Assembly (NCBI GenBank): GCA_016288155.1
Contig: JAEEYP010000063.1
Coordinates: 158,124-222,123, forward strand
Direction: 5' to 3'
From: Clostridiales bacterium
GTDB taxonomy: Bacteria > Bacillota > Clostridia > Oscillospirales > CAG-272
DNA length: 64,000 bases
Shown: one piece after another, positions 1 through 64,000 of the stretch
How the letters are laid out: each line of letters starts with the position of its first letter
Position numbering within the stretch: position 1 is the stretch's first letter
Translations under genes and position numbers: made by a program
Notes under the pieces: model-generated
The model's database searches: none
Told to the model about the DNA's origin: nothing
Seen by the model: only the letters and a program-made list of their open reading frames with translations

Positions 1-1861
1 GGAGTTCGTTTTGGACGCTGCTTCCGCCGAAGGAGTACAGATCGGTCGTAAACACCGCGCGGTACGTACCGGCACTTGGCACGGCAAGGGAAAAGCCGTC
101 TCTCCGCACCGGCGTGAAATTCAGAACGACGATCACTTCCCTGCCGTGCTTTCCGTGCCTGCGGTAGGAAATGATGCTCTTTTGTGCGTCGTCCGGATCG
201 ATCCATGAAAATCCGTCCCAACCGTCGTCGATTTCCCACAGTGCCGGATGCTCCAGATAGAAATGATTCAGCGCGGAGACATAACGCTGCATTTCCGCAT
301 GCCGCGGGTACTGCAGCATGAACCATTCGAGACTGTTCTGAAAATCCCATTCACGGAACTGGGCGAACTCCGTCCCCATGAAGAGCAGTTTCTTTCCGGG
401 AAACGTCATCATGTACATAAGAAACGTGCGCATCGTCGCAAATTTCTCGTCGTAGTCCCCGAACATTTTGCCGATCAGGGATCTCTTTCCGTGAACGACC
501 TCATCGTGAGAGATAGGCAGGATAAAATTCTCTGAATAAGCGTACATCATCGGAAAGGTAAGCTTGCCGTGCATGCCGGAGCGGAAGAGCGGATCGGCGG
601 CGACGTATTCATACAGATCGTTCGCCCAGCCCATGTTCCACTTGAAATGGAACCCGAGACCGCCTTCTTGAACGGGCTTTGTGAGCTTTTCCCACGCGGT
701 CGATTCTTCCGCGATCATCATTACGTCCGGAAACTCCGCGGCGATCAGCGCGTTCAATTTACGGAAGAACGCGATCGCTTCAGGATTGCGGTTGCCGCCG
801 TCCTCGTTCGGGACCCACTCTCCCGGCGCGCGGTCATAATCCAAATAGAGCATGGACGCGACGGCGTCCACCCGCAGTCCGTCGGCATGGAATTCACGGA
901 ACCAGAACAGCGCGTTGGATACGAGGAAGCACTGCACTTCGTTGCGTCCGACGTCAAAACAGCGCGTACCCCAACCGCGGTTCTCCTGTCTATCTTTCCC
1001 TTGATACTCGTACAGCGGGCCGCCGTCAAATTCAAACAGCCCGTGCCCGTCCTTGGGAAAGTGCGCCGGGACCCAATCGAGGATCACGCCGATCCCGGCT
1101 TGATGCATCGTATCGACGAAATACCGAAAATCATCCGGCGTACCGTACCGGGCGCTCGGAGCGTAATAACCGCAAATCTGATATCCCCAAGAACCGTCGT
1201 AGGGATGCTCCATGACCGGCATGAGTTCCACGTGCGTATATCCCATTTCCGTTAGATAGGGAGCGAGGCGGTCGGCAATCTCACGGTAACTGAGATAATG
1301 CTGTCCGTCGGTGGTCGGCTGATCGTCCCGTGTGTGCCAGGAGCCGAGATGCATCTCATACACGTTCATCGGCGACGGGCAGAAGTGCCGCCGTCCGCTG
1401 CGCACGCTGCCTGTAAGGAAGGTGCGTCGTTTTTTCAGCCACGCCGCGTCGTGCCACTCGTAGCCGCCGGGTACATAGATCACGGAGGCGGTCTGCTCCA
1501 GCGTCTGAGAAGCCTGCGCGTATGGATCCGCTTTGAGAAAAACGCTGCGTCCGCGACGAATCGCGTATTTGTAATACGTGCCGTCCAGCGGCTTTTCGCT
1601 GACGACCGTCGTGCGCCATACGCCGGAAGCGTATATGCGCAGCATTGGCCAGCCGTCCGACCATCCGCAGAAATCGCCGGTCACGCGGACGTCGTCCGCA
1701 TTCGGCGCCCATACGCGGAAGACGTACTCGTACAGCCCGGATTCCTCATTGAAGGAAGCGTGCACGCCGAGGAAATCATACGCGGTGTAGTTCGTCCCTT
1801 GATGGAAAAGATACAGGGGAAGCGCGTCCGCCTGTTCTGTTTGGCTGACAGGATCGTTCAT
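1..1861 (-). CDS. glgB: 1,4-alpha-glucan branching enzyme (GlgB), 3' end truncated by window edge
   Basis: Reverse complement from ATG at 1861 reads MNDPVSQTEQADALPLYLFHQGTNYTAYDFLGVH...VWAPNADDVRVTGDFCGW...NVYEMHLGSWHTR...GYTHVELMPVMEHPYDGSWGYQICGYYAP..., typical GH13 branching enzyme. Open to the left edge, so absent from the ORF track. Confidence 0.95.
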   Translation of the reverse strand, partial: MNDPVSQTEQADALPLYLFHQGTNYTAYDFLGVHASFNEESGLYEYVFRVWAPNADDVRVTGDFCGWSDGWPMLRIYASGVWRTTVVSEKPLDGTYYKYAIRRGRSVFLKADPYAQASQTLEQTASVIYVPGGYEWHDAAWLKKRRTFLTGSVRSGRRHFCPSPMNVYEMHLGSWHTRDDQPTTDGQHYLSYREIADRLAPYLTEMGYTHVELMPVMEHPYDGSWGYQICGYYAPSARYGTPDDFRYFVDTMHQAGIGVILDWVPAHFPKDGHGLFEFDGGPLYEYQGKDRQENRGWGTRCFDVGRNEVQCFLVSNALFWFREFHADGLRVDAVASMLYLDYDRAPGEWVPNEDGGNRNPEAIAFFRKLNALIAAEFPDVMMIAEESTAWEKLTKPVQEGGLGFHFKWNMGWANDLYEYVAADPLFRSGMHGKLTFPMMYAYSENFILPISHDEVVHGKRSLIGKMFGDYDEKFATMRTFLMYMMTFPGKKLLFMGTEFAQFREWDFQNSLEWFMLQYPRHAEMQRYVSALNHFYLEHPALWEIDDGWDGFSWIDPDDAQKSIISYRRHGKHGREVIVVLNFTPVRRDGFSLAVPSAGTYRAVFTTDLYSFGGSSVQNEL

Positions 1862-2018
1862 ACGGTTCCCTTCTTGTGAAGAATTCCTGTGTTTCAGTAT
1901 CAATTATAGCACAGCGCACCGCAAAAGGCAAGGAACACTTGTCATTGTTGCCATGATTGCCGAGAAAAATCCGTACTGCACTATGGATTTGAGACAAAAG
2001 ATTCGACAGCGGCACACT

Positions 2019-2675
2019 TCAGCGAAGACGCCGCGCCAACCGGTCGATCTGGTCGTCCGTCCCGATGACCGTGACCGTATCCTCCTCCCGCAGCGGTTCA
2101 TCCGGTTTTGGCGCAAAATTGAGCTTTCCGCCGACCGGGCGTACGGCGATCACGTTGACGCCGTAATGGCGGCGAATGTTGCATTCGATGATCGACTTCC
2201 CCGCCCATTCCTTCGGAATATGGATCTCGGCGATAGAACAGTCTTCCGAGAAACTGAAATAGTCGAGGATATCTTTTTTGACGAGGATCTGCGCCATGCG
2301 GTCGCCCATATCCTGTTCGGGGAAGACAACGATATCCGCGCCGACACGCTCGAGCACCCGTTTGTGACGGTCATTCATCGCGCGGGAAACGACCTCCTTG
2401 ACGCCGAGTTCCTTGAGGATCATCGTACAGAGGACGCTGTTGTTCATATTGTCGTCGATACAGACAACGGCGCAGTCGTAGTCGACGACTCCGGCGGCGC
2501 GCAGGACCGCTTCACTCGTCGGATCGCCGACCACGGCGCCGGTGACGCTGTCGGCGATCGCATTCACCGTTTCCGCATTTTCGTCTATAACGAGTACTTG
2601 ACTCTTTTTTTCGAGCAGCGAGCGGGTGATCGCCATGCCGAAGCAGCCGAGTCCGATTATGCAAAAACTTCTCAT
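2019..2675 (-). CDS. TrkA/KtrA family potassium uptake regulatory protein (RCK domain)
   Basis: N-terminal Rossmann GLGCFGMAITRSL, TrkA-N and TrkA-C domain pattern; next to the Trk/Ktr membrane subunit. Confidence 0.92.
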   Translation of the reverse strand: MRSFCIIGLGCFGMAITRSLLEKKSQVLVIDENAETVNAIADSVTGAVVGDPTSEAVLRAAGVVDYDCAVVCIDDNMNNSVLCTMILKELGVKEVVSRAMNDRHKRVLERVGADIVVFPEQDMGDRMAQILVKKDILDYFSFSEDCSIAEIHIPKEWAGKSIIECNIRRHYGVNVIAVRPVGGKLNFAPKPDEPLREEDTVTVIGTDDQIDRLARRLR

Positions 2676-2715
2676 CGCGTATACTCTCCGTTTTCTATAT
2701 TTTCTTTATCCTTCT

Positions 2716-4098
2716 TTATCCGATAAGGAAGCGGACTTCCGCCCGCATGAGGCGGTTTTCATCGTCCACGGATCGCTCGCGGAACGCGGTGGCGACGGTC
2801 AGTATTCCGACGCGGCCGAAATACATCAGCGCTGTCAGTGTGATCCGGCACAACGTTGTGAGCTGCGGCGTCAAACCGAGGGAAAGCCCGACGGTCGCGC
2901 CGGCGGAAAAGGTCTCAAACAGCGACGAAAGGAGAGGATATCCGCAGCCGATGAGGATCATCGCCCCCGTTACGGTAACGAAGAACTGTACGATGATGAC
3001 AAGAAAGGCGCGGATCACGTCGCCCTGCGGCACTGTCCGACCGAAGACCGTACAATACTGACGTCCGCGTGCATACTGCCATACCGCGAGCACGAGGATA
3101 CCGAAGGTAACGACCTTCACACCGCCCGCCGTAGAGCCGGAAGCACCGCCGATAAACATGAGAAGGAGCGAGGCCGTCTGAGAAAAAGCGCTCATATCGG
3201 ACAGTGAGATCGTATTGAATCCGGCAGTACGGAAGGTTACCGACTGAAAGAACGATGCAAGCAGTTTTTCTCCCGTACCGAGCGGACCGAGCGTGAGCGG
3301 ATTGTTCCACTCCGGTACGGCGACGACGAGCATACCCACCGTCCACAGCACGGCGGACACGGTCACGACCGTTTTGGTATATACGGTGATCGGATTGCGG
3401 GCGCGCAGCCATTCGTACACGTCGTCCCACACGATAAAGCCGATGCCTCCGATCATAATGAGCGCTGCGAGTGTCAGCATAACGAGCGGATCAGAGACGA
3501 AGTACGTCATGCTGCTGAAAGGACCGCTCAGTGATCCCATCAGATCGAAGCCTGCGTTGCAGAAGGCGGAAACGGAGTGGAACACGCTGCGCCATATCCC
3601 GTCGCCGATACCGAAGAGCGGAATAAAGCGGATCGCAAGGACGGCGGCACCGACACCCTCGAAGAGGGCGGTACCGCAGACGACGCGCCGCAGAAGAGGC
3701 AGCATGCCCTCCAGCGAGTTGAGATTATAGGAGTTGGCAAGGAGGATCCGCTCGCGGGGAGAGATATGGCGCTTGACGAGCGTTGCGAGCATGAGCGCAA
3801 CGGTCATGAAGCCGAGACCTCCGATCTGGATCATGACGAGGATCACCGCCTGCCCGAAACCGCTCCAATGCAGCGCGGTATCGACGACGACGAGACCCGT
3901 TACGCAGGTAGCGCTTACGGCGGTGAACAGGCAGTCAAAGATCGGTGTCATTTTGCCGTCCTGTGCAGCAAAAGGACAGTGGAGCAGCAGCGTACCCACA
4001 ACGATCATGACAAAAAAGCCGATCACAAGCACCTGTGTGGCGCTCAATCCGTTGTGTGTCGTCAGTCTGCCGCGATCCGCGGCGGTATGTTTTCTCAT
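2716..4098 (-). CDS. TrkH/KtrB family potassium transporter membrane subunit
   Basis: Multi-TM protein with VSATCVTGL, VSAFCNAGFD, SVTFRTAGFNT and GGASGSTAGGVK selectivity-filter repeats. Start chosen at MRKHTAADRG after GGAGG rather than the longer ORF start. Confidence 0.93.
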   Translation of the reverse strand: MRKHTAADRGRLTTHNGLSATQVLVIGFFVMIVVGTLLLHCPFAAQDGKMTPIFDCLFTAVSATCVTGLVVVDTALHWSGFGQAVILVMIQIGGLGFMTVALMLATLVKRHISPRERILLANSYNLNSLEGMLPLLRRVVCGTALFEGVGAAVLAIRFIPLFGIGDGIWRSVFHSVSAFCNAGFDLMGSLSGPFSSMTYFVSDPLVMLTLAALIMIGGIGFIVWDDVYEWLRARNPITVYTKTVVTVSAVLWTVGMLVVAVPEWNNPLTLGPLGTGEKLLASFFQSVTFRTAGFNTISLSDMSAFSQTASLLLMFIGGASGSTAGGVKVVTFGILVLAVWQYARGRQYCTVFGRTVPQGDVIRAFLVIIVQFFVTVTGAMILIGCGYPLLSSLFETFSAGATVGLSLGLTPQLTTLCRITLTALMYFGRVGILTVATAFRERSVDDENRLMRAEVRFLIG

Positions 4099-4252
4099 TA
4101 CGGGAGCCCATCCTCCTTTCCGATACGTATACGAAGATATTATATCACATTTCCCGCTGTCTTGCCATAACCTGTGAGGAATTTCCAAGCGATTCGCGGA
4201 ATAATTCTCATCGCACGGTACGGAATCATACGGTCAGCTGCTGAAACTGAAA

Positions 4253-4276
4253 AAGGGAGGACCGCAGTCCTCCCTT
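4253..4276 (-). terminator. intrinsic terminator after the VOC gene
   Basis: AAGGGAGGAC-tgcg-GTCCTCCCTT followed by TTT on the minus strand. Confidence 0.7.
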
Positions 4277-4308
4277 ACTCGGAGCATATACGATTCTTAC
4301 CAAAAGCG

Positions 4309-4737
4309 TCACGCGAGATCCGGCGGAACCGCTTCAAGGATCTTAAAGAATTCAAACTGTTCCCCGCCCGGCGCGCGTACGAACGCGCAGTTCAGCGTCA
4401 GGCGTACGGGAGAGGACGGAACGGGACGGACGGCCGGTTCCATGATCGGCTCGGCGCCCGCCTTGATCGCCAGGGCATACGCCGCTTCGACGTCATCCGC
4501 ATGCATGGCGAAATGAATGAAGCGGTTGTTTGCTTCCGCCTCCTCTGTCCCGCAGGAAAAAAGCTCTACCATGCCGCCGTCACCGATCTCAAACAGCATG
4601 ATCTGCTTCGGGCCGCTCATCCATGCGGCATACGGCTTCATGCCGATCGCCTTGAGAAAGGCGCGTTCACGGTCGAAATCCTTTACCTGCAGCGCGATAT
4701 GATGAAAACCGAGGCTGGGGATCTTTTCGTTTGCCAT
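4309..4737 (-). CDS. VOC (glyoxalase/bleomycin-resistance fold) family protein
   Basis: LGFHHIALQVKDFDRERAFLKAIGMKP ... IMLFEIGDGGMVELFS pattern. Confidence 0.85.
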   Translation of the reverse strand: MANEKIPSLGFHHIALQVKDFDRERAFLKAIGMKPYAAWMSGPKQIMLFEIGDGGMVELFSCGTEEAEANNRFIHFAMHADDVEAAYALAIKAGAEPIMEPAVRPVPSSPVRLTLNCAFVRAPGGEQFEFFKILEAVPPDLA

Positions 4738-4754
4738 ATCTGTACACCTCTTTA

Positions 4755-5360
4755 TCAGTAATAGCGGACGGACGATATCACACGACCGAGGATCCGTACG
4801 GAATTCACGATGATTGGCTCCATCGTCGGATTCTCCGGCTGCAGGCGGTAGTGTCCGTTTTCTTTATAGAACGTTTTGACCGTTGCCTCGTCCTCGATCA
4901 GCGCGACGACGATATCGCCGTTTTCGGCGGATTCCTGTTGCTCGACGATCACGACATCGCCGTCAAGGATCCCTGCCTGGATCATGCTCGTACCGGTAAC
5001 GCGCAGCGCAAACAGTGAGTCAGGAACGCTGTGCAGTCCGCGCGACGGATAATAGACGTATCCGTCCGGATTTTCCTGCGCCAGGATCGGCTGACCGGCC
5101 GTGACGCGGCCGAGGATCGGTACAGGTACCGAAGGAACGTTCGGCTGCTCATCGAGGAGACGGAGCGTCCTGCTCTTGCCGTTTTCCTTGGAGAGGAGCC
5201 CTTTTTCCTCCATGCGCTGCAGATACGTATATACCGTGGACGTACTTTTGATGGACAATTCAGCCTTGATATCGCGGACGGAAGGAGCATAGCCTTTCTC
5301 GCGCTGCATTTTTCGGATATAGGCGAGGATCTCCTTCTCCCGCTGCGTGATAGTATCCAT
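4755..5360 (-). CDS. lexA: LexA repressor (SOS regulator)
   Basis: N-terminal wHTH (REKEILAYIRKMQREKGYAPSVRDI) and C-terminal S24 protease (GTSMIQAGILDGDVVIVEQQ, GDIVVALIEDEATVK); SOS-like box at its promoter. Confidence 0.96.
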   Translation of the reverse strand: MDTITQREKEILAYIRKMQREKGYAPSVRDIKAELSIKSTSTVYTYLQRMEEKGLLSKENGKSRTLRLLDEQPNVPSVPVPILGRVTAGQPILAQENPDGYVYYPSRGLHSVPDSLFALRVTGTSMIQAGILDGDVVIVEQQESAENGDIVVALIEDEATVKTFYKENGHYRLQPENPTMEPIIVNSVRILGRVISSVRYY

Positions 5361-5422
5361 AGTTACCTCCTGAAATTCCGGATATGTGGGGTTCTGCTGT
5401 GCGCAGTATTGACGTCGATATC

Positions 5423-5451
5423 ATTATACCACCGCTCGAGCCGCTTGTCAA
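5423..5451 (-). promoter_or_regulatory. lexA promoter
   Basis: Minus strand TTGACA-N17-TATAAT. Confidence 0.85.
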
Positions 5452-5462
5452 ACGTTAGTTCG
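5449..5462 (-). promoter_or_regulatory. LexA (SOS) box
   Basis: CGAACTAACGTTTG, i.e. CGAAC-N4-GTTTG, overlapping the -35 of lexA. Confidence 0.8.
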
Positions 5463-5543
5463 CATTTTTTGCAATATTTTTCTGCTTTCCGGGCGCTGTG
5501 TTTTGTGCGAAGGTGAAAATCGGTGCCAATGCGTAAATATCAC

Positions 5544-5572
5544 TTGATTTCAAAAAACGGTAAGCGTATAAT
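5544..5572 (+). promoter_or_regulatory. pckG promoter
   Basis: TTGATT-N17-TATAAT, ~40 nt upstream of the ATG. Confidence 0.7.
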
Positions 5573-5614
5573 ATAACATAGCGAATTTTGGGCTGATCAG
5601 ATAAGGAGAATGCT

Positions 5615-7393
5615 ATGACTGGCAACACGCATATTTTGAACTGGGTCCGCGACATGGCCGCGATGACTCAGCCGGACAACATCGTATGGATCGACGGATC
5701 AAAAGAACAAACGGAAGCGCTGCGACGTGAAGCGTGCGCATCCGGTGAGATCATAAAGCTGAACGAGGAACTTCTTCCCAACTGTTATCTGCACCGTACC
5801 GCCGTAAACGACGTCGCGCGCGTTGAGGACAGGACCTTCATCTGCACCTCCAAGAAGGACGACGCCGGCAACATCAATAACTGGATGGAGCCGAAAGCAT
5901 GCTATGAAAAGCTCTCCAAACTGTTCCAAGGCTCCATGAAGGGACGTACGATGTACGTGATCCCCTACGCGATGGGGCAGCTCGGTTCAGATTTCACGAA
6001 ATACGGCATTGAACTGACCGACTCCATTTACGTCGTTTTGAATATGCTTATCATGACTCGTGCAGGCGCCCACGTGCTCGCCGCCATGGAGAACGAGCCG
6101 CATTTCATCAAAGGTCTCCATTCCAAGGCGGATCTGGATGAAAACAACCGGTACATCTGCCATTTCCCCGAGGATAACACGATCTGGAGCGTCAACTCAG
6201 GCTACGGCGGAAACGTTCTGCTTGGCAAGAAGTGCTTCGCGCTCCGTATCGCGTCCTATCTGGGGCGCAAGGAAGGATGGATGGCGGAGCATATGCTCAT
6301 CCTCGGTCTGGAAGATCCGAAGGGGGAGATCCGGTACATCGCGGCGGCGTTTCCGTCCGCTTGCGGCAAGACGAATCTCGCCATGCTGATCCCTCCGGAA
6401 ATCTACAAAAAGCAGGGATACAAAGTCTGGTGTGTCGGCGACGACATCGCGTGGCTCCGCATCGGCCGCGACGGTCGGCTGTGGGCGGTCAATCCGGAAA
6501 ACGGCTTCTTCGGCGTAGCACCCGGCACGAACGAAAAATCGAATCCGAACGCGCTCGCTTCGACGCGCCGTGATACGATCTTCACGAACGTCGTCCATGA
6601 TCTCGATACGAACACGGTCTGGTGGGAAGGCTTGAACGATCACCCGCCCGTTCATGCCATTGATTGGAAAGGAAACCCGTGGGATTACAGAAAATTCGAT
6701 AAGAAGGACAAATCCACTTACGGTGCGCATCCGAACTCCCGCTTCACTTCCGTAGCAAAGAACTGTCCCTGCGTTTCCGATAAATTCGACGATCCGACCG
6801 GCGTTCCGATCACTGCGATCATATTCGGCGGCCGCCGAGCCAGGACTGCGCCGCTCGTGTATCAGTCCTTCGGTTGGCAGCACGGCACCTTCGTAGGTTC
6901 CATCATGGCGTCGGAAACGACGGCGGCGGCAGCCGGCGCCGTCGGCGTCGTCCGGCGCGATCCCATGGCGATGCGTCCCTTCGTCGGGTACAATATGGGC
7001 GATTATTGGGCGCACTGGCTGGATATGGGAAAGCAGATCCCGAATCCTCCGAAGATCTTCCACGTCAACTGGTTCCGCACGGACGGAAACGGAGACTTTA
7101 TCTGGCCCGGCTTCGGCGACAATATGCGAGTCCTCATGTGGATCCTCGCCCGCTGTGAGGGGACCGTGGCTGCGCAGCCGACACCGATCGGTTACGTGCC
7201 CCACCCGGAAGACATCAACATTGAAGACTTGGATGGAGTCACCGTCGACACGATCCGCGATCTGCTTTCCGTCGACAGAGAGGCGTGGAAAGCGGATATC
7301 GATCATATCCGCGAGTTTTACGAGATGGTCGGCGAACGCGTACCCGCCGCGCTTTACGAAGAATTGGCTGCGCTGGAAGCGCGCCTCGGCTGA
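5615..7393 (+). CDS. pckG: phosphoenolpyruvate carboxykinase (GTP)
   Basis: FPSACGKTNLAML kinase motif, HPNSRFTSVAKNCPCVSDKFDDPTGVPI, GSIMASETTAAAAG; GTP-type PEPCK along its length. Confidence 0.97.
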   Translation: MTGNTHILNWVRDMAAMTQPDNIVWIDGSKEQTEALRREACASGEIIKLNEELLPNCYLHRTAVNDVARVEDRTFICTSKKDDAGNINNWMEPKACYEKLSKLFQGSMKGRTMYVIPYAMGQLGSDFTKYGIELTDSIYVVLNMLIMTRAGAHVLAAMENEPHFIKGLHSKADLDENNRYICHFPEDNTIWSVNSGYGGNVLLGKKCFALRIASYLGRKEGWMAEHMLILGLEDPKGEIRYIAAAFPSACGKTNLAMLIPPEIYKKQGYKVWCVGDDIAWLRIGRDGRLWAVNPENGFFGVAPGTNEKSNPNALASTRRDTIFTNVVHDLDTNTVWWEGLNDHPPVHAIDWKGNPWDYRKFDKKDKSTYGAHPNSRFTSVAKNCPCVSDKFDDPTGVPITAIIFGGRRARTAPLVYQSFGWQHGTFVGSIMASETTAAAAGAVGVVRRDPMAMRPFVGYNMGDYWAHWLDMGKQIPNPPKIFHVNWFRTDGNGDFIWPGFGDNMRVLMWILARCEGTVAAQPTPIGYVPHPEDINIEDLDGVTVDTIRDLLSVDREAWKADIDHIREFYEMVGERVPAALYEELAALEARLG

Positions 7394-7409
7394 TATACGA
7401 CGGAAAAAA

Positions 7410-7440
7410 CGGACAGACGCTTTTGCGCCTGTCCGTTTCC
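7410..7440 (+). terminator. intrinsic terminator after pckG
   Basis: ACGGACAGACGC-tttt-GCGCCTGTCCGT stem (one mismatch) followed by TT. Confidence 0.7.
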
Positions 7441-7452
7441 TTTGAAAATAAT

Positions 7453-7485
7453 AAGCAGACAAGCAAGATCGCCTGTCTGCTTTTT
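7453..7485. terminator. intrinsic terminator in the pckG/trxB convergent gap
   Basis: AAGCAGACA ... TGTCTGCTTTTT hairpin with T-run. Confidence 0.6.
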
Positions 7486-7508
7486 GTATTTGATTCAGGA
7501 ACGTCCCT

Positions 7509-8426
7509 TTACAGCATGCCGTCCAAATAACGGCACGCACCCATAGCGGCACACGCTCCGTCGGCGACCGCCGTCGTCAGCTGGCGGATACTCTTTTTTC
7601 TGCAGTCCCCGGCGACGAAGACGCCGGGCGTCCCCGTCAGGCAATTTTCGTTTGCATCGAAGTATCCTCGCGGATCAAGCGGAACAAGTTCGGCGAACGC
7701 TTCGTTCTCCGGGATCAGCCCGATAGCGATAAACAGCCCGTCACAGGCGATCTCCTCGCTGCTTCCGTTGCTTCGTACCTCGAGCGCAAGTCCCTGCAGC
7801 GTTTCCCCCTCAGAAAGGAGTGCCGTGATACGCCGATCGGTCAGCACGCGGACGTTCGGACGCGCGAGCAGGATCTCCTGGAGCTTTTTCTCCGCGGTCA
7901 GTTCGGGGAGGTCCTGCACGACGATCACCTCGCGGCATTTTTGAGAAAGCAGGATCGCTTCCTGCAAGGCGGAATTCCCGCCGCCTGCTACCGAGACCGT
8001 TTGATCCGCATAAAAATCGCCGTCGCAGACCGCGCAGAAAGAGATCCCCGTGCCGACGAGTTCTTTTTCGCCGGGAAGTCCGAGCATCCTGTGCTTCACG
8101 CCGGTCGCAAGGATGACCGCGCGTCCCTCATAGGTATTCCCTTCCTCGCCGTACACGGTAAAAATACCGTCGTGCGGTTCGACGCGGACCGCGCGATCGA
8201 GTTCCACTTCAGCCCCCTGCGCGAGGATCTGTTCCAGAAAACGGTCGGCAAATTCGTTGCCGCTCATCTGTAACGTACCGGGATAGTTTTCTACCTTCGG
8301 CGAATACGTGATCTGTCCGCCGTATCCGTGCTTTTCCAGTACCAGTACGGAACGTCCGTTGCGCAGTCCATACAGCGCAGCCGTCATTCCGGCGGGTCCT
8401 CCGCCGATCACGATGATATCGACCAT
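7509..8426 (-). CDS. trxB: thioredoxin reductase (NAD(P)/FAD-dependent)
   Basis: IIVIGGGPAGMTAALYG, CAVCDG redox motif, SVAGGGNSALQEA, FVAGDCRKKSIRQLTTAVADG. Start at MVDIIVIG after AGGAGTGAG. Confidence 0.93.
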   Translation of the reverse strand: MVDIIVIGGGPAGMTAALYGLRNGRSVLVLEKHGYGGQITYSPKVENYPGTLQMSGNEFADRFLEQILAQGAEVELDRAVRVEPHDGIFTVYGEEGNTYEGRAVILATGVKHRMLGLPGEKELVGTGISFCAVCDGDFYADQTVSVAGGGNSALQEAILLSQKCREVIVVQDLPELTAEKKLQEILLARPNVRVLTDRRITALLSEGETLQGLALEVRSNGSSEEIACDGLFIAIGLIPENEAFAELVPLDPRGYFDANENCLTGTPGVFVAGDCRKKSIRQLTTAVADGACAAMGACRYLDGML

Positions 8427-8442
8427 ATCGCTCACTCCTGTT

Positions 8443-8467
8443 AAAAAAGGGGGCGGAAACCGCCCCC
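8443..8467 (-). terminator. intrinsic terminator after nrdD
   Basis: GGGGGCGG-TTT-CCGCCCCC followed by TTTTTT on the minus strand. Confidence 0.85.
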
Positions 8468-8487
8468 GGATCGGTATCCTGCGAAAA

Positions 8488-10887
8488 TCACGCCTGCGCG
8501 GAATCCGTGAGGAAGTGCTTGATCTCCGATACTCCTTTGAAGCGGCGAACATCGTCCCCGTTTTCGAGAACGAGCGTCGGCGCCTGCTTCACGCCGAATC
8601 GATTGACCAGTTCCGTATTCTCGGCTGCAATGAGCTTCTCATACGAGACGCCGGCTTTGTCGAGCAGCGCCATCGCCAGCTTGCAGTTCGGGCAGGTCGG
8701 CGTGACGAAGAGGTACGAACCTCCGGCAGACGCCGCGGTTGCCTTTTTCTCCGTTTCCGGCTTTGCGGTCGGTGCGGCGGGTTCTGCCGTGCGGATCGGA
8801 CCGACGTGCGTCAGGTGGGATGCGCCGATATCGTACAGCCGGCGATCCTTGAATTCCTGCGCCTTGCCGTCGTTCCAGTTCTGCACCGGGCGGTAATAGC
8901 CTGTGATGCGGCTGTAAACCTCGGTCGGCTTGCCGCAGTGCGGGCATTTGTACTGCTCGCCGGTCAGATAACCGTGTTCACGGCAGACGGAGTAGGTCGG
9001 CGACATCGTATAATACGGGAGTTTGTAGTTCTCGGCTATCTTGCGTACGAGATTCGCCGCGGATTTCCAGTCGGGCAGTTTCTCGCCGAGGAAAGCGTGG
9101 AACACGGTACCGGAGGTGTACAGCGTCTGGAGCTCATCCTGAATGTCGAGCGCCGAGAAAATGTCCTCCGTATAACCGACGGGCAGATGCGAAGAATTCG
9201 TATAGTACGGCGTACCGTTCATGTTCGCCGTGATAATGTCCGGATACTGTTCCTTGTCGTGCTTGGCAAAGCGGTACGTCGTGGATTCCGCGGGGGTTGC
9301 CTCCAGGTTGTAGAGGTCGCCGTACTGTTCCTGATAGTCGGAGAGGCGTTCCCTCATGTGGTTGAGTACGTCCTTGGCAAATTGCTGTGCCTTCGGATCC
9401 GTCAGATCGCAGCGCAGCCATTTCGCGTTGAGGCTCGCTTCATTCATGCCGATCAGACCGATCGTCGAGAAGTGGTTGGCAAACGTGCCGAGATACCGTT
9501 TCGTGTACGGATAAAGTCCCGCGTCCATGAGCCGCGTGATCGCCGTACGCTTCGTTTTCAGGCTGCGGGCGGCGATATCCATGAGCCGATCGAGGCGGTC
9601 GTAGAAGTCCGCTTCATCCGAGGACAGATATGCCAGCCGCGGGAGATTGAGCGTGACGACGCCGATGGAACCGGTCGATTCGCCAGAACCGAAGAAACCG
9701 CCGGATTTCTTGCGAAGCTCGCGAAGATCGAGACGCAGGCGGCAGCACATGGAACGTACGTCGCTCGGCTCCATATCGGAATTGATATAGTTGGAGAAAT
9801 ACGGCGTGCCGTACTTAGCCGTCATCTCGAACAGGAGCTTATTGTTTTCCGTTTCGCTCCAGTCGAAGTCGCGCGTGATGGAGTACGTGGGGATCGGATA
9901 CTGGAAGCCGCGTCCGTTGGCGTCACCCTCGATCATGATCTCGATGAACGCTTTGTTCACCATATCCATTTCCTTCTTGCAGTCGCCGTAGGTGAAGTCG
10001 AGTTCTCTGCCTCCGACGATGGCGGGAAGGTTTTCCAGATCCTTCGGGACCGTCCAATCCAGCGTGATATTGGAGAACGGCGCCTGCGTGCCCCAACGGG
10101 AAGGCGTATTGACGCCGTACACGAAGGACTGGACACATTGCTTGACCTCTTTCTGGCTCAGATTGTCGATCTTGACGAACGGAGCAAGATAGGTATCAAA
10201 CGAAGAAAACGCCTGCGCTCCTGCCCACTCGTTCTGCATGATGCCGAGGAAATTGACCATCTGATTGCAGAGCGTGGACAAATGATTGGCGGGAGAGGAG
10301 GTGATTTTGCCGGGAACACCGCCGAGCCCCTCCTGAATGAGCTGCTTGAGGCTCCATCCGGCACAGTAGCCGGTCAGCATGGAAAGGTCATGAAGATGGA
10401 TGGCGGCCGAACGGTGCGCTTCCGCGACCTCCGGGTCATATACTTCCGTCAGCCAGTAGTTCGCGGTGATCGCGCCGCTGTTGGAGAGGATCAGACCGCC
10501 GACGGAATATGTGACCGTGGAGTTTTCCTTTACGCGCCAGTCTAGGTTGCCGAGATACCCGTCCACGAGATCCTTATAGTTGAGGAGCGCGGAGCCGATG
10601 TTGCGCACCTTCTCGCGCTGCTTGCGGTACAGAATATATGCCTTGGCAACGTCCGCGTATCCCGCTTCGGAGAGTACCTTCTCCACGCAGTCCTGGATAT
10701 CCTCCACAGCGATGCGGTCGTTTTTGATCTTGTCCTGGAATTCCGCCGTAACACGAAGCGCAAGCATGTCTATCACCGTCGGATGAGACTGCTTGTTCAA
10801 TGCATTGAACGCCTTTTGAATGGCGGCGCTGATCTTCGTGATCTCAAAGTCCGCGACCGTTCCGTCGCGCTTCAGTACCTGATACAT
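8488..10887 (-). CDS. nrdD: anaerobic (class III) ribonucleoside-triphosphate reductase with C-terminal glutaredoxin/thioredoxin-like domain
   Basis: N-terminal ATP-cone (VLKRDGTVADFEITKISAAIQKAF), NrdD core, C-terminal zinc-binding cysteines (YKCPHCGKP), glycyl-radical loop RITGYYRP, then an Ala/Pro/Lys linker and SYLFVTPTCPNCKLAMALLDKAGVSYE... ending APTLVLENGDDVRRFKGV. Confidence 0.96.
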   Translation of the reverse strand: MYQVLKRDGTVADFEITKISAAIQKAFNALNKQSHPTVIDMLALRVTAEFQDKIKNDRIAVEDIQDCVEKVLSEAGYADVAKAYILYRKQREKVRNIGSALLNYKDLVDGYLGNLDWRVKENSTVTYSVGGLILSNSGAITANYWLTEVYDPEVAEAHRSAAIHLHDLSMLTGYCAGWSLKQLIQEGLGGVPGKITSSPANHLSTLCNQMVNFLGIMQNEWAGAQAFSSFDTYLAPFVKIDNLSQKEVKQCVQSFVYGVNTPSRWGTQAPFSNITLDWTVPKDLENLPAIVGGRELDFTYGDCKKEMDMVNKAFIEIMIEGDANGRGFQYPIPTYSITRDFDWSETENNKLLFEMTAKYGTPYFSNYINSDMEPSDVRSMCCRLRLDLRELRKKSGGFFGSGESTGSIGVVTLNLPRLAYLSSDEADFYDRLDRLMDIAARSLKTKRTAITRLMDAGLYPYTKRYLGTFANHFSTIGLIGMNEASLNAKWLRCDLTDPKAQQFAKDVLNHMRERLSDYQEQYGDLYNLEATPAESTTYRFAKHDKEQYPDIITANMNGTPYYTNSSHLPVGYTEDIFSALDIQDELQTLYTSGTVFHAFLGEKLPDWKSAANLVRKIAENYKLPYYTMSPTYSVCREHGYLTGEQYKCPHCGKPTEVYSRITGYYRPVQNWNDGKAQEFKDRRLYDIGASHLTHVGPIRTAEPAAPTAKPETEKKATAASAGGSYLFVTPTCPNCKLAMALLDKAGVSYEKLIAAENTELVNRFGVKQAPTLVLENGDDVRRFKGVSEIKHFLTDSAQA

Positions 10888-10928
10888 GGATTCCTCCCGA
10901 TGCCCTTCACTATTTTCAAAGCAGTAAT

Positions 10929-10957
10929 ACTATACCACACAAGCACGTTTCTGTCAA
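10929..10957 (-). promoter_or_regulatory. nrdD promoter
   Basis: Minus strand TTGACA-N17-TATAGT. Confidence 0.75.
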
Positions 10958-10967
10958 TATGTTGTGT
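10952..10967 (-). promoter_or_regulatory. NrdR-like box, promoter-proximal
   Basis: ACACAACATATTGACA compared with the NrdR consensus ACACwATATATwGTGT; overlaps the -35. Confidence 0.5.
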
Positions 10968-10981
10968 GAAAAAAAACAAAA

Positions 10982-10997
10982 AAACTATATATTGTTG
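10982..10997 (-). promoter_or_regulatory. NrdR-like box, distal
   Basis: CAACAATATATAGTTT; 13 of 16 positions match ACACAATATATAGTGT; centre is 30 bp from the other box. Confidence 0.5.
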
Positions 10998-10998
10998 T

Positions 10999-11694
10999 TT
11001 ACAATTCCGTGCCGCGTACAATGACCTCGTCCACGCAGGGACGCATGATTTCCGCATATTGCCGAAGCGCGGCGGTATCCGGTGCGTGAAGACCGGCATA
11101 TACGACGGTATCACGGTCCGTGAAAGCCTGAAGCGCCCAGCGGCGTGCACCGCGGATCCACTCTCCGATCGCCCGGAAGGAATCCGCGTCGTGCAGCTCC
11201 GCGACGGCGGTCGTGCGGAATTCGTATTCTACCCGTCCTTCCATGAGAAGCGTCACGCTCTCACGTACGGGACGCAGGTCGCACGACGGCAAACCGACAG
11301 TCTCCGCGTACCGTGCGGGAGAATTCTTTATATCCATTGCAGCATAGTCTATGAGCCCCTCGTCAAGAAGCGCTCGCAGTCTGTCCGGAAACGATCCGTT
11401 CGTGTCCAATTTCACAGCGTATCCGAGCGCACGGATCTTCCGGATCAGTTCCGGCAGTCCGGGGGAAAGCAGCGGCTCGCCGCCGGTGAAAGCGACGCCG
11501 TCCAGCATACCCTGCCGGGTGCGAAGAAAAGAAAGGAGCCGTTCGTCATCCATCTGCACGGGCGCGCCGCGGTCGATCAGTTCGGCATTGTGACAGAACG
11601 GACAGCGGTAATTACAGCCCGCGAGAAAGACCGTGCATGCCAGCTTTCCGGGAAAATCGAGAAGCGTCAGCTTCTGCAGTCCGTGAATATCCAT
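10999..11694 (-). CDS. nrdG: anaerobic ribonucleotide reductase activating protein (radical SAM)
   Basis: LTLLDFPGKLACTVFLAGCNYRCPFCHN radical SAM motif; upstream in the same operon as nrdD. Confidence 0.93.
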   Translation of the reverse strand: MDIHGLQKLTLLDFPGKLACTVFLAGCNYRCPFCHNAELIDRGAPVQMDDERLLSFLRTRQGMLDGVAFTGGEPLLSPGLPELIRKIRALGYAVKLDTNGSFPDRLRALLDEGLIDYAAMDIKNSPARYAETVGLPSCDLRPVRESVTLLMEGRVEYEFRTTAVAELHDADSFRAIGEWIRGARRWALQAFTDRDTVVYAGLHAPDTAALRQYAEIMRPCVDEVIVRGTEL

Positions 11695-11701
11695 ATCATC
11701 C

Positions 11702-12643
11702 TCACACCGTACTGAGAATATGCAGATTGCGGATCTCCGCGCCGCAGACGGAATCGTTGACGGAATAGGCGTGCTTTTCAAGATCGCCGCAGATCGCTTC
11801 CGTCAGCGACTGACTCCGCAGTTCTTCGATCACGGAAGAAGCGGCATCCTCGATCAATTCGTATTTCGTCTCCGCTGTCTCCCGATCGTTCGGCGTCGTC
11901 AGAAGGTATTCCATCGTTTCCGCCGGAACGGGCAGGCAAGGAAGTGCGCGCATGGCGCGGAAGCTCCATTTGTAATAGGGCATATAGCGGCGGTTGAGCA
12001 GGAAAACCGCCGTCATCGAGGCGCGTACGAACTCGCCGACCGCGAGCTGCGCCGCCGCCTCCTCACCGTGCGCGAGACAGCGGCGGTAGTTGTACTGACC
12101 GGACTGCGCCATGAGGAGAAGCTGCCCGGCCAGCCGCTTGCGGCGCACGTCCTCGGGCATCTCTGAAAGGTATTCCCGGATCCCGGTCAGCAGTCCGGCG
12201 CCGTCGAAGAATACCTCGCCGTTTGTCGCCTCAGCCAATGCATACAGCGGGATACGCAGCCACAGTTCCATAGACAAACGACCGTCAGGCGCGCCGACGC
12301 GGTCGGTAAAAAACTCGCTGATGCGCATCACGCCGCGGCGGCTGCCGCCGACCGGCTGCATCACAGGACGCGCATACCCCGCATATTCCCGCGGAAGTTT
12401 TGCGTAGGCACGTTCAAGCCGGAATGCCGTCTGCCGGTCGACGGCGTCTTCGCCCGGCAGAAAAAGACAGAAGCCGGGATCGAAATCGTGATCGGCTGAA
12501 ACCGCGTCGTCATAGCCGTAGCATTCCGATCCGCTGCCGGTCAGGGCGGCGGCGAGCTTCCCTTCCAACTCCGGGAACTGTGCGCGCAGCATCGGCGCAC
12601 CGTACTCCTCGTAAAATTTTCGGGAGATCTCAAGCCCCTGCAT
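11702..12643 (-). CDS. DUF4037-type nucleotidyltransferase-like protein
   Basis: GSGSECYGYDDAVSADHDFDPGF resembles a pol-beta-type NTase GS...D-x-D motif; long helical C-terminus. Confidence 0.7.
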   Translation of the reverse strand: MQGLEISRKFYEEYGAPMLRAQFPELEGKLAAALTGSGSECYGYDDAVSADHDFDPGFCLFLPGEDAVDRQTAFRLERAYAKLPREYAGYARPVMQPVGGSRRGVMRISEFFTDRVGAPDGRLSMELWLRIPLYALAEATNGEVFFDGAGLLTGIREYLSEMPEDVRRKRLAGQLLLMAQSGQYNYRRCLAHGEEAAAQLAVGEFVRASMTAVFLLNRRYMPYYKWSFRAMRALPCLPVPAETMEYLLTTPNDRETAETKYELIEDAASSVIEELRSQSLTEAICGDLEKHAYSVNDSVCGAEIRNLHILSTV

Positions 12644-13481
12644 AGATCTTCTCCGCCCTTTCGTTCAATTCCTCGGCAAAGGCGAAATAGCCGTAATAAG
12701 AAAAAGTCGGGGCGCATTTTTCGCATACGAAAGCGTAATACCCGTCTCGGATGACGTCCTCCCGGTCAAACTGCGCCTGCGCTGCGTCCAGACACTGCTC
12801 GATCTTTTCGGCGCCGCGCTCCAGTCCGTGTTCCGCCTCGACGGCATTCGCGATATTCAACTCAGTCATCGCACGTTCCAGCGCACTGTTTTCTCTTGCA
12901 TCCGCGATGCGCAGCGCCCGCTGAAACGCTTCATACGCTTCACCGAAGCGCCGTTCTTCCGCCAATGCGAGCCCCATGTTGTTGTAGAGACCGCCGAGAC
13001 GTCCATCGTTTTCCGGAAGGTTTGCTTCATAGATCACGCGGGCACGCTCGAAATACGGGATCGCGCGTCCCGGATCGCCGAATGCATCGTACACGGTCGC
13101 CGCGTTGACGCAGACGGTCGCCTCGCTGACCGTTTCTTCCATGCCGAGGCGCGCGATCAACCGGAAAGCGGCGTCCGTCTGTTCCATGGCTTCCTCGCGC
13201 TTCTGCACCTTCCGATAATGGCCCATCAGTTCTCCGCGGACAAGAAGTTCACCGCGCTCGTCTCCGAGTATTTGTGATTCCTGCAGCCAATACAGAAGAT
13301 GCCGCTCAGCTCCTGCAAGATCGCGATGAGCCATATATTCGTCGAGCTTTTCCATGATCCGCCCCTGCGGGACGGTCTGTACCGGGCGCTTGCCCGACGG
13401 ATCCATGCACAGCGGACACGCCGGTTCCAGGTAGTCTTCCGCCGGGATCGTTTTGCGCGCAGCGGATTCACGGTCGTTCAT
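12630..13481 (-). CDS. tetratricopeptide repeat protein
   Basis: Repeated TPR-like helices (AIPYFERARVIYEANLPENDGRLGGLYNNMGLALAEERRFGEAYEAFQRAL); overlaps the DUF4037 gene by 14 nt. Confidence 0.8.
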   Translation of the reverse strand: MNDRESAARKTIPAEDYLEPACPLCMDPSGKRPVQTVPQGRIMEKLDEYMAHRDLAGAERHLLYWLQESQILGDERGELLVRGELMGHYRKVQKREEAMEQTDAAFRLIARLGMEETVSEATVCVNAATVYDAFGDPGRAIPYFERARVIYEANLPENDGRLGGLYNNMGLALAEERRFGEAYEAFQRALRIADARENSALERAMTELNIANAVEAEHGLERGAEKIEQCLDAAQAQFDREDVIRDGYYAFVCEKCAPTFSYYGYFAFAEELNERAEKIYAGA

Positions 13482-13661
13482 ATTTGTCTTCCTCGTTCCG
13501 TGTCCGGATTTTTATTGCGAACGGCTGTTAAAACACAATATCGTGTATGCCTTGTCGGATGCGGCACAGTATGATGCGTCCGCGCCTTTATCATTGTGAC
13601 ACATTTGGGCGGATTTGTCAAGCCCTCTTTTCAAGTTCGTCCGATATTTTCAAAAGAAAAG

Positions 13662-13686
13662 GCGCATCGGCTCTGCGCCGATGCGC
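13662..13686 (-). terminator. intrinsic terminator after the MFS gene
   Basis: GCGCATCGGC-gcaga-GCCGATGCGC followed by CTTTTCTTTT on the minus strand. Confidence 0.75.
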
Positions 13687-13702
13687 TTGATTTTCGGTGA
13701 TC

Positions 13703-14968
13703 TCATTTTTCTTCCGGATCGGACGGAAGATTGGCAGCGGAACGGCGAGACGCCGCGGCGAATAGTACCAGCAAACATACCATAAGCAGTGGGAATACGG
13801 CTGCGGCGAACATCCCGGTCTTGAGCGCGGTCTGCTGTGCCTCGCCGGCGAGTCCCGGAAGAGTCACTGACGGATCCGCCGCCGCGGCATCGCTGACAAG
13901 TCCGCTGATCCACGGTCCGAATGAGCAGCCGAGGTCGCCCGCCAAAGCGAGCACGGCGAACATGGGCGTGCCTCCGCGCGGAAAACGTGCGGAGGAAAGG
14001 CTGAGTACGCCGGGCCACATCAAAGATACGCCGAATCCGCATACGGCACAGCCGATGAGTGCGTACAAGGGGCTCTGTCCGAACACGGTAAGCATATAGC
14101 ATCCGAACGTGAGGATCGCGCACAATGTCAGTGCGGGCGCCATGCGGATCTTTTTTCCGAGAAGTCCGTACCCCGTGCGGCCAAGAGCCATAAAAACGGC
14201 GAACAGGCAGGGACCGAGGATGTCTCCGAGTGCTTTTGTCAAACCGAGCGCCTTTTCGGCAAACAGAGAAGCCCACTGTGACATTGCCTGCTCGGAGGCG
14301 CCGGAACAGATCATGAGAAGAATGAAAACGTAAAAGGCGCCGCAGTGCCAGAGCGCCGTGAGCGGCGGACGCTTTTCTTTTTGCTGCGTTTCTTCGGGGA
14401 GCGGTACACGCAGAAAGAGCACCGTATTCAAAATGGGGATCAGCGCCCACAAAAAAGGGAGAAGATACCACCGCTGTTGTCCCACGAGAGAGAGAAGCGG
14501 GGTCGTCACAAGGACGACCAGGCAGAAGCCCCACGAATAGAAAGAATGAAGCAGGCTCATGGAGGACGCCTTCGCATCGCCGGGCAGTGCGTCGATCAGC
14601 GGACTGATGATGACCTCCGTCAGTCCTCCGCCTATCGAATAGAAGAAAACGGCGATGAGGATCCCCGCGTACGGATCCGGAAGGACCCGCGGGAGGATGC
14701 CGAGCAGGATCAGACCGAGCGCCGCGCTGACGTGTGCCGTGACCGCCGCGGCGCGGTAACCGATGCGCGGCACGAGGCGGATCGAAACGAGATCGACGAG
14801 GATCTGTATAACAAACGTGATGAATACGATCTGTCCGAGCAGCGCAAAGCGTACGGAATATCGCTCTTGAAATATAACGAAGAATAGTGTGGTAAGATTG
14901 ATCGTGATCGCTTGCGTGATATAGCCGATATAACAAGCCAATCGGGTCAGGCGGTAGTCAGAATGCAT
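13703..14968 (-). CDS. MFS family transporter
   Basis: 12-TM-like hydrophobic protein (MHSDYRLTRLACYIGYITQAITINLTTLFFVIFQERY...FFYSIGGGLTEVIISPLIDALPGDAKASSMSLLHSFYSWG). Confidence 0.85.
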   Translation of the reverse strand: MHSDYRLTRLACYIGYITQAITINLTTLFFVIFQERYSVRFALLGQIVFITFVIQILVDLVSIRLVPRIGYRAAAVTAHVSAALGLILLGILPRVLPDPYAGILIAVFFYSIGGGLTEVIISPLIDALPGDAKASSMSLLHSFYSWGFCLVVLVTTPLLSLVGQQRWYLLPFLWALIPILNTVLFLRVPLPEETQQKEKRPPLTALWHCGAFYVFILLMICSGASEQAMSQWASLFAEKALGLTKALGDILGPCLFAVFMALGRTGYGLLGKKIRMAPALTLCAILTFGCYMLTVFGQSPLYALIGCAVCGFGVSLMWPGVLSLSSARFPRGGTPMFAVLALAGDLGCSFGPWISGLVSDAAAADPSVTLPGLAGEAQQTALKTGMFAAAVFPLLMVCLLVLFAAASRRSAANLPSDPEEK

Positions 14969-14981
14969 ACGAAACGTTCCT

Positions 14982-17000
14982 TTATTGGAAATTGCCGAGC
15001 AGTCTGTAGTCGGAAATCGTGACGCCGGTGTAATACGCGTCGATGATCGTCTCATAGTCGTAGCCGAGATCGGCGATATCTTTTGCGCCGTACTGGCTCA
15101 GTCCCGTGCCGTGCCCCCAACCTTTGCCGACAAAGATGAAGTTGTAATCACTGGACGCATGCGCCACCTTTGTTTCCGTATGGACTGTATATTCTTTTAC
15201 CGTGCGAGTAATTGCCGGCACAGCGGTAAGCCGGGCAGCGAGCCGGTCGATACCCGTAAGAAAACCGTCGAGCAGACCGTTTGACGCGGCGGGAGAGGAC
15301 GTATCGGAATCGGTAAGGAGAGAAAGCACCTGACCGGGCAGATCGGAGCTCGCCTCGCCGGTGAGGGCAAGAAGTGCGCCGGATGGATCCGACGTGGCGC
15401 CGACCAAGGGATCGGACGGCAGAAACGCCGCTTGTGCGGCGGAAAGAGGGGCACGGACAGTCTTCACACCGGCGTCGATCTCGACGTCATGCAGCGCCTC
15501 GACCGTATCGACGGTATAGGCGACACTGCCGCGTCCGACCACGAAATTCGCGCTCTTGAGATATGCGGAAAGCGCAAGACGCACGCGGTCGGTATTGTTG
15601 ATCACGATGGAAGCGCCGTTGGAGGCGGTGATGCGGAGAGATTTCACATAGGTGGATCCGGGCGCGAGCGAAAGGATCTCAATATTCGTGATCGTTCCGT
15701 CGAGCTCCGTATAGCCGCGTCCGCGAAGATAGGTAAGAAGCGTGTACGGAGATATCTCCACCGTCCAGAAACCGTTGTAGTATTCGGAATACCGTTCCCA
15801 CGGCGTATCGTGCGCGACAAGATACGGGCTGTTCTCTCCGCCCCATACGTCGCCTACGCTGACCGTGCATCCGCCGCAGCTCGACGTATAATACGCCACG
15901 GCGATCTCGTTGCCGTACGTAATGACAAGGCCGTGCGTGGCACGAACGGCGTCGAGCACGTTCTGATTCACGCGCCCCGCGCCGCAGTACGTCTGGCAGT
16001 GGATATCGTTGCAGACGTCGAAATGATCGGCGGAGTGACGGTGCAGAAGGAGCTGATGCACAGCGTAGGAGCGCGCGGCGATCGCAAACGCTTTCTGCGT
16101 TTCGATCGGCCAGGAGTTGCTGATCTCATACGGAAGTACGGCCTCCACGTACTGATCGAGCGTCACAACGCTGGTCACGGAGACACCGATATGACCCTGA
16201 TCGGCAAAGCGGTTGTAGGCAAGGACGCCGTCGTATACGTTCGAACTCTGCGCCTTGATATACGCGGCTTCCGTACCGGTACGGATCGCCTGCATGCCGA
16301 GAGAAGAACCGTCCGCACAGTCGTAGGAAAACAGGATCCTGTCCGTTTCCGGATCGATCACGATGACGGAGGTTTCGGAGGGACCGACGACCGCCGTATT
16401 GAACAAAGGATACAGCGCGGTGACCGTTTCCAGCATCGACTGTGCCTGATACTCCGTGACGAAGGATCCGACGCGGATCCGCAGAACACCGTTCGCATAT
16501 GCCGGATACGCGATGAGACCGTTGGCCTCAAAGACCGGCTTCACCTGTGACAGCAGACTCAGCATGACGGCGGACTCCATCGTGGAGATATCCGTCATGA
16601 ATTCCACGTGATAACCGCCGACCTTCACGGAGGACACGTCTGCGGAAAGTGCGTATCCGCCGTCTGTCTTTCTCAAGTTTGCGTCGACCGCCATACAGAC
16701 GACCTTTTCCTGTAGTGTCCAGAACGGACGGAGACATTTGTCACCGTCCGTCGGAAGAATGCCGACGGTGTAACCGTCGAGCGTCGTCGTCTCATAACTT
16801 ACGGGGACACCGTCGCGGTACATCAGCCCGACGCTGATGAGCGCGTCGTCCAATGGCTCGTCAAAGTCCGCCGCGTATGACTGCAGGACCAGCATGTAGA
16901 TCAGCGTATAGAGCGATCCTCCCACCATGAGTATCGCAAGGATCAAAGCAAAGATACGCACGATCAGACGACGACGCGAATCCGATGACTTGTTATTCAA
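14982..17000 (-). CDS. SpoIID/LytB domain-containing protein
   Basis: N-terminal TM; VEAVLPYEISNSWPIETQKAFAIAARSYAVHQL and AYYTSSCGGCTVSVGDVWGGENSPYL are SpoIID hallmarks. Probable TTG start after GAGAGGAG. Confidence 0.9.
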   Translation of the reverse strand: MNNKSSDSRRRLIVRIFALILAILMVGGSLYTLIYMLVLQSYAADFDEPLDDALISVGLMYRDGVPVSYETTTLDGYTVGILPTDGDKCLRPFWTLQEKVVCMAVDANLRKTDGGYALSADVSSVKVGGYHVEFMTDISTMESAVMLSLLSQVKPVFEANGLIAYPAYANGVLRIRVGSFVTEYQAQSMLETVTALYPLFNTAVVGPSETSVIVIDPETDRILFSYDCADGSSLGMQAIRTGTEAAYIKAQSSNVYDGVLAYNRFADQGHIGVSVTSVVTLDQYVEAVLPYEISNSWPIETQKAFAIAARSYAVHQLLLHRHSADHFDVCNDIHCQTYCGAGRVNQNVLDAVRATHGLVITYGNEIAVAYYTSSCGGCTVSVGDVWGGENSPYLVAHDTPWERYSEYYNGFWTVEISPYTLLTYLRGRGYTELDGTITNIEILSLAPGSTYVKSLRITASNGASIVINNTDRVRLALSAYLKSANFVVGRGSVAYTVDTVEALHDVEIDAGVKTVRAPLSAAQAAFLPSDPLVGATSDPSGALLALTGEASSDLPGQVLSLLTDSDTSSPAASNGLLDGFLTGIDRLAARLTAVPAITRTVKEYTVHTETKVAHASSDYNFIFVGKGWGHGTGLSQYGAKDIADLGYDYETIIDAYYTGVTISDYRLLGNFQ

Positions 17001-17057
17001 TCTTCAAACTCCTCTCACCGAAATGGCTCCCCTTCCGGGACAAGGAAATTCCCTTCT

Positions 17058-17222
17058 GCGCCCAGACAGTACCAAGGAACGTCCATACGGGCTCGGCGTG
17101 CAGCCGTCGGCAAGGACGGAGATGAGGTTCCGGAAGACCGCTCATTCCATCATATGCACCGACTCCGCAGGCTGCTACGGACAGGTGGATCCTCATGACA
17201 GCCTGTACGCCGCAAAGCTCCT
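17058..17222 (-). ncRNA. putative structured 5' leader of the spoIID-like gene
   Basis: Promoter TTGATT-N16-TATAAT upstream; nested stems 17211-17217/17053-17060, 17199-17205/17168-17174, 17163-17167/17117-17121, 17141-17145/17122-17126. Confidence 0.4.
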
Positions 17223-17228
17223 GCCAAC

Positions 17229-17256
17229 ATTATACGGATTTTCCGCGAAAAATCAA
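17229..17256 (-). promoter_or_regulatory. promoter upstream of the spoIID-like gene
   Basis: Minus strand TTGATT-N16-TATAAT, ~225 nt before the start codon. Confidence 0.65.
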
Positions 17257-17291
17257 GAGATTCTTTGCAAATGTCTAAAAAACCGAACGAT

Positions 17292-19526
17292 TCAGGTAAG
17301 TGAAAGCTGTTTTTTTCCGGATTCGACGGAAGGAAGCGTCATAGCGGTTGCGGGGATCTTGTTTTTACGGCATTTCGCGGCGCCTTCGACCGCGGCGATG
17401 TCTTCACCGGAGACGACCCCGGTGATCTTTTGCCCTTCCTTCAGCGCAACAAGGGTAACGCCCGCCGCAGTACGCGTCGTTTTCAGCGGGATGAGTGTAC
17501 TGGAAATCAAGACGGCGCGTCCGGCGTTCGTCAGAAGGAGAAGATCCTGAGGCGCACTGTCGTACAGTGCGGCGACGATCGGCGAAGCGTCGCTGTATGC
17601 GCCGCTCAGTTTGCGGCGATTCGATTTCGTTTCATAGGCGCCGAGCGGGATACGGACGCCGCGTCCGTTCTCAAAGAGGAAAATGATCGAATGCTCCGGC
17701 GGATACTCCGTAAGTGCCTTGAGCAGGATTGGGCGTTCTCCCTCGTCAAAATTCAGATGCGCCGGCAGGTATTCGCCGAGAGCGGACGCTTTCGTCGTGT
17801 CGAAATCGTCCAGCTTCGCCTTGTACGCCTGCGCACGGTCTGTGAAGATAAGCAGTTCGGCGCGGTTCTCCGTGTCCTCGCTGTTCATAATGGCGTCTCC
17901 GTCCTTGAGACGGTGGTCGTCGCTCATGCGCAGGGACTGATGCGTGATTTTCTTGAAATATCCTTCTCGCGTCAGGATGATGCGCACGCTGTAATTTTCG
18001 ACCGGCGTTTCCTCTTCCGGTTCCGGAAGGTCTCCGGCGGAAACGATCTGCGTCCTGCGCGGTTTGCCGTATTTTTTCTTGATCTCCGTGAGCTGTGAGG
18101 CGATCATCGCTTTCTGTTTCAGCTCGTCGCCGAGGATCTCCTCCAGACGGCGGATTTCCTCCTGGAGAGATTCGATCTCTTTGATCCGTTCCAGAATATA
18201 CTCCCGGTTCAGATGACGGAGCTTGATCTCCGCGATATACTCCGCCTGCACCTGGTCGATACGGAAACCGGTCATCAGATTCGGAACGACGTCAGCTTCC
18301 TTCTCTGTCTCGCGGACGATGCGGATCGCGCGGTCGATATCGAGCAGGATCCTGCCCAGCCCGCGCAGCAGGTGGAGCTTGTCTTTCTTTTTGCCGAGTT
18401 CAAAGGTCAGCTCGCGCACAAGGCATCCGAGGCGGAAGCGTATCCACTCTTCGAGGATCCCGATCACGCCCATTTGTCGGGGAGAACCGTCGATGAGAAC
18501 GTTGAAATTGCAGGAAAAACTGTCCTCCAGCGGCGTCATGCGGAACAATCGTGCCATCAGCGCATCCGGATCCGTGCCGCGGCGAAGATCAAGCGTCAAT
18601 TTAAAACCGCTCAAGTCGATCTCATCGCGGTAATCCGTGATCTCGCGGATCTTTCCGTCGTGCACGAGATCTCCGACCGCCTTGAGGATCGCTTCGATGG
18701 AGGTGGTATACGGGATCTGTACGATCTCGATGCAGCTGTGCTGCTTGTCAAAGACGTACCGAGCGCGAAGTTTGAAACTTCCTTTGCCCGTTTCATAGAT
18801 CTCCCGCATCTGATCGCGGTCGTAGAGGAGCTGTCCTCCGCCGGAAAAGTCCGGTGCCTTGATGCAGTCGAGCAGCTTTTCAACGGACGATTTCGGATTT
18901 TTCAGAAGTGCTATGGTACCGTCGCACACTTCCGCCAGATTGAAGGAACAGATCTGCGACGCCATACCGACGGCTATGCCGAGATTCGGCGATACGAGAA
19001 TATTAGGAAAGGTGGTCGGAAGAAGGCGCGGTTCCGTTGTCGTGTTGTCGTAGTTTGGGATCATATCGACCGCGTTGCGGTCGATGCCGGAAAAGATCTC
19101 CGAGCAGAACGGATCGAGTTTGACTTCCGTATAACGCGGCGCGGCGAAAGCCATATCTCTGCTGTATTGTTTTCCGAAACTTCCCTTGGAATCGATGAAG
19201 GGATGGAGCAGCGCGTCGTTCCCTCGCGTCAGGCGGACGAGCGTCTCGTAGATCGCGTCGTTCCCGTGGGGGTTCAGATGCATCGTCGCACCGACGACGT
19301 TCGCGCTCTTGGTACGGGCGCCGGTCATAAGACCCATCTGATACATCGTATAGAGGAGCTTCCGGTGCGACGGTTTGAAGCCGTCGATCTCCGGGATCGC
19401 GCGGGAGGCGATCACGCTCATAACGTACGGCATGTAGTTTTTCTCGATGGTATCGGTGATCGGCTGATCCTTGATCTCCGCCAGACGGACGGGTTCCTGG
19501 ATCCCCGGGGATTTCTTCTTAGCCAT
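17292..19526 (-). CDS. type IIA DNA topoisomerase subunit A (GyrA/ParC-like)
   Basis: YMPYVMSVIASRAIPEIDGFKPSHRKLLYTMY, KSANVVGATMHLNPHGNDAIYETLVR, catalytic Tyr in APRYTEVKL. ATG with GAGGTGA RBS. Confidence 0.92.
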   Translation of the reverse strand: MAKKKSPGIQEPVRLAEIKDQPITDTIEKNYMPYVMSVIASRAIPEIDGFKPSHRKLLYTMYQMGLMTGARTKSANVVGATMHLNPHGNDAIYETLVRLTRGNDALLHPFIDSKGSFGKQYSRDMAFAAPRYTEVKLDPFCSEIFSGIDRNAVDMIPNYDNTTTEPRLLPTTFPNILVSPNLGIAVGMASQICSFNLAEVCDGTIALLKNPKSSVEKLLDCIKAPDFSGGGQLLYDRDQMREIYETGKGSFKLRARYVFDKQHSCIEIVQIPYTTSIEAILKAVGDLVHDGKIREITDYRDEIDLSGFKLTLDLRRGTDPDALMARLFRMTPLEDSFSCNFNVLIDGSPRQMGVIGILEEWIRFRLGCLVRELTFELGKKKDKLHLLRGLGRILLDIDRAIRIVRETEKEADVVPNLMTGFRIDQVQAEYIAEIKLRHLNREYILERIKEIESLQEEIRRLEEILGDELKQKAMIASQLTEIKKKYGKPRRTQIVSAGDLPEPEEETPVENYSVRIILTREGYFKKITHQSLRMSDDHRLKDGDAIMNSEDTENRAELLIFTDRAQAYKAKLDDFDTTKASALGEYLPAHLNFDEGERPILLKALTEYPPEHSIIFLFENGRGVRIPLGAYETKSNRRKLSGAYSDASPIVAALYDSAPQDLLLLTNAGRAVLISSTLIPLKTTRTAAGVTLVALKEGQKITGVVSGEDIAAVEGAAKCRKNKIPATAMTLPSVESGKKQLSLT

Positions 19527-19533
19527 AGTCACC

Positions 19534-20586
19534 TCACGGTTGTGGATTGAGACGGACGACCCTGCCGCCGGCGGCGCGGATCAGTCGATTGTACAGTGCG
19601 AGATATTCGCCCGTGGGAGGCGGGAGTGCAATATACAGCCGCGAGTATCCGCGTATATCCGCTTCGCGCAGAAGCGAGAACAGCGCATGTGACGCTTCAG
19701 CGGCACTGTGCGTCTGACCGAGGGAAAGCACGCTGCAGCCATCGTAGAGAGCGGCTTCATCATCCGGCACGGCTACCGCTTCGCCGGGACGGATCACGGC
19801 ACGTACGTACTCTGTAAACAGAGTCGGCACCGCGTCGATCAGCACGACCTGAGCCGCCGGTGCGTAGTGCTTATATTTCATGCCGGGGGACTGCGGATGC
19901 TCCCCGGCTGCGCCGGGATCCGTCACGGCGCGTGCGACCGTCACCTCACCGAGCACGTCTGCGAGCATCCTTTCCGTCACGGCGCCGGGGCGCAGGATCT
20001 CGCAGCCGCTCTCCGTCAGACGTATCACCGTCGATTCGAGCCCGATCTCGCACGGACCGCCGTCGAGGATCATTCTTATCCTGCCGCCCAGATCGCGCAG
20101 CACGTGCTGTGCCGTCGTCGGCGACGGGCTTCCGGAACGGTTCGCCGACGGCGCCGCGATCGGCAGTTCAGCCGTTTCGATCAGGCGGCGCGCCGCGGGA
20201 TGCGACGGACAGCGGACGGCGACGGTGTCGAGACCGCCGGTCACACCGTCCGGGATGCACGCACGCTTCGGCATGATAACCGTCAAAGGACCGGGCATGA
20301 AGCGCGCGGCGAGGCGGCGGTAGGCATACGGAACGTACGCGACGGCGTCTGCCTCGGCGGGATCAGCGATATGAACGATCAGCGGATTGTCCGATGGGCG
20401 TCCTTTCGCCTCATAGATGCGGCGGGCAGCATCGGCGTCAAGAGCGGACGCACCGAGGCCGTATACCGTCTCCGTCGGAAACGCGACCAACTCTCCCGCG
20501 CGTAAAAGCGCGGCGGCGCGCGCAAAGACCGCATCATCGGTCTCAGTGTCGTCCAGCGTATACAGTTCGGTTTCCATCGACGTCAA
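19534..20586 (-). CDS. L-threonylcarbamoyladenylate synthase (TsaC/Sua5)
   Basis: LVAFPTETVYGLGASALD, KGRPSDNPLIVHI, APSANRSGSPSPT, plus Sua5 C-terminal domain (SPGMKYKHYAP). Confidence 0.95.
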   Translation of the reverse strand: MTSMETELYTLDDTETDDAVFARAAALLRAGELVAFPTETVYGLGASALDADAARRIYEAKGRPSDNPLIVHIADPAEADAVAYVPYAYRRLAARFMPGPLTVIMPKRACIPDGVTGGLDTVAVRCPSHPAARRLIETAELPIAAPSANRSGSPSPTTAQHVLRDLGGRIRMILDGGPCEIGLESTVIRLTESGCEILRPGAVTERMLADVLGEVTVARAVTDPGAAGEHPQSPGMKYKHYAPAAQVVLIDAVPTLFTEYVRAVIRPGEAVAVPDDEAALYDGCSVLSLGQTHSAAEASHALFSLLREADIRGYSRLYIALPPPTGEYLALYNRLIRAAGGRVVRLNPQP

Positions 20587-21650
20587 TCTTCCTTATCCAA
20601 TTTGTCTTCTGCGGCCGCGGCGGTCAGTGCGTCGATGAGCGCATCCATATCACCGTTCAAAAACGCGGGCAGCGTGTACAGCGTCAGTCCGATCCGGTGA
20701 TCCGTTACGCGTCCCTCGCGGAAATTGTACGTGCGGATCCGTTCGCTGCGGTCACCGCTTCCGACCTGCGCACGGCGCGTTCCGTCGATGCGTTCCCGCT
20801 GCTGCGTGCGTTCCAGATCATACAGGCGCGCGCGCAGGAGCCGCATCGCTTTTTCCTTGTTGCGAAGCTGGCTCCGTTCGTCCTGACATTCGATGACGAT
20901 CCCGGTGGGAAGGTGCGTCAGGCGGATCGCGGACAACGTTTTGTTGATATGCTGTCCCCCCGCGCCCGTACTCTTCATCGTCTCGATACGGACGTCGTCC
21001 GGACGGATTTCGATCTGGATCTCTCCCGCCTCCGGCAGGACGGCGACCGTCGCGGCGGAGGTCTGGAGTTTTCCGTTCGATTCCGTCTCAGGGACGCGCT
21101 GCACGCGGTGGACGCCGCTCTCAAAGCGGAAGCGCGCATAGGCGCCGCTGCCGCTCACGAGAAAGATCACCTTTTTCAGCCCGCCGAGTTCCGTTTCATT
21201 CACGTCCATCAGTTCGCACGTAAAGCCGCGCACGGATGCGTACATCGTATACATTCGATACAGTTCGCCGGCAAACAGCGCGGCCTCTTCCCCGCCCGTC
21301 CCGGCACGGATCTCGACGATCACGTTCCGCTCGTCGTCCGGATCGCGCGGCGTCATCATCTGCCGAAGGGCTTCTTTCTGCTGTTCGAACTCTTCACGCA
21401 GTGTACGGATTTCCTCTTCCGCCAGCGCGCGCAGTTCCGGTTCGCTTTCGTTCCGGAGAAGTTCCTCGGCGTCCGCGAGCTGTTCCTCCAGCTTTTCAAG
21501 CGCACGCACCTTCTCGGCAAGAGGCGCGACGGCGTTCCATTCCTTGACCGCAGCCGCGTAGCGTGCGGGATCCGACAGGATTTCGGGTGCGGCAAGCTGA
21601 TGCTCCAGATGCGCGCACTGATCAATCAGTCGGTGCAGCTTTTCCGTCAT
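20583..21650 (-). CDS. prfA: peptide chain release factor 1
   Basis: GTGGEEAALFAGELYRMY, STGAGGQHINKTLSAIRLTHLPTGI (GGQ), NKEKAMRLLRARLYD. Start at MTEKLH after GGAGGGG. Confidence 0.96.
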   Translation of the reverse strand: MTEKLHRLIDQCAHLEHQLAAPEILSDPARYAAAVKEWNAVAPLAEKVRALEKLEEQLADAEELLRNESEPELRALAEEEIRTLREEFEQQKEALRQMMTPRDPDDERNVIVEIRAGTGGEEAALFAGELYRMYTMYASVRGFTCELMDVNETELGGLKKVIFLVSGSGAYARFRFESGVHRVQRVPETESNGKLQTSAATVAVLPEAGEIQIEIRPDDVRIETMKSTGAGGQHINKTLSAIRLTHLPTGIVIECQDERSQLRNKEKAMRLLRARLYDLERTQQRERIDGTRRAQVGSGDRSERIRTYNFREGRVTDHRIGLTLYTLPAFLNGDMDALIDALTAAAAEDKLDKED

Positions 21651-21799
21651 GTCGCCCCTCCCTTTCCGTATCTTCGTTTGCGCCTCGGAACGCATGCGGT
21701 CTGCCGTCCCCGAAATGCTGTCGGAATAGGAGAAACGGAGTCGGCTCCCGGTACCGTAACGGTGCCGGGAGCTTGTCCGTGTCCGAGTGTCATACCTGA

Positions 21800-22774
21800 T
21801 TATTTATGGACGAGATGGAAAGCGAAACCGCCGATCTCTTCTTTGAGATAGATCACGGATTCCTTGCCCTTTGCGTCGAAGCCGCGGGATTCCTCAATAA
21901 ACTCGACGCCCAAACGGCGCAGATACGCTTCAGCGCGGTCCACGAAATTCGTGGAGATGGCGATATGCCCCTTCGTACCGCGGCCCGGCTGCTTCAGGAC
22001 TTCGAAATACGTGTCGGAGAAGATCGCGCCCTTGTGCTCGTCCGGCTCGAAGCCGAAGAGAGCGGACAGCGTCGTGACGATGTGACGGCATTCCTCTTCG
22101 TTTTCGGCATTGACTCCGACGTGCTTGAGCGAGAAGCCGAGCATCTTCCTCACGGCGCCCTGTGTCAGAAGCTCGATCGAGTCAAAATCACCCGCCTCGA
22201 TCAGCGATTCCTTCACCATGAAACTGCCGCCGCAGGCGATGATCTTATCAAATTTCAAATAGTCGAGCAGGTTATCCGCATTGATCCCGCCCGTCGGCAT
22301 AAAACGGATATTGCCGTACGGCGCTGCCATCGCCTTGATCATAGCGACGCCGCCGGCGGCCTCCGCCGGGAAGAATTTCACGGTATCGAGTCCGAGATCG
22401 ATCGCCGTCTCAATGTCGGAAGGCGTCGCGCAGCCGGGGAGGATCGGTACGCCGATATCAAGGCAGTGCCGTACGGTCTTCGGATTGAGTCCGGGGCTGA
22501 CGATGAATTTCGCGCCGGCGGCGACGGCGCGGTCTGCCTGTTCCGCATTGAGCACGGTACCGGCACCGACGAGCATATCCGGGCACGCCTTGGTGATCGC
22601 GGCGATTGCTTCGGCGGCGCAGGACGTACGGAAGGTGATCTCCGCTGCCGGAAGACCGCCGCGGCAGAGCGCCTCTGCGAGCGGAACGGCTTTGGAGGGA
22701 TCGGTGATCTTGACGACCGGGATCAGTCCGAGTTCATACATTTGTTCCTGCATGGTTTTCATGTTTTTTTCCAT
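21800..22774 (-). CDS. KDPG/KHG aldolase with C-terminal VOC-like domain
   Basis: N-terminal LIPVVKITDPSKAVPLAEALCRGGLPAAEITFRT...VGAGTVLN...FFPAEAAGG...MPTGGIN; C-terminal ~110 aa VOC-like (LKHVGVNAENEEE...SDTYFEVLKQPGRGTKGHIAISTNFVDRAEAYLRRLG). Confidence 0.9.
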   Translation of the reverse strand: MEKNMKTMQEQMYELGLIPVVKITDPSKAVPLAEALCRGGLPAAEITFRTSCAAEAIAAITKACPDMLVGAGTVLNAEQADRAVAAGAKFIVSPGLNPKTVRHCLDIGVPILPGCATPSDIETAIDLGLDTVKFFPAEAAGGVAMIKAMAAPYGNIRFMPTGGINADNLLDYLKFDKIIACGGSFMVKESLIEAGDFDSIELLTQGAVRKMLGFSLKHVGVNAENEEECRHIVTTLSALFGFEPDEHKGAIFSDTYFEVLKQPGRGTKGHIAISTNFVDRAEAYLRRLGVEFIEESRGFDAKGKESVIYLKEEIGGFAFHLVHK

Positions 22775-22797
22775 CCTTTCTGTATCGGGAAGATGAT

Positions 22798-24213
22798 TTA
22801 TCGATTGAATGCGGAAAATGCGAGATGCGCGGAATACACGTCCGCTTTGGAAACGATCTCAAAAGGTGCGTGCATGGAGAGCACGGGAACGCCGATATCG
22901 ATGGTATCGATATTGGAGCGGGCAACGTACTTGGCGACGGTACCGCCGCCGCCTTGATCGACCTTGCCGAGCTCCGCGGTCTGCCAGAGAATGTCCGCGT
23001 CGTCAAACGCCGCGCGAATCCGCCCGACGAGTTCGGCGCCGGCATCGTTCGTACTGCTCTTCCCTGCTGCGCCCGTGTATTTCGCCATGGCGACGCCGCA
23101 GTGGAGGAGCGAGGAATTCCGCTTCTCATACACCTCGGGATAATTCGGGTCGTATCCCGCCGTAACGTCGGCGGAAAGGCATACGGAACGAGAACGCACG
23201 AGCGCGGCGTCCGCACCGAACGCGCGGGAGATCTCATCGATCAGATCCGTAAGGATCGCGCACTGCATCCCGGTGACGCCTTCGCTGCCGATCTCTTCCT
23301 TATCCGCCAGCACACAGATCAGCGTATGCGGACCGGTCTGATTCTCGATCAGCGCCGTGAGCGCCGGATACGCGCACACGCGATCGTCGTGACCGTAAGA
23401 GCCGATCATCCAGCGATCGAGACCTACGTCTACCGCATTCGCAGCCGGAACGAGACAAAGCTCCGCACTCATGAAATCCGCCTCTGTCATGCCGTATTCC
23501 TTATGCAGAAACGCCATGACGGCAAGTTTGACCTTATCGGACGCCTTTGTCACGCTTCCGTCCTCCTCCTGGTACGGAGAGGACCCGACGATCACGTTCA
23601 TGCCCTCGCCGGTGAAGGCGGTCCCGAGCGGTTTCGTATTCTGATCCTTTGCCAGATGCGGAAGAAGATCCGTCAGACAGAAGACCGGATCGCCCGGTTT
23701 GTCGCCGATGCGTACCGCAACGGTCGATCCGTCGCGGCGCGTGACGACGCCGTGCAGCGCGAGCGGGATCGTCGCCCACTGGTATTTGCGGATCCCGCCG
23801 TAATAATGCGTTTTCAAATAGGCGATTCCGTCGTTCTCATAGAGCGGATGCTGCTTCAGATCAAGACGCGGCGAATCGATGTGAGCGGCGGAAATCCGTA
23901 CGCCTTCCCCGACGTCCTCCGTCCCGACGACGAATGCATACAGGCTTTTACCGCGGTTATTGTAGTAGCGTTTATCGCCGGAGACGAGCGGATCGCCCCA
24001 ACTGTACGCTTGAAACCCTTTCTTCTCCAGCATAGCGACGGCGGCCTCAACGGCCTCACGTTCTGTTTTCGCCGCATTCAAAAAGGCGCAATAGTCCCGT
24101 GCGTACGCTGTCGCTGCCTCAAGTTTCGGAGCATCCCATTTTTCAAACGCCGTCTGCTTTTTGTAGAACAGTTCCTCTGCCAGACGTTCTCCGCCTGTCT
24201 TTTCCTCGCTCAT
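22798..24213 (-). CDS. M18 family aminopeptidase
   Basis: AAHIDSPRLDLKQHPLYE, HYYGGIRKYQWATIPLALHG, DKEEIGSEGVTGMQ, SADVTAGYDPNYPEVYEKRN. Confidence 0.93.
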   Translation of the reverse strand: MSEEKTGGERLAEELFYKKQTAFEKWDAPKLEAATAYARDYCAFLNAAKTEREAVEAAVAMLEKKGFQAYSWGDPLVSGDKRYYNNRGKSLYAFVVGTEDVGEGVRISAAHIDSPRLDLKQHPLYENDGIAYLKTHYYGGIRKYQWATIPLALHGVVTRRDGSTVAVRIGDKPGDPVFCLTDLLPHLAKDQNTKPLGTAFTGEGMNVIVGSSPYQEEDGSVTKASDKVKLAVMAFLHKEYGMTEADFMSAELCLVPAANAVDVGLDRWMIGSYGHDDRVCAYPALTALIENQTGPHTLICVLADKEEIGSEGVTGMQCAILTDLIDEISRAFGADAALVRSRSVCLSADVTAGYDPNYPEVYEKRNSSLLHCGVAMAKYTGAAGKSSTNDAGAELVGRIRAAFDDADILWQTAELGKVDQGGGGTVAKYVARSNIDTIDIGVPVLSMHAPFEIVSKADVYSAHLAFSAFNR

Positions 24214-24388
24214 ACCATATTTCCTTTCCATGTCACAATTCTATTTGCAGACTGTCCGCCGTAATAACGGCGAGACAGAAAAAGCCGATGATCCCTGACG
24301 CGCGAAACGAGACCGTCTTACGTTGCGATGCTATACACCTTTTCATAAGTATATCATTTTCCGTATGTCGTGTCAAGGCGGCGAGCGT

Positions 24389-24961
24389 TCACAGTCCGTC
24401 GTAGTAAAGACGCTGATAGACGGAGATCGCCTCGTCGATCCGGCGGACGTACTGCCGCGTCTCCTCGTAGGGAATCGACGTCAGGCGCACCCCGTCCTCC
24501 GAATAGTCGGAGTTGAGCAGCCATTCATCTACCCGCGTCATGCCGGCGTTGTACGCGGCGAAAACCGTATCCCATCGGTTATAACGGATATAGAGATACG
24601 ACAGCAGATACGTACCGTATTCGATATTCGTCTGCGGATCGTACAGCATGCCCGTCTCCGCATTCCGCTTCATCATCATGGAGACCCAGGAAAAGGTGTC
24701 GGGCGTCATCTGCATCAGTCCGATCGCACCGGCATCGGAGACCGCGTTGCTGGAAAAACCGCTTTCCACCTGGATAACGGCGTAAATGACATACTCCGGC
24801 ACACCATAGACGCTGCTGTACTGTGATACGTACTCACTGTACTGCCGCGGATATCGGACGCGGTCGATTTTGTCCCAGATCAGCTGATACAGAAATCCGG
24901 CGGCAACGGAAAGCAGCAGGATCACGACGATGACGATGCTGCGCCGTACGCTGGTCTTCAA
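24389..24961 (-). CDS. lytic transglycosylase (SLT domain)
   Basis: N-terminal TM, VPEYVIYAVIQVESGFSSNAVSDAGAIGLMQMTPDTF, AYNAGMTRVDEWL. Confidence 0.93.
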   Translation of the reverse strand: MKTSVRRSIVIVVILLLSVAAGFLYQLIWDKIDRVRYPRQYSEYVSQYSSVYGVPEYVIYAVIQVESGFSSNAVSDAGAIGLMQMTPDTFSWVSMMMKRNAETGMLYDPQTNIEYGTYLLSYLYIRYNRWDTVFAAYNAGMTRVDEWLLNSDYSEDGVRLTSIPYEETRQYVRRIDEAISVYQRLYYDGL

Positions 24962-25593
24962 GGATCCATTCCCTCCTTTTCGCGGATCGCACCGACGATG
25001 CGGCGAATCTGTCCCTCGAGATCCTCCGCTTCCAATTCATTGTATACGGCAAAATCGCAGCGTCGGATCAGCTCCTCGTTCGTCATTTGCGCTGCAAGGC
25101 GCCGCCCTGCCTCCTCACGTGAGATACCGTCCCGGCGCAGGATCCGCGCAAGCGACGCTTCCTCGGAAGCCACAACGCAGACGGTATAGCGGCAGAAGGC
25201 GTCGAATCCGCTCTCAAACAACAGAGGCGCGTCGATCAGGACCGCCGCGGCGCCTTCTCTCTCCCATTGTCCCGCTGCCCGCCGTGTTTCGGCGAGAATA
25301 TAACGATGGGTGATGCGGTTCAGCGTCAGCCGCGCATGGGCGCCGTCCTCGGCGAAAACGATCTCTGACATCGCCCGGCGATCCAGCGAGCCGTCCGGAC
25401 AGACGACACGATTGCCGAATACGGCGCAAAGCTCCCGCATGCAGGGAGACAGTTCCGCGGAAGGACCGGTCATGGCACGGTAGACCGCATCCGTGTCGAC
25501 CGACGGGATCCCCCACGTCAGGAAACGGGACGCGACGTATCCCTTGCCGGAACCGCTCCGTCCGCAGAGACCGATCCAGAACGCTTCAGACAA
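24958..25593 (-). CDS. coaE: dephospho-CoA kinase
   Basis: IGLCGRSGSGKGYVASRFLTWGIPSVDTDAVYR P-loop, DAPLLFESGFD. TTG start inferred at 25593 after GGAGGAGGTG; the longer ORF start is inside the upstream gene. Confidence 0.88.
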   Translation of the reverse strand: MSEAFWIGLCGRSGSGKGYVASRFLTWGIPSVDTDAVYRAMTGPSAELSPCMRELCAVFGNRVVCPDGSLDRRAMSEIVFAEDGAHARLTLNRITHRYILAETRRAAGQWEREGAAAVLIDAPLLFESGFDAFCRYTVCVVASEEASLARILRRDGISREEAGRRLAAQMTNEELIRRCDFAVYNELEAEDLEGQIRRIVGAIREKEGMDP

Positions 25594-26704
25594 GCGCGTG
25601 CACCTCCTCCATCCGTCCGCTTTCCGCGGAACGGTAGGCGGCTTCCATGACCGCCTGGATATGCGCGCCGTCCGCGAAGGAAGGCGATGCGGGCGCGCCG
25701 CGATACACGGCGTCGAGAAACGCATACATGCTTCCGACATGTCCCCGCAGCCACCCTGCCGGGGCCTTTGCACCGGGAAACACGCCGCCGGGTGCCGGAT
25801 AGCGATTGCAGCATTCCACACGCGTAAAGCCCGCGTGCGGCGCGGCGGCATCGTAATATTCGAAGAAATTCGGATCCATGAGTGAGAAGCGAAGCGCACC
25901 GTCCGTGCCGTAGATCTCAAAGGAAAGGTCGTCGTTCGTTCCTTGAAAGATCTTTCCGGTTTCGACCGTTCCGACGGCGCCGCACGCAAGGCGTGCCGTC
26001 AGATAGAACGCTTCTTCCGCGTTCGTGTTCCACGGCTTTCCGTCACGGCCGATACGCGTCGGATACGCGATATTGCCGACGCCGTACACAGAGGCGAACG
26101 GTCCGCAGAGGTAATAGATGAGATCGAGCACGTGCGAGCCGAGATCGTACAGCACGCCGCCTCCGCAGACCGTGCGATCCTGCTTCCATCCCGCCGGACG
26201 GTTCGGATCGGCGGCGCTGCTGTGATAATACGCGCCGCGGAACGAAAGGATCCTGCCGAGCCGTCCCTCCTCAACGATTTCCTTCGCGCGCATGACGGGA
26301 AGGAGAAAACGGTTGTTGAAAACGATCCCCGCGGTCAAACCCGTCCGCTTTGCTTCCCGTGCCGCATGGAATGCCTGCTCCTCGCTCACGCAGAGCGGCT
26401 TTTCGCAGTACACGTGCTTTCCCGCCGCAAGGGCGCGCAGGATCGTCTCATAATGGCAGACGTTCGGCGTACAGATATCGATGATATCGATATCCGGTGA
26501 ACCGATCAGCTCCTCCTCATTTTCCGCCGCTTCGCCGAGACCATAACGGCGCGCCGCTTCTTTCGCGTGAGACGGCTCGCTTGCGCATACGCCGCACACA
26601 CGGGCAGTAAACGGAAGATCCTTATAGAAAAACGGCAGATTTGATACCGCGTACGCATGCGTGCGTCCCATAAAGCCGCACCCGATCATACCGATCCGAA
26701 GCAT
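25586..26704 (-). CDS. Gfo/Idh/MocA family oxidoreductase
   Basis: LRIGMIGCGFMGRTHAYAV, CTPNVCHYETILRALAAGKHVYCEKPL, GGGVLYDLGSHVLDL. Confidence 0.92.
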   Translation of the reverse strand: MLRIGMIGCGFMGRTHAYAVSNLPFFYKDLPFTARVCGVCASEPSHAKEAARRYGLGEAAENEEELIGSPDIDIIDICTPNVCHYETILRALAAGKHVYCEKPLCVSEEQAFHAAREAKRTGLTAGIVFNNRFLLPVMRAKEIVEEGRLGRILSFRGAYYHSSAADPNRPAGWKQDRTVCGGGVLYDLGSHVLDLIYYLCGPFASVYGVGNIAYPTRIGRDGKPWNTNAEEAFYLTARLACGAVGTVETGKIFQGTNDDLSFEIYGTDGALRFSLMDPNFFEYYDAAAPHAGFTRVECCNRYPAPGGVFPGAKAPAGWLRGHVGSMYAFLDAVYRGAPASPSFADGAHIQAVMEAAYRSAESGRMEEVHALV

Positions 26705-27054
26705 TATCATTCCTCGCATTCCGGGCTGTCCCGCACCGATCAGGATTTTTGTCCGCGTTTTTACATATTGTATCACAAAAGGGATATCTTTGCAAGATGC
26801 GGCACGGATTTTTGCGCGGCGCCGCAAGCGACGGAGCGCGCGGCGCATAGGAAAGACAAAACGGCGTATATTGGATATGCAAGAGGATGGCGGAACATGA
26901 ATATTCTGTAAAATCCGACATTGTTCGTACAAATCTGCGCAAAGCGACTTGAAAAAACTGACGAAACGTGGTATTCTATTATATTGAATGTGCCGATCGT
27001 CGGACGCCGTCCGCGGCTTCGTTCATTTTCATCCATGGTAAGGAGAAAGCGGCA

Positions 27055-27510
27055 TTGAAATTGCTGAGACGGTTTGGAAATGTCGTTCGCAGCGCCTGCG
27101 TGTGGTATACGGCGCTCACGCTGGTTTTGTACGTCGGCGGAAAACTCGCTTCCGGCATCGAACGGGAATGGATACTGACGTTGCCGATGATGTTCGCCGT
27201 TCTGGCATTTTCGATTTTGTTCTCCGCCGTCAATGATATCGTTCTGCATACCGCGCTTCATCCGGCGTGGAAGCTGCTCCTCCATTACGCGGCGACGGCG
27301 ATGATCTTCTACGTGTTGTTCATTGTGTGGGGAGGTTACGCAGGCAATCCGTCCTCCGTATTCATGATCCTTCTCGCATTCACCGTATTTTATGCGATCG
27401 CGGCGTCTCTGTATGCGCTTGTTCGTCATCTTCTCTCTCTGCGCAAAAACAGTGAACAACAGTATGACCGCCAGTTTCACGACCGTTCAGATGATACACG
27501 GAAGAGGTGA
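27055..27510 (+). CDS. small multi-TM membrane protein (DUF3021-like)
   Basis: ~4 predicted TM helices; TTG start after AAGGAG; promoter TTGAAA-N17-TATTCT at 26949-26977. Confidence 0.55.
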   Translation: MKLLRRFGNVVRSACVWYTALTLVLYVGGKLASGIEREWILTLPMMFAVLAFSILFSAVNDIVLHTALHPAWKLLLHYAATAMIFYVLFIVWGGYAGNPSSVFMILLAFTVFYAIAASLYALVRHLLSLRKNSEQQYDRQFHDRSDDTRKR

Positions 27511-28598
27511 TCCGTACGAATCCCGATTATAACGGCAGACCCGGAGACGGAAAAGTCTTTTATACGGTACTCGCAGCCGTCGGCTGCGTATTGGTCGTCA
27601 TACTTTTGATCTCTGCGCCGAAATTCTCGCTGCGTGCCGACGTGAGCGATACCGCCGCCGCTGAACATGCCAAAACAAACGGCAGCGAGACGTCGGCGCC
27701 GCCGCCGGAGACGGATCCGCCGGATACAACGCCTCCGTACACGGCCCCGCCCGAGACGATCCCCCCCGACACCGCTCCGCCGGAGACGGATCCGCCTGAA
27801 ACCGTCCCGCCGGAGACGGATCCTCCTGAGACTGCACCGTCTGAAACACAGCCCCCGATAACAACGCCCCCCGACACCACGCCTCCGGATACCGCTCCAC
27901 CCGAGACACAGCCGCCGGAGACGGCCTATCAGCTGCCGCCCGTCGATCCTGCGGTGCATCCCTGTCTTTTGACGGAGACGGAAGACGCGGGTACGGAGTA
28001 TCTTGACGATATCATCTTTATCGGCGATTCCACGACGTATTCCTTTTTGTACTACGGGAAACTGAACGGCGGAACGGATTCAAAACAGGTATGGACGCCC
28101 GCTTCAAGAACGCTGACGCTCAGTTACGCACTGACGACGACGATCCTCTACCCGGACACCGGTGAGGAGATCACGATCGAGCAGGCCGTCATGCGCAAGA
28201 AGCCACGGATCATCGTCATCACGCTTGGTGTAAACGGGATCTCCTTCATGAACGAGGAGTATTTCGTGTCCGTCTATACGAAACTCGTGAACATGATCGC
28301 CGCAGCTTCTCCCGACACAAAGATCATCCTGCAATCCATTTTTCCCGTCGCGCGCACGTGGGAGAAGATGGAGTCGATCAACAACGACAAGATCAATCGT
28401 GCGAACGAATGGATCCGCTGCATTGCCGACGATTGCGGCGTCAGGTATCTTGATACGATCTCCGTCCTCGCCGTGGACGCGGGCGGGTATCTCCCCGTTT
28501 CGTATCAGAACGGAGACGGTCTCCATCTGAACTCGAACGCCTGCGACATCGTCCTGCGTTATATCCGCACGCACGCCCTGCCCGATTATGTTCCCTAA
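27507..28598 (+). CDS. SGNH/GDSL-family hydrolase with TM anchor and Pro/Thr/Glu-rich linker
   Basis: IIFIGDSTTYSFLYYGKL block I and DGLHLN block V; ~80-aa PPETDPPDTTPP linker; GTG start overlapping the upstream stop. Confidence 0.82.
   Translation: MIRTNPDYNGRPGDGKVFYTVLAAVGCVLVVILLISAPKFSLRADVSDTAAAEHAKTNGSETSAPPPETDPPDTTPPYTAPPETIPPDTAPPETDPPETVPPETDPPETAPSETQPPITTPPDTTPPDTAPPETQPPETAYQLPPVDPAVHPCLLTETEDAGTEYLDDIIFIGDSTTYSFLYYGKLNGGTDSKQVWTPASRTLTLSYALTTTILYPDTGEEITIEQAVMRKKPRIIVITLGVNGISFMNEEYFVSVYTKLVNMIAAASPDTKIILQSIFPVARTWEKMESINNDKINRANEWIRCIADDCGVRYLDTISVLAVDAGGYLPVSYQNGDGLHLNSNACDIVLRYIRTHALPDYVP
27700..27925 (+). repeat. imprecise tandem repeat encoding PPET/PPDT linker
   Basis: Repeated CCGCCGGAGACGGATCC-type units within the SGNH hydrolase ORF. 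Confidence 0.8.
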
Positions 28599-28623
28599 CT
28601 ACAACGTCGAAAGGATTTTCTTC

Positions 28624-29121
28624 ATGAACGGAAAACGCTTACCGGCTCTTCTGCTTTTGACCGTGCTGTTCCTTGCAGCGCTCGTCGGCTGTGCGAACGG
28701 CCAAAAAACGTACCGCAGCGATGTAGACGTCCATGCACTGGCAGAAGCCTGCGGCGCGAAGCTCGCGTCAACATCGCTCATGGCGGACGCCGACGAGGAC
28801 TATCTCCGCTATCGCATGGGGCTGAGCGAAAGCTTTCTCCCCAATGCCGTTATACGGATACAGAACGCCGGAACGGCGCTGGACGAATTCGGAATACTCC
28901 GCGCGCCGGACAATCTTTCCCCCGTGCTCTTCGAGGATACGGTCAAAGCGTATCTTGACGCACGGAACGAGGAATGGACGGGGCTGTATCTCGCGGAAGA
29001 ATATCCCAAACTCCGCGACGCGGAATACAAGGTATTCGGGCAGTACGTCGTCTACGCGATCCTCTCCGAGGAGGACCGCGCGGCGCTGTTCGCCGAGGCG
29101 GAAGCACAACTTCTGAAATAA
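28624..29121 (+). CDS. DUF4358-like lipoprotein
   Basis: Lipobox LFLAALVGC; follows the SGNH hydrolase gene, an arrangement familiar from Clostridia. Confidence 0.6.
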   Translation: MNGKRLPALLLLTVLFLAALVGCANGQKTYRSDVDVHALAEACGAKLASTSLMADADEDYLRYRMGLSESFLPNAVIRIQNAGTALDEFGILRAPDNLSPVLFEDTVKAYLDARNEEWTGLYLAEEYPKLRDAEYKVFGQYVVYAILSEEDRAALFAEAEAQLLK

Positions 29122-29209
29122 CGTCAGCTTGTTCTTTATTATCTTAAAGAGATGCCGCTCCGGTCCCCCCGGAGCGGCATTCGTATCATTGATTTGTGAG
29201 GATACGGTC

Positions 29210-29701
29210 ATGAAATGGATCCCGGAAGCAGACGAACGAGCGATCCGCGAAAAATACACGCATACGCCGCCGAGAGATCCGGAAAAACAGAGCGGCTATG
29301 ACCGTTTTCGCTGCAATGACGCGGCGTATGATCTTTCCACGGGATTGACGGAAAGCGAAATGCGTGAACGGCTCACGATGCTTCTGACCGAGTGGGAGGG
29401 AGAAGATCATGCGTGCCTCGCAGTCCACGACGGTCCCGGCGTGCGCACGACGGTGTTTCTGAAAGGCTGTCCGCTCCGGTGCGTCTGGTGCCACAATCCC
29501 GAAAGCCAAAGCGCCGCGCCGCAGCTCGCCTACTACGAGCACCGCTGTGTCCGGTGCGGTCTGTGCGTCGGCGTCTGTCCTCACGGCGCACACAGCATCA
29601 CCTCGGACGGCAGACACCTTTTCACACGCGATTTCTGCCGCGCCTGCGGCGCGTGCGCCGACGTCTGCACCGGCACCTGCAGCTATACGGACGCCGTATG
29701 A
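29210..29701 (+). CDS. glycyl-radical enzyme activating protein, N-terminal radical SAM plus ferredoxin-type half (split/frameshifted)
   Basis: VHDGPGVRTTVFLKGCPLRCVWCHNPESQ and CVRCGLCVGVCPHGAH / CRACGACADVC clusters; stops at TGA 29699-29701. Confidence 0.75.
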   Translation: MKWIPEADERAIREKYTHTPPRDPEKQSGYDRFRCNDAAYDLSTGLTESEMRERLTMLLTEWEGEDHACLAVHDGPGVRTTVFLKGCPLRCVWCHNPESQSAAPQLAYYEHRCVRCGLCVGVCPHGAHSITSDGRHLFTRDFCRACGACADVCTGTCSYTDAV

Positions 29702-30282
29702 CGGCGGAGGAGGTCGCAGAGGCCGTACTTCAGGGTAAGCCGTTCTATGAAGCGTCTGTCGGCGGCGTCACGCTGTCCGGCGGCGAGCCGCTTTTGTATC
29801 CGGATTTCTGCGCAGACGTTTTCACCCGTCTCAAGGCTTACGGGATCGGCACGGCGATAGACACGAGCGCCGCCGTCGGAAGACGGGCGTTTCTCGTCAC
29901 CGCGCCGGTAACGGATCTGTATCTCGTAGACGTGAAGCATCCTTTCTCTGACGCGCACCGGGCGCTGACCGGCTTCGGGAACGAAGCGGTCTGGGAGAAT
30001 CTATCGCTTCTTACCGAACTCTCAAAGGACGTGGAAATACGCATTCCCATCATTCCCGGCGTGAACGACGGCGATGCGGAGATCCGGGCGGCGGCAGGTC
30101 GGCTGCGGGAGATCCCCGCTGTGAAGCGCGTGCGGCTCCTTCCCTACCGGGATCTGGCGCGCTCGAAATACGAAGCTCTCGGGATGCAGGATACGATGCC
30201 GCACGCAGCTACGCCGACGCCTGAGGAAATGGAAGCACACCGGATACGCTTCGCGTCCTATGGGCTGGAGACGGTCGTGTGA
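29698..30282 (+). CDS. glycyl-radical enzyme activating protein, C-terminal half (different frame)
   Basis: MTAEEVAEAVLQGKPFYEASVGGVTLSGGEPLLYPDF...IDTSAAVGRR...LYLVDVKHPFSDAHRALTG...IPIIPGVND; ATGA overlap with the first half. Confidence 0.75.
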   Translation: MTAEEVAEAVLQGKPFYEASVGGVTLSGGEPLLYPDFCADVFTRLKAYGIGTAIDTSAAVGRRAFLVTAPVTDLYLVDVKHPFSDAHRALTGFGNEAVWENLSLLTELSKDVEIRIPIIPGVNDGDAEIRAAAGRLREIPAVKRVRLLPYRDLARSKYEALGMQDTMPHAATPTPEEMEAHRIRFASYGLETVV

Positions 30283-30294
30283 GAAAAATAACAT

Positions 30295-30329
30295 AAAAAA
30301 CAAAGCCTCGCGTGATCGCGGGGCTTTGT
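30295..30329 (-). terminator. intrinsic terminator after tRNA-Lys
   Basis: CAAAGCCCCGCG-atca-CGCGAGGCTTTG followed by TTTTTT on the minus strand. Confidence 0.75.
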
Positions 30330-30333
30330 TCGC

Positions 30334-30409
30334 TGGTGCTCCATCGGAGATTCGAACTCCGGACACCTTGATTAAAAGTCAAGTGCTCTGCCAACTGAGC
30401 TAATGGGGC
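30334..30409 (-). tRNA. tRNA-Lys (anticodon TTT), CCA encoded
   Basis: GCCCCATTAGCTCAGTTGGCAGAGCACTTGACTTTTAATCAAGGTGTCCGGAGTTCGAATCTCCGATGGAGCACCA; cloverleaf with C3:A70 mismatch. Confidence 0.95.
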
Positions 30410-30424
30410 TGAAACAGCCTAATT

Positions 30425-30453
30425 ATAATATCACAAATCAGGCTGTATGTCAA
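30425..30453 (-). promoter_or_regulatory. tRNA-Lys promoter
   Basis: Minus strand TTGACA-N17-TATTAT. Confidence 0.75.
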
Positions 30454-30490
30454 TAGTCTTGGCGCAATTTTCCGGAAGAACCGGCACGGA

Positions 30491-32146
30491 TCACGCTTTA
30501 TAACTGTCTTTCAGGCTGACCGAACGGTTGAAGACCGGATACGACGGCGTAAAGTCCTTCGCGTCCGGGCAGAAATAGCCGAGCCGCATGAACTGGAAGG
30601 AGGACGGCACCTTCGCATCCGCGAGCGACGCCTCCAGCTTGCAGCCGGTCAGCGTCTCAAGCGACGTAGGATTGAGGCACTCGATGAAATTCTTGCCCTC
30701 TCCCTCCGGCTCCGGATCGGAAAAGAGATTCGAGTACAGGCGCACCTCGGCGTCGATCGCCGTCCCGGCGTCGACCCAGTGGATCGTGCTCTTGATCTTG
30801 CGGCCGTCGGCAGGGTTCCCGCCGCCGGAGGCCGGATCGTATTCGCAGAGCACCTCCGTCACACGACCTTGTTCATCCTTGACGCAGCCGGTGCAGCGGA
30901 CGACGTACGCGCCCTTGAGGCGGACCTCATTTCCCGGGAAGAGGCGGAAGAACTTTCCTTCCTTCTCCTCCATAAAGTCGTCTTCCTCGATCCAGAGATG
31001 ACGGGAGAATGTGATCTCCCGCGTCCCGGCGCTCTCGTCCATCGGATTGTTCTCCACGGTGAACGTTTCCGTCTTCCCTTCCGGAAAATTCGTAACGGTC
31101 AGGCGGACGGGATGCAGGACCGCCATCACGCGTGCCGCGTGCTCGTTCAGATCCTCCCGCAGGCAATGCTCGAGAAAATCGTATTCAACGGTGGAGGGCG
31201 CCTTGGCGACGCCGATCCGCTCGCAGAAATTCCGGATGGACGACGGCGTGTAACCGCGGCGGCGCAGGCCGCACAGCGTCGGCATTCTCGGATCGTCCCA
31301 GCCTGATACGCGCCCTTCCTCCACGAGCTGGCGCAGTTTGCGTTTACTCATGACGGTATAGGTGATCCCGAGGCGGGCAAACTCGATCTGACGCGGGCGG
31401 CACGGAACGCTGACGTTGTCAACGACCCAGTTATACAGCGGACGGTGATTCTCGTATTCGAGCGAACAGAGGCTGAAGGTGATCCTCTCCAGTGCGTCCT
31501 GGATCGGGTGTGCAAAGTCGTACATCGGAAAGATGCACCATTTCGTCCCTTGCCTGTGATGCTCGATGTAACGGATGCGGTAGAGGACCGGATCGCGCAT
31601 ATTGAAGTTGCCGGAGGCAAGATCGATCTTCGCACGAAGCGTATATCTGCCTTCGGGAAACTCGCCCGCTCTCATCCGGCGGAAAAGATCCATGCTTTCC
31701 GCCGCCGGACGGTCGCGGTAGGGCGATACGGCGGGATGCGTCAGATCCCCACGGTAATCACGGAATTCCTCCGCCGTCAGTTCGCACACGTAGGCGAGTC
31801 CCTTTTCGATCAGCTCTTCCGCATAAAGATACGTTTGTTCAAAATAATCCGATCCGTAATAGAAGCGGTCTCCCCAGTCGAAGCCGAGCCAATGGATATC
31901 TTCCTTGATGGCGTCGACGTATTCCGTATCCTCCTTCGCGGGATTCGTGTCATCCATGCGAAGATTGCACAGACCGTGATACTTTTCCGCCGTGCCGAAG
32001 TCGATCATCAGTGCCTTGCAGTGTCCGATATGCAGATATCCGTTCGGTTCCGGAGGGAACCGTGTGTGTACCTCCGACGCACGCCCGGCGGCGAGATCTT
32101 CGTCGATGAAATCATGAATGAAATTGGAAGTCGTTTTTTCGTCCAT
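30491..32146 (-). CDS. glnS: glutaminyl-tRNA synthetase
   Basis: RFPPEPNGYLHIGHCKAL, NLRMDDTNPAKE, VMSKRKLRQLV class I signatures and GlnRS C-terminal beta domains. Confidence 0.96.
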   Translation of the reverse strand: MDEKTTSNFIHDFIDEDLAAGRASEVHTRFPPEPNGYLHIGHCKALMIDFGTAEKYHGLCNLRMDDTNPAKEDTEYVDAIKEDIHWLGFDWGDRFYYGSDYFEQTYLYAEELIEKGLAYVCELTAEEFRDYRGDLTHPAVSPYRDRPAAESMDLFRRMRAGEFPEGRYTLRAKIDLASGNFNMRDPVLYRIRYIEHHRQGTKWCIFPMYDFAHPIQDALERITFSLCSLEYENHRPLYNWVVDNVSVPCRPRQIEFARLGITYTVMSKRKLRQLVEEGRVSGWDDPRMPTLCGLRRRGYTPSSIRNFCERIGVAKAPSTVEYDFLEHCLREDLNEHAARVMAVLHPVRLTVTNFPEGKTETFTVENNPMDESAGTREITFSRHLWIEEDDFMEEKEGKFFRLFPGNEVRLKGAYVVRCTGCVKDEQGRVTEVLCEYDPASGGGNPADGRKIKSTIHWVDAGTAIDAEVRLYSNLFSDPEPEGEGKNFIECLNPTSLETLTGCKLEASLADAKVPSSFQFMRLGYFCPDAKDFTPSYPVFNRSVSLKDSYKA

Positions 32147-32158
32147 CGTCGTTTTCCT

Positions 32159-33811
32159 TTATCTTTCAAGCGTTTCCAGAAGCGCATGTATGCGCGCAAG
32201 CACCGTCTTGCGTCCGAGCACGCGCATGACCTCGTACATATCCGGAGAGTTGAGCTTGCCCGTCACGGCGACGCGCAAAAACATGCTCACGTCGGCGACT
32301 GAGCCGCGGAACGCGGCGGGATCCGCGCGGTAGGCTTTCATATCGGAGGCATAGCCGAGCGAATCGGTGATAGCCTTGATCTTGTCAAACCAGACGCTTT
32401 GCTCGTCGGCGGGGTCGTAGTCCTGCGCGAAGACCGTCAACGCGGCACACACGTCGGCTTTATCGAACTTCGGGTCGATCTCGTCCTCGCGCGCAAACAG
32501 CGCGTCGAAAATGAAGCCCATATAGCTTTTTGCCTCGCTCCAGATCGCAAGATCCTTTCGCGGCTTCTTTCCGCCGCGGCCGATGGCAAAGGCGGCGCGT
32601 GCCTTATCAGGCTCGGCTTCGAGCGCGGCGGCAAACGGCACGTCGAATTCCTTTGCCCATTCGAGCACGAGCGCATAAACTTCATCTGCCGACATGCGCG
32701 AGATGACGTTTTTCGAGACGTCGCGCAGCTTGTCCACGTCGAACAGCGAGCCTGCCGGGTTCATCTTTTTATAAGAGAATTTGAAATCGTCGAGATTCGC
32801 GTCGGGGTTGGCCTGGCGCCAGTCCTCGAAGTTGGAATTCAGGATCGTCAGCACATATTCGAGCACCGCCGGGACGGGATAGCCCTGCGCCTGATAGAAG
32901 GTCAGGGCAAGCTCGGGATCCTTGCGCTTTGAAAGCTTGCGTTTGCTCGTGCCGTCCATCTTCATAAGCGGACCGATGTGCGCGTATTTCGGGAGCCGGA
33001 AGCCCAGCGCGCGGAAAAGCTGCACATGGAAGGGGAGCGAGGGAAGCCATTCGTCGCCGCGCACGACGTGCGTCGTGCGCATCAGGTGATCGTCCACCGC
33101 GTGGGCGAAATGATAAGTCGGGATACCGTCGGACTTTAACAGCACGTGGTCGACGTCGTTTTCCGTAAGCTCCAGATTGCCTTTTATCAGGTCGGTGAAC
33201 TTGATCTTGTTCTCGATATTGCCCTCCGAGCGGAAGCGCAGCACCCACGGCTTGCCCGCGGCGAGCTCGGTCTTGATGTCCTCCATCGGTCGGTCGCGCC
33301 ATACGGCATAGGCGCCGTAGTAACCGAAATTGTCCTTGCGTGCCTCCTGCGTATTGCGCATGGCGTCGAGCTCCTCCTCGGTGCAGAAGCAGGGATAGGC
33401 CTTGCCCTCCGCGACGAGCTTTTTGGCGTAGACATGATAGATTTGTGCTCTCTGACGCTGTCGGTACGGGCCGTAGGGACCTATATCGCCGTCCACGGTC
33501 GCTCCCTCGTCAAAGAGGATATGATAATGCTTCAGCGCCTCGATCAGCGTTTCCACAGCACCTTGCACCTCGCGCTTGGCGTCGGTGTCCTCGATGCGCA
33601 GGAAAAACACGCCGCCGGATTGGTGGCACAGCCGTTCGCTGGTCAGTCCCTGTACGATGTTGCCAAGATGCACGAAGCCCGTCGGCGACGGGGCGGCGCG
33701 CGAAACGATCGCGCCCTCGGGCAACTGACGCGCCGGATAGCGCGATTCCAGCTCTTCCGGCGTCAGCTTTACATCCGGGAACAACAATTCCGCCAAATAC
33801 GGATAGTCCAT
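32159..33811 (-). CDS. gltX: glutamyl-tRNA synthetase
   Basis: SRAAPSPTGFVHLGNIVQGL, FFLRIEDTDAKRE, KMDGTSKRKLSKRKDPELALTFY. Start at MDYPYLAEL after AAAGGAGATATCT. Confidence 0.92.
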   Translation of the reverse strand: MDYPYLAELLFPDVKLTPEELESRYPARQLPEGAIVSRAAPSPTGFVHLGNIVQGLTSERLCHQSGGVFFLRIEDTDAKREVQGAVETLIEALKHYHILFDEGATVDGDIGPYGPYRQRQRAQIYHVYAKKLVAEGKAYPCFCTEEELDAMRNTQEARKDNFGYYGAYAVWRDRPMEDIKTELAAGKPWVLRFRSEGNIENKIKFTDLIKGNLELTENDVDHVLLKSDGIPTYHFAHAVDDHLMRTTHVVRGDEWLPSLPFHVQLFRALGFRLPKYAHIGPLMKMDGTSKRKLSKRKDPELALTFYQAQGYPVPAVLEYVLTILNSNFEDWRQANPDANLDDFKFSYKKMNPAGSLFDVDKLRDVSKNVISRMSADEVYALVLEWAKEFDVPFAAALEAEPDKARAAFAIGRGGKKPRKDLAIWSEAKSYMGFIFDALFAREDEIDPKFDKADVCAALTVFAQDYDPADEQSVWFDKIKAITDSLGYASDMKAYRADPAAFRGSVADVSMFLRVAVTGKLNSPDMYEVMRVLGRKTVLARIHALLETLER

Positions 33812-33822
33812 AGATATCTCCT

Positions 33823-34440
33823 TTACAGATACGGATTCGCTTTGATTTGTTCTTCGATCGTAGTGTCGGGTCCGTGACCGGGATACACGCGCGTATCGCC
33901 GGGCAGCAGGCACAGCCCGGCCAGCGATGCGGACAGCACGCTCCAACTTCCGCCCGGCAGATCGGTACGTCCGATGGATCGGTCAAAGAGCGTGTCGCCG
34001 CTCACGAGAAAGTCCTTGCCGCGAAAGCAGACGGAGCCGGGCGTATGCCCCGGCGTGGAGAGGACGGTGAGCGTCTCCTCTCCAAGCGTCAGCGTTTCCC
34101 CGCCGTCCCAAAGTCCGTCCGCCGGGCGGCGGCGGATCTGTTCGCCGACAAGGAGAGCGGAAACGTTGCGCACGGGATCGCCGAGCATCTCCGCGTCCGC
34201 CCGATGGATGTACGCGGGAACGCCGAATGCGTCGCGCAGCGCGTCGAGCGTCAGGATGTGGTCAAAATGCCCGTGTGTGAGCAGAATGCCCGTCAGCGTC
34301 ACGCCGCGCTCCCGGAGCGTCGCCGCAACGGCGGAGACGGAGGCGGTGGGATCGACGAGGAGCGCCTGCCGCGAAACGTCGTCCCAAAGCAGATAACAGT
34401 TGGCGGCGAAGCCAGACGCGGGGATGGTACAAAGCTGCAT
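33823..34440 (-). CDS. MBL-fold metallo-hydrolase (glyoxalase II-like)
   Basis: LLTHGHFDHILTLDAL, STPGHTPGSVCF, VSGDTLFDRSIGRTDLPGG, VYPGHGPDT. Confidence 0.92.
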   Translation of the reverse strand: MQLCTIPASGFAANCYLLWDDVSRQALLVDPTASVSAVAATLRERGVTLTGILLTHGHFDHILTLDALRDAFGVPAYIHRADAEMLGDPVRNVSALLVGEQIRRRPADGLWDGGETLTLGEETLTVLSTPGHTPGSVCFRGKDFLVSGDTLFDRSIGRTDLPGGSWSVLSASLAGLCLLPGDTRVYPGHGPDTTIEEQIKANPYL

Positions 34441-34509
34441 TTTATCACCTCTTCGGCATGCGGGCGCGATCTCTGTACATTATAGCATGATTGTCCCGTT
34501 TCGTCCATA

Positions 34510-34572
34510 GCAACACTCGATTTTCTCAAAGAAAATCAAGGATTTCGTCAGGAAATCCCCTGCGGTTGTTGC
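34510..34572. repeat. cruciform-like element (two hairpins inside an outer stem)
   Basis: Outer GCAACA/TGTTGC; hairpins GATTTTC-tcaaa-GAAAATC and GGATTTC-gtcag-GAAATCC. Confidence 0.6.
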
Positions 34573-34649
34573 ATTCGCGCTTTTTTTATGGTAGAATGAT
34601 ACCGTATATACGGAATACTGTTTTGATTTTACGGAAAGACGGTGTCAGT

Positions 34650-35477
34650 ATGGATAACAGCAAAAAGGTCGCGTTCCGCTCCTCTATCGGAGGATACAAC
34701 CGAGAAGACGTGCATCAGTATATCCTGAAGGCGGACAGCGCCGCCGCGGAGCGTGAACAGTCCCTGCGCGAGGAAGCGGAAACGGCACGTCGATCGGCTG
34801 ACGCGGCTGCAGCCGAAGCGCAGTCGGAGCGGGAAAAAGCCGCGCGGCTTGAAAGCGATCTCGTACAGCTCAAAGAGCGGCTTGCCGCCGTACAAGGAGA
34901 ACTGGACGCGGCGCGCAAGGAACTGGAATCCGCCGCTGAACGGCAAAAGGACGACGCGGCGCGCATCGCCTCCCTTGAAGAACAGCTTCAAAAGCGGGAT
35001 ACGCAATCCGCCGAAGAAACGGAACAGAAATCGAAGAAATACGACCGGATCAGCGCGCAGATCGGCGATATCATGATCAACGCGAATACGACCGCCGACA
35101 GCATCATCGCCACGGCGACGCGTCGTGCCGCCAATATCGTCACGGAAACGGAAGAGGAGGCAGTCGCCATCCGTTCCCATCTTTCCCAGACGACGGACGA
35201 GGCACTGGAGCGCCTGAGCACCGTTCTGCACGCTTCCACCGACCGATGCGTCGGCGAAATGATCGGGATGCTCTCGCAGATGCGCGAGCAGGCGGATCTT
35301 CTCATCGGAGATTTTTCCTCGCAGACGAGCACGCTTGAATCCAAGATCGCCGAGCATCAGTCCGCCGTAACGGAGGCACTCGATTCCGCACTGAACGAGC
35401 TCGATGAAAAATACGGGATCCGTCCGGAAAAAGCAGAACAACCGGAAAAGTCGGATAAGAAGGAAGATAACCCTTGA
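34650..35477 (+). CDS. DivIVA/GpsB-like coiled-coil protein
   Basis: N-terminal FRSSIGGYNREDVHQYI followed by a long coiled coil; resembles DivIVA-domain proteins. Confidence 0.75.
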   Translation: MDNSKKVAFRSSIGGYNREDVHQYILKADSAAAEREQSLREEAETARRSADAAAAEAQSEREKAARLESDLVQLKERLAAVQGELDAARKELESAAERQKDDAARIASLEEQLQKRDTQSAEETEQKSKKYDRISAQIGDIMINANTTADSIIATATRRAANIVTETEEEAVAIRSHLSQTTDEALERLSTVLHASTDRCVGEMIGMLSQMREQADLLIGDFSSQTSTLESKIAEHQSAVTEALDSALNELDEKYGIRPEKAEQPEKSDKKEDNP

Positions 35478-36388
35478 CGTCCCAAAATAATATGGAGACT
35501 CTCAACCGTCAGATCGGTCAACGGATACAGATGCTCCGCCGCGTAAGCGGTATGACGCAGGCTCAGCTCGCGAACGGGCTCATCACCCGCAATATGCTCA
35601 GCCTCATTGAAAACGGGAACGCCTCGCCTTCCCTCTCCACACTGACGGAGATCGCCGCGCGGCTGAATATCCCGGTCGGGTATTTCTTTGCCGGGAGCGA
35701 AGAAGAAAGCGCGCAGTTTGCCAAGATGCGCAAGATCGGAGAGATCAGGCGGCTGTTTCTGGACGGTTCTTTTTCCGAATGCATCACCGTCTGTGCTTCC
35801 CTTCGGTACCCGGACGATGAGATCTTATGGATCACGTCGGAATGCGAGGCATCGCTCGCACAGCGCTGTCTTATGCGCGGCGCGCTCCGCAGTGCCGGCG
35901 CGCACTGGGAGGCGGCGGCACAAGCAGCCGAACGGTGCGCCTACGCAAACGGAGAGATCGCGGCGACCGCCGCCTACTGGAACATGCTGATCGGCGCGGT
36001 AAGCCGCACGGATATCCCGGCGGAAGCGGGGCGGTCGGAATCGTACCCGCACGCGCGCGTCGAAGCGGAGATCTTCACCTATATGCGCGCGCTGGCGCTC
36101 CTCGATGAAGGAGACGTGAAGACTGCCGCTGCGCTGCGCGAATGCGGGATCATCAAGCAGGCGTCGCGGCTCGACTATCTCGCTGCTTGTCTCGCGGCGG
36201 CGTCCGGTAACGCGGAGGAAGCGCATGAGGCGCTGTGCCGTGTGCAGGAAAGCGAGGAAACGCTTTTCTTCACCCGCTTCCGTGCCACGGCGGCGCTGGA
36301 GAAGGAGGCACAGGCTGCCGGCGATTATAAGAGCGCGTATCAGTATTCCACAAAACGTGCCGCGCTTCTCGAACAGTTTTCCAGATAA
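35474..36388 (+). CDS. XRE-family HTH regulator with TPR-like C-terminus
   Basis: IGQRIQMLRRVSGMTQAQLANGLITRNMLSLIENGNASPSLSTLTEIA; TTG start overlapping the previous stop (TTGA), alternative ATG at 35492. Confidence 0.85.
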   Translation: MTSQNNMETLNRQIGQRIQMLRRVSGMTQAQLANGLITRNMLSLIENGNASPSLSTLTEIAARLNIPVGYFFAGSEEESAQFAKMRKIGEIRRLFLDGSFSECITVCASLRYPDDEILWITSECEASLAQRCLMRGALRSAGAHWEAAAQAAERCAYANGEIAATAAYWNMLIGAVSRTDIPAEAGRSESYPHARVEAEIFTYMRALALLDEGDVKTAAALRECGIIKQASRLDYLAACLAAASGNAEEAHEALCRVQESEETLFFTRFRATAALEKEAQAAGDYKSAYQYSTKRAALLEQFSR

Positions 36389-36413
36389 GATTTTACAAAT
36401 AAGATTAGAAAAA

Positions 36414-36449
36414 ACGCCGCGGAGCGCAACTCCGCGGCGTTTCGTTTTT
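36414..36449. terminator. bidirectional intrinsic terminator
   Basis: ACGCCGCGGAG-cgcaa-CTCCGCGGCGT followed by TTCGTTTTT, and preceded by an A-run. Confidence 0.85.
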
Positions 36450-37968
36450 ATTCTCCGGGGTGCTTTGCCTGCTGAGCGGAGGATTCGCCGATGTCGTCTG
36501 AGATCTCGTCGGAGTATCCGTTCAGCAGATCCTCTTCATGGATCTCAAAGTCCGAGTGCGTCGTCAGACCGTCCTTCTGCATCATCTGCGCCAGCACCTC
36601 GATATCACTCGATATGTCGATGCTTTCCTCATGGAAGAGCTGATCCATCTGCTGCTGGAAGCCGACGGTGAGCAGATCGAGCGTCTTTTCGATATTCTCC
36701 TTCGCTTCCTGCATGTTCTGTCCGGCGACGCCGACCTGCTCGATGCGCTTATAGGATTCGAGCAGCTTCATGGTGGTCGGAAGGTAATAACTCATGAACA
36801 TGCGGATCTCCCGCTTCTTCTCCGGCTTGTCGGCGACGTATCCGAAGATGTTCGCGGTGATCGACTCGATCTGTCGGATACGCTCGGAGACCGCCTCGTC
36901 CTGAATGTCGTCATCCAGACGGCGGATCTCACGCAGTACCGCATCGAACTCGGACAGCTCGTCGGATGTGCCGTCCTTTCCGTTTTTCTTTCCCTCCGCT
37001 GCCCAGTCGACGCCGAGAGAGGACAGCGTGCGTCTGTAGGCGTCGTCGTACTGCTGGACGATCCCGTCCGGCTTGGCGTCCGGCGTCCGCATAAAGCAGA
37101 GGTTCGCCATATCGATATACGCCTTATCGCCGAAGACGCCGTCGTCGATCATGCGCTGCAGATCGCGGCGGATGCGCGCGATCTTAAAAGAAGTCGCAGA
37201 GGAAAGCTTCGTCAGGCTCATGCTCTCGCTGTTCCCGATCAGGGCGAGATAACGCGCCTCGTCGCTGTCGCGGTTGTGGATGAAATTCGAGGCAAGAAAC
37301 GACGCGGCGCCGCCCGCCAACATATACAATGAACTGAAGATCCCGCCCCAAACGCCGGCGCTCAGTCCGTCGCCGAGCAGCGACGCGATCGCCTGGATAC
37401 CGACGGCGGAACCGATGATCCCGAGCGCCGCCGCGATCACGCGGAGCAGTGTCACGATCTTCTTCTTGCGGTGCGTGTTCTTTTTTTCTTTGGCTTTCCC
37501 CGCCTTTTCCGCTGCCTTTCCGGAAACGGCTGCGGAGGCGCCGCGCCCGGATGTGTACACGGCGGTCTGCGTCGTTTGTGTTGTCTGAACGGGCTGTTCG
37601 TACTGCTGGGCGGTCAGTGTCGTCTGCGCCGTCTGATTCGCCGCAAGATTCTGCTGACGAAGCTGCTGCCAGGACTGCTGCCATTCCTTCTGTGCCGCCT
37701 GCGATTTATCGGCGGCGTCCTGCACCGACTGCTGATTCTGGCGGGCACGCTCGTTCGTATATCGGTGTACTGGTCCCGCGGCGCGTACCTGATACGAAAA
37801 CGCGGATGAAGAAGATGACGAAGAAGATGATGAGGAGGAAGAAGATCCGGAACGATCGAGCCCCAGGCGCAGGATGATAAGGATCACGCCAAGCGGCCAT
37901 ACGCCGAACAAAAAGGACAGCACGATCAATATCACCGGGATATTGCGTTCCCTCGGATTGCTGCTCAT
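36448..37968 (-). CDS. XpaC-like (5-bromo-4-chloroindolyl phosphate hydrolysis family) membrane protein
   Basis: Two N-terminal TM regions, a 14-residue Ser run, an internal wHTH-like segment, and C-terminal XpaC-like helices (KREIRMFMSYYLPTTMKLLESYKRIEQ). Confidence 0.75.
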   Translation of the reverse strand: MSSNPRERNIPVILIVLSFLFGVWPLGVILIILRLGLDRSGSSSSSSSSSSSSSSAFSYQVRAAGPVHRYTNERARQNQQSVQDAADKSQAAQKEWQQSWQQLRQQNLAANQTAQTTLTAQQYEQPVQTTQTTQTAVYTSGRGASAAVSGKAAEKAGKAKEKKNTHRKKKIVTLLRVIAAALGIIGSAVGIQAIASLLGDGLSAGVWGGIFSSLYMLAGGAASFLASNFIHNRDSDEARYLALIGNSESMSLTKLSSATSFKIARIRRDLQRMIDDGVFGDKAYIDMANLCFMRTPDAKPDGIVQQYDDAYRRTLSSLGVDWAAEGKKNGKDGTSDELSEFDAVLREIRRLDDDIQDEAVSERIRQIESITANIFGYVADKPEKKREIRMFMSYYLPTTMKLLESYKRIEQVGVAGQNMQEAKENIEKTLDLLTVGFQQQMDQLFHEESIDISSDIEVLAQMMQKDGLTTHSDFEIHEEDLLNGYSDEISDDIGESSAQQAKHPGE

Positions 37969-38013
37969 TCCGCCCACTCCCTTCCTCAGAAATTCAAAAC
38001 ATGTCAGTCCGGT

Positions 38014-38742
38014 TCACTCCAGTGAACGCATATATTCGAGACAGAGACGGATGACCTCCTCGCTGCTCGGCTTCCGATTCTCGATCTCTACGACGACGTC
38101 GCGCCCCGTATCCCGCGCCTTTTTCCAGATATCCGCCACGGGGGCTTCTCCGCGACCGAGCGGACAGCCGATCTTTCCGTCGGCGGAGCCGTCCTTGATA
38201 TGGATCAGCGGCACACGATCCCCGAAATGATCGAGGAGCGCAAGCGGATCCCGTCCGGCGACGTACGCCCAGTACGTATCGATCTCAAAGAGGATGTCGC
38301 ACCGTTTCTCCAGTTCCTCGTGGACGATATACCCTTCTTCCGGCACTGGAAGAAACTCTCGGTTGTGGTTGTGGTAGATCAGATCGATTCCCTCGGCGCG
38401 GAGCTTGGGGGAGAGTTTGTTGCACGTTTCGATAAAGGAATCCAGCTTTTCACGCGTATACAGATCATGACCGGGAATGATGCAGCGCGTATTGCCGATC
38501 GTTTTCTGATAACGTACGAATTCATCGAAATAATCCCAGATCGAGTCAGAGAACCCGAGATGCGCGCCGTAGACCTTCAGATGATGCCGGTCGAGCATAT
38601 CGCGGACTTCTTCCGCCGTATGACCGTAAAAACCGGCGAATTCGACGCCGTCGTAACCGACGCGTTCCGCGATCTCCAAAGCGTCCTCAAGGTTGTTCCG
38701 GGCGATCTCCTTCATGCAGTAGATCTGCACGCCGTATCCCAT
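38014..38742 (-). CDS. sugar phosphate isomerase/epimerase (xylose isomerase-like TIM barrel)
   Basis: GYDGVEFAGFYGHTAEEVRDML, LIYHNHNREF, FEIDTYWAYVAGRDP, LIHIKDG. Confidence 0.88.
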   Translation of the reverse strand: MGYGVQIYCMKEIARNNLEDALEIAERVGYDGVEFAGFYGHTAEEVRDMLDRHHLKVYGAHLGFSDSIWDYFDEFVRYQKTIGNTRCIIPGHDLYTREKLDSFIETCNKLSPKLRAEGIDLIYHNHNREFLPVPEEGYIVHEELEKRCDILFEIDTYWAYVAGRDPLALLDHFGDRVPLIHIKDGSADGKIGCPLGRGEAPVADIWKKARDTGRDVVVEIENRKPSSEEVIRLCLEYMRSLE

Positions 38743-38783
38743 GGCCGACGCGCCTCCTGATTCCAGCATTGCTTCGTAAATTA

Positions 38784-39509
38784 TCAGCCGAGCGAGAAGA
38801 GATAATCGATGCAGCGGCGCACTTCTTCCTCGCCGGTCGGGTTCAGTCCCTCGCTTTCGACGATCATGGAGCGACCGGTTTCACAGCATTTCTGCCATAC
38901 GGCTTTGACCGGGGCGTCGCCCTGCCCGAGAGAGCAGCCTTCGTTTGTGGAAGGCTTGCCATCCTTTATATGGATGAGTTTTACGCGTTCTCCGAGACGG
39001 TCAAGCTCTGCCAAAGGATCGAGTCCGGCGTAGAACGTCCAGTACGTGTCGAGCTCGAAAAGGATATCGCTATTCTTTTCCAGTTCTCTGTGGGCGATAT
39101 ACCCTTCCGGCGTCGTCATGTATTCCCAGTGATGGTTATGGTAATGGAGCTCTATCCCCTCCCGGCGAAGACGCGGGATCATCGTCTTGGAACTATCGAG
39201 AAAGTCGTTCAGTTTTTCGCGGGTCGAGAAATCCCATCCCGGGATCACGAAATTCGGGTTGCCGATCGTTTTATGGAAGCGCACGGTGCCTTCAAAATCC
39301 TCAAGCAGATCGTTGTACGAGGAATGCGTGCCGATGACTTCGAGACCGTAGCGGTCGAGCATGGCGCGCACCTCTTCCGCCGTGTGACCGAAGAAGCCGG
39401 CAAATTCAATGGTCTTATACCCCATGGCGGCCGCTTTGGCAAGCGCACCGTCCAGATCCGTTCCCGTGATATCGCGCAGAGAATACATTTGTATGCCGTA
39501 TTTGTTCAT
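38784..39509 (-). CDS. sugar phosphate isomerase/epimerase, paralog of the previous gene
   Basis: GYKTIEFAGFFGHTAEEVRAMLDRYGLEVIGTHSSY, LHYHNHHWEY, FELDTYWTFYAGLDP, LIHIKDG. Confidence 0.88.
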   Translation of the reverse strand: MNKYGIQMYSLRDITGTDLDGALAKAAAMGYKTIEFAGFFGHTAEEVRAMLDRYGLEVIGTHSSYNDLLEDFEGTVRFHKTIGNPNFVIPGWDFSTREKLNDFLDSSKTMIPRLRREGIELHYHNHHWEYMTTPEGYIAHRELEKNSDILFELDTYWTFYAGLDPLAELDRLGERVKLIHIKDGKPSTNEGCSLGQGDAPVKAVWQKCCETGRSMIVESEGLNPTGEEEVRRCIDYLFSLG

Positions 39510-39627
39510 ATTTCTCTCCGTTCCGCCGCCGTCCGGCGGCATTCATTCCGTCTTCCCGTATCCGAAAAGCGGCACATATTATTATATATGCTTTTCGTTC
39601 CGTTTTCAATAGCGGCGGCAAATTTTT

Positions 39628-40398
39628 TCAGCGGATTTCCTCTGGAACTCTGTACAGCCACGCGCGGCCGCGCCGCTGTGTCCGCTCGATCGCGCCTGCC
39701 GCAGTCAGTGCCGTCAGCGCACCGCTCCGCCGCCGTGATCCTCCGCGGAAACGGATCGCGCCGAACAGTTCATTCGCCGTGAATTCCACGCCGGGCGGAA
39801 ACGGTATGAGCGCGGTATAGTCTGACGGGGATGCAAACTCATACGCGCCGAGAATATCGATCGGGATCCGCTCGTAGCGTGCGATCTCGCCGCGGCGGGG
39901 ACGCTCGCCCGTCGGACGCAGAAGACGGTATTCCTCCGTCTCAAGGAGTACCGCGCAGATCTTCAGCCGCGGATGCGTCAGATACCGCCGCAGGTACACG
40001 AGTTCCCCGAAAATATCCGTGGCGCGTCCCGTTGCCGGAGAACGCTTCTTTTCGGATATGTCCCCGGTCACGGGGTGGATCCAGGAGATCCATTTCCGCT
40101 CGGCGATCGGGTATACGACGGTAACGTCGGCAAGCGGCAAAAAGGCCTCCAGCTTGTCGCGCAAGGGCGCGAATGCGGAGGTCTGTATCTCGAGGACGCG
40201 GCCGTTCCCGGCAATGTCCGCGATATACCCTTCCATGGGTACTTCCTGATCCATGCCGGTCTCGGTGAAATAGTTTTTGAGCACAAGGTGCAGCGTCTTT
40301 TCGCGCAGCGTGCCGATATTGTAGCGCTCGTGCGTATGAGTGACCGCGCTGTGGCAGCACGCGAGGAAACGCGCCCGTTTGACGTCAATATACCCCAT
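39628..40398 (-). CDS. conserved hypothetical protein with PD-(D/E)XK-like motif
   Basis: GYIADIAGNGRVLEIQTSAFAPLRDKLEAFLPLADVTVVYPI; D...ExQ arrangement; C-terminal wHTH-like segment. Confidence 0.5.
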   Translation of the reverse strand: MGYIDVKRARFLACCHSAVTHTHERYNIGTLREKTLHLVLKNYFTETGMDQEVPMEGYIADIAGNGRVLEIQTSAFAPLRDKLEAFLPLADVTVVYPIAERKWISWIHPVTGDISEKKRSPATGRATDIFGELVYLRRYLTHPRLKICAVLLETEEYRLLRPTGERPRRGEIARYERIPIDILGAYEFASPSDYTALIPFPPGVEFTANELFGAIRFRGGSRRRSGALTALTAAGAIERTQRRGRAWLYRVPEEIR

Positions 40399-40410
40399 CG
40401 TACGGACGCG

Positions 40411-40839
40411 TCAGTATTTCGTTTTGAGCCACTGAAGAAGCTCATCGATATCGTTCTCCGAAAGTTTGCGGTCGCTGTACAGCGCGTCCATCATGTGCAC
40501 GAAGGACCCGCCGTGATACCGCTTGACGAACAATTCCGTCATGCCGCGCAGGTACGGATCCCGCTCAGCGACGGGCGTATAATATTTTTCCTTCCCGCGT
40601 TTTTCGGAAACGAGATATCCTCTTTTCTCCAGCCTGTCGAGAAACGATATGAGCGTCGGTGCTTTCCAGCCGCGATCCCTTCCGACACGCTCCATCAGAT
40701 ACGCCGTGTTCACGGGAGGCGTCCCCTCCCATACTGCCTGCATCACATCGAACTCCGCGTCCGGCAGCCGCTTCGTATAATCGATCTCCTTCTCCGCATC
40801 CGTCAGAGAAAGCGGTCCACTCATCGAATCGCTCTTCAT
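40411..40839 (-). CDS. BlaI/MecI/CopY family transcriptional regulator
   Basis: LPDAEFDVMQAVWEGTPPVNTAYLMERVGRDRGWKAPTLISFLDRLEKRGYLVSEKRGKEKYYTP. Confidence 0.9.
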   Translation of the reverse strand: MKSDSMSGPLSLTDAEKEIDYTKRLPDAEFDVMQAVWEGTPPVNTAYLMERVGRDRGWKAPTLISFLDRLEKRGYLVSEKRGKEKYYTPVAERDPYLRGMTELFVKRYHGGSFVHMMDALYSDRKLSENDIDELLQWLKTKY

Positions 40840-40926
40840 GACACTGTCGTCTCCCGATTCCGGGGAGACGGTGACTCCTTTTCCGCTTCTCCGCCCTCGG
40901 CATCAGCCGAATGAGGCGTAACTATT

Positions 40927-40955
40927 ATTATACACATGCCTAAATCGTTTGTCAA
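40927..40955 (-). promoter_or_regulatory. promoter of the BlaI-like gene
   Basis: Minus strand TTGACA-N17-TATAAT (perfect consensus). Confidence 0.8.
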
Positions 40956-41112
40956 CATTTTTTTACAGAAAATTTCCGTTTTCGGCAATCGCCGTGAATC
41001 TTTCTTTTTTAAAGATTTCCTTTTTCTCTTGACTTGTCGCACCGTTTTGTATTATAATATTAATAAACGCATAGTAGGAATATCCGCACACAACAGAAAG
41101 GACACCGCCGTT

Positions 41113-42174
41113 ATGGAAAACATCAGTTTGAGAAGCATCAAACTTGAAAGCATCAAATCCATATTCCGTTCGATCTCTTCCGCCGATTCGATCAGTCGAG
41201 CGACCGTTTCCGAGGAAACGGGACTCAGTCTCATGACGGTCGGCAAGGTCGCCGACGCGCTCCTTACGCTGCGCGTCATCACGCAGGTGAAGGAAACGAA
41301 AAGCTCCGCTGGACGGCGGGCGGGACTGCTCTCCGTCAATCCGGACAACTACGCCTTCATTCTCGACCTCACCTCGCATCGTTTCACCGCTACCGTCATC
41401 AATATGCGGCTGGACGTCGTCGAAAAGTATAAGTATTCCTACCGCCCGGATGCCTCATTTGCCGACAACCTCTCGATCTTTCTCGGAGAATGCCGCATCT
41501 TCCTGTCGCGGAATTTTCGTCTCGACAAATGCATCGGCTGCGGCGTCTCCGTACCCGGTCCGTATTTTGAAGAAACGGATCACGTCCGCTGCGACACGTC
41601 CGACGAATGGCGCGATATCGCCGTTGGAAAAATGGTGCGCGAGACGCTCCATCCTTCCCTCTTCTGCATAGATGCCTCCTATAACGCCGCCGCCATGTCC
41701 AATATCTCCGGTATCCCCGATGCGCGGGAGAAGATGATCCTCTACTGGTTCATCGGAGACGACGGTATCTGCGGTACGATCGTCAGCCGCGGTGAGATCG
41801 TCCGCGGCGCTCACAATGCCGCGGGAAACTTCGGACAGATGATCGTGGCGCGCGGCGTCACCCTCAGCGAAGCGATCAAGCCGTCCGCTACGATGCAGGC
41901 AAACGCATTCGAGCTTGCAAAGGCGATCCACAACGTCATGCACGCAGTCGATCCGGATCGGATCATCCTCGAATGCGAGATGTACAGAAACGATCCCGAC
42001 GAATTCGTAGATATGGTCCGCAGTACTCTTTCCGAGAACTTCGCCCACACGAGCGAAACGGTACCGGAGCTGACGAGCAGCGCCTGCAAATACCGTCATT
42101 CCCACCGCGGTCTGACCATCCGGCTGCGGGAGATGTGGCTCACGGATCTCGTGCTGAACGGACCGACCGTATAA
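41113..42174 (+). CDS. ROK-family-like protein with N-terminal wHTH (transcriptional regulator)
   Basis: SISRATVSEETGLSLMTVGKVADALL HTH, IGCGVSVPGPYFE, IVRGAHNAAGNFGQM. Confidence 0.8.
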   Translation: MENISLRSIKLESIKSIFRSISSADSISRATVSEETGLSLMTVGKVADALLTLRVITQVKETKSSAGRRAGLLSVNPDNYAFILDLTSHRFTATVINMRLDVVEKYKYSYRPDASFADNLSIFLGECRIFLSRNFRLDKCIGCGVSVPGPYFEETDHVRCDTSDEWRDIAVGKMVRETLHPSLFCIDASYNAAAMSNISGIPDAREKMILYWFIGDDGICGTIVSRGEIVRGAHNAAGNFGQMIVARGVTLSEAIKPSATMQANAFELAKAIHNVMHAVDPDRIILECEMYRNDPDEFVDMVRSTLSENFAHTSETVPELTSSACKYRHSHRGLTIRLREMWLTDLVLNGPTV

Positions 42175-42211
42175 TGCGGAGCGATCCGGCCTTACCGAAA
42201 GGAGGAGAGAC

Positions 42212-43162
42212 GTGGAACGCTATCCTCTCTATCTCGTCCCCGTTTCAAAAGAAAATTTATGGGGCGGACATCGGCTGAAGGATGCCTACGGAAAGACGGC
42301 ACCGTTCGAGAAGTTGGCCGAATCGTGGGAACTGACCGTCCGTCCGGACGGCATGTGCCGTATCGGAAACGGAGCGTATTCCGGGATGACGCTGGGCGAG
42401 TATCTCGCCTCATCGCCTGATGCTGTCTCGCCCCGGTGGGACGGGGACCGCTTTCCGCTGCTCATCAAATACATCGACGCGCGGGATCGGCTTTCGGTGC
42501 AGGTACATCCGGATGACGGATACGCGCGTGTACACGAAGGAGACGCCGGAAAAACGGAGCTGTGGCATATCCTGGAAGCGGGTCCGGAGGCGTCGCTCGT
42601 CTACGGACTCCGAGCGGGTACGACCGTCGGCGCGTTTGCCGACGCCGTACAGGGAAAACGCATTACAGAACTCCTTCATACAATACCTGTCCGCGCCGGG
42701 GAGACGTATTTTATTCCCGCCGGGCAGCTGCACGCCATCGGTGCGGGGATCCTGCTTGCGGAGATCCAGGAAAATTCCAATATAACCTATCGCGTCTATG
42801 ATTACGATCGGAGACAGGCGGACGGTACGCTGCGTGCGCTCCATACAAAAAAAGCGCTCGACGTCGTCCGGATCCGTACGGAGGAAGAAATCGACGAGCT
42901 GCGCTTCGCGCACGGCGCACGCGCGCCGCACGTGCTGGCGGACTGCGCCGCCTTCCGCGCCGAGCGGCCGCCGCTTCCCTGCGTAATCCGGCAAGAGGAG
43001 CGCTTCAACGCCCTGCTCTGCGTCAGCGGACACGGCGTTCTCCGCTGCGGGGACACAGTGTATCCGATGCGTCAGGGAGACACATACTTTCTCCCCTGCG
43101 GCTGCCCGCCGTGTATCGCCGAGGGAGACGCTGCCGTTCTCACGGCACAAAGCAATTTATAA
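42212..43162 (+). CDS. manA: mannose-6-phosphate isomerase, class I
   Basis: ENLWGGHRLKDAYG, LSVQVHPDDGYA, GKTELWHILEA, GETYFIPAGQLHAIGAGILLAEIQENSNITYRVYDYDR; GTG start. Confidence 0.94.
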   Translation: MERYPLYLVPVSKENLWGGHRLKDAYGKTAPFEKLAESWELTVRPDGMCRIGNGAYSGMTLGEYLASSPDAVSPRWDGDRFPLLIKYIDARDRLSVQVHPDDGYARVHEGDAGKTELWHILEAGPEASLVYGLRAGTTVGAFADAVQGKRITELLHTIPVRAGETYFIPAGQLHAIGAGILLAEIQENSNITYRVYDYDRRQADGTLRALHTKKALDVVRIRTEEEIDELRFAHGARAPHVLADCAAFRAERPPLPCVIRQEERFNALLCVSGHGVLRCGDTVYPMRQGDTYFLPCGCPPCIAEGDAAVLTAQSNL

Positions 43163-43166
43163 ACGA

Positions 43167-43205
43167 AGAGCCCTTCCGTCCGGCATCGGACGGAAGGGCT
43201 CTTTG
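43167..43205. terminator. bidirectional intrinsic terminator
   Basis: GAGCCCTTCCGTCC-ggcatc-GGACGGAAGGGCTC followed by TTTG. Confidence 0.8.
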
Positions 43206-43221
43206 TAAATAATTTGTCGGA

Positions 43222-44313
43222 TCAGATATACTTCTCCGTGATGGCTGTGAGGATATCCCGTTTTCTCTCTCCGTCCGCCACAAGCTTGAACTGATTGCGC
43301 GCACGGACAAGATTGTGTGTAGGATAGTCGGTATGGAAATACACGTCTCCGTTCAGGTAGTCCGTGAGGAAGCGGATACCGATCTCAAAGGTGATGACCG
43401 TCGCCGCGAGGGGGAACGCCCGGATCTCTTCCTCTTTGAGCGAAGAACGCACCTCGCTGAGGAAGCCGTCCACGTACGCTTCGTACATCTCCGGCACGAC
43501 GTACACACGGTCGAGATCCGTTTCATCCTCGAGCGCGCTCGACGCGCCGAATCGGATCGCGTCGCCGAAATCGAAAAGCAGACTGCCCGGCATCACGGTG
43601 TCGAGATCGATCACGCAGAGACCGCGCCCCGAATCTTTATCAAACAGGACGTTGTTCAGTTTCGTATCGTTATGCGTCACGCCGAGGCGGAAGCGCCCGT
43701 CACGGATGCCGTCCATCAGCGCGGAACAGATCCCCTCATGCGCCAGCGCAAAATCGATCTCTTCCCGGACGCCGGCGGCGCGCGACACGCGGTCCTCTGC
43801 GACGGCGCGCTTCAGATTCTCCATGCGCCATACGGTATTGTGAAAATCGGGGATCGTTACGTGAAGCTGATCCGCCGGGTAATCGGCGAGACGGTTGAAG
43901 AAACGGCCGAACGCACATGCGGCGGACCGGAACATCTCCGGACTTTCGGATAGGCTGTACGAGACGACGTTCTCGATCGTCGCGTAACTGCGCCAGAAAC
44001 TCCCGTCTTCCGTGCGGAAGTACATCTTGCCGTCACGGGCGGGAATGAGGGTCAGCGTTTCCCGTTCCGTATCGCCGCCCTCCGCGGCGATCTTCTTCTT
44101 CAAAAACTCACAGACGCCGACCATGTTTTCCATGACCTCAATGGGCTTGGTGAAAACGTCCGTATTGATGCGCTGCAGCGTATACCGGCGCACGGTATCT
44201 CCGAGACAGGTCACGAAAAACGTATTATTGATATGACCGACGTGGCACGCTTCATAGGATACCGGAGCCCCTGCAAACTGAAAGTGCTCCGCAATTTCAA
44301 GAACCGAACTCAT
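43222..44313 (-). CDS. aminoglycoside phosphotransferase-fold kinase, N-acetylhexosamine 1-kinase-like
   Basis: GHINNTFFVT, YTLQRINTDVFTKPIEVMENM, LGVTHNDTKLNNVLFD, CVIDLDTVMPGSLLFDFGDAIR. Confidence 0.85.
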   Translation of the reverse strand: MSSVLEIAEHFQFAGAPVSYEACHVGHINNTFFVTCLGDTVRRYTLQRINTDVFTKPIEVMENMVGVCEFLKKKIAAEGGDTERETLTLIPARDGKMYFRTEDGSFWRSYATIENVVSYSLSESPEMFRSAACAFGRFFNRLADYPADQLHVTIPDFHNTVWRMENLKRAVAEDRVSRAAGVREEIDFALAHEGICSALMDGIRDGRFRLGVTHNDTKLNNVLFDKDSGRGLCVIDLDTVMPGSLLFDFGDAIRFGASSALEDETDLDRVYVVPEMYEAYVDGFLSEVRSSLKEEEIRAFPLAATVITFEIGIRFLTDYLNGDVYFHTDYPTHNLVRARNQFKLVADGERKRDILTAITEKYI

Positions 44314-44475
44314 GACGCCAAATCCGGCGCTCCGTTCCGACAACGGACGCCGTACCTCTCTGAAAATTCGATAAAACAATGGAAAATCACTGTTTTATTA
44401 TAACACCGCCGTAAAAGTCTGTCAAGGAAAATGCGGAAATTTTTTGCGCGCGAGGCACTGTCCATCAAGCGTGAT

Positions 44476-45555
44476 TCATTGGAACGACGCTGCGGCGACG
44501 ACCGTTTCGAGCACCTTGTCGAACAACAGGTATTCCCACAATTCTTCCTTGCCGAAGTTTTCCTCGAGCGACGTGACCGTGCTGAATCCGTACTGCCTGC
44601 CGAGCTCGGCCGCGCGGGTATCGTACTCCTCGTCCGCCAGCGTGATATTCTCACGTCGGGCGATATAGTACATCACCATATCGTTCTTGACGATCGTTTC
44701 CACCTCGTCGGTGACCCACGCGTAAAATTCGCTGAGGGAAACCTCCAGTGTCTCTTGTACGAACGTCTCCAGCGTCATTCCCTGCTGCGCCGCGGCGTCC
44801 GTATAATAATCGATATAGGCGTCGTATTCCGCCTGATACTCCTTTGCCGGATAGTTGAGGATCTCCGAGTTGTCCATCAGATAATTCCAGATCTGACTGT
44901 TGATATAGTATTCCCGATCTTTCGTTTTCTGCTCTTTGATCGCCGCATGGAGCGCCGCCTCGAAATCCGGTATAGAGTCGTATCCGTAATACTCCGAAAC
45001 GAATTCGTCCGAATATTCCGGCAGGATCTGCTCGTACACTTTGTGCACCGTCACGGTAAATCGGATCGCCTCGCCCGAATACTCCAGCGCTTCCATATAC
45101 GGATCCGGGAACGAGAGATCCAATACGCGCGTTTCCCCGGCGACGGCGCCGATCAGTCCTTCTTCAAAGCCATCGAAGAACGCATCCGCCCCGATCACAA
45201 GATCCGCATCCGTATCCGTGGCTTCCTCCAGTATTTCGCCGTTCATCTCGCCTTCGTAGTCGATCGTCAGCAGATCGCACATCTCCGCCCCGCGATCCAC
45301 CTCGACAAGCGAGGAATAATTGGAGCGGGCGAGCAGGATGTTCGCCTCCATCTCCTCTTCCGTCACGATCGCGGAAACGTCCTTCACGGGGATACCCATA
45401 TACCCCTCAAGCCGGACGTAGTCGTTCAGATCATAGTCGTATTTTACGGGTACAGATGCGTCGCCCGTCTCCTTTTGGGTGCATCCGAGGATCGTCCCCG
45501 ATACCGTCAGAAGTACGAGAATGCAAGACAGGATCCTCTTCGCAGTGTTTTTCAT
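44476..45555 (-). CDS. trigger factor-like/FKBP-domain lipoprotein
   Basis: Lipobox SGTILGC; FKBP-like DLLTIDYEGEMNGEILEEATDTDADLVIGADAFFDGFEEGLIGAVAGETRVLDLSFPD; trigger-factor C-domain-like helices. Confidence 0.8.
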   Translation of the reverse strand: MKNTAKRILSCILVLLTVSGTILGCTQKETGDASVPVKYDYDLNDYVRLEGYMGIPVKDVSAIVTEEEMEANILLARSNYSSLVEVDRGAEMCDLLTIDYEGEMNGEILEEATDTDADLVIGADAFFDGFEEGLIGAVAGETRVLDLSFPDPYMEALEYSGEAIRFTVTVHKVYEQILPEYSDEFVSEYYGYDSIPDFEAALHAAIKEQKTKDREYYINSQIWNYLMDNSEILNYPAKEYQAEYDAYIDYYTDAAAQQGMTLETFVQETLEVSLSEFYAWVTDEVETIVKNDMVMYYIARRENITLADEEYDTRAAELGRQYGFSTVTSLEENFGKEELWEYLLFDKVLETVVAAASFQ

Positions 45556-45571
45556 GACCGATTTCTCCCAA

Positions 45572-46252
45572 TTATTGATGAATGGATCGGGAATCCGCAG
45601 CGCGGCGCTCGCAAAGATACGCGATCCCCAGCCCCGAAAGCCAAAGCACGCCTCCGGAAAACAGATATCCCAGATACTCTCCGAGGATCGTCGTGACCTC
45701 CCTCGTGTACGGAGAAAACTCCACCTCGATGAGGAAACCGATCACGTGAACGGTCTCGGGGATCAGCGATCCGGCGAGAAAGACCGCGGCGCCGAGAAGG
45801 ATCGCCTTCTTTACCGAACGCTCTGCGGTACGGCGGATAAACCAGTACGCGATCCACAAAAGCGCCGTGTTCCACACAACGTCAAGCAGATCCTGACCGG
45901 CGGCAAGCCACAGCATTTCTCCGTATACGGCGCCGCCGATCCAGTCGACGCAGAACGCGCCGACCGCATCGAGCAGTTCCGCCGCCGCGGCAAGCCAAAT
46001 CACCGCCCGCGCACGACGCGCATCACGACGAGAAGAAGCGAAAGCCGCCGCACCGACGGCGCATCCGAGCAGCGCGGCAACGAGAAACTGACGCAGCATC
46101 CCCATCAAAGACGGGAGAGCCCCCTCGGCGTATACGATATCCGTCGCCGCCCAGGAGCGCGCGATGCCCGCCGCGCGGGAGAGAAAAGCGAGAAGGAAAA
46201 GAAGCACGCCGATCCGAAGCAGATCCGGTACGGACCGCGCCCGATCTTTCAT
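45572..46252 (-). CDS. hypothetical multi-TM membrane protein
   Basis: ~6 hydrophobic helices, no family recognised. Confidence 0.6.
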   Translation of the reverse strand: MKDRARSVPDLLRIGVLLFLLAFLSRAAGIARSWAATDIVYAEGALPSLMGMLRQFLVAALLGCAVGAAAFASSRRDARRARAVIWLAAAAELLDAVGAFCVDWIGGAVYGEMLWLAAGQDLLDVVWNTALLWIAYWFIRRTAERSVKKAILLGAAVFLAGSLIPETVHVIGFLIEVEFSPYTREVTTILGEYLGYLFSGGVLWLSGLGIAYLCERRAADSRSIHQ

Positions 46253-46433
46253 GAAACGCTTCCTCCTTTCGGCGGCATCCCGGACAAATCGCGGGTATGA
46301 TTGGATTTATAATATCATACCTCGGTTCTGAAATGGTGATGCATTTGTAAATTTTCAGGCGATCGATAAAAAAGTTCGTGCGCGGACACAGAAGAGCGGG
46401 AAACAGAAAGGTCATCCACCGTCGGGTGGTTGT

Positions 46434-47321
46434 TCAAAGAATGCTGAGCGTGAAAATTGCACTAATGGCAAGCACCAATCCCACGATCCGCTGCGGCGGG
46501 AATTTTTCCCGCAGAACGATCGCCGAAAAAAGTACCGCAACGACGAGTTCACCGCCTATATCCAACGAAAAGAGGATCGCCATATGGATGAGTGAAAGCG
46601 AAAACATCAGCAGATTGACCGCGCCGGCCGCGGCCAGCGACGCGCCGAGCAAAGCACCGGTCGAGCGTTTGTCCAGTTTCAGCGCCGTCTTTGTCTTACG
46701 TCCGCCGAGGATCAAGAGAACGACCAGCGCCAGCACCGCGCTGACCGCAAAGGTGACGACGATCATTTCCGCGTCCTCTTGACTGTTCGTTGCCTTCTTC
46801 TGTTCGTGAAGAAGCACGCCGTAGGCGCTGTTGTCCACGGCGAGCAGGATGGAAATCAGATAAAAGCGGAACGGCGGACGCGTGTCCTCCCCTTCCGGTT
46901 TCTTCTCCCAGTTCAGGAAGACAAAGGATACAAGCAGCACGGCGATCGCAAGATACTCCCATACAGAGAGCATATCGCCGTCGTGGACGGCCGACCACAG
47001 AACGGGACCGAGGAGCGCGCCGGACATGTTGAACGTCATGAGTATCGAAAACGGTCCGGTCTCAGAGGCCGCGATCAGCAGCGCGTTATAGACGGTGAGC
47101 ACGATACCGGTCAAAGCCCCCATCCACAGCGTGACGGATGACGGATGAAAATCAAGCCGCGTCAGCGCCAACGTCGCCGCGGCGACGAGAAAACCGTAAA
47201 TCGTCGAATACACCGGCGAGGAAAAACGCTTTTCACCCGGATAGTATTTGGAATACAGGTTACAGAACGCGGCCTGAGCCGAATACAAAGCGATCAGTCC
47301 CGCGATCAGCAGATCAGACAT
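46434..47321 (-). CDS. DMT/EamA-type transporter
   Basis: 10-TM-like hydrophobic profile, ending IVLREKFPPQRIVGLVLAISAIFTLSIL. Confidence 0.8.
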   Translation of the reverse strand: MSDLLIAGLIALYSAQAAFCNLYSKYYPGEKRFSSPVYSTIYGFLVAAATLALTRLDFHPSSVTLWMGALTGIVLTVYNALLIAASETGPFSILMTFNMSGALLGPVLWSAVHDGDMLSVWEYLAIAVLLVSFVFLNWEKKPEGEDTRPPFRFYLISILLAVDNSAYGVLLHEQKKATNSQEDAEMIVVTFAVSAVLALVVLLILGGRKTKTALKLDKRSTGALLGASLAAAGAVNLLMFSLSLIHMAILFSLDIGGELVVAVLFSAIVLREKFPPQRIVGLVLAISAIFTLSIL

Positions 47322-47335
47322 ATGTCACCTTCAGC

Positions 47336-47370
47336 GAAAAGACCCCCATCGGCAGTCCGATGGGGGTCTC
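47336..47370 (-). terminator. intrinsic terminator after Gfo/Idh gene
   Basis: GACCCCCATCGG-actg-CCGATGGGGGTC followed by TTTT on the minus strand. Confidence 0.75.
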
Positions 47371-47381
47371 GGATACGCGGA

Positions 47382-48548
47382 TCAGATTTCGGGGATCTTG
47401 ACCTCGACTTCGCGGCCGAGGTTGCTGGACTCCGCGATAGCGGAGAGGATCGCCTGATTGTACAGGATCTGGGAGGTCGGGACAGGCGCCGGGAGACCGT
47501 ACTTGGAAGCGTCGAGGAAGGAACGGATCTTCATGTCGAACAGATCCTTGTCCTGCTTCAGAACAGGGACCGGGACCTCGATCTGCTCGCCGCCCAGCTC
47601 GCGGTAGATCGTCATCGGACCGCCGATGGAGCCGTTCCAGCAGTCCGTGGACGGGATCCGGAGACCGGCCTTCGTGCCGAGGATGATCGTGTCGCCGGGG
47701 GTATTGATGTTCATGGCCCACGCGATACGGAAGTCGAGGATGATGCCGCCCTCAAGACGGATGAACGCGGCGGCGAAGTCGTCGACGCCGAACTTGCCGG
47801 CATACTCCGGATGACCGGTCTTGACATAGTTGCAGTAATTCGGATCGGTGCCGAAGAACGCGGACTTGTAGCCGGAAACGGTCAGCGGCTTCGGATAGCC
47901 GACGGCGTTGAGGACCATGTCGAGCGAATAGCAGCCGATGTCGGCGAGAGCGCCGAGACCGGCGGTCTTGTCCTCGATAAAGGAGGTGCCGAACGGGGTC
48001 GGGATGCCGCGGCGGCGGCCGCCGCCCGTCTGGATGTAGTAGACCTGACCGAGCTCACCGGATTCGACGATGCGCTTGATCATCTTCATGTTCGCGTCAA
48101 AGCGCGGCTGGAAGCCGATGGAAAGCACCTTTCCGCTCTCCTTCTCGGCGCGGCAGAGCTCGATCGCTTCGTCGAGCGTCACGCACATCGGCTTTTCAAG
48201 CAGGACGTTGACGCCCTTCTTGAGCGCATAGATGGACGGGATCACGTGCTGACGGTTGTAGGTGCAGACGGAGACGGCATCGAGATGGAGGCTCTCGTCA
48301 TCGAGCATTTCCTTGTGGCTGGCGTAGTCGGTCTTCACGTTCTCCACGCCGTGATCCTTAAAGAAAGCGGCGGCTTTGCCGGGGATCAGATCGGCGCCGG
48401 CGACGACCTCGACGTCGGGCTGTCTCTTGTAGCTCTCGATATGCGCGCCGGCGATCCAGCCGGTACCGATGATGCCGATGCGGAGCTTGCGGGAAGCATC
48501 GACGGTCTTCTTTTCCTGATTATGCATAAACGCATTCAGATCTGCCAT
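47382..48548 (-). CDS. Gfo/Idh/MocA family oxidoreductase
   Basis: LRIGIIGTGWIAGAHIESYKRQPDVEVVAGADL, GVNVLLEKPMCVTLDEA, GALADIGCYSLDMVLNAVG. Confidence 0.93.
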   Translation of the reverse strand: MADLNAFMHNQEKKTVDASRKLRIGIIGTGWIAGAHIESYKRQPDVEVVAGADLIPGKAAAFFKDHGVENVKTDYASHKEMLDDESLHLDAVSVCTYNRQHVIPSIYALKKGVNVLLEKPMCVTLDEAIELCRAEKESGKVLSIGFQPRFDANMKMIKRIVESGELGQVYYIQTGGGRRRGIPTPFGTSFIEDKTAGLGALADIGCYSLDMVLNAVGYPKPLTVSGYKSAFFGTDPNYCNYVKTGHPEYAGKFGVDDFAAAFIRLEGGIILDFRIAWAMNINTPGDTIILGTKAGLRIPSTDCWNGSIGGPMTIYRELGGEQIEVPVPVLKQDKDLFDMKIRSFLDASKYGLPAPVPTSQILYNQAILSAIAESSNLGREVEVKIPEI

Positions 48549-48623
48549 GGGGGTTCCTCCTGTAATTTGATTGGATTTCTTTATCGTGGATATGCAGCGG
48601 CGCGGCGCGCCGCGGGAAACCGA

Positions 48624-49439
48624 TCAATAACCGAGCGAGGCGAGATAGGAACGGCTGAGACGGGCGCAGCCCATCGGATCGAGGCCGAGAGACGGGCAAT
48701 CCTGCTCGACGACGAGCCACTTCGTGCCCGCGTCGTTCGCCGCGGCGAGGATATCCGGAATGGTCTGCATGCCGTAGCCGATCGGACGGAATTCAAAATT
48801 CGTCGGACGCGGGGCTTTTTTGCTCTCCACGCCGAGAAGTTCGTACATATTGTCGTTGCGTACGCCGTAGAAGTCCTTGAGATGGACGACCGGAGCGCGT
48901 CCCGCGTATTTGCGGAGATAATTGCACGGATTCTCGCCGCCGACGTTCACCCAGCAGACGTCCAGTTCCGACTGGAGCGCGCTCGCCGGGATGGTATCAT
49001 ACATGACGTCCAGACCGTATTTGCCGTCGATCTTATCGAACTCGAAGTCGTGATTGTGGTACAGCATCGTCAGCCCGTACTGCGCGCTGAGCGTGCCGAT
49101 GCGTTCGATATCCTTCAGCGTTTCCCAGAACTTCGGTTTGCCGGGACGGCGCTCGTCGGGCATGTACGGGACGACGATATACTCGCAGCCGATCTCACGG
49201 TACGTCTCGAAGACTTTTTCCGGGTTATCGAGCATCTCGCCGAGGGAAACATGCGCCGAGATCGGGACGAGATCGAGAATCGTGACGATGTCACGGACCT
49301 CCTTCGCGCTGCGTCCGAACAGGCCGGCGAATTCAACGCCGGAATACCCCATCCCTTTGACCGCGCGCAGGGTGCCGATCATATCCTTGCCCATATCTCC
49401 GCCGACGGAGAAAAGCTGCAGTGCGACCGGTAAAGCCAT
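48624..49439 (-). CDS. sugar phosphate isomerase/epimerase
   Basis: GYSGVEFAGLFGRSAKEVRDIV, LYHNHDFEFDKIDG, ELDVCWVNVGGENP, VVHLKDFYG. Confidence 0.9.
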   Translation of the reverse strand: MALPVALQLFSVGGDMGKDMIGTLRAVKGMGYSGVEFAGLFGRSAKEVRDIVTILDLVPISAHVSLGEMLDNPEKVFETYREIGCEYIVVPYMPDERRPGKPKFWETLKDIERIGTLSAQYGLTMLYHNHDFEFDKIDGKYGLDVMYDTIPASALQSELDVCWVNVGGENPCNYLRKYAGRAPVVHLKDFYGVRNDNMYELLGVESKKAPRPTNFEFRPIGYGMQTIPDILAAANDAGTKWLVVEQDCPSLGLDPMGCARLSRSYLASLGY

Positions 49440-49601
49440 AACGGTAACCTCCTTAAATAAAAGAACGGTTTGTTGGATTCCGGTAATATCATAGCATATC
49501 GCATGGCAAAAATCAAGTCCCCCGCGTACTTTTTTCCTCGGTCCGCCGAAATTCGAGCGGTGCAGACTGCCGATTTTTTGTAAAAAATCTTTAGATTACT
49601 A

Positions 49602-49630
49602 TTGACAATCACGTGAACGTGTGCTATACT
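49602..49630 (+). promoter_or_regulatory. hflK promoter
   Basis: TTGACA-N17-TATACT. Confidence 0.8.
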
Positions 49631-49716
49631 GTATACAGCGGCGGGCAAGGGGGCGATTTTTGCCGCGCCGTCCGCCGCCGCGGATACAGTCATATTTTCA
49701 GAAAGGATGAGGCTCA

Positions 49717-50712
49717 ATGAATTTCAGCGATTTCCGCACCCGTGTCGAGAAGAAGCCCGACGGTGCTCCCTCTCCGAAGTCCGTCCGCCGGCTGCTGCTC
49801 ATCGGTCTGATCGCCGCAGCGGCCCTATGGCTCGTCAGTACCTGCTGGTACACGGTCGACGAGAAGCAGCAGGCCGTCGTCACGACCTTCGGCCGCGTTA
49901 CCTCGACGACCGGCGCAGGGATGCATTTCAAACTTCCCTTCGGCATCCAGAACGTGGATAAGGTAAACGTCAACGTCTATCAGAAGATCGAGATCGGATA
50001 CCGGACGGATGAACGCGACACCTCCTATTCCAGCGTCGTCGAAAAGGAAAGCAAAATGATCACCGGCGACTACAACATCGTCAACGTCGATTTCTTCGTG
50101 GAGTACAAGATCTCCGATCCCGTAAAGTACCTGTACAATTCCGCCCAGCCTGAGCTGATCCTCAAAAATCTGGTGCAAAGCCAGATCCGCAACGTGATCG
50201 GTTCCTCCCGCGTGGACTCCGTCCTGACCGACGGTAAAGCGGAGATCCAGCAGCAGGTCAAGGATCTCATCACCGCCCAGCTCGAAAAATACGATATCGG
50301 TCTGATTTTGAGCGATATCAAGATTCAGGACAGCGAACCGCCGACCGTATCCGTTATCGAAGCGTTCAAGAACGTCGAGACCGCCAAGCAGACGGCTGAG
50401 ACCGTCATCAATCAGGCGAAGGCGTATCAGAACTCCGAGCTGCCGAAAGCAAACGCCACCGCCGACAAACTGATCCAGAACGCGGAGTACTTAAAGCAGA
50501 ACCGCATCAACGACGCGACGAAGCAGGTTGCCATGTTTGAAGCCATGTACGCGCAGTACAGCTTGAATCCGGAGGTGACCCGCGTGCGTATGTATTACGA
50601 GGCGCTCAGCGAAGCGCTGCCCGGCGTCAAGCTCTACGTGAACGTCGCCGATGCCGGCGCGGCGGATCTGCTTCTGCCGCTCGAAAGTTTTGTGGAAAAC
50701 GGAGGCAACTGA
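49717..50712 (+). CDS. hflK: SPFH-domain protein HflK
   Basis: STCWYTVDEKQQAVVTTFGRVTSTTGAGMHFKLPFGI...IQDSEPPTVSVIEAFKNVETAKQTAETVINQAKAY. Confidence 0.93.
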   Translation: MNFSDFRTRVEKKPDGAPSPKSVRRLLLIGLIAAAALWLVSTCWYTVDEKQQAVVTTFGRVTSTTGAGMHFKLPFGIQNVDKVNVNVYQKIEIGYRTDERDTSYSSVVEKESKMITGDYNIVNVDFFVEYKISDPVKYLYNSAQPELILKNLVQSQIRNVIGSSRVDSVLTDGKAEIQQQVKDLITAQLEKYDIGLILSDIKIQDSEPPTVSVIEAFKNVETAKQTAETVINQAKAYQNSELPKANATADKLIQNAEYLKQNRINDATKQVAMFEAMYAQYSLNPEVTRVRMYYEALSEALPGVKLYVNVADAGAADLLLPLESFVENGGN

Positions 50713-50716
50713 TATT

Positions 50717-51607
50717 ATGAAAATGAAAAAGAGTACGGTTATAATTATCGCCGCCGTCGTCCTCGTCCTCCTTATCCTCTCCTCCTGCACCTACGTGGTC
50801 GCGGAGAACGAATACGCTACCGTCATGAGATTCAACAAGATCGAGACGGTACGCAGCGAAGCCGGTCTGTACTTCAAGATCCCGTTCATCGACGAGATCA
50901 TGATCTTCCCCAAGACCGTATTGCTCTATGACATCCCGGAATCGGAGGTGCTGACCGCCGACAAGAAAAACATGACGGTCGACAGCTACATCACCTGGCA
51001 GATCTCCGATCCGCGCGTTTTTTACCAGACGCTCGGCACGCTGACGGAGGCGGAGGTGCGTCTCGACGCGCTGACGTACAACGCTCTGAAAAATCTGATG
51101 GGTACGCTCGAACAGAACGATATCATCAATGAAGAAGATGCTTCGGAGCGCAACGACATCTACTTCGGCATCACCGCCGAGGTCGCCGGTCTCGCCAAGA
51201 CCTACGGCATCACCGTCCTCGACGTCAAGGTGAAGCGGCTCGACCTTCCCGCCGACAACGAGCAGGCCGTCTACGCCCGCATGATCTCCGACCGCAATCA
51301 GATCGCGGAGAAGTACACGGCAGACGGCGAGTACGAGGCTTCCATCATCCGCAACGACGTGGATAAGCAGGTGAACATCATCATCTCCAACGCCGAGGCG
51401 CAGGCGGCGCGGCTCGTCGCGGAAGGCGAGGCGGAATACATGCGGAAACTTGCCGAAGCCTACGACACGCCGGACAAGAAGGACTTCTACGAATTCACGC
51501 TCGGACTCGATGCGCTGAAAGCCTCTCTCGGTACGGAAGACGCGCCGAAAACGGTTATCATCGACGGGAATTCCCTGCTCGGTCAGCTCCTGCTCGGTCC
51601 GCAGTAA
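50717..51607 (+). CDS. hflC: SPFH-domain protein HflC
   Basis: SSCTYVVAENEYATVMRFNKIETVRSEAGLYFKIPFI...VKVKRLDLPADNEQAVYARMISDRNQIAEKYTADGE. Confidence 0.93.
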   Translation: MKMKKSTVIIIAAVVLVLLILSSCTYVVAENEYATVMRFNKIETVRSEAGLYFKIPFIDEIMIFPKTVLLYDIPESEVLTADKKNMTVDSYITWQISDPRVFYQTLGTLTEAEVRLDALTYNALKNLMGTLEQNDIINEEDASERNDIYFGITAEVAGLAKTYGITVLDVKVKRLDLPADNEQAVYARMISDRNQIAEKYTADGEYEASIIRNDVDKQVNIIISNAEAQAARLVAEGEAEYMRKLAEAYDTPDKKDFYEFTLGLDALKASLGTEDAPKTVIIDGNSLLGQLLLGPQ

Positions 51608-51626
51608 ACGTTACGGTAGGAAAAAA

Positions 51627-51659
51627 ACGATCCGCGGAGATCTCCGCGGATCGTTTTTT
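51627..51659. terminator. intrinsic terminator after hflC
   Basis: 28-nt perfect palindrome ACGATCCGCGGAGATCTCCGCGGATCGT followed by TTTTT and preceded by an A-run. Confidence 0.9.
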
Positions 51660-51665
51660 GATTCC

Positions 51666-52421
51666 TCATCCCTCGAATCCGACGTCCTCCGTGCCGATCA
51701 GCATGAAGTCCGCGGGATCGACGGGGACGCCGCCGATCTCAAGCTCATAGTGCAGATGCGTCGCCAGCCCGATCTCAATCAGCGCGCTGTCGCCTACCGT
51801 TCCGAGCGCCTCCCCTGCCTTCACCGTTTTTCCGGGCACGATCCCGGCGAGAAGTTCCGGTGAAAGATTCTTATAGATGCTGCGCGCACCGCCGGCGTGG
51901 TCGACGGAAAGACACTGCCCCATCAGGGGATCCGTCCATACCTCGCGGATCGTTCCGTCCGCCGCCGCGCGCACCGTCGTTCCGTCCGGGCAGGCGATAT
52001 CAACGCCGGTATGCGTCCGGTAATCCGCCATTGTGATCGAGTAGACGGGTACGTCCGTGCTGTGATGCTGGGAGACCACTCCCGTCACAGGAGAAATGAA
52101 ATCCGGCAGTGCGTCAGGCACCGGTTCGGCGGCGACCGGCGCGGCGTCGCTTTCCTGCGGCGTCGGTGACGTCGGCGCCGACGTTTCCGTCTCCGGCGTG
52201 GGCGGCACGACTTCCGTCTGATCGGCAGGTTCGTCCCTCGTCTCCTTCGTATCATGCGGGACGGAGGCGGACGTCCCTTCCGTCTCCGTGCGTTCCGGCG
52301 GCGTGCTGCGCCGGCTCGGCTGCGAGCTCATCACGATCAGGACGGCGGCAAGACAGAGGGTCACCGCCGCAGCGACGGCAAGGATCCTCGTCTGCATGGA
52401 TACTTTTGTAGTATGGTTCAT
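51666..52421 (-). CDS. M23-family metallopeptidase domain protein (SpoIIQ/LytM-like)
   Basis: N-terminal TM, Thr/Pro/Glu linker, SPVTGVVSQHHSTD...YRTHTGVDIACPDGTTVRAAADGTI...GLATHLHYELEIGG. Confidence 0.88.
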   Translation of the reverse strand: MNHTTKVSMQTRILAVAAAVTLCLAAVLIVMSSQPSRRSTPPERTETEGTSASVPHDTKETRDEPADQTEVVPPTPETETSAPTSPTPQESDAAPVAAEPVPDALPDFISPVTGVVSQHHSTDVPVYSITMADYRTHTGVDIACPDGTTVRAAADGTIREVWTDPLMGQCLSVDHAGGARSIYKNLSPELLAGIVPGKTVKAGEALGTVGDSALIEIGLATHLHYELEIGGVPVDPADFMLIGTEDVGFEG

Positions 52422-52544
52422 TCTGTCAGCCTTTCTCCCCGGTCTGGCCGGGAATGGGATTTTTCGGTTCTGTCGCCGTTATTCTTTCCATTCCGGGCAA
52501 AAATATTCACGTGAACTCGATCCGTATAAAAAAGTCTTTCCCGC

Positions 52545-52573
52545 TTGACAAAAGAGTCGGAGTATGATATAAA
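52545..52573 (+). promoter_or_regulatory. promoter of the ThyX-like gene
   Basis: TTGACA-N17-TATAAA. Confidence 0.75.
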
Positions 52574-52609
52574 TATTGTGTAACGAATCCGTCTTTCGGA
52601 GGTATCGCC

Positions 52610-53248
52610 ATGATCCGCATCGAACGCACCGACGTCATGAATCTCGCCAACGCCATCCGCGGCGCGCGCAATCCGCTCAACAGCTGGGCGCGCAGCGACA
52701 GTGCCTATGACGGGCTCGGTCACTTCGTTCTCGGTCCCGCCGACGTCGATCTCGGACGGCGGCTCGCCCGTTCCGGCAGCGATCACCGGAAATTCCTGCG
52801 CCAGATCTTCGTCTCCGTCGACCTGACGGCGCCGCTTTACTGGTGGAAGGAATTCGATACCTACAAGGTCGGCACCGTCGCCAACTCCTGCTCCACGATG
52901 CACAAGATCCACGCCAAGCCCTTCGAGCGGGACGATTTCAGCCACGACCGCATGAGCGAGGAAGCGCTCTCCTGCCTCGACGGCGTCATCGCCGTGCTTG
53001 AGGAGCGGCGGAAGAAGTATCTGGAAACGAAGGATCGGCAGTACTGGGACGATATGATCCAGCTTTTGCCGAGCTCGTTCAATCAGATGCGCACCTGCAC
53101 GATGAACTACGAGAACCTGACGAACATCTACTACGCCCGCCGGAACCACAAGCTGCCGGAATGGCACGCGCTCTGCGACTGGATCCTTACCCTGCCCTAC
53201 GCCGCGGACTTCATCGCCTGCCGCGAGGAGCCGACGGATCCGCAGTGA
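52610..53248 (+). CDS. ThyX-like (flavin-dependent thymidylate synthase fold) protein lacking the RHR motif
   Basis: GSDHRKFLRQIFVSVDLTAPLYWWKEFDTYKVGTVANSCSTMHK and MIQLLPSSFNQMRTCTMNYENLTNIYYARRNHKLPEWHALCDWI resemble ThyX core segments. Confidence 0.6.
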   Translation: MIRIERTDVMNLANAIRGARNPLNSWARSDSAYDGLGHFVLGPADVDLGRRLARSGSDHRKFLRQIFVSVDLTAPLYWWKEFDTYKVGTVANSCSTMHKIHAKPFERDDFSHDRMSEEALSCLDGVIAVLEERRKKYLETKDRQYWDDMIQLLPSSFNQMRTCTMNYENLTNIYYARRNHKLPEWHALCDWILTLPYAADFIACREEPTDPQ

Positions 53249-53402
53249 GCGCGGCGTTGTCTCCACCAAAGGAACCCGCGTCTGCTGCGCCGGAAGCGGG
53301 GAGATCCGTCTCACCGCAGAGGCGGGACACGGCGGGGACACGGAGTATCTCGCAGTCACGTCCTGCTCCGACCGCCGACAGACAGCCCCGATATGCGAAT
53401 CA

Positions 53403-53430
53403 AGCCCGGGCAGCAGCTCGGGCTTTTTTG
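53403..53430 (+). terminator. intrinsic terminator
   Basis: AGCCCGGGCAGCAGCTCGGGCT followed by TTTTTT. Confidence 0.75.
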
Positions 53431-53467
53431 CCGGTCCAACATTTTGCGCTGTTTTTCTCAGAGGGAC

Positions 53468-53496
53468 TTGACAAAATTCGCGCTTCTGCGTATAAT
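53468..53496 (+). promoter_or_regulatory. promoter of the polyamine operon leader
   Basis: TTGACA-N17-TATAAT (perfect consensus). Confidence 0.9.
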
Positions 53497-53502
53497 AGTA
53501 TA

Positions 53503-53822
53503 CGGATCGAAACTCCGACATAGAGTCTTTCCGAGCGACTTTTACGGACCACCCGTACTCCGGGTCAAGGCCATACGGACAGCCGGGTCCACTGCCGATC
53601 GGCGGTTTTTCCGCCTTATTGATTGAGCGATACCCTGTTTTTATAAGTTGGTTCCTTTATAACCGGAACGCGCAGCACGCTGACTTGTAAACGGTCAATA
53701 AGAGTAGTAAAAGTAATATTTGCTATATAGACTCTGTGTATCGAAATATCTCCGCCTCCCGCTTTGCGGGCGTCTGCGGGGATCCTTGCAAGCCGCGTCT
53801 CGCGGGTTGCATTTTTTGTTTT
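53503..53822 (+). ncRNA. structured leader RNA with intrinsic terminator, upstream of the Orn/Lys/Arg decarboxylase gene; candidate riboswitch/attenuator or stand-alone ncRNA
   Basis: Nested pairs 53518-53528/53729-53739 (11 bp), 53539-53545/53707-53713 (7 bp), 53616-53625/53692-53701 (10 bp with 2 GU); hairpins 53546-53550/53586-53590, 53551-53555/53561-53565, 53601-53605/53611-53615; terminator at 53788-53822. Confidence 0.65.
53788..53822 (+). terminator. leader terminator just upstream of the speA-like RBS
   Basis: GCAAGCCGCG-tct-CGCGGGTTGC (one mismatch) followed by ATTTTTTGTTTTT. Confidence 0.8.
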
Positions 53823-53836
53823 TCGAGGATGAAAAC

Positions 53837-55303
53837 ATGGAATTGGAAAAAGAAGAGACCGTTCTCGACCAGAACCGCGCGCCGATCTACGAGGCGCTGC
53901 AGACGTTCCGGCAGATGCGCGTCGTTCCCTTCGACGTGCCGGGGCACAAACGCGGACGCGGCAATCCGGAATTGACCGCTTTTCTCGGTGAGCGCTGCGT
54001 CGGGATCGACGTCAACAGCATGAAGCCGCTGGACAACCTCTGCCATCCTGTCTCCGTGATCCGTGAAGCGGAACGCCTCGCCGCCGACGCCTTCGGCGCC
54101 GCGTACGCCTTTCTGATGGTCGGCGGCACGACGAGTTCCGTACAGAGCATGGTCCTCTCCACCTGCAAGCGCGGCGACAAGATCATCCTGCCGAGAAACG
54201 TGCACCGGAGCGTCATCAACGCGCTCGTGCTCTGCGGCGCCGTCCCCGTCTACGTGAATCCGGAGGTGGACCGGCGGCTGGGCATTTCCCTTGGGATGCA
54301 GCGGGAACAGGTGGCGCGCGCGATCGCGCAGAATCCGGACGCCGTCGCCGTGCTCGTAAACAATCCGACGTACTACGGCGTATGCAGTGATATACGCGCC
54401 ATCGTACAGATGGCGCACGACGCGAACATGTACTGCCTCGCCGACGAGGCGCACGGCACGCATTTCTACTTCGGTACGGGCATGCCGCTCTCCGCCATGG
54501 AGGCGGGCGCCGACATGGCGGCCGTATCTATGCATAAGAGCGGCGGGAGCCTGACGCAGTCGAGCTTTCTTCTGATCGGTCCGCGCGTCAACGCCGGTCA
54601 CGTCCGCCAGATCATCAATCTGACGCAGACGACCTCCGGCAGTTATCTTCTCATGTCCTCGCTCGACATCAGCCGGCGCAATCTGGCGCTGCGCGGCCGG
54701 GAGATCTTCTCCCGCGTCATGGAAATGGCAGGGTACGCCCGCGAGGAGGTCAACGCGATCGGCGGCTACTACGCCTACGGCAGCGAACTCATCAACGGCA
54801 ATTCCATCTTCAATTTCGATCCGATCAAGCTGAGCGTACACACGCGCGACATCGGTCTTGCCGGGATCGAGGTCTACGACATACTGCGCGACGAGTACGA
54901 CATCCAGATCGAATTCGGCGACATCGGCAACATCCTCGCCTACCTCTCCATCGGCGACCGGCCGCAGGAGGTGGAGCGCCTCGTCAGCGCCCTCGCCGAG
55001 ATCCGCCGCCGTTATCAGAAGGATTCGAGCGGTCTGCTCAGTCAGGAATATATCGATCCCGTCGTCGTCACGAGCCCGCAGGAAGCGTTCTACGCCAAAA
55101 AACGGAGCCTCCCGCTCCGCGAGAGCGTCGGCTGCGTGTGCAGCGAATTCGTCATGTGCTATCCGCCGGGGATCCCGATCCTCGCTCCGGGCGAAAAGAT
55201 CACGAAGGAGATCCTCGACTATATCGAATACGCAAAGGTCAAGGGCTGCTCCATGACCGGTCCGGAAGATCCGGACATCCTCCGTCTGAACGTACTGGAA
55301 TAA
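53837..55303 (+). CDS. Orn/Lys/Arg decarboxylase (fold I PLP), probable arginine decarboxylase
   Basis: VPFDVPGHKRGRGNPEL, ADEAHGTHFYFG, VSMHKSGGSLTQSSFLL (PLP Lys); first gene of an operon with speE and speB homologs. Confidence 0.92.
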   Translation: MELEKEETVLDQNRAPIYEALQTFRQMRVVPFDVPGHKRGRGNPELTAFLGERCVGIDVNSMKPLDNLCHPVSVIREAERLAADAFGAAYAFLMVGGTTSSVQSMVLSTCKRGDKIILPRNVHRSVINALVLCGAVPVYVNPEVDRRLGISLGMQREQVARAIAQNPDAVAVLVNNPTYYGVCSDIRAIVQMAHDANMYCLADEAHGTHFYFGTGMPLSAMEAGADMAAVSMHKSGGSLTQSSFLLIGPRVNAGHVRQIINLTQTTSGSYLLMSSLDISRRNLALRGREIFSRVMEMAGYAREEVNAIGGYYAYGSELINGNSIFNFDPIKLSVHTRDIGLAGIEVYDILRDEYDIQIEFGDIGNILAYLSIGDRPQEVERLVSALAEIRRRYQKDSSGLLSQEYIDPVVVTSPQEAFYAKKRSLPLRESVGCVCSEFVMCYPPGIPILAPGEKITKEILDYIEYAKVKGCSMTGPEDPDILRLNVLE

Positions 55304-55316
55304 GGAGGCGACCGCA

Positions 55317-56189
55317 TTGGAACTGTGGTTCAGTGAATTTCACGCGCCGGACGTCAAGCACAGCATCCGCGTCAACCGGCATCTGTATTCCCAGAAGAGC
55401 GACTATCAGCAGATCGACATTTTCGATACGCCGGAATTCGGGCGCGTGCTCGCACTCGACGGAAACGTGCAGCTCACGGAGCGCGACGAATTCATCTACG
55501 ACGAAATGATTACCCACGTGCCGATGGCGGTGCATCCGGCGATCAGCGACATCCTTGTCATCGGCGCCGGCGACGGCGGCGTCGTCAAGGAACTGGCGCG
55601 CTACGATCAGGTACGGCGGATCGACCTCGTAGAGATGGATCCGGACGTGGTCAAGGCGTGCCGTACGTACCTGCCGGAGAACGCGAGCCGTCTTGACGAC
55701 TCACGCGTACACATCTATTATGACAATGCCCTGCGCTTCATCCGCCGCTGCACGGAGCAGTACGATCTCATCATCGTCGATTCCACCGATCCGTTCGGTC
55801 CGTCGGAAGGGTATTTCACCCGGGAGTTCTACGGTATCTGCTACAACGCCCTCCGCGAGGACGGCATCATGGTCAACCAGCAGGGCAGCCCGTTCTACCA
55901 GCACGACGCGGAAGCGATGCAGCGCAGCCACAAGCGCATCGTCAGCACGTTCCCGATCAGCCGCGTGTATCAGGCGCATATCCCCACCTACGCCGCCGGG
56001 TACTGGCTCTTCGGTTTCGCCAGCAAGAAATACCATCCCGTGGACGATCTCGACACGGCGCGCTGGCTGTCGCTCAATCTGCAGACGAAATACTACACGA
56101 CGAAGCTTCACGTCGGCGCGTTCTATCTGCCCGCGTTTCTTGAGCGGATGCTGGAGGAGGTGGAGCAGTCCGATGCAGCCAAACGTTGA
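55317..56189 (+). CDS. speE: polyamine aminopropyltransferase (spermidine synthase)
   Basis: DEFIYDEMITHVPMAVHP, VIGAGDGGVVKELARY, IIVDSTDPFGPSEGYFTREFY; TTG start after AAGGAGG. Confidence 0.95.
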   Translation: MELWFSEFHAPDVKHSIRVNRHLYSQKSDYQQIDIFDTPEFGRVLALDGNVQLTERDEFIYDEMITHVPMAVHPAISDILVIGAGDGGVVKELARYDQVRRIDLVEMDPDVVKACRTYLPENASRLDDSRVHIYYDNALRFIRRCTEQYDLIIVDSTDPFGPSEGYFTREFYGICYNALREDGIMVNQQGSPFYQHDAEAMQRSHKRIVSTFPISRVYQAHIPTYAAGYWLFGFASKKYHPVDDLDTARWLSLNLQTKYYTTKLHVGAFYLPAFLERMLEEVEQSDAAKR

Positions 56190-57027
56190 GACATTCCTCG
56201 GATGCGCCGCTTCTTATGAAGAATCGACCGACGTCCTGTTCGGCGCGCCGTTCGATTCCACGACGAGTTTCCGTCCCGGTGCACGTTTCGGTCCCGCCGC
56301 CATGCGTCATGAGAGCTTCGGGCTGGAAACGTACAGCCCGTATCAGGATCGGGATCTGACCGACTGCCGCATCTTCGACTGCGGAGATCTTGAACTCTGT
56401 TTTGGATCTTCGGAATCGGCGCTCGCCGACGTCGAGGCGCGCACGGAGGAGATCCTCGCGGACGTAAAACGTCCGATCCTCCTCGGCGGCGAACATCTGG
56501 TGACGCTCGGCGCGCTGCGTGCCGCCGTCCGCCGCTTTCCCGATCTGCATATCCTTCACTTCGACGCGCACGCCGATCTGCGGGACGACTATCTCGGCGC
56601 ACGCCTCAGCCACGCCTGCGTGATGCGCCGCGCCCACGAGCTCGTCGGTGACGGCAGGATCCATCAGTTCTGCATCCGTTCGGGCGAGCGGGAAGAATTC
56701 CGCTTCGCCGCCGCCCACACGGATATGCATCGTTTTTCCTTCGACGGGCTCGCCGAGACGATCGCGCGGATCATCGAATGCGGCGCGCCCGTATATCTGA
56801 CGATCGATCTCGACTGCCTCGATCCCTCCGTTTTGCCGGGTACCGGCACGCCGGAAGCAGGCGGCGTCCGTTTTCCGGAGCTGCTCGAAGCGATTCTTCT
56901 CGCCGCCCGACCGCGCGTCGTCGCGGCTGACGTGAACGAGCTTGCGCCGATGTTGGACGCAAGCGGCGCGTCGACCGCCGTCGCCTGCAAGGTACTGCGC
57001 GAGCTTTTGCTCGCGCTGCAGGGCTGA
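56173..57027 (+). CDS. speB: agmatinase (ureohydrolase family)
   Basis: GGEHLVTLGALRAA, ILHFDAHADLRDDY, LSHACVMRRA, LTIDLDCLDPSVLPGTGTPE. Confidence 0.93.
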   Translation: MQPNVETFLGCAASYEESTDVLFGAPFDSTTSFRPGARFGPAAMRHESFGLETYSPYQDRDLTDCRIFDCGDLELCFGSSESALADVEARTEEILADVKRPILLGGEHLVTLGALRAAVRRFPDLHILHFDAHADLRDDYLGARLSHACVMRRAHELVGDGRIHQFCIRSGEREEFRFAAAHTDMHRFSFDGLAETIARIIECGAPVYLTIDLDCLDPSVLPGTGTPEAGGVRFPELLEAILLAARPRVVAADVNELAPMLDASGASTAVACKVLRELLLALQG

Positions 57028-57074
57028 TCCCACGACTGCAATAAATCATGATTTCACTATAAAGGAGATTTACC

Positions 57075-58334
57075 ATGAGCAGAGTTTTGGTCATCGGGTG
57101 CGGGGGCGTCGCCTCCGTCGCCATCCGCAAGTGCTGCCAGCATCCCGAGGTCTTCACGGAATTGTGCATCGCCAGCCGCACGAAATCGAAGTGCGACGCG
57201 CTCGCCGCCGCGCTGAAGGACAAAACGACCACCAGGATCACGACGGCACAGGTGAATGCGGACGACGTCGATCAGCTGATCTCGCTCATCCGCGCGTACA
57301 AGCCGGAGCTCGTCATGAACATCGCTCTTCCCTATCAGGATCTGACGATCATGGACGCCTGCCTCGCCTGCGGCGTGAACTATATGGACACCGCCAACTA
57401 CGAACCGGAGGACACCGACGATCCCGCATGGCGCGCGATCTATGAAAAGCGCTGTCGGGAGAAGGGCTTCTCCGCCTATTTTGATTACAGCTGGCAGTGG
57501 GCGTACCGCGAAAAATTCGAGCAAGCCGGTCTGACCGCCCTGCTCGGCTGCGGCTTCGACCCCGGCGTGACGCAGGCGTACTGCGCCTATGCGAAAAAGC
57601 ATGAATTCGACGAGATCGATACGATCGATATCCTCGACTGCAACGGCGGCGACCACGGCTATCCTTTCGCCACGAACTTCAATCCCGAAGTGAATCTGCG
57701 CGAGGTCTCGGCACCCGGTTCCTACTGGGAGGACGGGCACTGGATCGAGATCCCGGCGATGAGCATCAAGCGCGAATACGATTTCGACGCGGTGGGTCCG
57801 AAGGACATGTACCTGCTCCATCACGAGGAGATCGAATCGCTCGCCGTCAATATCCCCGAGGTGAAGCGCATCCGCTTCTTCATGACCTTCGGTCAAAGCT
57901 ATCTCACGCACATGAAGTGCCTCGAGAACGTCGGTATGCTCTCCACCGTTCCCGTTCTTTTCGAAGGACACGAGATCGTCCCGATCAAATTCCTCAAAGC
58001 GCTCCTTCCCGATCCGGCAAGCCTCGGTCCGCGTACGCACGGCAAAACGAACATCGGCTGCATCTTCACCGGACGCAAGAACGGTGAGGAAAAAACGTAC
58101 TACATCTATAACGTCTGCGACCATCAGGAATGCTACCGCGAAGTGGAAAGCCAGGCGATCAGCTACACGACCGGCGTTCCGGCGATGTGCGGCGCGCTCA
58201 TGCTCCTCACCGGGAAGTGGACCGCCAAAGGCGTGCACACCGTGGAGGAATTCGATCCGGATCCTTTCCTCGACGCGCTGGACAAATACGGTCTGCCTCG
58301 CCGCGAGAACCGCGCGCCGTCCCTCGTCGAATGA
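57075..58334 (+). CDS. saccharopine dehydrogenase-family protein, probable carboxynorspermidine/carboxyspermidine dehydrogenase
   Basis: RVLVIGCGGVASVAIRKCCQ, NYMDTANYEPEDT, YSWQWAYREKFEQAGLTALLGCGFDPGVTQAYCAYA; followed by an NspC homolog. Confidence 0.92.
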   Translation: MSRVLVIGCGGVASVAIRKCCQHPEVFTELCIASRTKSKCDALAAALKDKTTTRITTAQVNADDVDQLISLIRAYKPELVMNIALPYQDLTIMDACLACGVNYMDTANYEPEDTDDPAWRAIYEKRCREKGFSAYFDYSWQWAYREKFEQAGLTALLGCGFDPGVTQAYCAYAKKHEFDEIDTIDILDCNGGDHGYPFATNFNPEVNLREVSAPGSYWEDGHWIEIPAMSIKREYDFDAVGPKDMYLLHHEEIESLAVNIPEVKRIRFFMTFGQSYLTHMKCLENVGMLSTVPVLFEGHEIVPIKFLKALLPDPASLGPRTHGKTNIGCIFTGRKNGEEKTYYIYNVCDHQECYREVESQAISYTTGVPAMCGALMLLTGKWTAKGVHTVEEFDPDPFLDALDKYGLPRRENRAPSLVE

Positions 58335-59584
58335 CCGCACCGACCGAGACGCGCGCCGCCTTCGCGGCGCTGAATGGAAACACCCCCGAGGAACTTTTCG
58401 GCGCGCTGCCGACGCCGTGCTATATCCTCGACGAAGCGCAGCTTTCACGCAACGCCGCGGTCCTCGACGGGATCCGCCGCCGCACCGGGTGCCGCATCCT
58501 CCTCGCGCAGAAGGCGTTCTCCAACTTCGATCTCTACCCCGCCCTCGCCCCGGCGCTCGACGGGACGGAGGCGAGCGGTCTATTCGAGGCGCGCCTCGGA
58601 CGCGAAGCGATGCCGGAGGGCGAGGTACACGTTTTCTCCGCCGCTTACCGCGCCGCGGATATCCCCGAAGTGCTCCGTTACGCCGATCATATCGTTTTCA
58701 ACTCTCCGCGTCAGCTTTCGCTGTACGGCGAGGCAGCGTGCGCGGCCGGATGCAGCATCGGACTGCGGATCAATCCGGAATGCTCCACACAGGAAGGTCA
58801 CGCGATCTACGATCCCTGCGCGCCGGGCAGCCGTCTCGGTACGACCCGCGCCCAGTGGGATGCGGAAATGACGCCCGCGCTCATCGCCCTCCTCGACGGA
58901 CTTCATTTTCACACGCTGTGTGAACAGGATTCCGACGCGCTTGAGACGACGCTCTCCGCTGTGGAAGAAAAATTCGGCGGCGTACTGCTGCGTATGAAGT
59001 GGCTGAACATGGGAGGCGGACATCATATCACCCGCCCGGGCTACGATATCGCGCGCCTCGAGAGGTGCATCCGGCGCGCGCAGACAGCGTGGAACGTGAC
59101 CGTCTATCTGGAGCCCGGCGAGGCGTGTGCTCTCAACGCCGGATTTCTCGCTTCCCGCGTACTCGACGTGCGAAAGAACGGTGATACGAATATCGCGATC
59201 CTCGACGCCAGCGCCGCCTGTCACATGCCGGACGTGCTTGAGATGCCGTACACGCCGCCGCTCTGGAGCGCCGCGGAACCTGGCATGCTTCCCTGTACGT
59301 TCCGCCTCGGCGGACCCACCTGCCTTGCGGGCGACGTCATAGGAGAATACGCCTTTCCCGCTCCGCTGAAAGAGGGGGATCTTCTCCTGTTCGGAGATAT
59401 GGCGATCTATACGACCTGCAAGAACAATACCTTCAACGGCATGCCGCTGCCCGATATATACCGCCGCGGCGCCGACGGAGCCCTGACGCCTTTGACGCAC
59501 TTCGGATACGAGGACTTCAAGGGTCGGCTCGGTACACGGGAGCAGCCCCATTTTCATCGAAAAGGAACTGCGAATCATGGATAA
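58331..59584 (+). CDS. nspC: carboxynorspermidine/carboxyspermidine decarboxylase
   Basis: PTPCYILDEAQLSRNAAVLDGIRRRTGCRILLAQKAFSNF, LGTT, HFHTLCEQDSDALE, LNMGGGHHITRPGYD, YLEPGEA; ATGA overlap with the previous gene. Confidence 0.95.
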   Translation: MTAPTETRAAFAALNGNTPEELFGALPTPCYILDEAQLSRNAAVLDGIRRRTGCRILLAQKAFSNFDLYPALAPALDGTEASGLFEARLGREAMPEGEVHVFSAAYRAADIPEVLRYADHIVFNSPRQLSLYGEAACAAGCSIGLRINPECSTQEGHAIYDPCAPGSRLGTTRAQWDAEMTPALIALLDGLHFHTLCEQDSDALETTLSAVEEKFGGVLLRMKWLNMGGGHHITRPGYDIARLERCIRRAQTAWNVTVYLEPGEACALNAGFLASRVLDVRKNGDTNIAILDASAACHMPDVLEMPYTPPLWSAAEPGMLPCTFRLGGPTCLAGDVIGEYAFPAPLKEGDLLLFGDMAIYTTCKNNTFNGMPLPDIYRRGADGALTPLTHFGYEDFKGRLGTREQPHFHRKGTANHG

Positions 59585-60884
59585 TCGCGTCAAAAAACTG
59601 ATACTGATCGGCGGAGGGCTGCGCGGTCTCGCCTATACGAGCGCTGCGTCCATGATGCCGGATAAATTCGAGGTCGTCGCGCTCGCCGAGCCGCTGCCGG
59701 AACGGCGGGAATATCTTCGTCAGCGGCTGAACATTCCCGAAGAACGCGCCTATACCACGTGGGAACCCCTTCTTGCACAGCCGAAGTTCGCCGATGCCGC
59801 CCTTATCTGCACGATGGACCGCGATCACTGCGCTCCGGCGCTCGCCGCTATCCGACGCGGCTATGATCTGCTCCTCGAAAAGCCCGCTGCCGCCGTGCCG
59901 GAGGACTGCGTACGCATCGAAAACGAGGCAAAACGCTGCGGCACAAAAGTCCTCGTATGCCACGTGCTGCGCTATACGAAGTTCTTTCGCGCGCTTAAAA
60001 CGATGATCGGCGATGGAATGATCGGAGAGATCGTTTCGATCCAGCACCGCGAGGACGTCGGAAACGTGCATCAGTCGCACAGCTTTGTGCGCGGCAACTG
60101 GGGCAACAGCGACCGCAGTTCCGTCATGATCCTGCAGAAATCCTGCCATGACATGGATATCCTCCAGTGGCTGATCGGCCGTCCCTGCACGCGCGTGCAG
60201 TCCTTCGGCTCCCTCACCTATTTCAAAGAAGAAAACGCGCCTGAGGGCGCGCCCGAACGGTGTCTTGACGGCTGCCCGGTCGGAGACAGCTGCCCCTACA
60301 ATGCGAAAAAGCTCTATCTCGAAAGCGACAGCGGATGGTTCCGCACCGCTTCCACGCATCTGCCCGAGCCGACGGATGCCGACGTGGAGCGCGCGCTCCG
60401 TACCACGCAGTACGGGAAATGCGTATTCCGCTGTGACAACAACGTCGTGGATCATCAGGTCGTAAATCTGGAATTCGAGGGCGGTGTCACTGCCACCTTC
60501 TCGATGTGCGCGTTCTCGCAGGGCGGACGGGATCTGCGTATCATGGGCACGAAGGGCGTACTGTACGGCCGCCCCGGTGCCGAGACAGTCACGCTGTACG
60601 ATTTCGCGGCGCGCAAGGAGACGGAAATATCCGTAAATGATAAGATCCTCGATGAAACGCTCGTCGGCGGACACGGCGGCGGAGACACGGGCATCGTCTC
60701 CGCGTTCTACGATCTGCTGACCGGCGTGCCCAACTTCTCCGTGTGCGATATCTCCGAATCGGTGGCAAATCATATGATCGCTTTCGCCGCAGAGGAATCC
60801 CGCCTCAGCGGAACGGTCGTCGACGTGGCGGCGTATACGGCTTCCGTCCGCCGCGCGGCGGAAGCAACAGACGAAAAGGAGTAA
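59577..60884 (+). CDS. Gfo/Idh/MocA family oxidoreductase
   Basis: LILIGGGLRGLAYTSAAS, GYDLLLEKPAA, VMILQKSCHDMDILQWLIG. Confidence 0.92.
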   Translation: MDNRVKKLILIGGGLRGLAYTSAASMMPDKFEVVALAEPLPERREYLRQRLNIPEERAYTTWEPLLAQPKFADAALICTMDRDHCAPALAAIRRGYDLLLEKPAAAVPEDCVRIENEAKRCGTKVLVCHVLRYTKFFRALKTMIGDGMIGEIVSIQHREDVGNVHQSHSFVRGNWGNSDRSSVMILQKSCHDMDILQWLIGRPCTRVQSFGSLTYFKEENAPEGAPERCLDGCPVGDSCPYNAKKLYLESDSGWFRTASTHLPEPTDADVERALRTTQYGKCVFRCDNNVVDHQVVNLEFEGGVTATFSMCAFSQGGRDLRIMGTKGVLYGRPGAETVTLYDFAARKETEISVNDKILDETLVGGHGGGDTGIVSAFYDLLTGVPNFSVCDISESVANHMIAFAAEESRLSGTVVDVAAYTASVRRAAEATDEKE

Positions 60885-60890
60885 CGGACC

Positions 60891-61913
60891 ATGGAAAAGT
60901 TCATCGTGTCCCGCGACGATTCGATCTACGAAGCGTTTCCGGACGTCGTGCTCGCCGCGGACGGGACGCTCGTGTGCGTATTCACGGAATGCACGCATCA
61001 CTGCGACCGGACGGGCGCGCGCCTCTGTCTCTGCCGCAGCCGCGACCGCGGCAGGACGTGGACGCCGAAGGAATATCTCACGGAGCCCGGCGCGAACGAC
61101 GGCAACTTTAACTGCGCCCGCCTCTCCCGCCTCACCGACGGACGGCTGATCCTCGTCTGTGACTTCATCACGCAGGCCGGGAGGAGCGATACGGCGATCG
61201 TGCGCATGTGGCAGAGCGCGGACAACGGACAGAGCTGGAGCGGTCCACTCGACACGCCCGCGCGCGGCATCGTCCCGGATAAGCTGACGGAGCTGGACAC
61301 CGGACGCTGGCTTCTCGCCGCGCACACGGGATCCGAGGAGCACGGAAAGCTGACGGAATACCTCTGGTACTCCGACGACAAGGGGAAGACGTGGTCCGAT
61401 CGGATCACCGTCGCCACAGATCCTCACTATGAACTGTGTGAAAGCTCCATGCTCCCGCTCGGCGACGGCACCGTCGTATGTTTTCTGCGCGAGAATTCCG
61501 GCTGCGGCTGGGACGGCATGAAGGCGATCTCCCATGACAACGGAGAAACATGGGAGGGACCGTACAACGTACCTGTCCCCGGCATGCACCGTCCGACCGT
61601 CGGGCGTCTGACTGACGGTCGGTATCTTCTCACCTGCCGCCTCCATCAGGGATACTGCGGAAGCTGGGGCGCCTACCAGCTCACGCTGGGCGGAGTCATG
61701 ACCCGTGATACCGTTTTGTCGACCTCACGGTGTCTGCAGCGCGTCCGTCTCTTCCCGGTAGATTTCGACCGCAGTCCGGTCTCCGACACCGGATACACCG
61801 GCTGGGTGCAGTGGGACGACGGCGAGATCCTGATCGTGAACTATATCATGGACGACGCGCCGAAGGCGTGGATCCGCGCCACCGTACTCCGCATCGAGGA
61901 AGTCGTTCTGTAA
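60891..61913 (+). CDS. sialidase-like (BNR/Asp-box) protein
   Basis: Four Asp-box-like motifs: SRDRGRTWTP, SADNGQSWSG, SDDKGKTWSD, SHDNGETWEG; no signal peptide seen. Confidence 0.85.
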   Translation: MEKFIVSRDDSIYEAFPDVVLAADGTLVCVFTECTHHCDRTGARLCLCRSRDRGRTWTPKEYLTEPGANDGNFNCARLSRLTDGRLILVCDFITQAGRSDTAIVRMWQSADNGQSWSGPLDTPARGIVPDKLTELDTGRWLLAAHTGSEEHGKLTEYLWYSDDKGKTWSDRITVATDPHYELCESSMLPLGDGTVVCFLRENSGCGWDGMKAISHDNGETWEGPYNVPVPGMHRPTVGRLTDGRYLLTCRLHQGYCGSWGAYQLTLGGVMTRDTVLSTSRCLQRVRLFPVDFDRSPVSDTGYTGWVQWDDGEILIVNYIMDDAPKAWIRATVLRIEEVVL

Positions 61914-61940
61914 GCGCACGAAACACGATCCGATAAAAAA

Positions 61941-61970
61941 CGAGGCGGGGATACTTCCCCGCCTCGTTTC
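61941..61970. terminator. hairpin terminator, copy 1 of a duplicated 30-nt element
   Basis: CGAGGCGGGGATACTTCCCCGCCTCGTTTC, preceded by A6. Confidence 0.85.
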
Positions 61971-61973
61971 GTT

Positions 61974-62774
61974 CTATCGGACTGATAACCTGCTGATTTG
62001 TTTATCGATCTCCTCAACGTATCCGTTGAAAATATCGATCTCTTTTTCGCTGCACACAGCTTCGATGAGAGCCTTTGCCCGTTTCGCTTCGGCCAGAGCG
62101 CCGACATAGTCCTTTTCATCTTCCCGGTACTCGGCAATTTTGCCCATCATTTGAAGTAATTCCTCAAAATCGATCCACTTCTGCTTTTCTGCCGCCTCAT
62201 ATTTTTTCTTTCCGGTCAGTACCCATGCCGCGACAGAAAGCTTTGAAAAATGGATCTCCGGGATCTGTTCGATCGCCGCTTCCGCGCTCGCCATATCGCC
62301 CTTTTGTTTATAGGCATCGGCAAGACAGCGCAGCGCGTCGTATCTGACGTCATTGTGCGTTGTTGAATCAATAAGTCTGTTCGCTGTTTTGACGACTTCA
62401 TCCGGCTCGTCCCGATAATCCAGTACATACAAAAGATTGTTCAGCAGTATATCGTTGTCGGGATAGTCTTTGAGTCCCTCTTCAAGTATTTCACGGCTCC
62501 GTGACGGGTCGCTTTCCCTGAAGACGTACGCTTTATCGCAGATCCCCTTGATCTTCGCTTCGGTTTCTTTCAGGTTGTAGTCAAATAATTCATCCATGCT
62601 GACGCCGAAATAACTTGCCAGAACAGGCGCGAGCGTAATGTCCGGCAGTGCAATACCGTTTTCCCATTTGCTCACCGCCTGAAATGAGATACCTACGGCG
62701 TCCGCCAGCTGTTCCTGCGTGATCCCGCGCTGTTTCCGCAGCGTCCTGATTTTGTCTCCGATATTCACTTTCAT
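61974..62774 (-). CDS. XRE-family HTH regulator with TPR-like C-terminus
   Basis: GDKIRTLRKQRGITQEQLADAVGISFQAVSKWENGIALPDITLAPVLASYFGVSMDELFDY. Confidence 0.92.
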   Translation of the reverse strand: MKVNIGDKIRTLRKQRGITQEQLADAVGISFQAVSKWENGIALPDITLAPVLASYFGVSMDELFDYNLKETEAKIKGICDKAYVFRESDPSRSREILEEGLKDYPDNDILLNNLLYVLDYRDEPDEVVKTANRLIDSTTHNDVRYDALRCLADAYKQKGDMASAEAAIEQIPEIHFSKLSVAAWVLTGKKKYEAAEKQKWIDFEELLQMMGKIAEYREDEKDYVGALAEAKRAKALIEAVCSEKEIDIFNGYVEEIDKQISRLSVR

Positions 62775-62933
62775 GGGATTATTCTCACTTTCATATTCAT
62801 TTTATCAGAACAATGCGGCGCCTTCATCGTTCTGATATGATTATAGACTGTATATTCCGAAAAATCAATAACCGGTCAAGCGCATCGATTTCTACCGTGG
62901 GTTGAGGAATGATTTCAAAGCTCTTACAGTATA

Positions 62934-62963
62934 CGAGGCGGGGATACTTCCCCGCCTCGTTTC
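62934..62963. terminator. hairpin terminator, copy 2 of the duplicated 30-nt element
   Basis: CGAGGCGGGGATACTTCCCCGCCTCGTTTC, identical to 61941-61970. Confidence 0.8.
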
Positions 62964-62980
62964 AATTTTCCTTTCCCGGA

Positions 62981-64000
62981 TCACTTCTCAACGATCATCC
63001 AACAGCCTTCCGCCCCGACGCCGTTTTCAGGCGCGGACAGGATACCCTTATCGATCAGACGATCCACGACCGCATCGAAGACCGGTGCAGTGGCAAGCAG
63101 GTTTGCCAGCCGCCACTCGCCGAGCAGATGCGCGGGGATCGCTTTTTTGAAAACCGCCGCAAGCTTCTTTGCGGCGATTTCCGCTTCGGCTTCCAAATAG
63201 CCGTTCTCCAGTCCGCGGCTGATTTTGTACAGATCCTCCCCGTCTTTTTGCGAGCTGACAAGGATCTTCGTGAACAGCGTGTTATCCTCCCGGTATAAAT
63301 AGCCGCATTCTATCGCTTTTGCGGCATGCTCCTTTTCGGTCTCTGACAAGGTGGAAACAGCAAGACCGTCAATGGAGCGCAGAGCAAGCTGGATCAGAGG
63401 GTCATTCGAAACGTTATGTCCGCAGTGAAAATGCTCTCTGATACGGGAAAAATAAATGTTGTCCAAATGAACGTTTCTGAACCCGCAGACGTTCTGCGCG
63501 TCGATCCCATCCCACCCGCAGCCGTTGTTCTGCAGTCCGTAGTACTCATATCCGAACACGCTGAACGGGCGGTCTGGCTTTTCGATGCCGGCAAAGCTGT
63601 CCTTCTCTAAAATGCGTTCGACATTCTTCTCGAAGGAGTCAAAAAGATTTCTGATCTGCTGCCAGAGGATCAGGTTCAAATCCACCCTTCTGTTCAGATA
63701 CGGAAAAGAAAGATACTCTTCTTTGTGCGCCTGGATGTAATCGGCAATAATATCGCAGACCCCGGGCATACCTTCGGTGTAAATGGCATGAACCTTTTCC
63801 GCCGTCTCCTTATCCAAAAGAATGATGTTGATCGCATATCTGCCGTTATCCAAACGGCGCAGAAGCCCGTATTTTCCGTTTGCGCCGTATTCCAGGATCT
63901 CGAGCTCCTGTTCCACGTATACTGTAGGAACGTTCAGTTCCTCTGCGATCTCACAGGCGCTCATCGGTTTCTTACGGCACAGCCATACGATATGCTTGGA
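62981..64000 (-). CDS. wHTH-containing protein (possibly C-terminal part of a sigma-factor-like regulator), 5' end outside window
   Basis: Frame stays open to the right edge (SKHIVWLCRKKPMSACEIAEELNVPTVYVEQELEILEYG...); the listed start at 63964 is internal. Confidence 0.55.
   Translation of the reverse strand, partial: SKHIVWLCRKKPMSACEIAEELNVPTVYVEQELEILEYGANGKYGLLRRLDNGRYAINIILLDKETAEKVHAIYTEGMPGVCDIIADYIQAHKEEYLSFPYLNRRVDLNLILWQQIRNLFDSFEKNVERILEKDSFAGIEKPDRPFSVFGYEYYGLQNNGCGWDGIDAQNVCGFRNVHLDNIYFSRIREHFHCGHNVSNDPLIQLALRSIDGLAVSTLSETEKEHAAKAIECGYLYREDNTLFTKILVSSQKDGEDLYKISRGLENGYLEAEAEIAAKKLAAVFKKAIPAHLLGEWRLANLLATAPVFDAVVDRLIDKGILSAPENGVGAEGCWMIVEK

Follow-up and report, generated by a model that had tools for sequence, protein, structure and literature searches.

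The window analysed here is a stretch of 64,000 nucleotides from a Clostridiales bacterium, and the promoter, the leader and the operon described below lie on its forward (+) strand. A promoter of the sigma-70/A type is located at positions 53468-53496, with the -35 element TTGACA (53468-53473) and the -10 element TATAAT (53491-53496) separated by a spacer of 17 nucleotides, the perfect match noted in a preliminary description of this DNA. It is followed by a leader of ~330 nt (53497-53836) that contains no ORF with an ATG or GTG start. The ORFs with TTG starts are at most 23 codons long and none of them has a Shine-Dalgarno sequence, so the earlier statement that this segment lacks a convincing ORF is upheld. 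The minimum free energy (MFE) of the leader is -118.2 kcal/mol, compared to -98.1 ± 6.1 kcal/mol for shuffled sequences (z = -3.3; one of 100 shuffles does as well). The ribosome-binding site GAGGA (53825-53829) is found where it had been placed, after the U-run of an intrinsic terminator and before the ATG of the first gene at 53837.

The leader is followed by five genes in the order speA-speE-speB-CASDH-CASDC. The first encodes a SpeA-like Orn/Lys/Arg decarboxylase (PF01276, 53837-55303), the second the polyamine aminopropyltransferase SpeE (55317-56189; NF002010, 363 bits against a cut-off of 260), and the third the agmatinase SpeB (56173-57027; TIGR01230, 270 bits against a cut-off of 174). 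The last two encode a carboxynorspermidine synthase-like protein (CASDH, 57075-58334), which scores 406 bits with NF043000, under the cut-off of 800, and a carboxynorspermidine decarboxylase-like protein (CASDC, nspC, 58325-59584), which scores 394 bits with TIGR01047, slightly under the cut-off of 409. S-adenosylmethionine decarboxylase (SpeD, PF02675) was not detected in the genome assembly of the window, which is 95% complete; SpeE is encoded although a PF02675 match is absent from the same assembly. Upstream of the leader, a protein of 212 amino acids (52610-53248) has no Pfam or NCBIfam match. A GC-rich hairpin followed by a T-run (AAGCCCGGGCAGCAGCUCGGGCUUUUUU, 53405-53431) is located just 5' of the promoter and presumably terminates the gene before it.

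A search against Rfam finds one family in the leader. RF02440 (SpF59_sRNA, also ldcC RNA) matches positions 53546-53598 over its entire length (model positions 1-54 of 54) with 68 bits, compared to a gathering score of 37.2, and at E-values of up to 10 the leader has no match to any other Rfam family. The preliminary description had recognized no known riboswitch. This is correct with regard to the T-box, lysine, SAM and AdoCbl classes, none of which has a match, but RF02440 had been overlooked. The novelty of the RNA is partly removed by this match to a known family, but the family covers only 54 nt, is labeled an sRNA and carries no function.

RF02440 ties the element to streptococci and Lactococcus. 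The family originates from an sRNA survey of the pneumococcus. In Streptococcus pneumoniae, F59 sits between SP0915 and SP0916 (PMC3395615), the latter a gene that was subsequently reported to be an arginine decarboxylase (PMC7531197). The same RNA, named srn235, F59 or Spd_sr49, is placed by a 2025 compilation at positions 869478-869804 of strain TIGR4, a length of 327 nt (PMC12323649), which is close to that of the terminated leader. By full-length match, the pneumococcal RNA known as F59, srn235, SN20 and Spd_sr49, the alias set of RF02440, is the same RNA as the leader in the window. No description of the full element or of its function was found in the literature on SpF59, srn235, ldcC RNA and RF02440, with subscription journals incompletely covered, and the full element is also absent from the ncRNA surveys examined for polyamine terms.

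Eighty relatives were collected through the SpeA protein, and most of them have the conserved core ~350 nt 5' of speA. Two covariance models were used, a full model with 219 positions (R1) and a model of the 54-nt 3' core (R2). R1 aligns to positions 53525-53735 of the window with a score of 190 bits (E = 1.8e-46), the window being also among its training sequences. Whole-genome scans covered 196 genomes of the class, 197 of the order and 399 of the phylum, all in the phylum of the window. RF02440 was found in 22, 44 and 18 of these genomes, respectively, with one copy each. R1 was found in 27 of the class genomes and 25 of the phylum genomes, compared to 22 and 18 for RF02440; for R2 the count in the phylum set is likewise 25, plus one marginal match. 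The RNA is present as a single copy, and it is seen in numerous families of Clostridia from gut and rumen as well as in further families of the phylum sampled.

The conserved structure was analysed on two MAFFT alignments (A1 and A2), of which A1 contains 60 leaders. The conservation in A1 spans ~210 nt and extends well past the Rfam segment. Ten helices were counted (P2, P3, P3b, P4, P5, P6, P7, P8, P9 and Px), and 92.2% of their cells are paired. Double changes are observed in 30 of the 61 base pairs, some of the covarying pairs being in gap-rich regions of the alignment. The number of cells with double changes is 238, compared to 84 ± 10 after shuffling, which leaves the relatedness of the sequences partly in place. 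The covariation score is 0.203, compared to 0.108 for the shuffled alignments (none of 500 reaches the observed value) and 0.04-0.07 for slid controls. RNAalifold independently recovers P3, P3b, P5, P6, P7 and Px.

The 5' part of the element contains helix P2, formed by 53534-53538 with 53720-53724 and showing compensatory changes in the alignment, and the segment recognized by Rfam, which includes helix P3 (53546-53550/53586-53590), helix P3b (53551-53555/53561-53565, with covariation in all five pairs) and the conserved loop AAGGCCAUACGGACAGCC (within 53546-53598). Hairpin P4 (53601-53615) follows, and all six of its pairs change on both sides. Helix P5 (53616-53623/53694-53701) is almost invariant in sequence, with 98% of its cells paired, and is also predicted by RNAalifold. 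It encloses P6, which is degenerate in the window, together with P7, P8 and P9. Helix P7 (53639-53692), found both in the covariation count and by RNAalifold, pairs UUUUAUAAGU (53639-53648) with ACUUGUAAA (53683-53691), and hairpins P8 (53650-53664) and P9 (53669-53680) are inside it. Helix Px pairs GAGU (53702-53705) with ACUC (53731-53734). It is recovered by RNAalifold and covaries in separate lineages, to GAGC/GCUC and to GCGU/ACGC. The 3' strand of P2 sits inside the loop of Px, and P2 and Px consequently form a pseudoknot. The most conserved part of the RNA is the 3' core described by R2 (ACUUGU..GGUCAAUAAGAGUAGUAAAAGU..UUGCUAUAUAGACUCU, 53683-53735; 78.5 bits), and long stretches that are unpaired in the model are almost invariant across many families.

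The region just 5' of P2 (P0, 53503-53533) has a weak CGGA/UCCG stem in the window, with the motif AGAGUCU in its loop. The MFE of this region is -6.9 kcal/mol, compared to -5.5 kcal/mol for shuffles; individual cases are clear, but with so small a gain P0 was dropped as a firm consensus hairpin. The first helix proposed by RNAalifold, ACUGCC/GAGUAGU, was also rejected, because it occupies the strand of Px and is broken in the potA and speD types of leaders. A possible outer helix, pairing the linker past Px with the 5' end, is weakly above chance (53% compared to 37% expected).

All three long stems of the preliminary description are present in the predicted fold of the window, but the comparative data split them. 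The 10-bp stem (53616-53625/53692-53701) corresponds to P5, which is conserved. No consensus helix corresponds to the 7-bp stem (53539-53545/53707-53713), whose conserved neighbor is P2. Many relatives, but not all, also have the 11-bp stem (53518-53528/53729-53739), with at least six pairs possible at this site in 71 of 86 leaders compared to 44% of shuffles. It is a rival of the better-supported Px, with which it shares the 3' strand. The AGACUCU strand at the 3' end (53717-53735) has Px GAGU as a partner in all lineages or the AGAGUCU loop near the 5' end (53518-53528) in many Clostridia. These two pairings are mutually exclusive and could represent an extra switch layer.

The segment covered by RF02440 is missing from some relatives. 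Several leaders (L010, L015, L016 and L017) lack P3 and P4 and hence this segment. Two minimal members in front of speD, L175:1500-1605 and L174:1534-1760, are reduced to P2, Px and the 3' core; the former, at ~106 nt, retains P2, Px and ACUUGUGAAAC...AAUAAGAGUAGUAAAAGU. They are good candidates for biochemistry and crystallography. As relatives drop P3/P4 yet keep the 3' core, the Rfam segment is, by this sequence comparison, peripheral, and the 3' core appears to be the heart of the RNA. RF02440 therefore models 54 nt of a peripheral domain, without the 3' core, the pseudoknot, the antiterminator described below or the association with polyamine genes. Instead of a short stand-alone sRNA, we find covariation over ~210 nt and conservation that reaches the terminator.

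The intrinsic terminator, previously placed at 53788-53822, is real and occupies 53787-53823. It consists of a hairpin (53787-53811, -15.5 kcal/mol) and a U-run (53812-53823, T6GT5 in the DNA). A strong terminator, defined as one of -9 kcal/mol or lower within 200 nt 3' of Px, is present in 120 of 133 distinct leaders but in only 8 of 133 coding stretches from the same loci.

A blind scan, in which each 10-nt segment of the RNA was compared with the region of the terminator 5' arm in 57 leaders and judged against shuffles, shows a unique peak of complementarity. This peak is the 3' strand of P7, ACUUGUGAAA, with a mean z of -2.24, while the remaining profile is around 0 with a standard deviation of 0.45. 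The P7 strand matches the terminator of its own leader better than swapped ones, as only 6 of 5000 permutations, which leave relatedness partly in, are as good. In leaders with the variant ACUUGUAAAA, the partner is, for example, UUUUACAAG, UUUUGCAAG or UUUUACAGG, and in those with ACUUGUAAA the partners are the U-rich UUUUAC/UUGC. Among 42 held-out leaders outside the earlier terminator set, 81% have at least six antiterminator pairs, compared to 33% after shuffling, and 50% have at least seven, compared to 10%. In the window, the two strands of the antiterminator identified by the scan and the swap test are CUUGUAA (53684-53690), in P7, where the held-out leaders also support it, and UUGCAAG (53786-53792). 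The latter overlaps the 5' arm of the terminator and the former is the 3' strand of P7, and as a result the predicted state with P7 and the terminator and the predicted antiterminator state exclude each other. The 5' strand of P7 (UUAUAAG, in the region 53639-53664) could pair with CUUUAUAA in the region of P8 when the antiterminator holds its partner, a possible alternative hairpin.

The genes located 3' of the leaders belong mostly to one pathway. The first gene after the 133 distinct leaders is speA in 84 cases, speD in 31, potA in 10, CASDH in 7 and another gene in 1. In all 31 of the speD leaders, speA is found at most 1.4 kb further on. A subset of 61 leaders was found by the RNA models alone, and is free of the bias of the SpeA search; polyamine genes (speD-speA, speA, potA or CASDH) follow 60 of them. 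The gene identities are based on TIGR03331 for SpeD, NF043075 and TIGR01187 for PotA, and NF043000 for CASDH, with scores under the cut-off for the last, as well as on Pfam. The counted downstream genes include no regulator gene that accompanies the leader. The ten potA leaders (L082-L142) are a distinct subtype, which tends to have an extra hairpin between GCCGA and P4, and in several of them the loop of Px is shortened (GAGUACGCGUAA...). A divergent copy (L136:1501-1713) precedes a peptidase-like gene, of the M28 type as judged by eye, and shows weak antiterminator complementarity.

The preliminary description had left a choice between an attenuator in cis and a stand-alone ncRNA with its own terminator, and had named covariation and synteny as the observations to separate them. 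Both are present (30 of 61 pairs; 132 of 133 leaders before polyamine genes). Together with the conserved terminator and antiterminator, they strongly support a cis-acting attenuator leader for the polyamine operon, and a stand-alone ncRNA is weakened since polyamine genes follow 132 of the 133 leaders. The sequence evidence thus combines a covarying structure in a 5' leader, association with the genes of one pathway, and mutually exclusive terminator and antiterminator pairings, as looked for in riboswitches. By its score the leader belongs to RF02440, and on the present evidence it would work like a transcription-terminating riboswitch; the label of a stand-alone sRNA does not fit.

We consider it probable that the leader is a polyamine riboswitch, with spermidine as the likeliest ligand, which turns the operon OFF by transcription attenuation. 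We infer that the RNA binds a small molecule directly, that this molecule is a polyamine, either spermidine or a close relative of it, and that the terminated state is the one favored by binding. Spermidine or polyamine is what we take, from pathway knowledge, to be the product or cargo common to speA, speD, potA and CASDH; the ligand is assigned on this ground, as it is the sole pool shared by all four gene types. The sign of control is based on the logic of product feedback and on analogy to the known spermidine switch (PMC10853860).

In the proposed mechanism, the aptamer of ~210 nt would fold co-transcriptionally around the conserved 3' core with its pseudoknot of P2 and Px. At high polyamine levels, the fold with bound ligand would hold the 3' strand of P7 in the aptamer, the terminator would form, and transcription would stop before speA. 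At low levels, P7 would open and its 3' strand would capture the 5' arm of the terminator, and formation of the antiterminator would allow read-through and turn the operon ON. Folding of the full leader of the window favors the terminator state by 12.8 kcal/mol over a forced antiterminator state. Such an energy preference is usual for kinetic OFF switches but is no evidence of read-through, and with a bias of ~13 kcal/mol the decision would be kinetic.

The same riboswitch design could respond to putrescine, cadaverine, agmatine, arginine or decarboxylated SAM, or to the general level of cations or polyamines, and speA is the commonest first gene (84 of 133), which makes the substrate or product of SpeA a candidate for what is sensed. 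However, the leaders before potA, a spermidine/putrescine importer, and before speD and CASDH have only spermidine/polyamine in common, and decarboxylated SAM is unlikely in the genome of the window because no speD is detectable there. We regard a different ligand as unlikely, the least so of the alternatives considered here. The choice between P7 and the antiterminator might instead depend on an RNA-binding protein or on the state of the ribosome or RNA polymerase. The evidence for the terminator and antiterminator is silent on the sensor, and the leader exceeds most riboswitches in length. On the other hand, no regulator gene accompanies the leader among the counted downstream genes, and the near-invariant unpaired stretches and the pseudoknotted core are as expected of a ligand pocket. 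A ribosome-mediated mechanism would, moreover, require an upstream ORF, and a peptide-leader attenuator was rejected on the basis of the ORF content given above. A protein or ribosome sensor is improbable in our assessment.

A role mainly as a trans-acting sRNA, comparable to SpF59/srn235, with its own terminator and with the operon reached by read-through, would agree with the label in Rfam and in the pneumococcal literature (PMC3395615, PMC12323649), and a terminated leader would indeed appear as a discrete RNA, as the 327 nt of srn235 illustrate. Against this, polyamine genes come directly after nearly all the leaders found from the RNA models alone, the partner genes vary while the pathway is constant, and the 5' arm of the terminator stays complementary to the 3' strand of P7, which would be needless for an sRNA acting in trans. 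We find this explanation very improbable.

Compared to the known systems, a polyamine riboswitch in the window would be distinct. The spermidine riboswitch already described is a variant of the SAM-I aptamer with a four-stem fold and 13 known examples; like the leader studied here, it is located in Gram-positive bacteria before the genes speE, speB and ldcC and is an OFF switch with a terminator and antiterminator (PMC10853860). Its architecture, helix order and sequence are, however, unrelated to those of the leader, in which no SAM-clan match is found up to E = 10. The speF leader (RF00518) and the odc1 motif also precede genes for polyamine-forming decarboxylases and control termination. 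The speF leaders are proteobacterial, and RF00518 has no Rfam match in the leader of the window. The odc1 motif is a uORF element (PMC8632094), whereas no ATG or GTG uORF is present here. Lysine, T-box and AdoCbl riboswitches are likewise large leaders of Firmicutes, comparable in size, with a multibranch aptamer and a terminator-type platform, and are separated from this leader by the absence of Rfam matches. With somewhat better than even confidence, we propose that the RNA represents a widespread and unrecognized class of spermidine riboswitches, unlike the SAM-I variant, with a pseudoknotted core of ~55 nt, a dispensable periphery and a P7 strand that switches to the antiterminator, and that SpF59 is a fragment of it.

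Polyamines are among the most abundant metabolites of cells. To our knowledge, the SAM-I variant is the only well-proven polyamine riboswitch, and it is rare. The discoverers of the spermidine riboswitch expect further classes (PMC10853860). The fragment in RF02440 was already known, and the 3' core, the pseudoknot, the antiterminator and the link to polyamine genes go beyond Rfam. The two-state model is concrete and the mutations that would test it are defined. If it is correct, the RNA would serve naturally as a feedback sensor of both the synthesis and the import of polyamines. In the pneumococcus, transposon mutants of srn235 have a fitness of 0.05 in the lung (PMC3395615). The present analysis suggests that this 'virulence sRNA' may be the cis-regulatory leader of a polyamine operon, in which case its mutants may act via the supply of polyamines.
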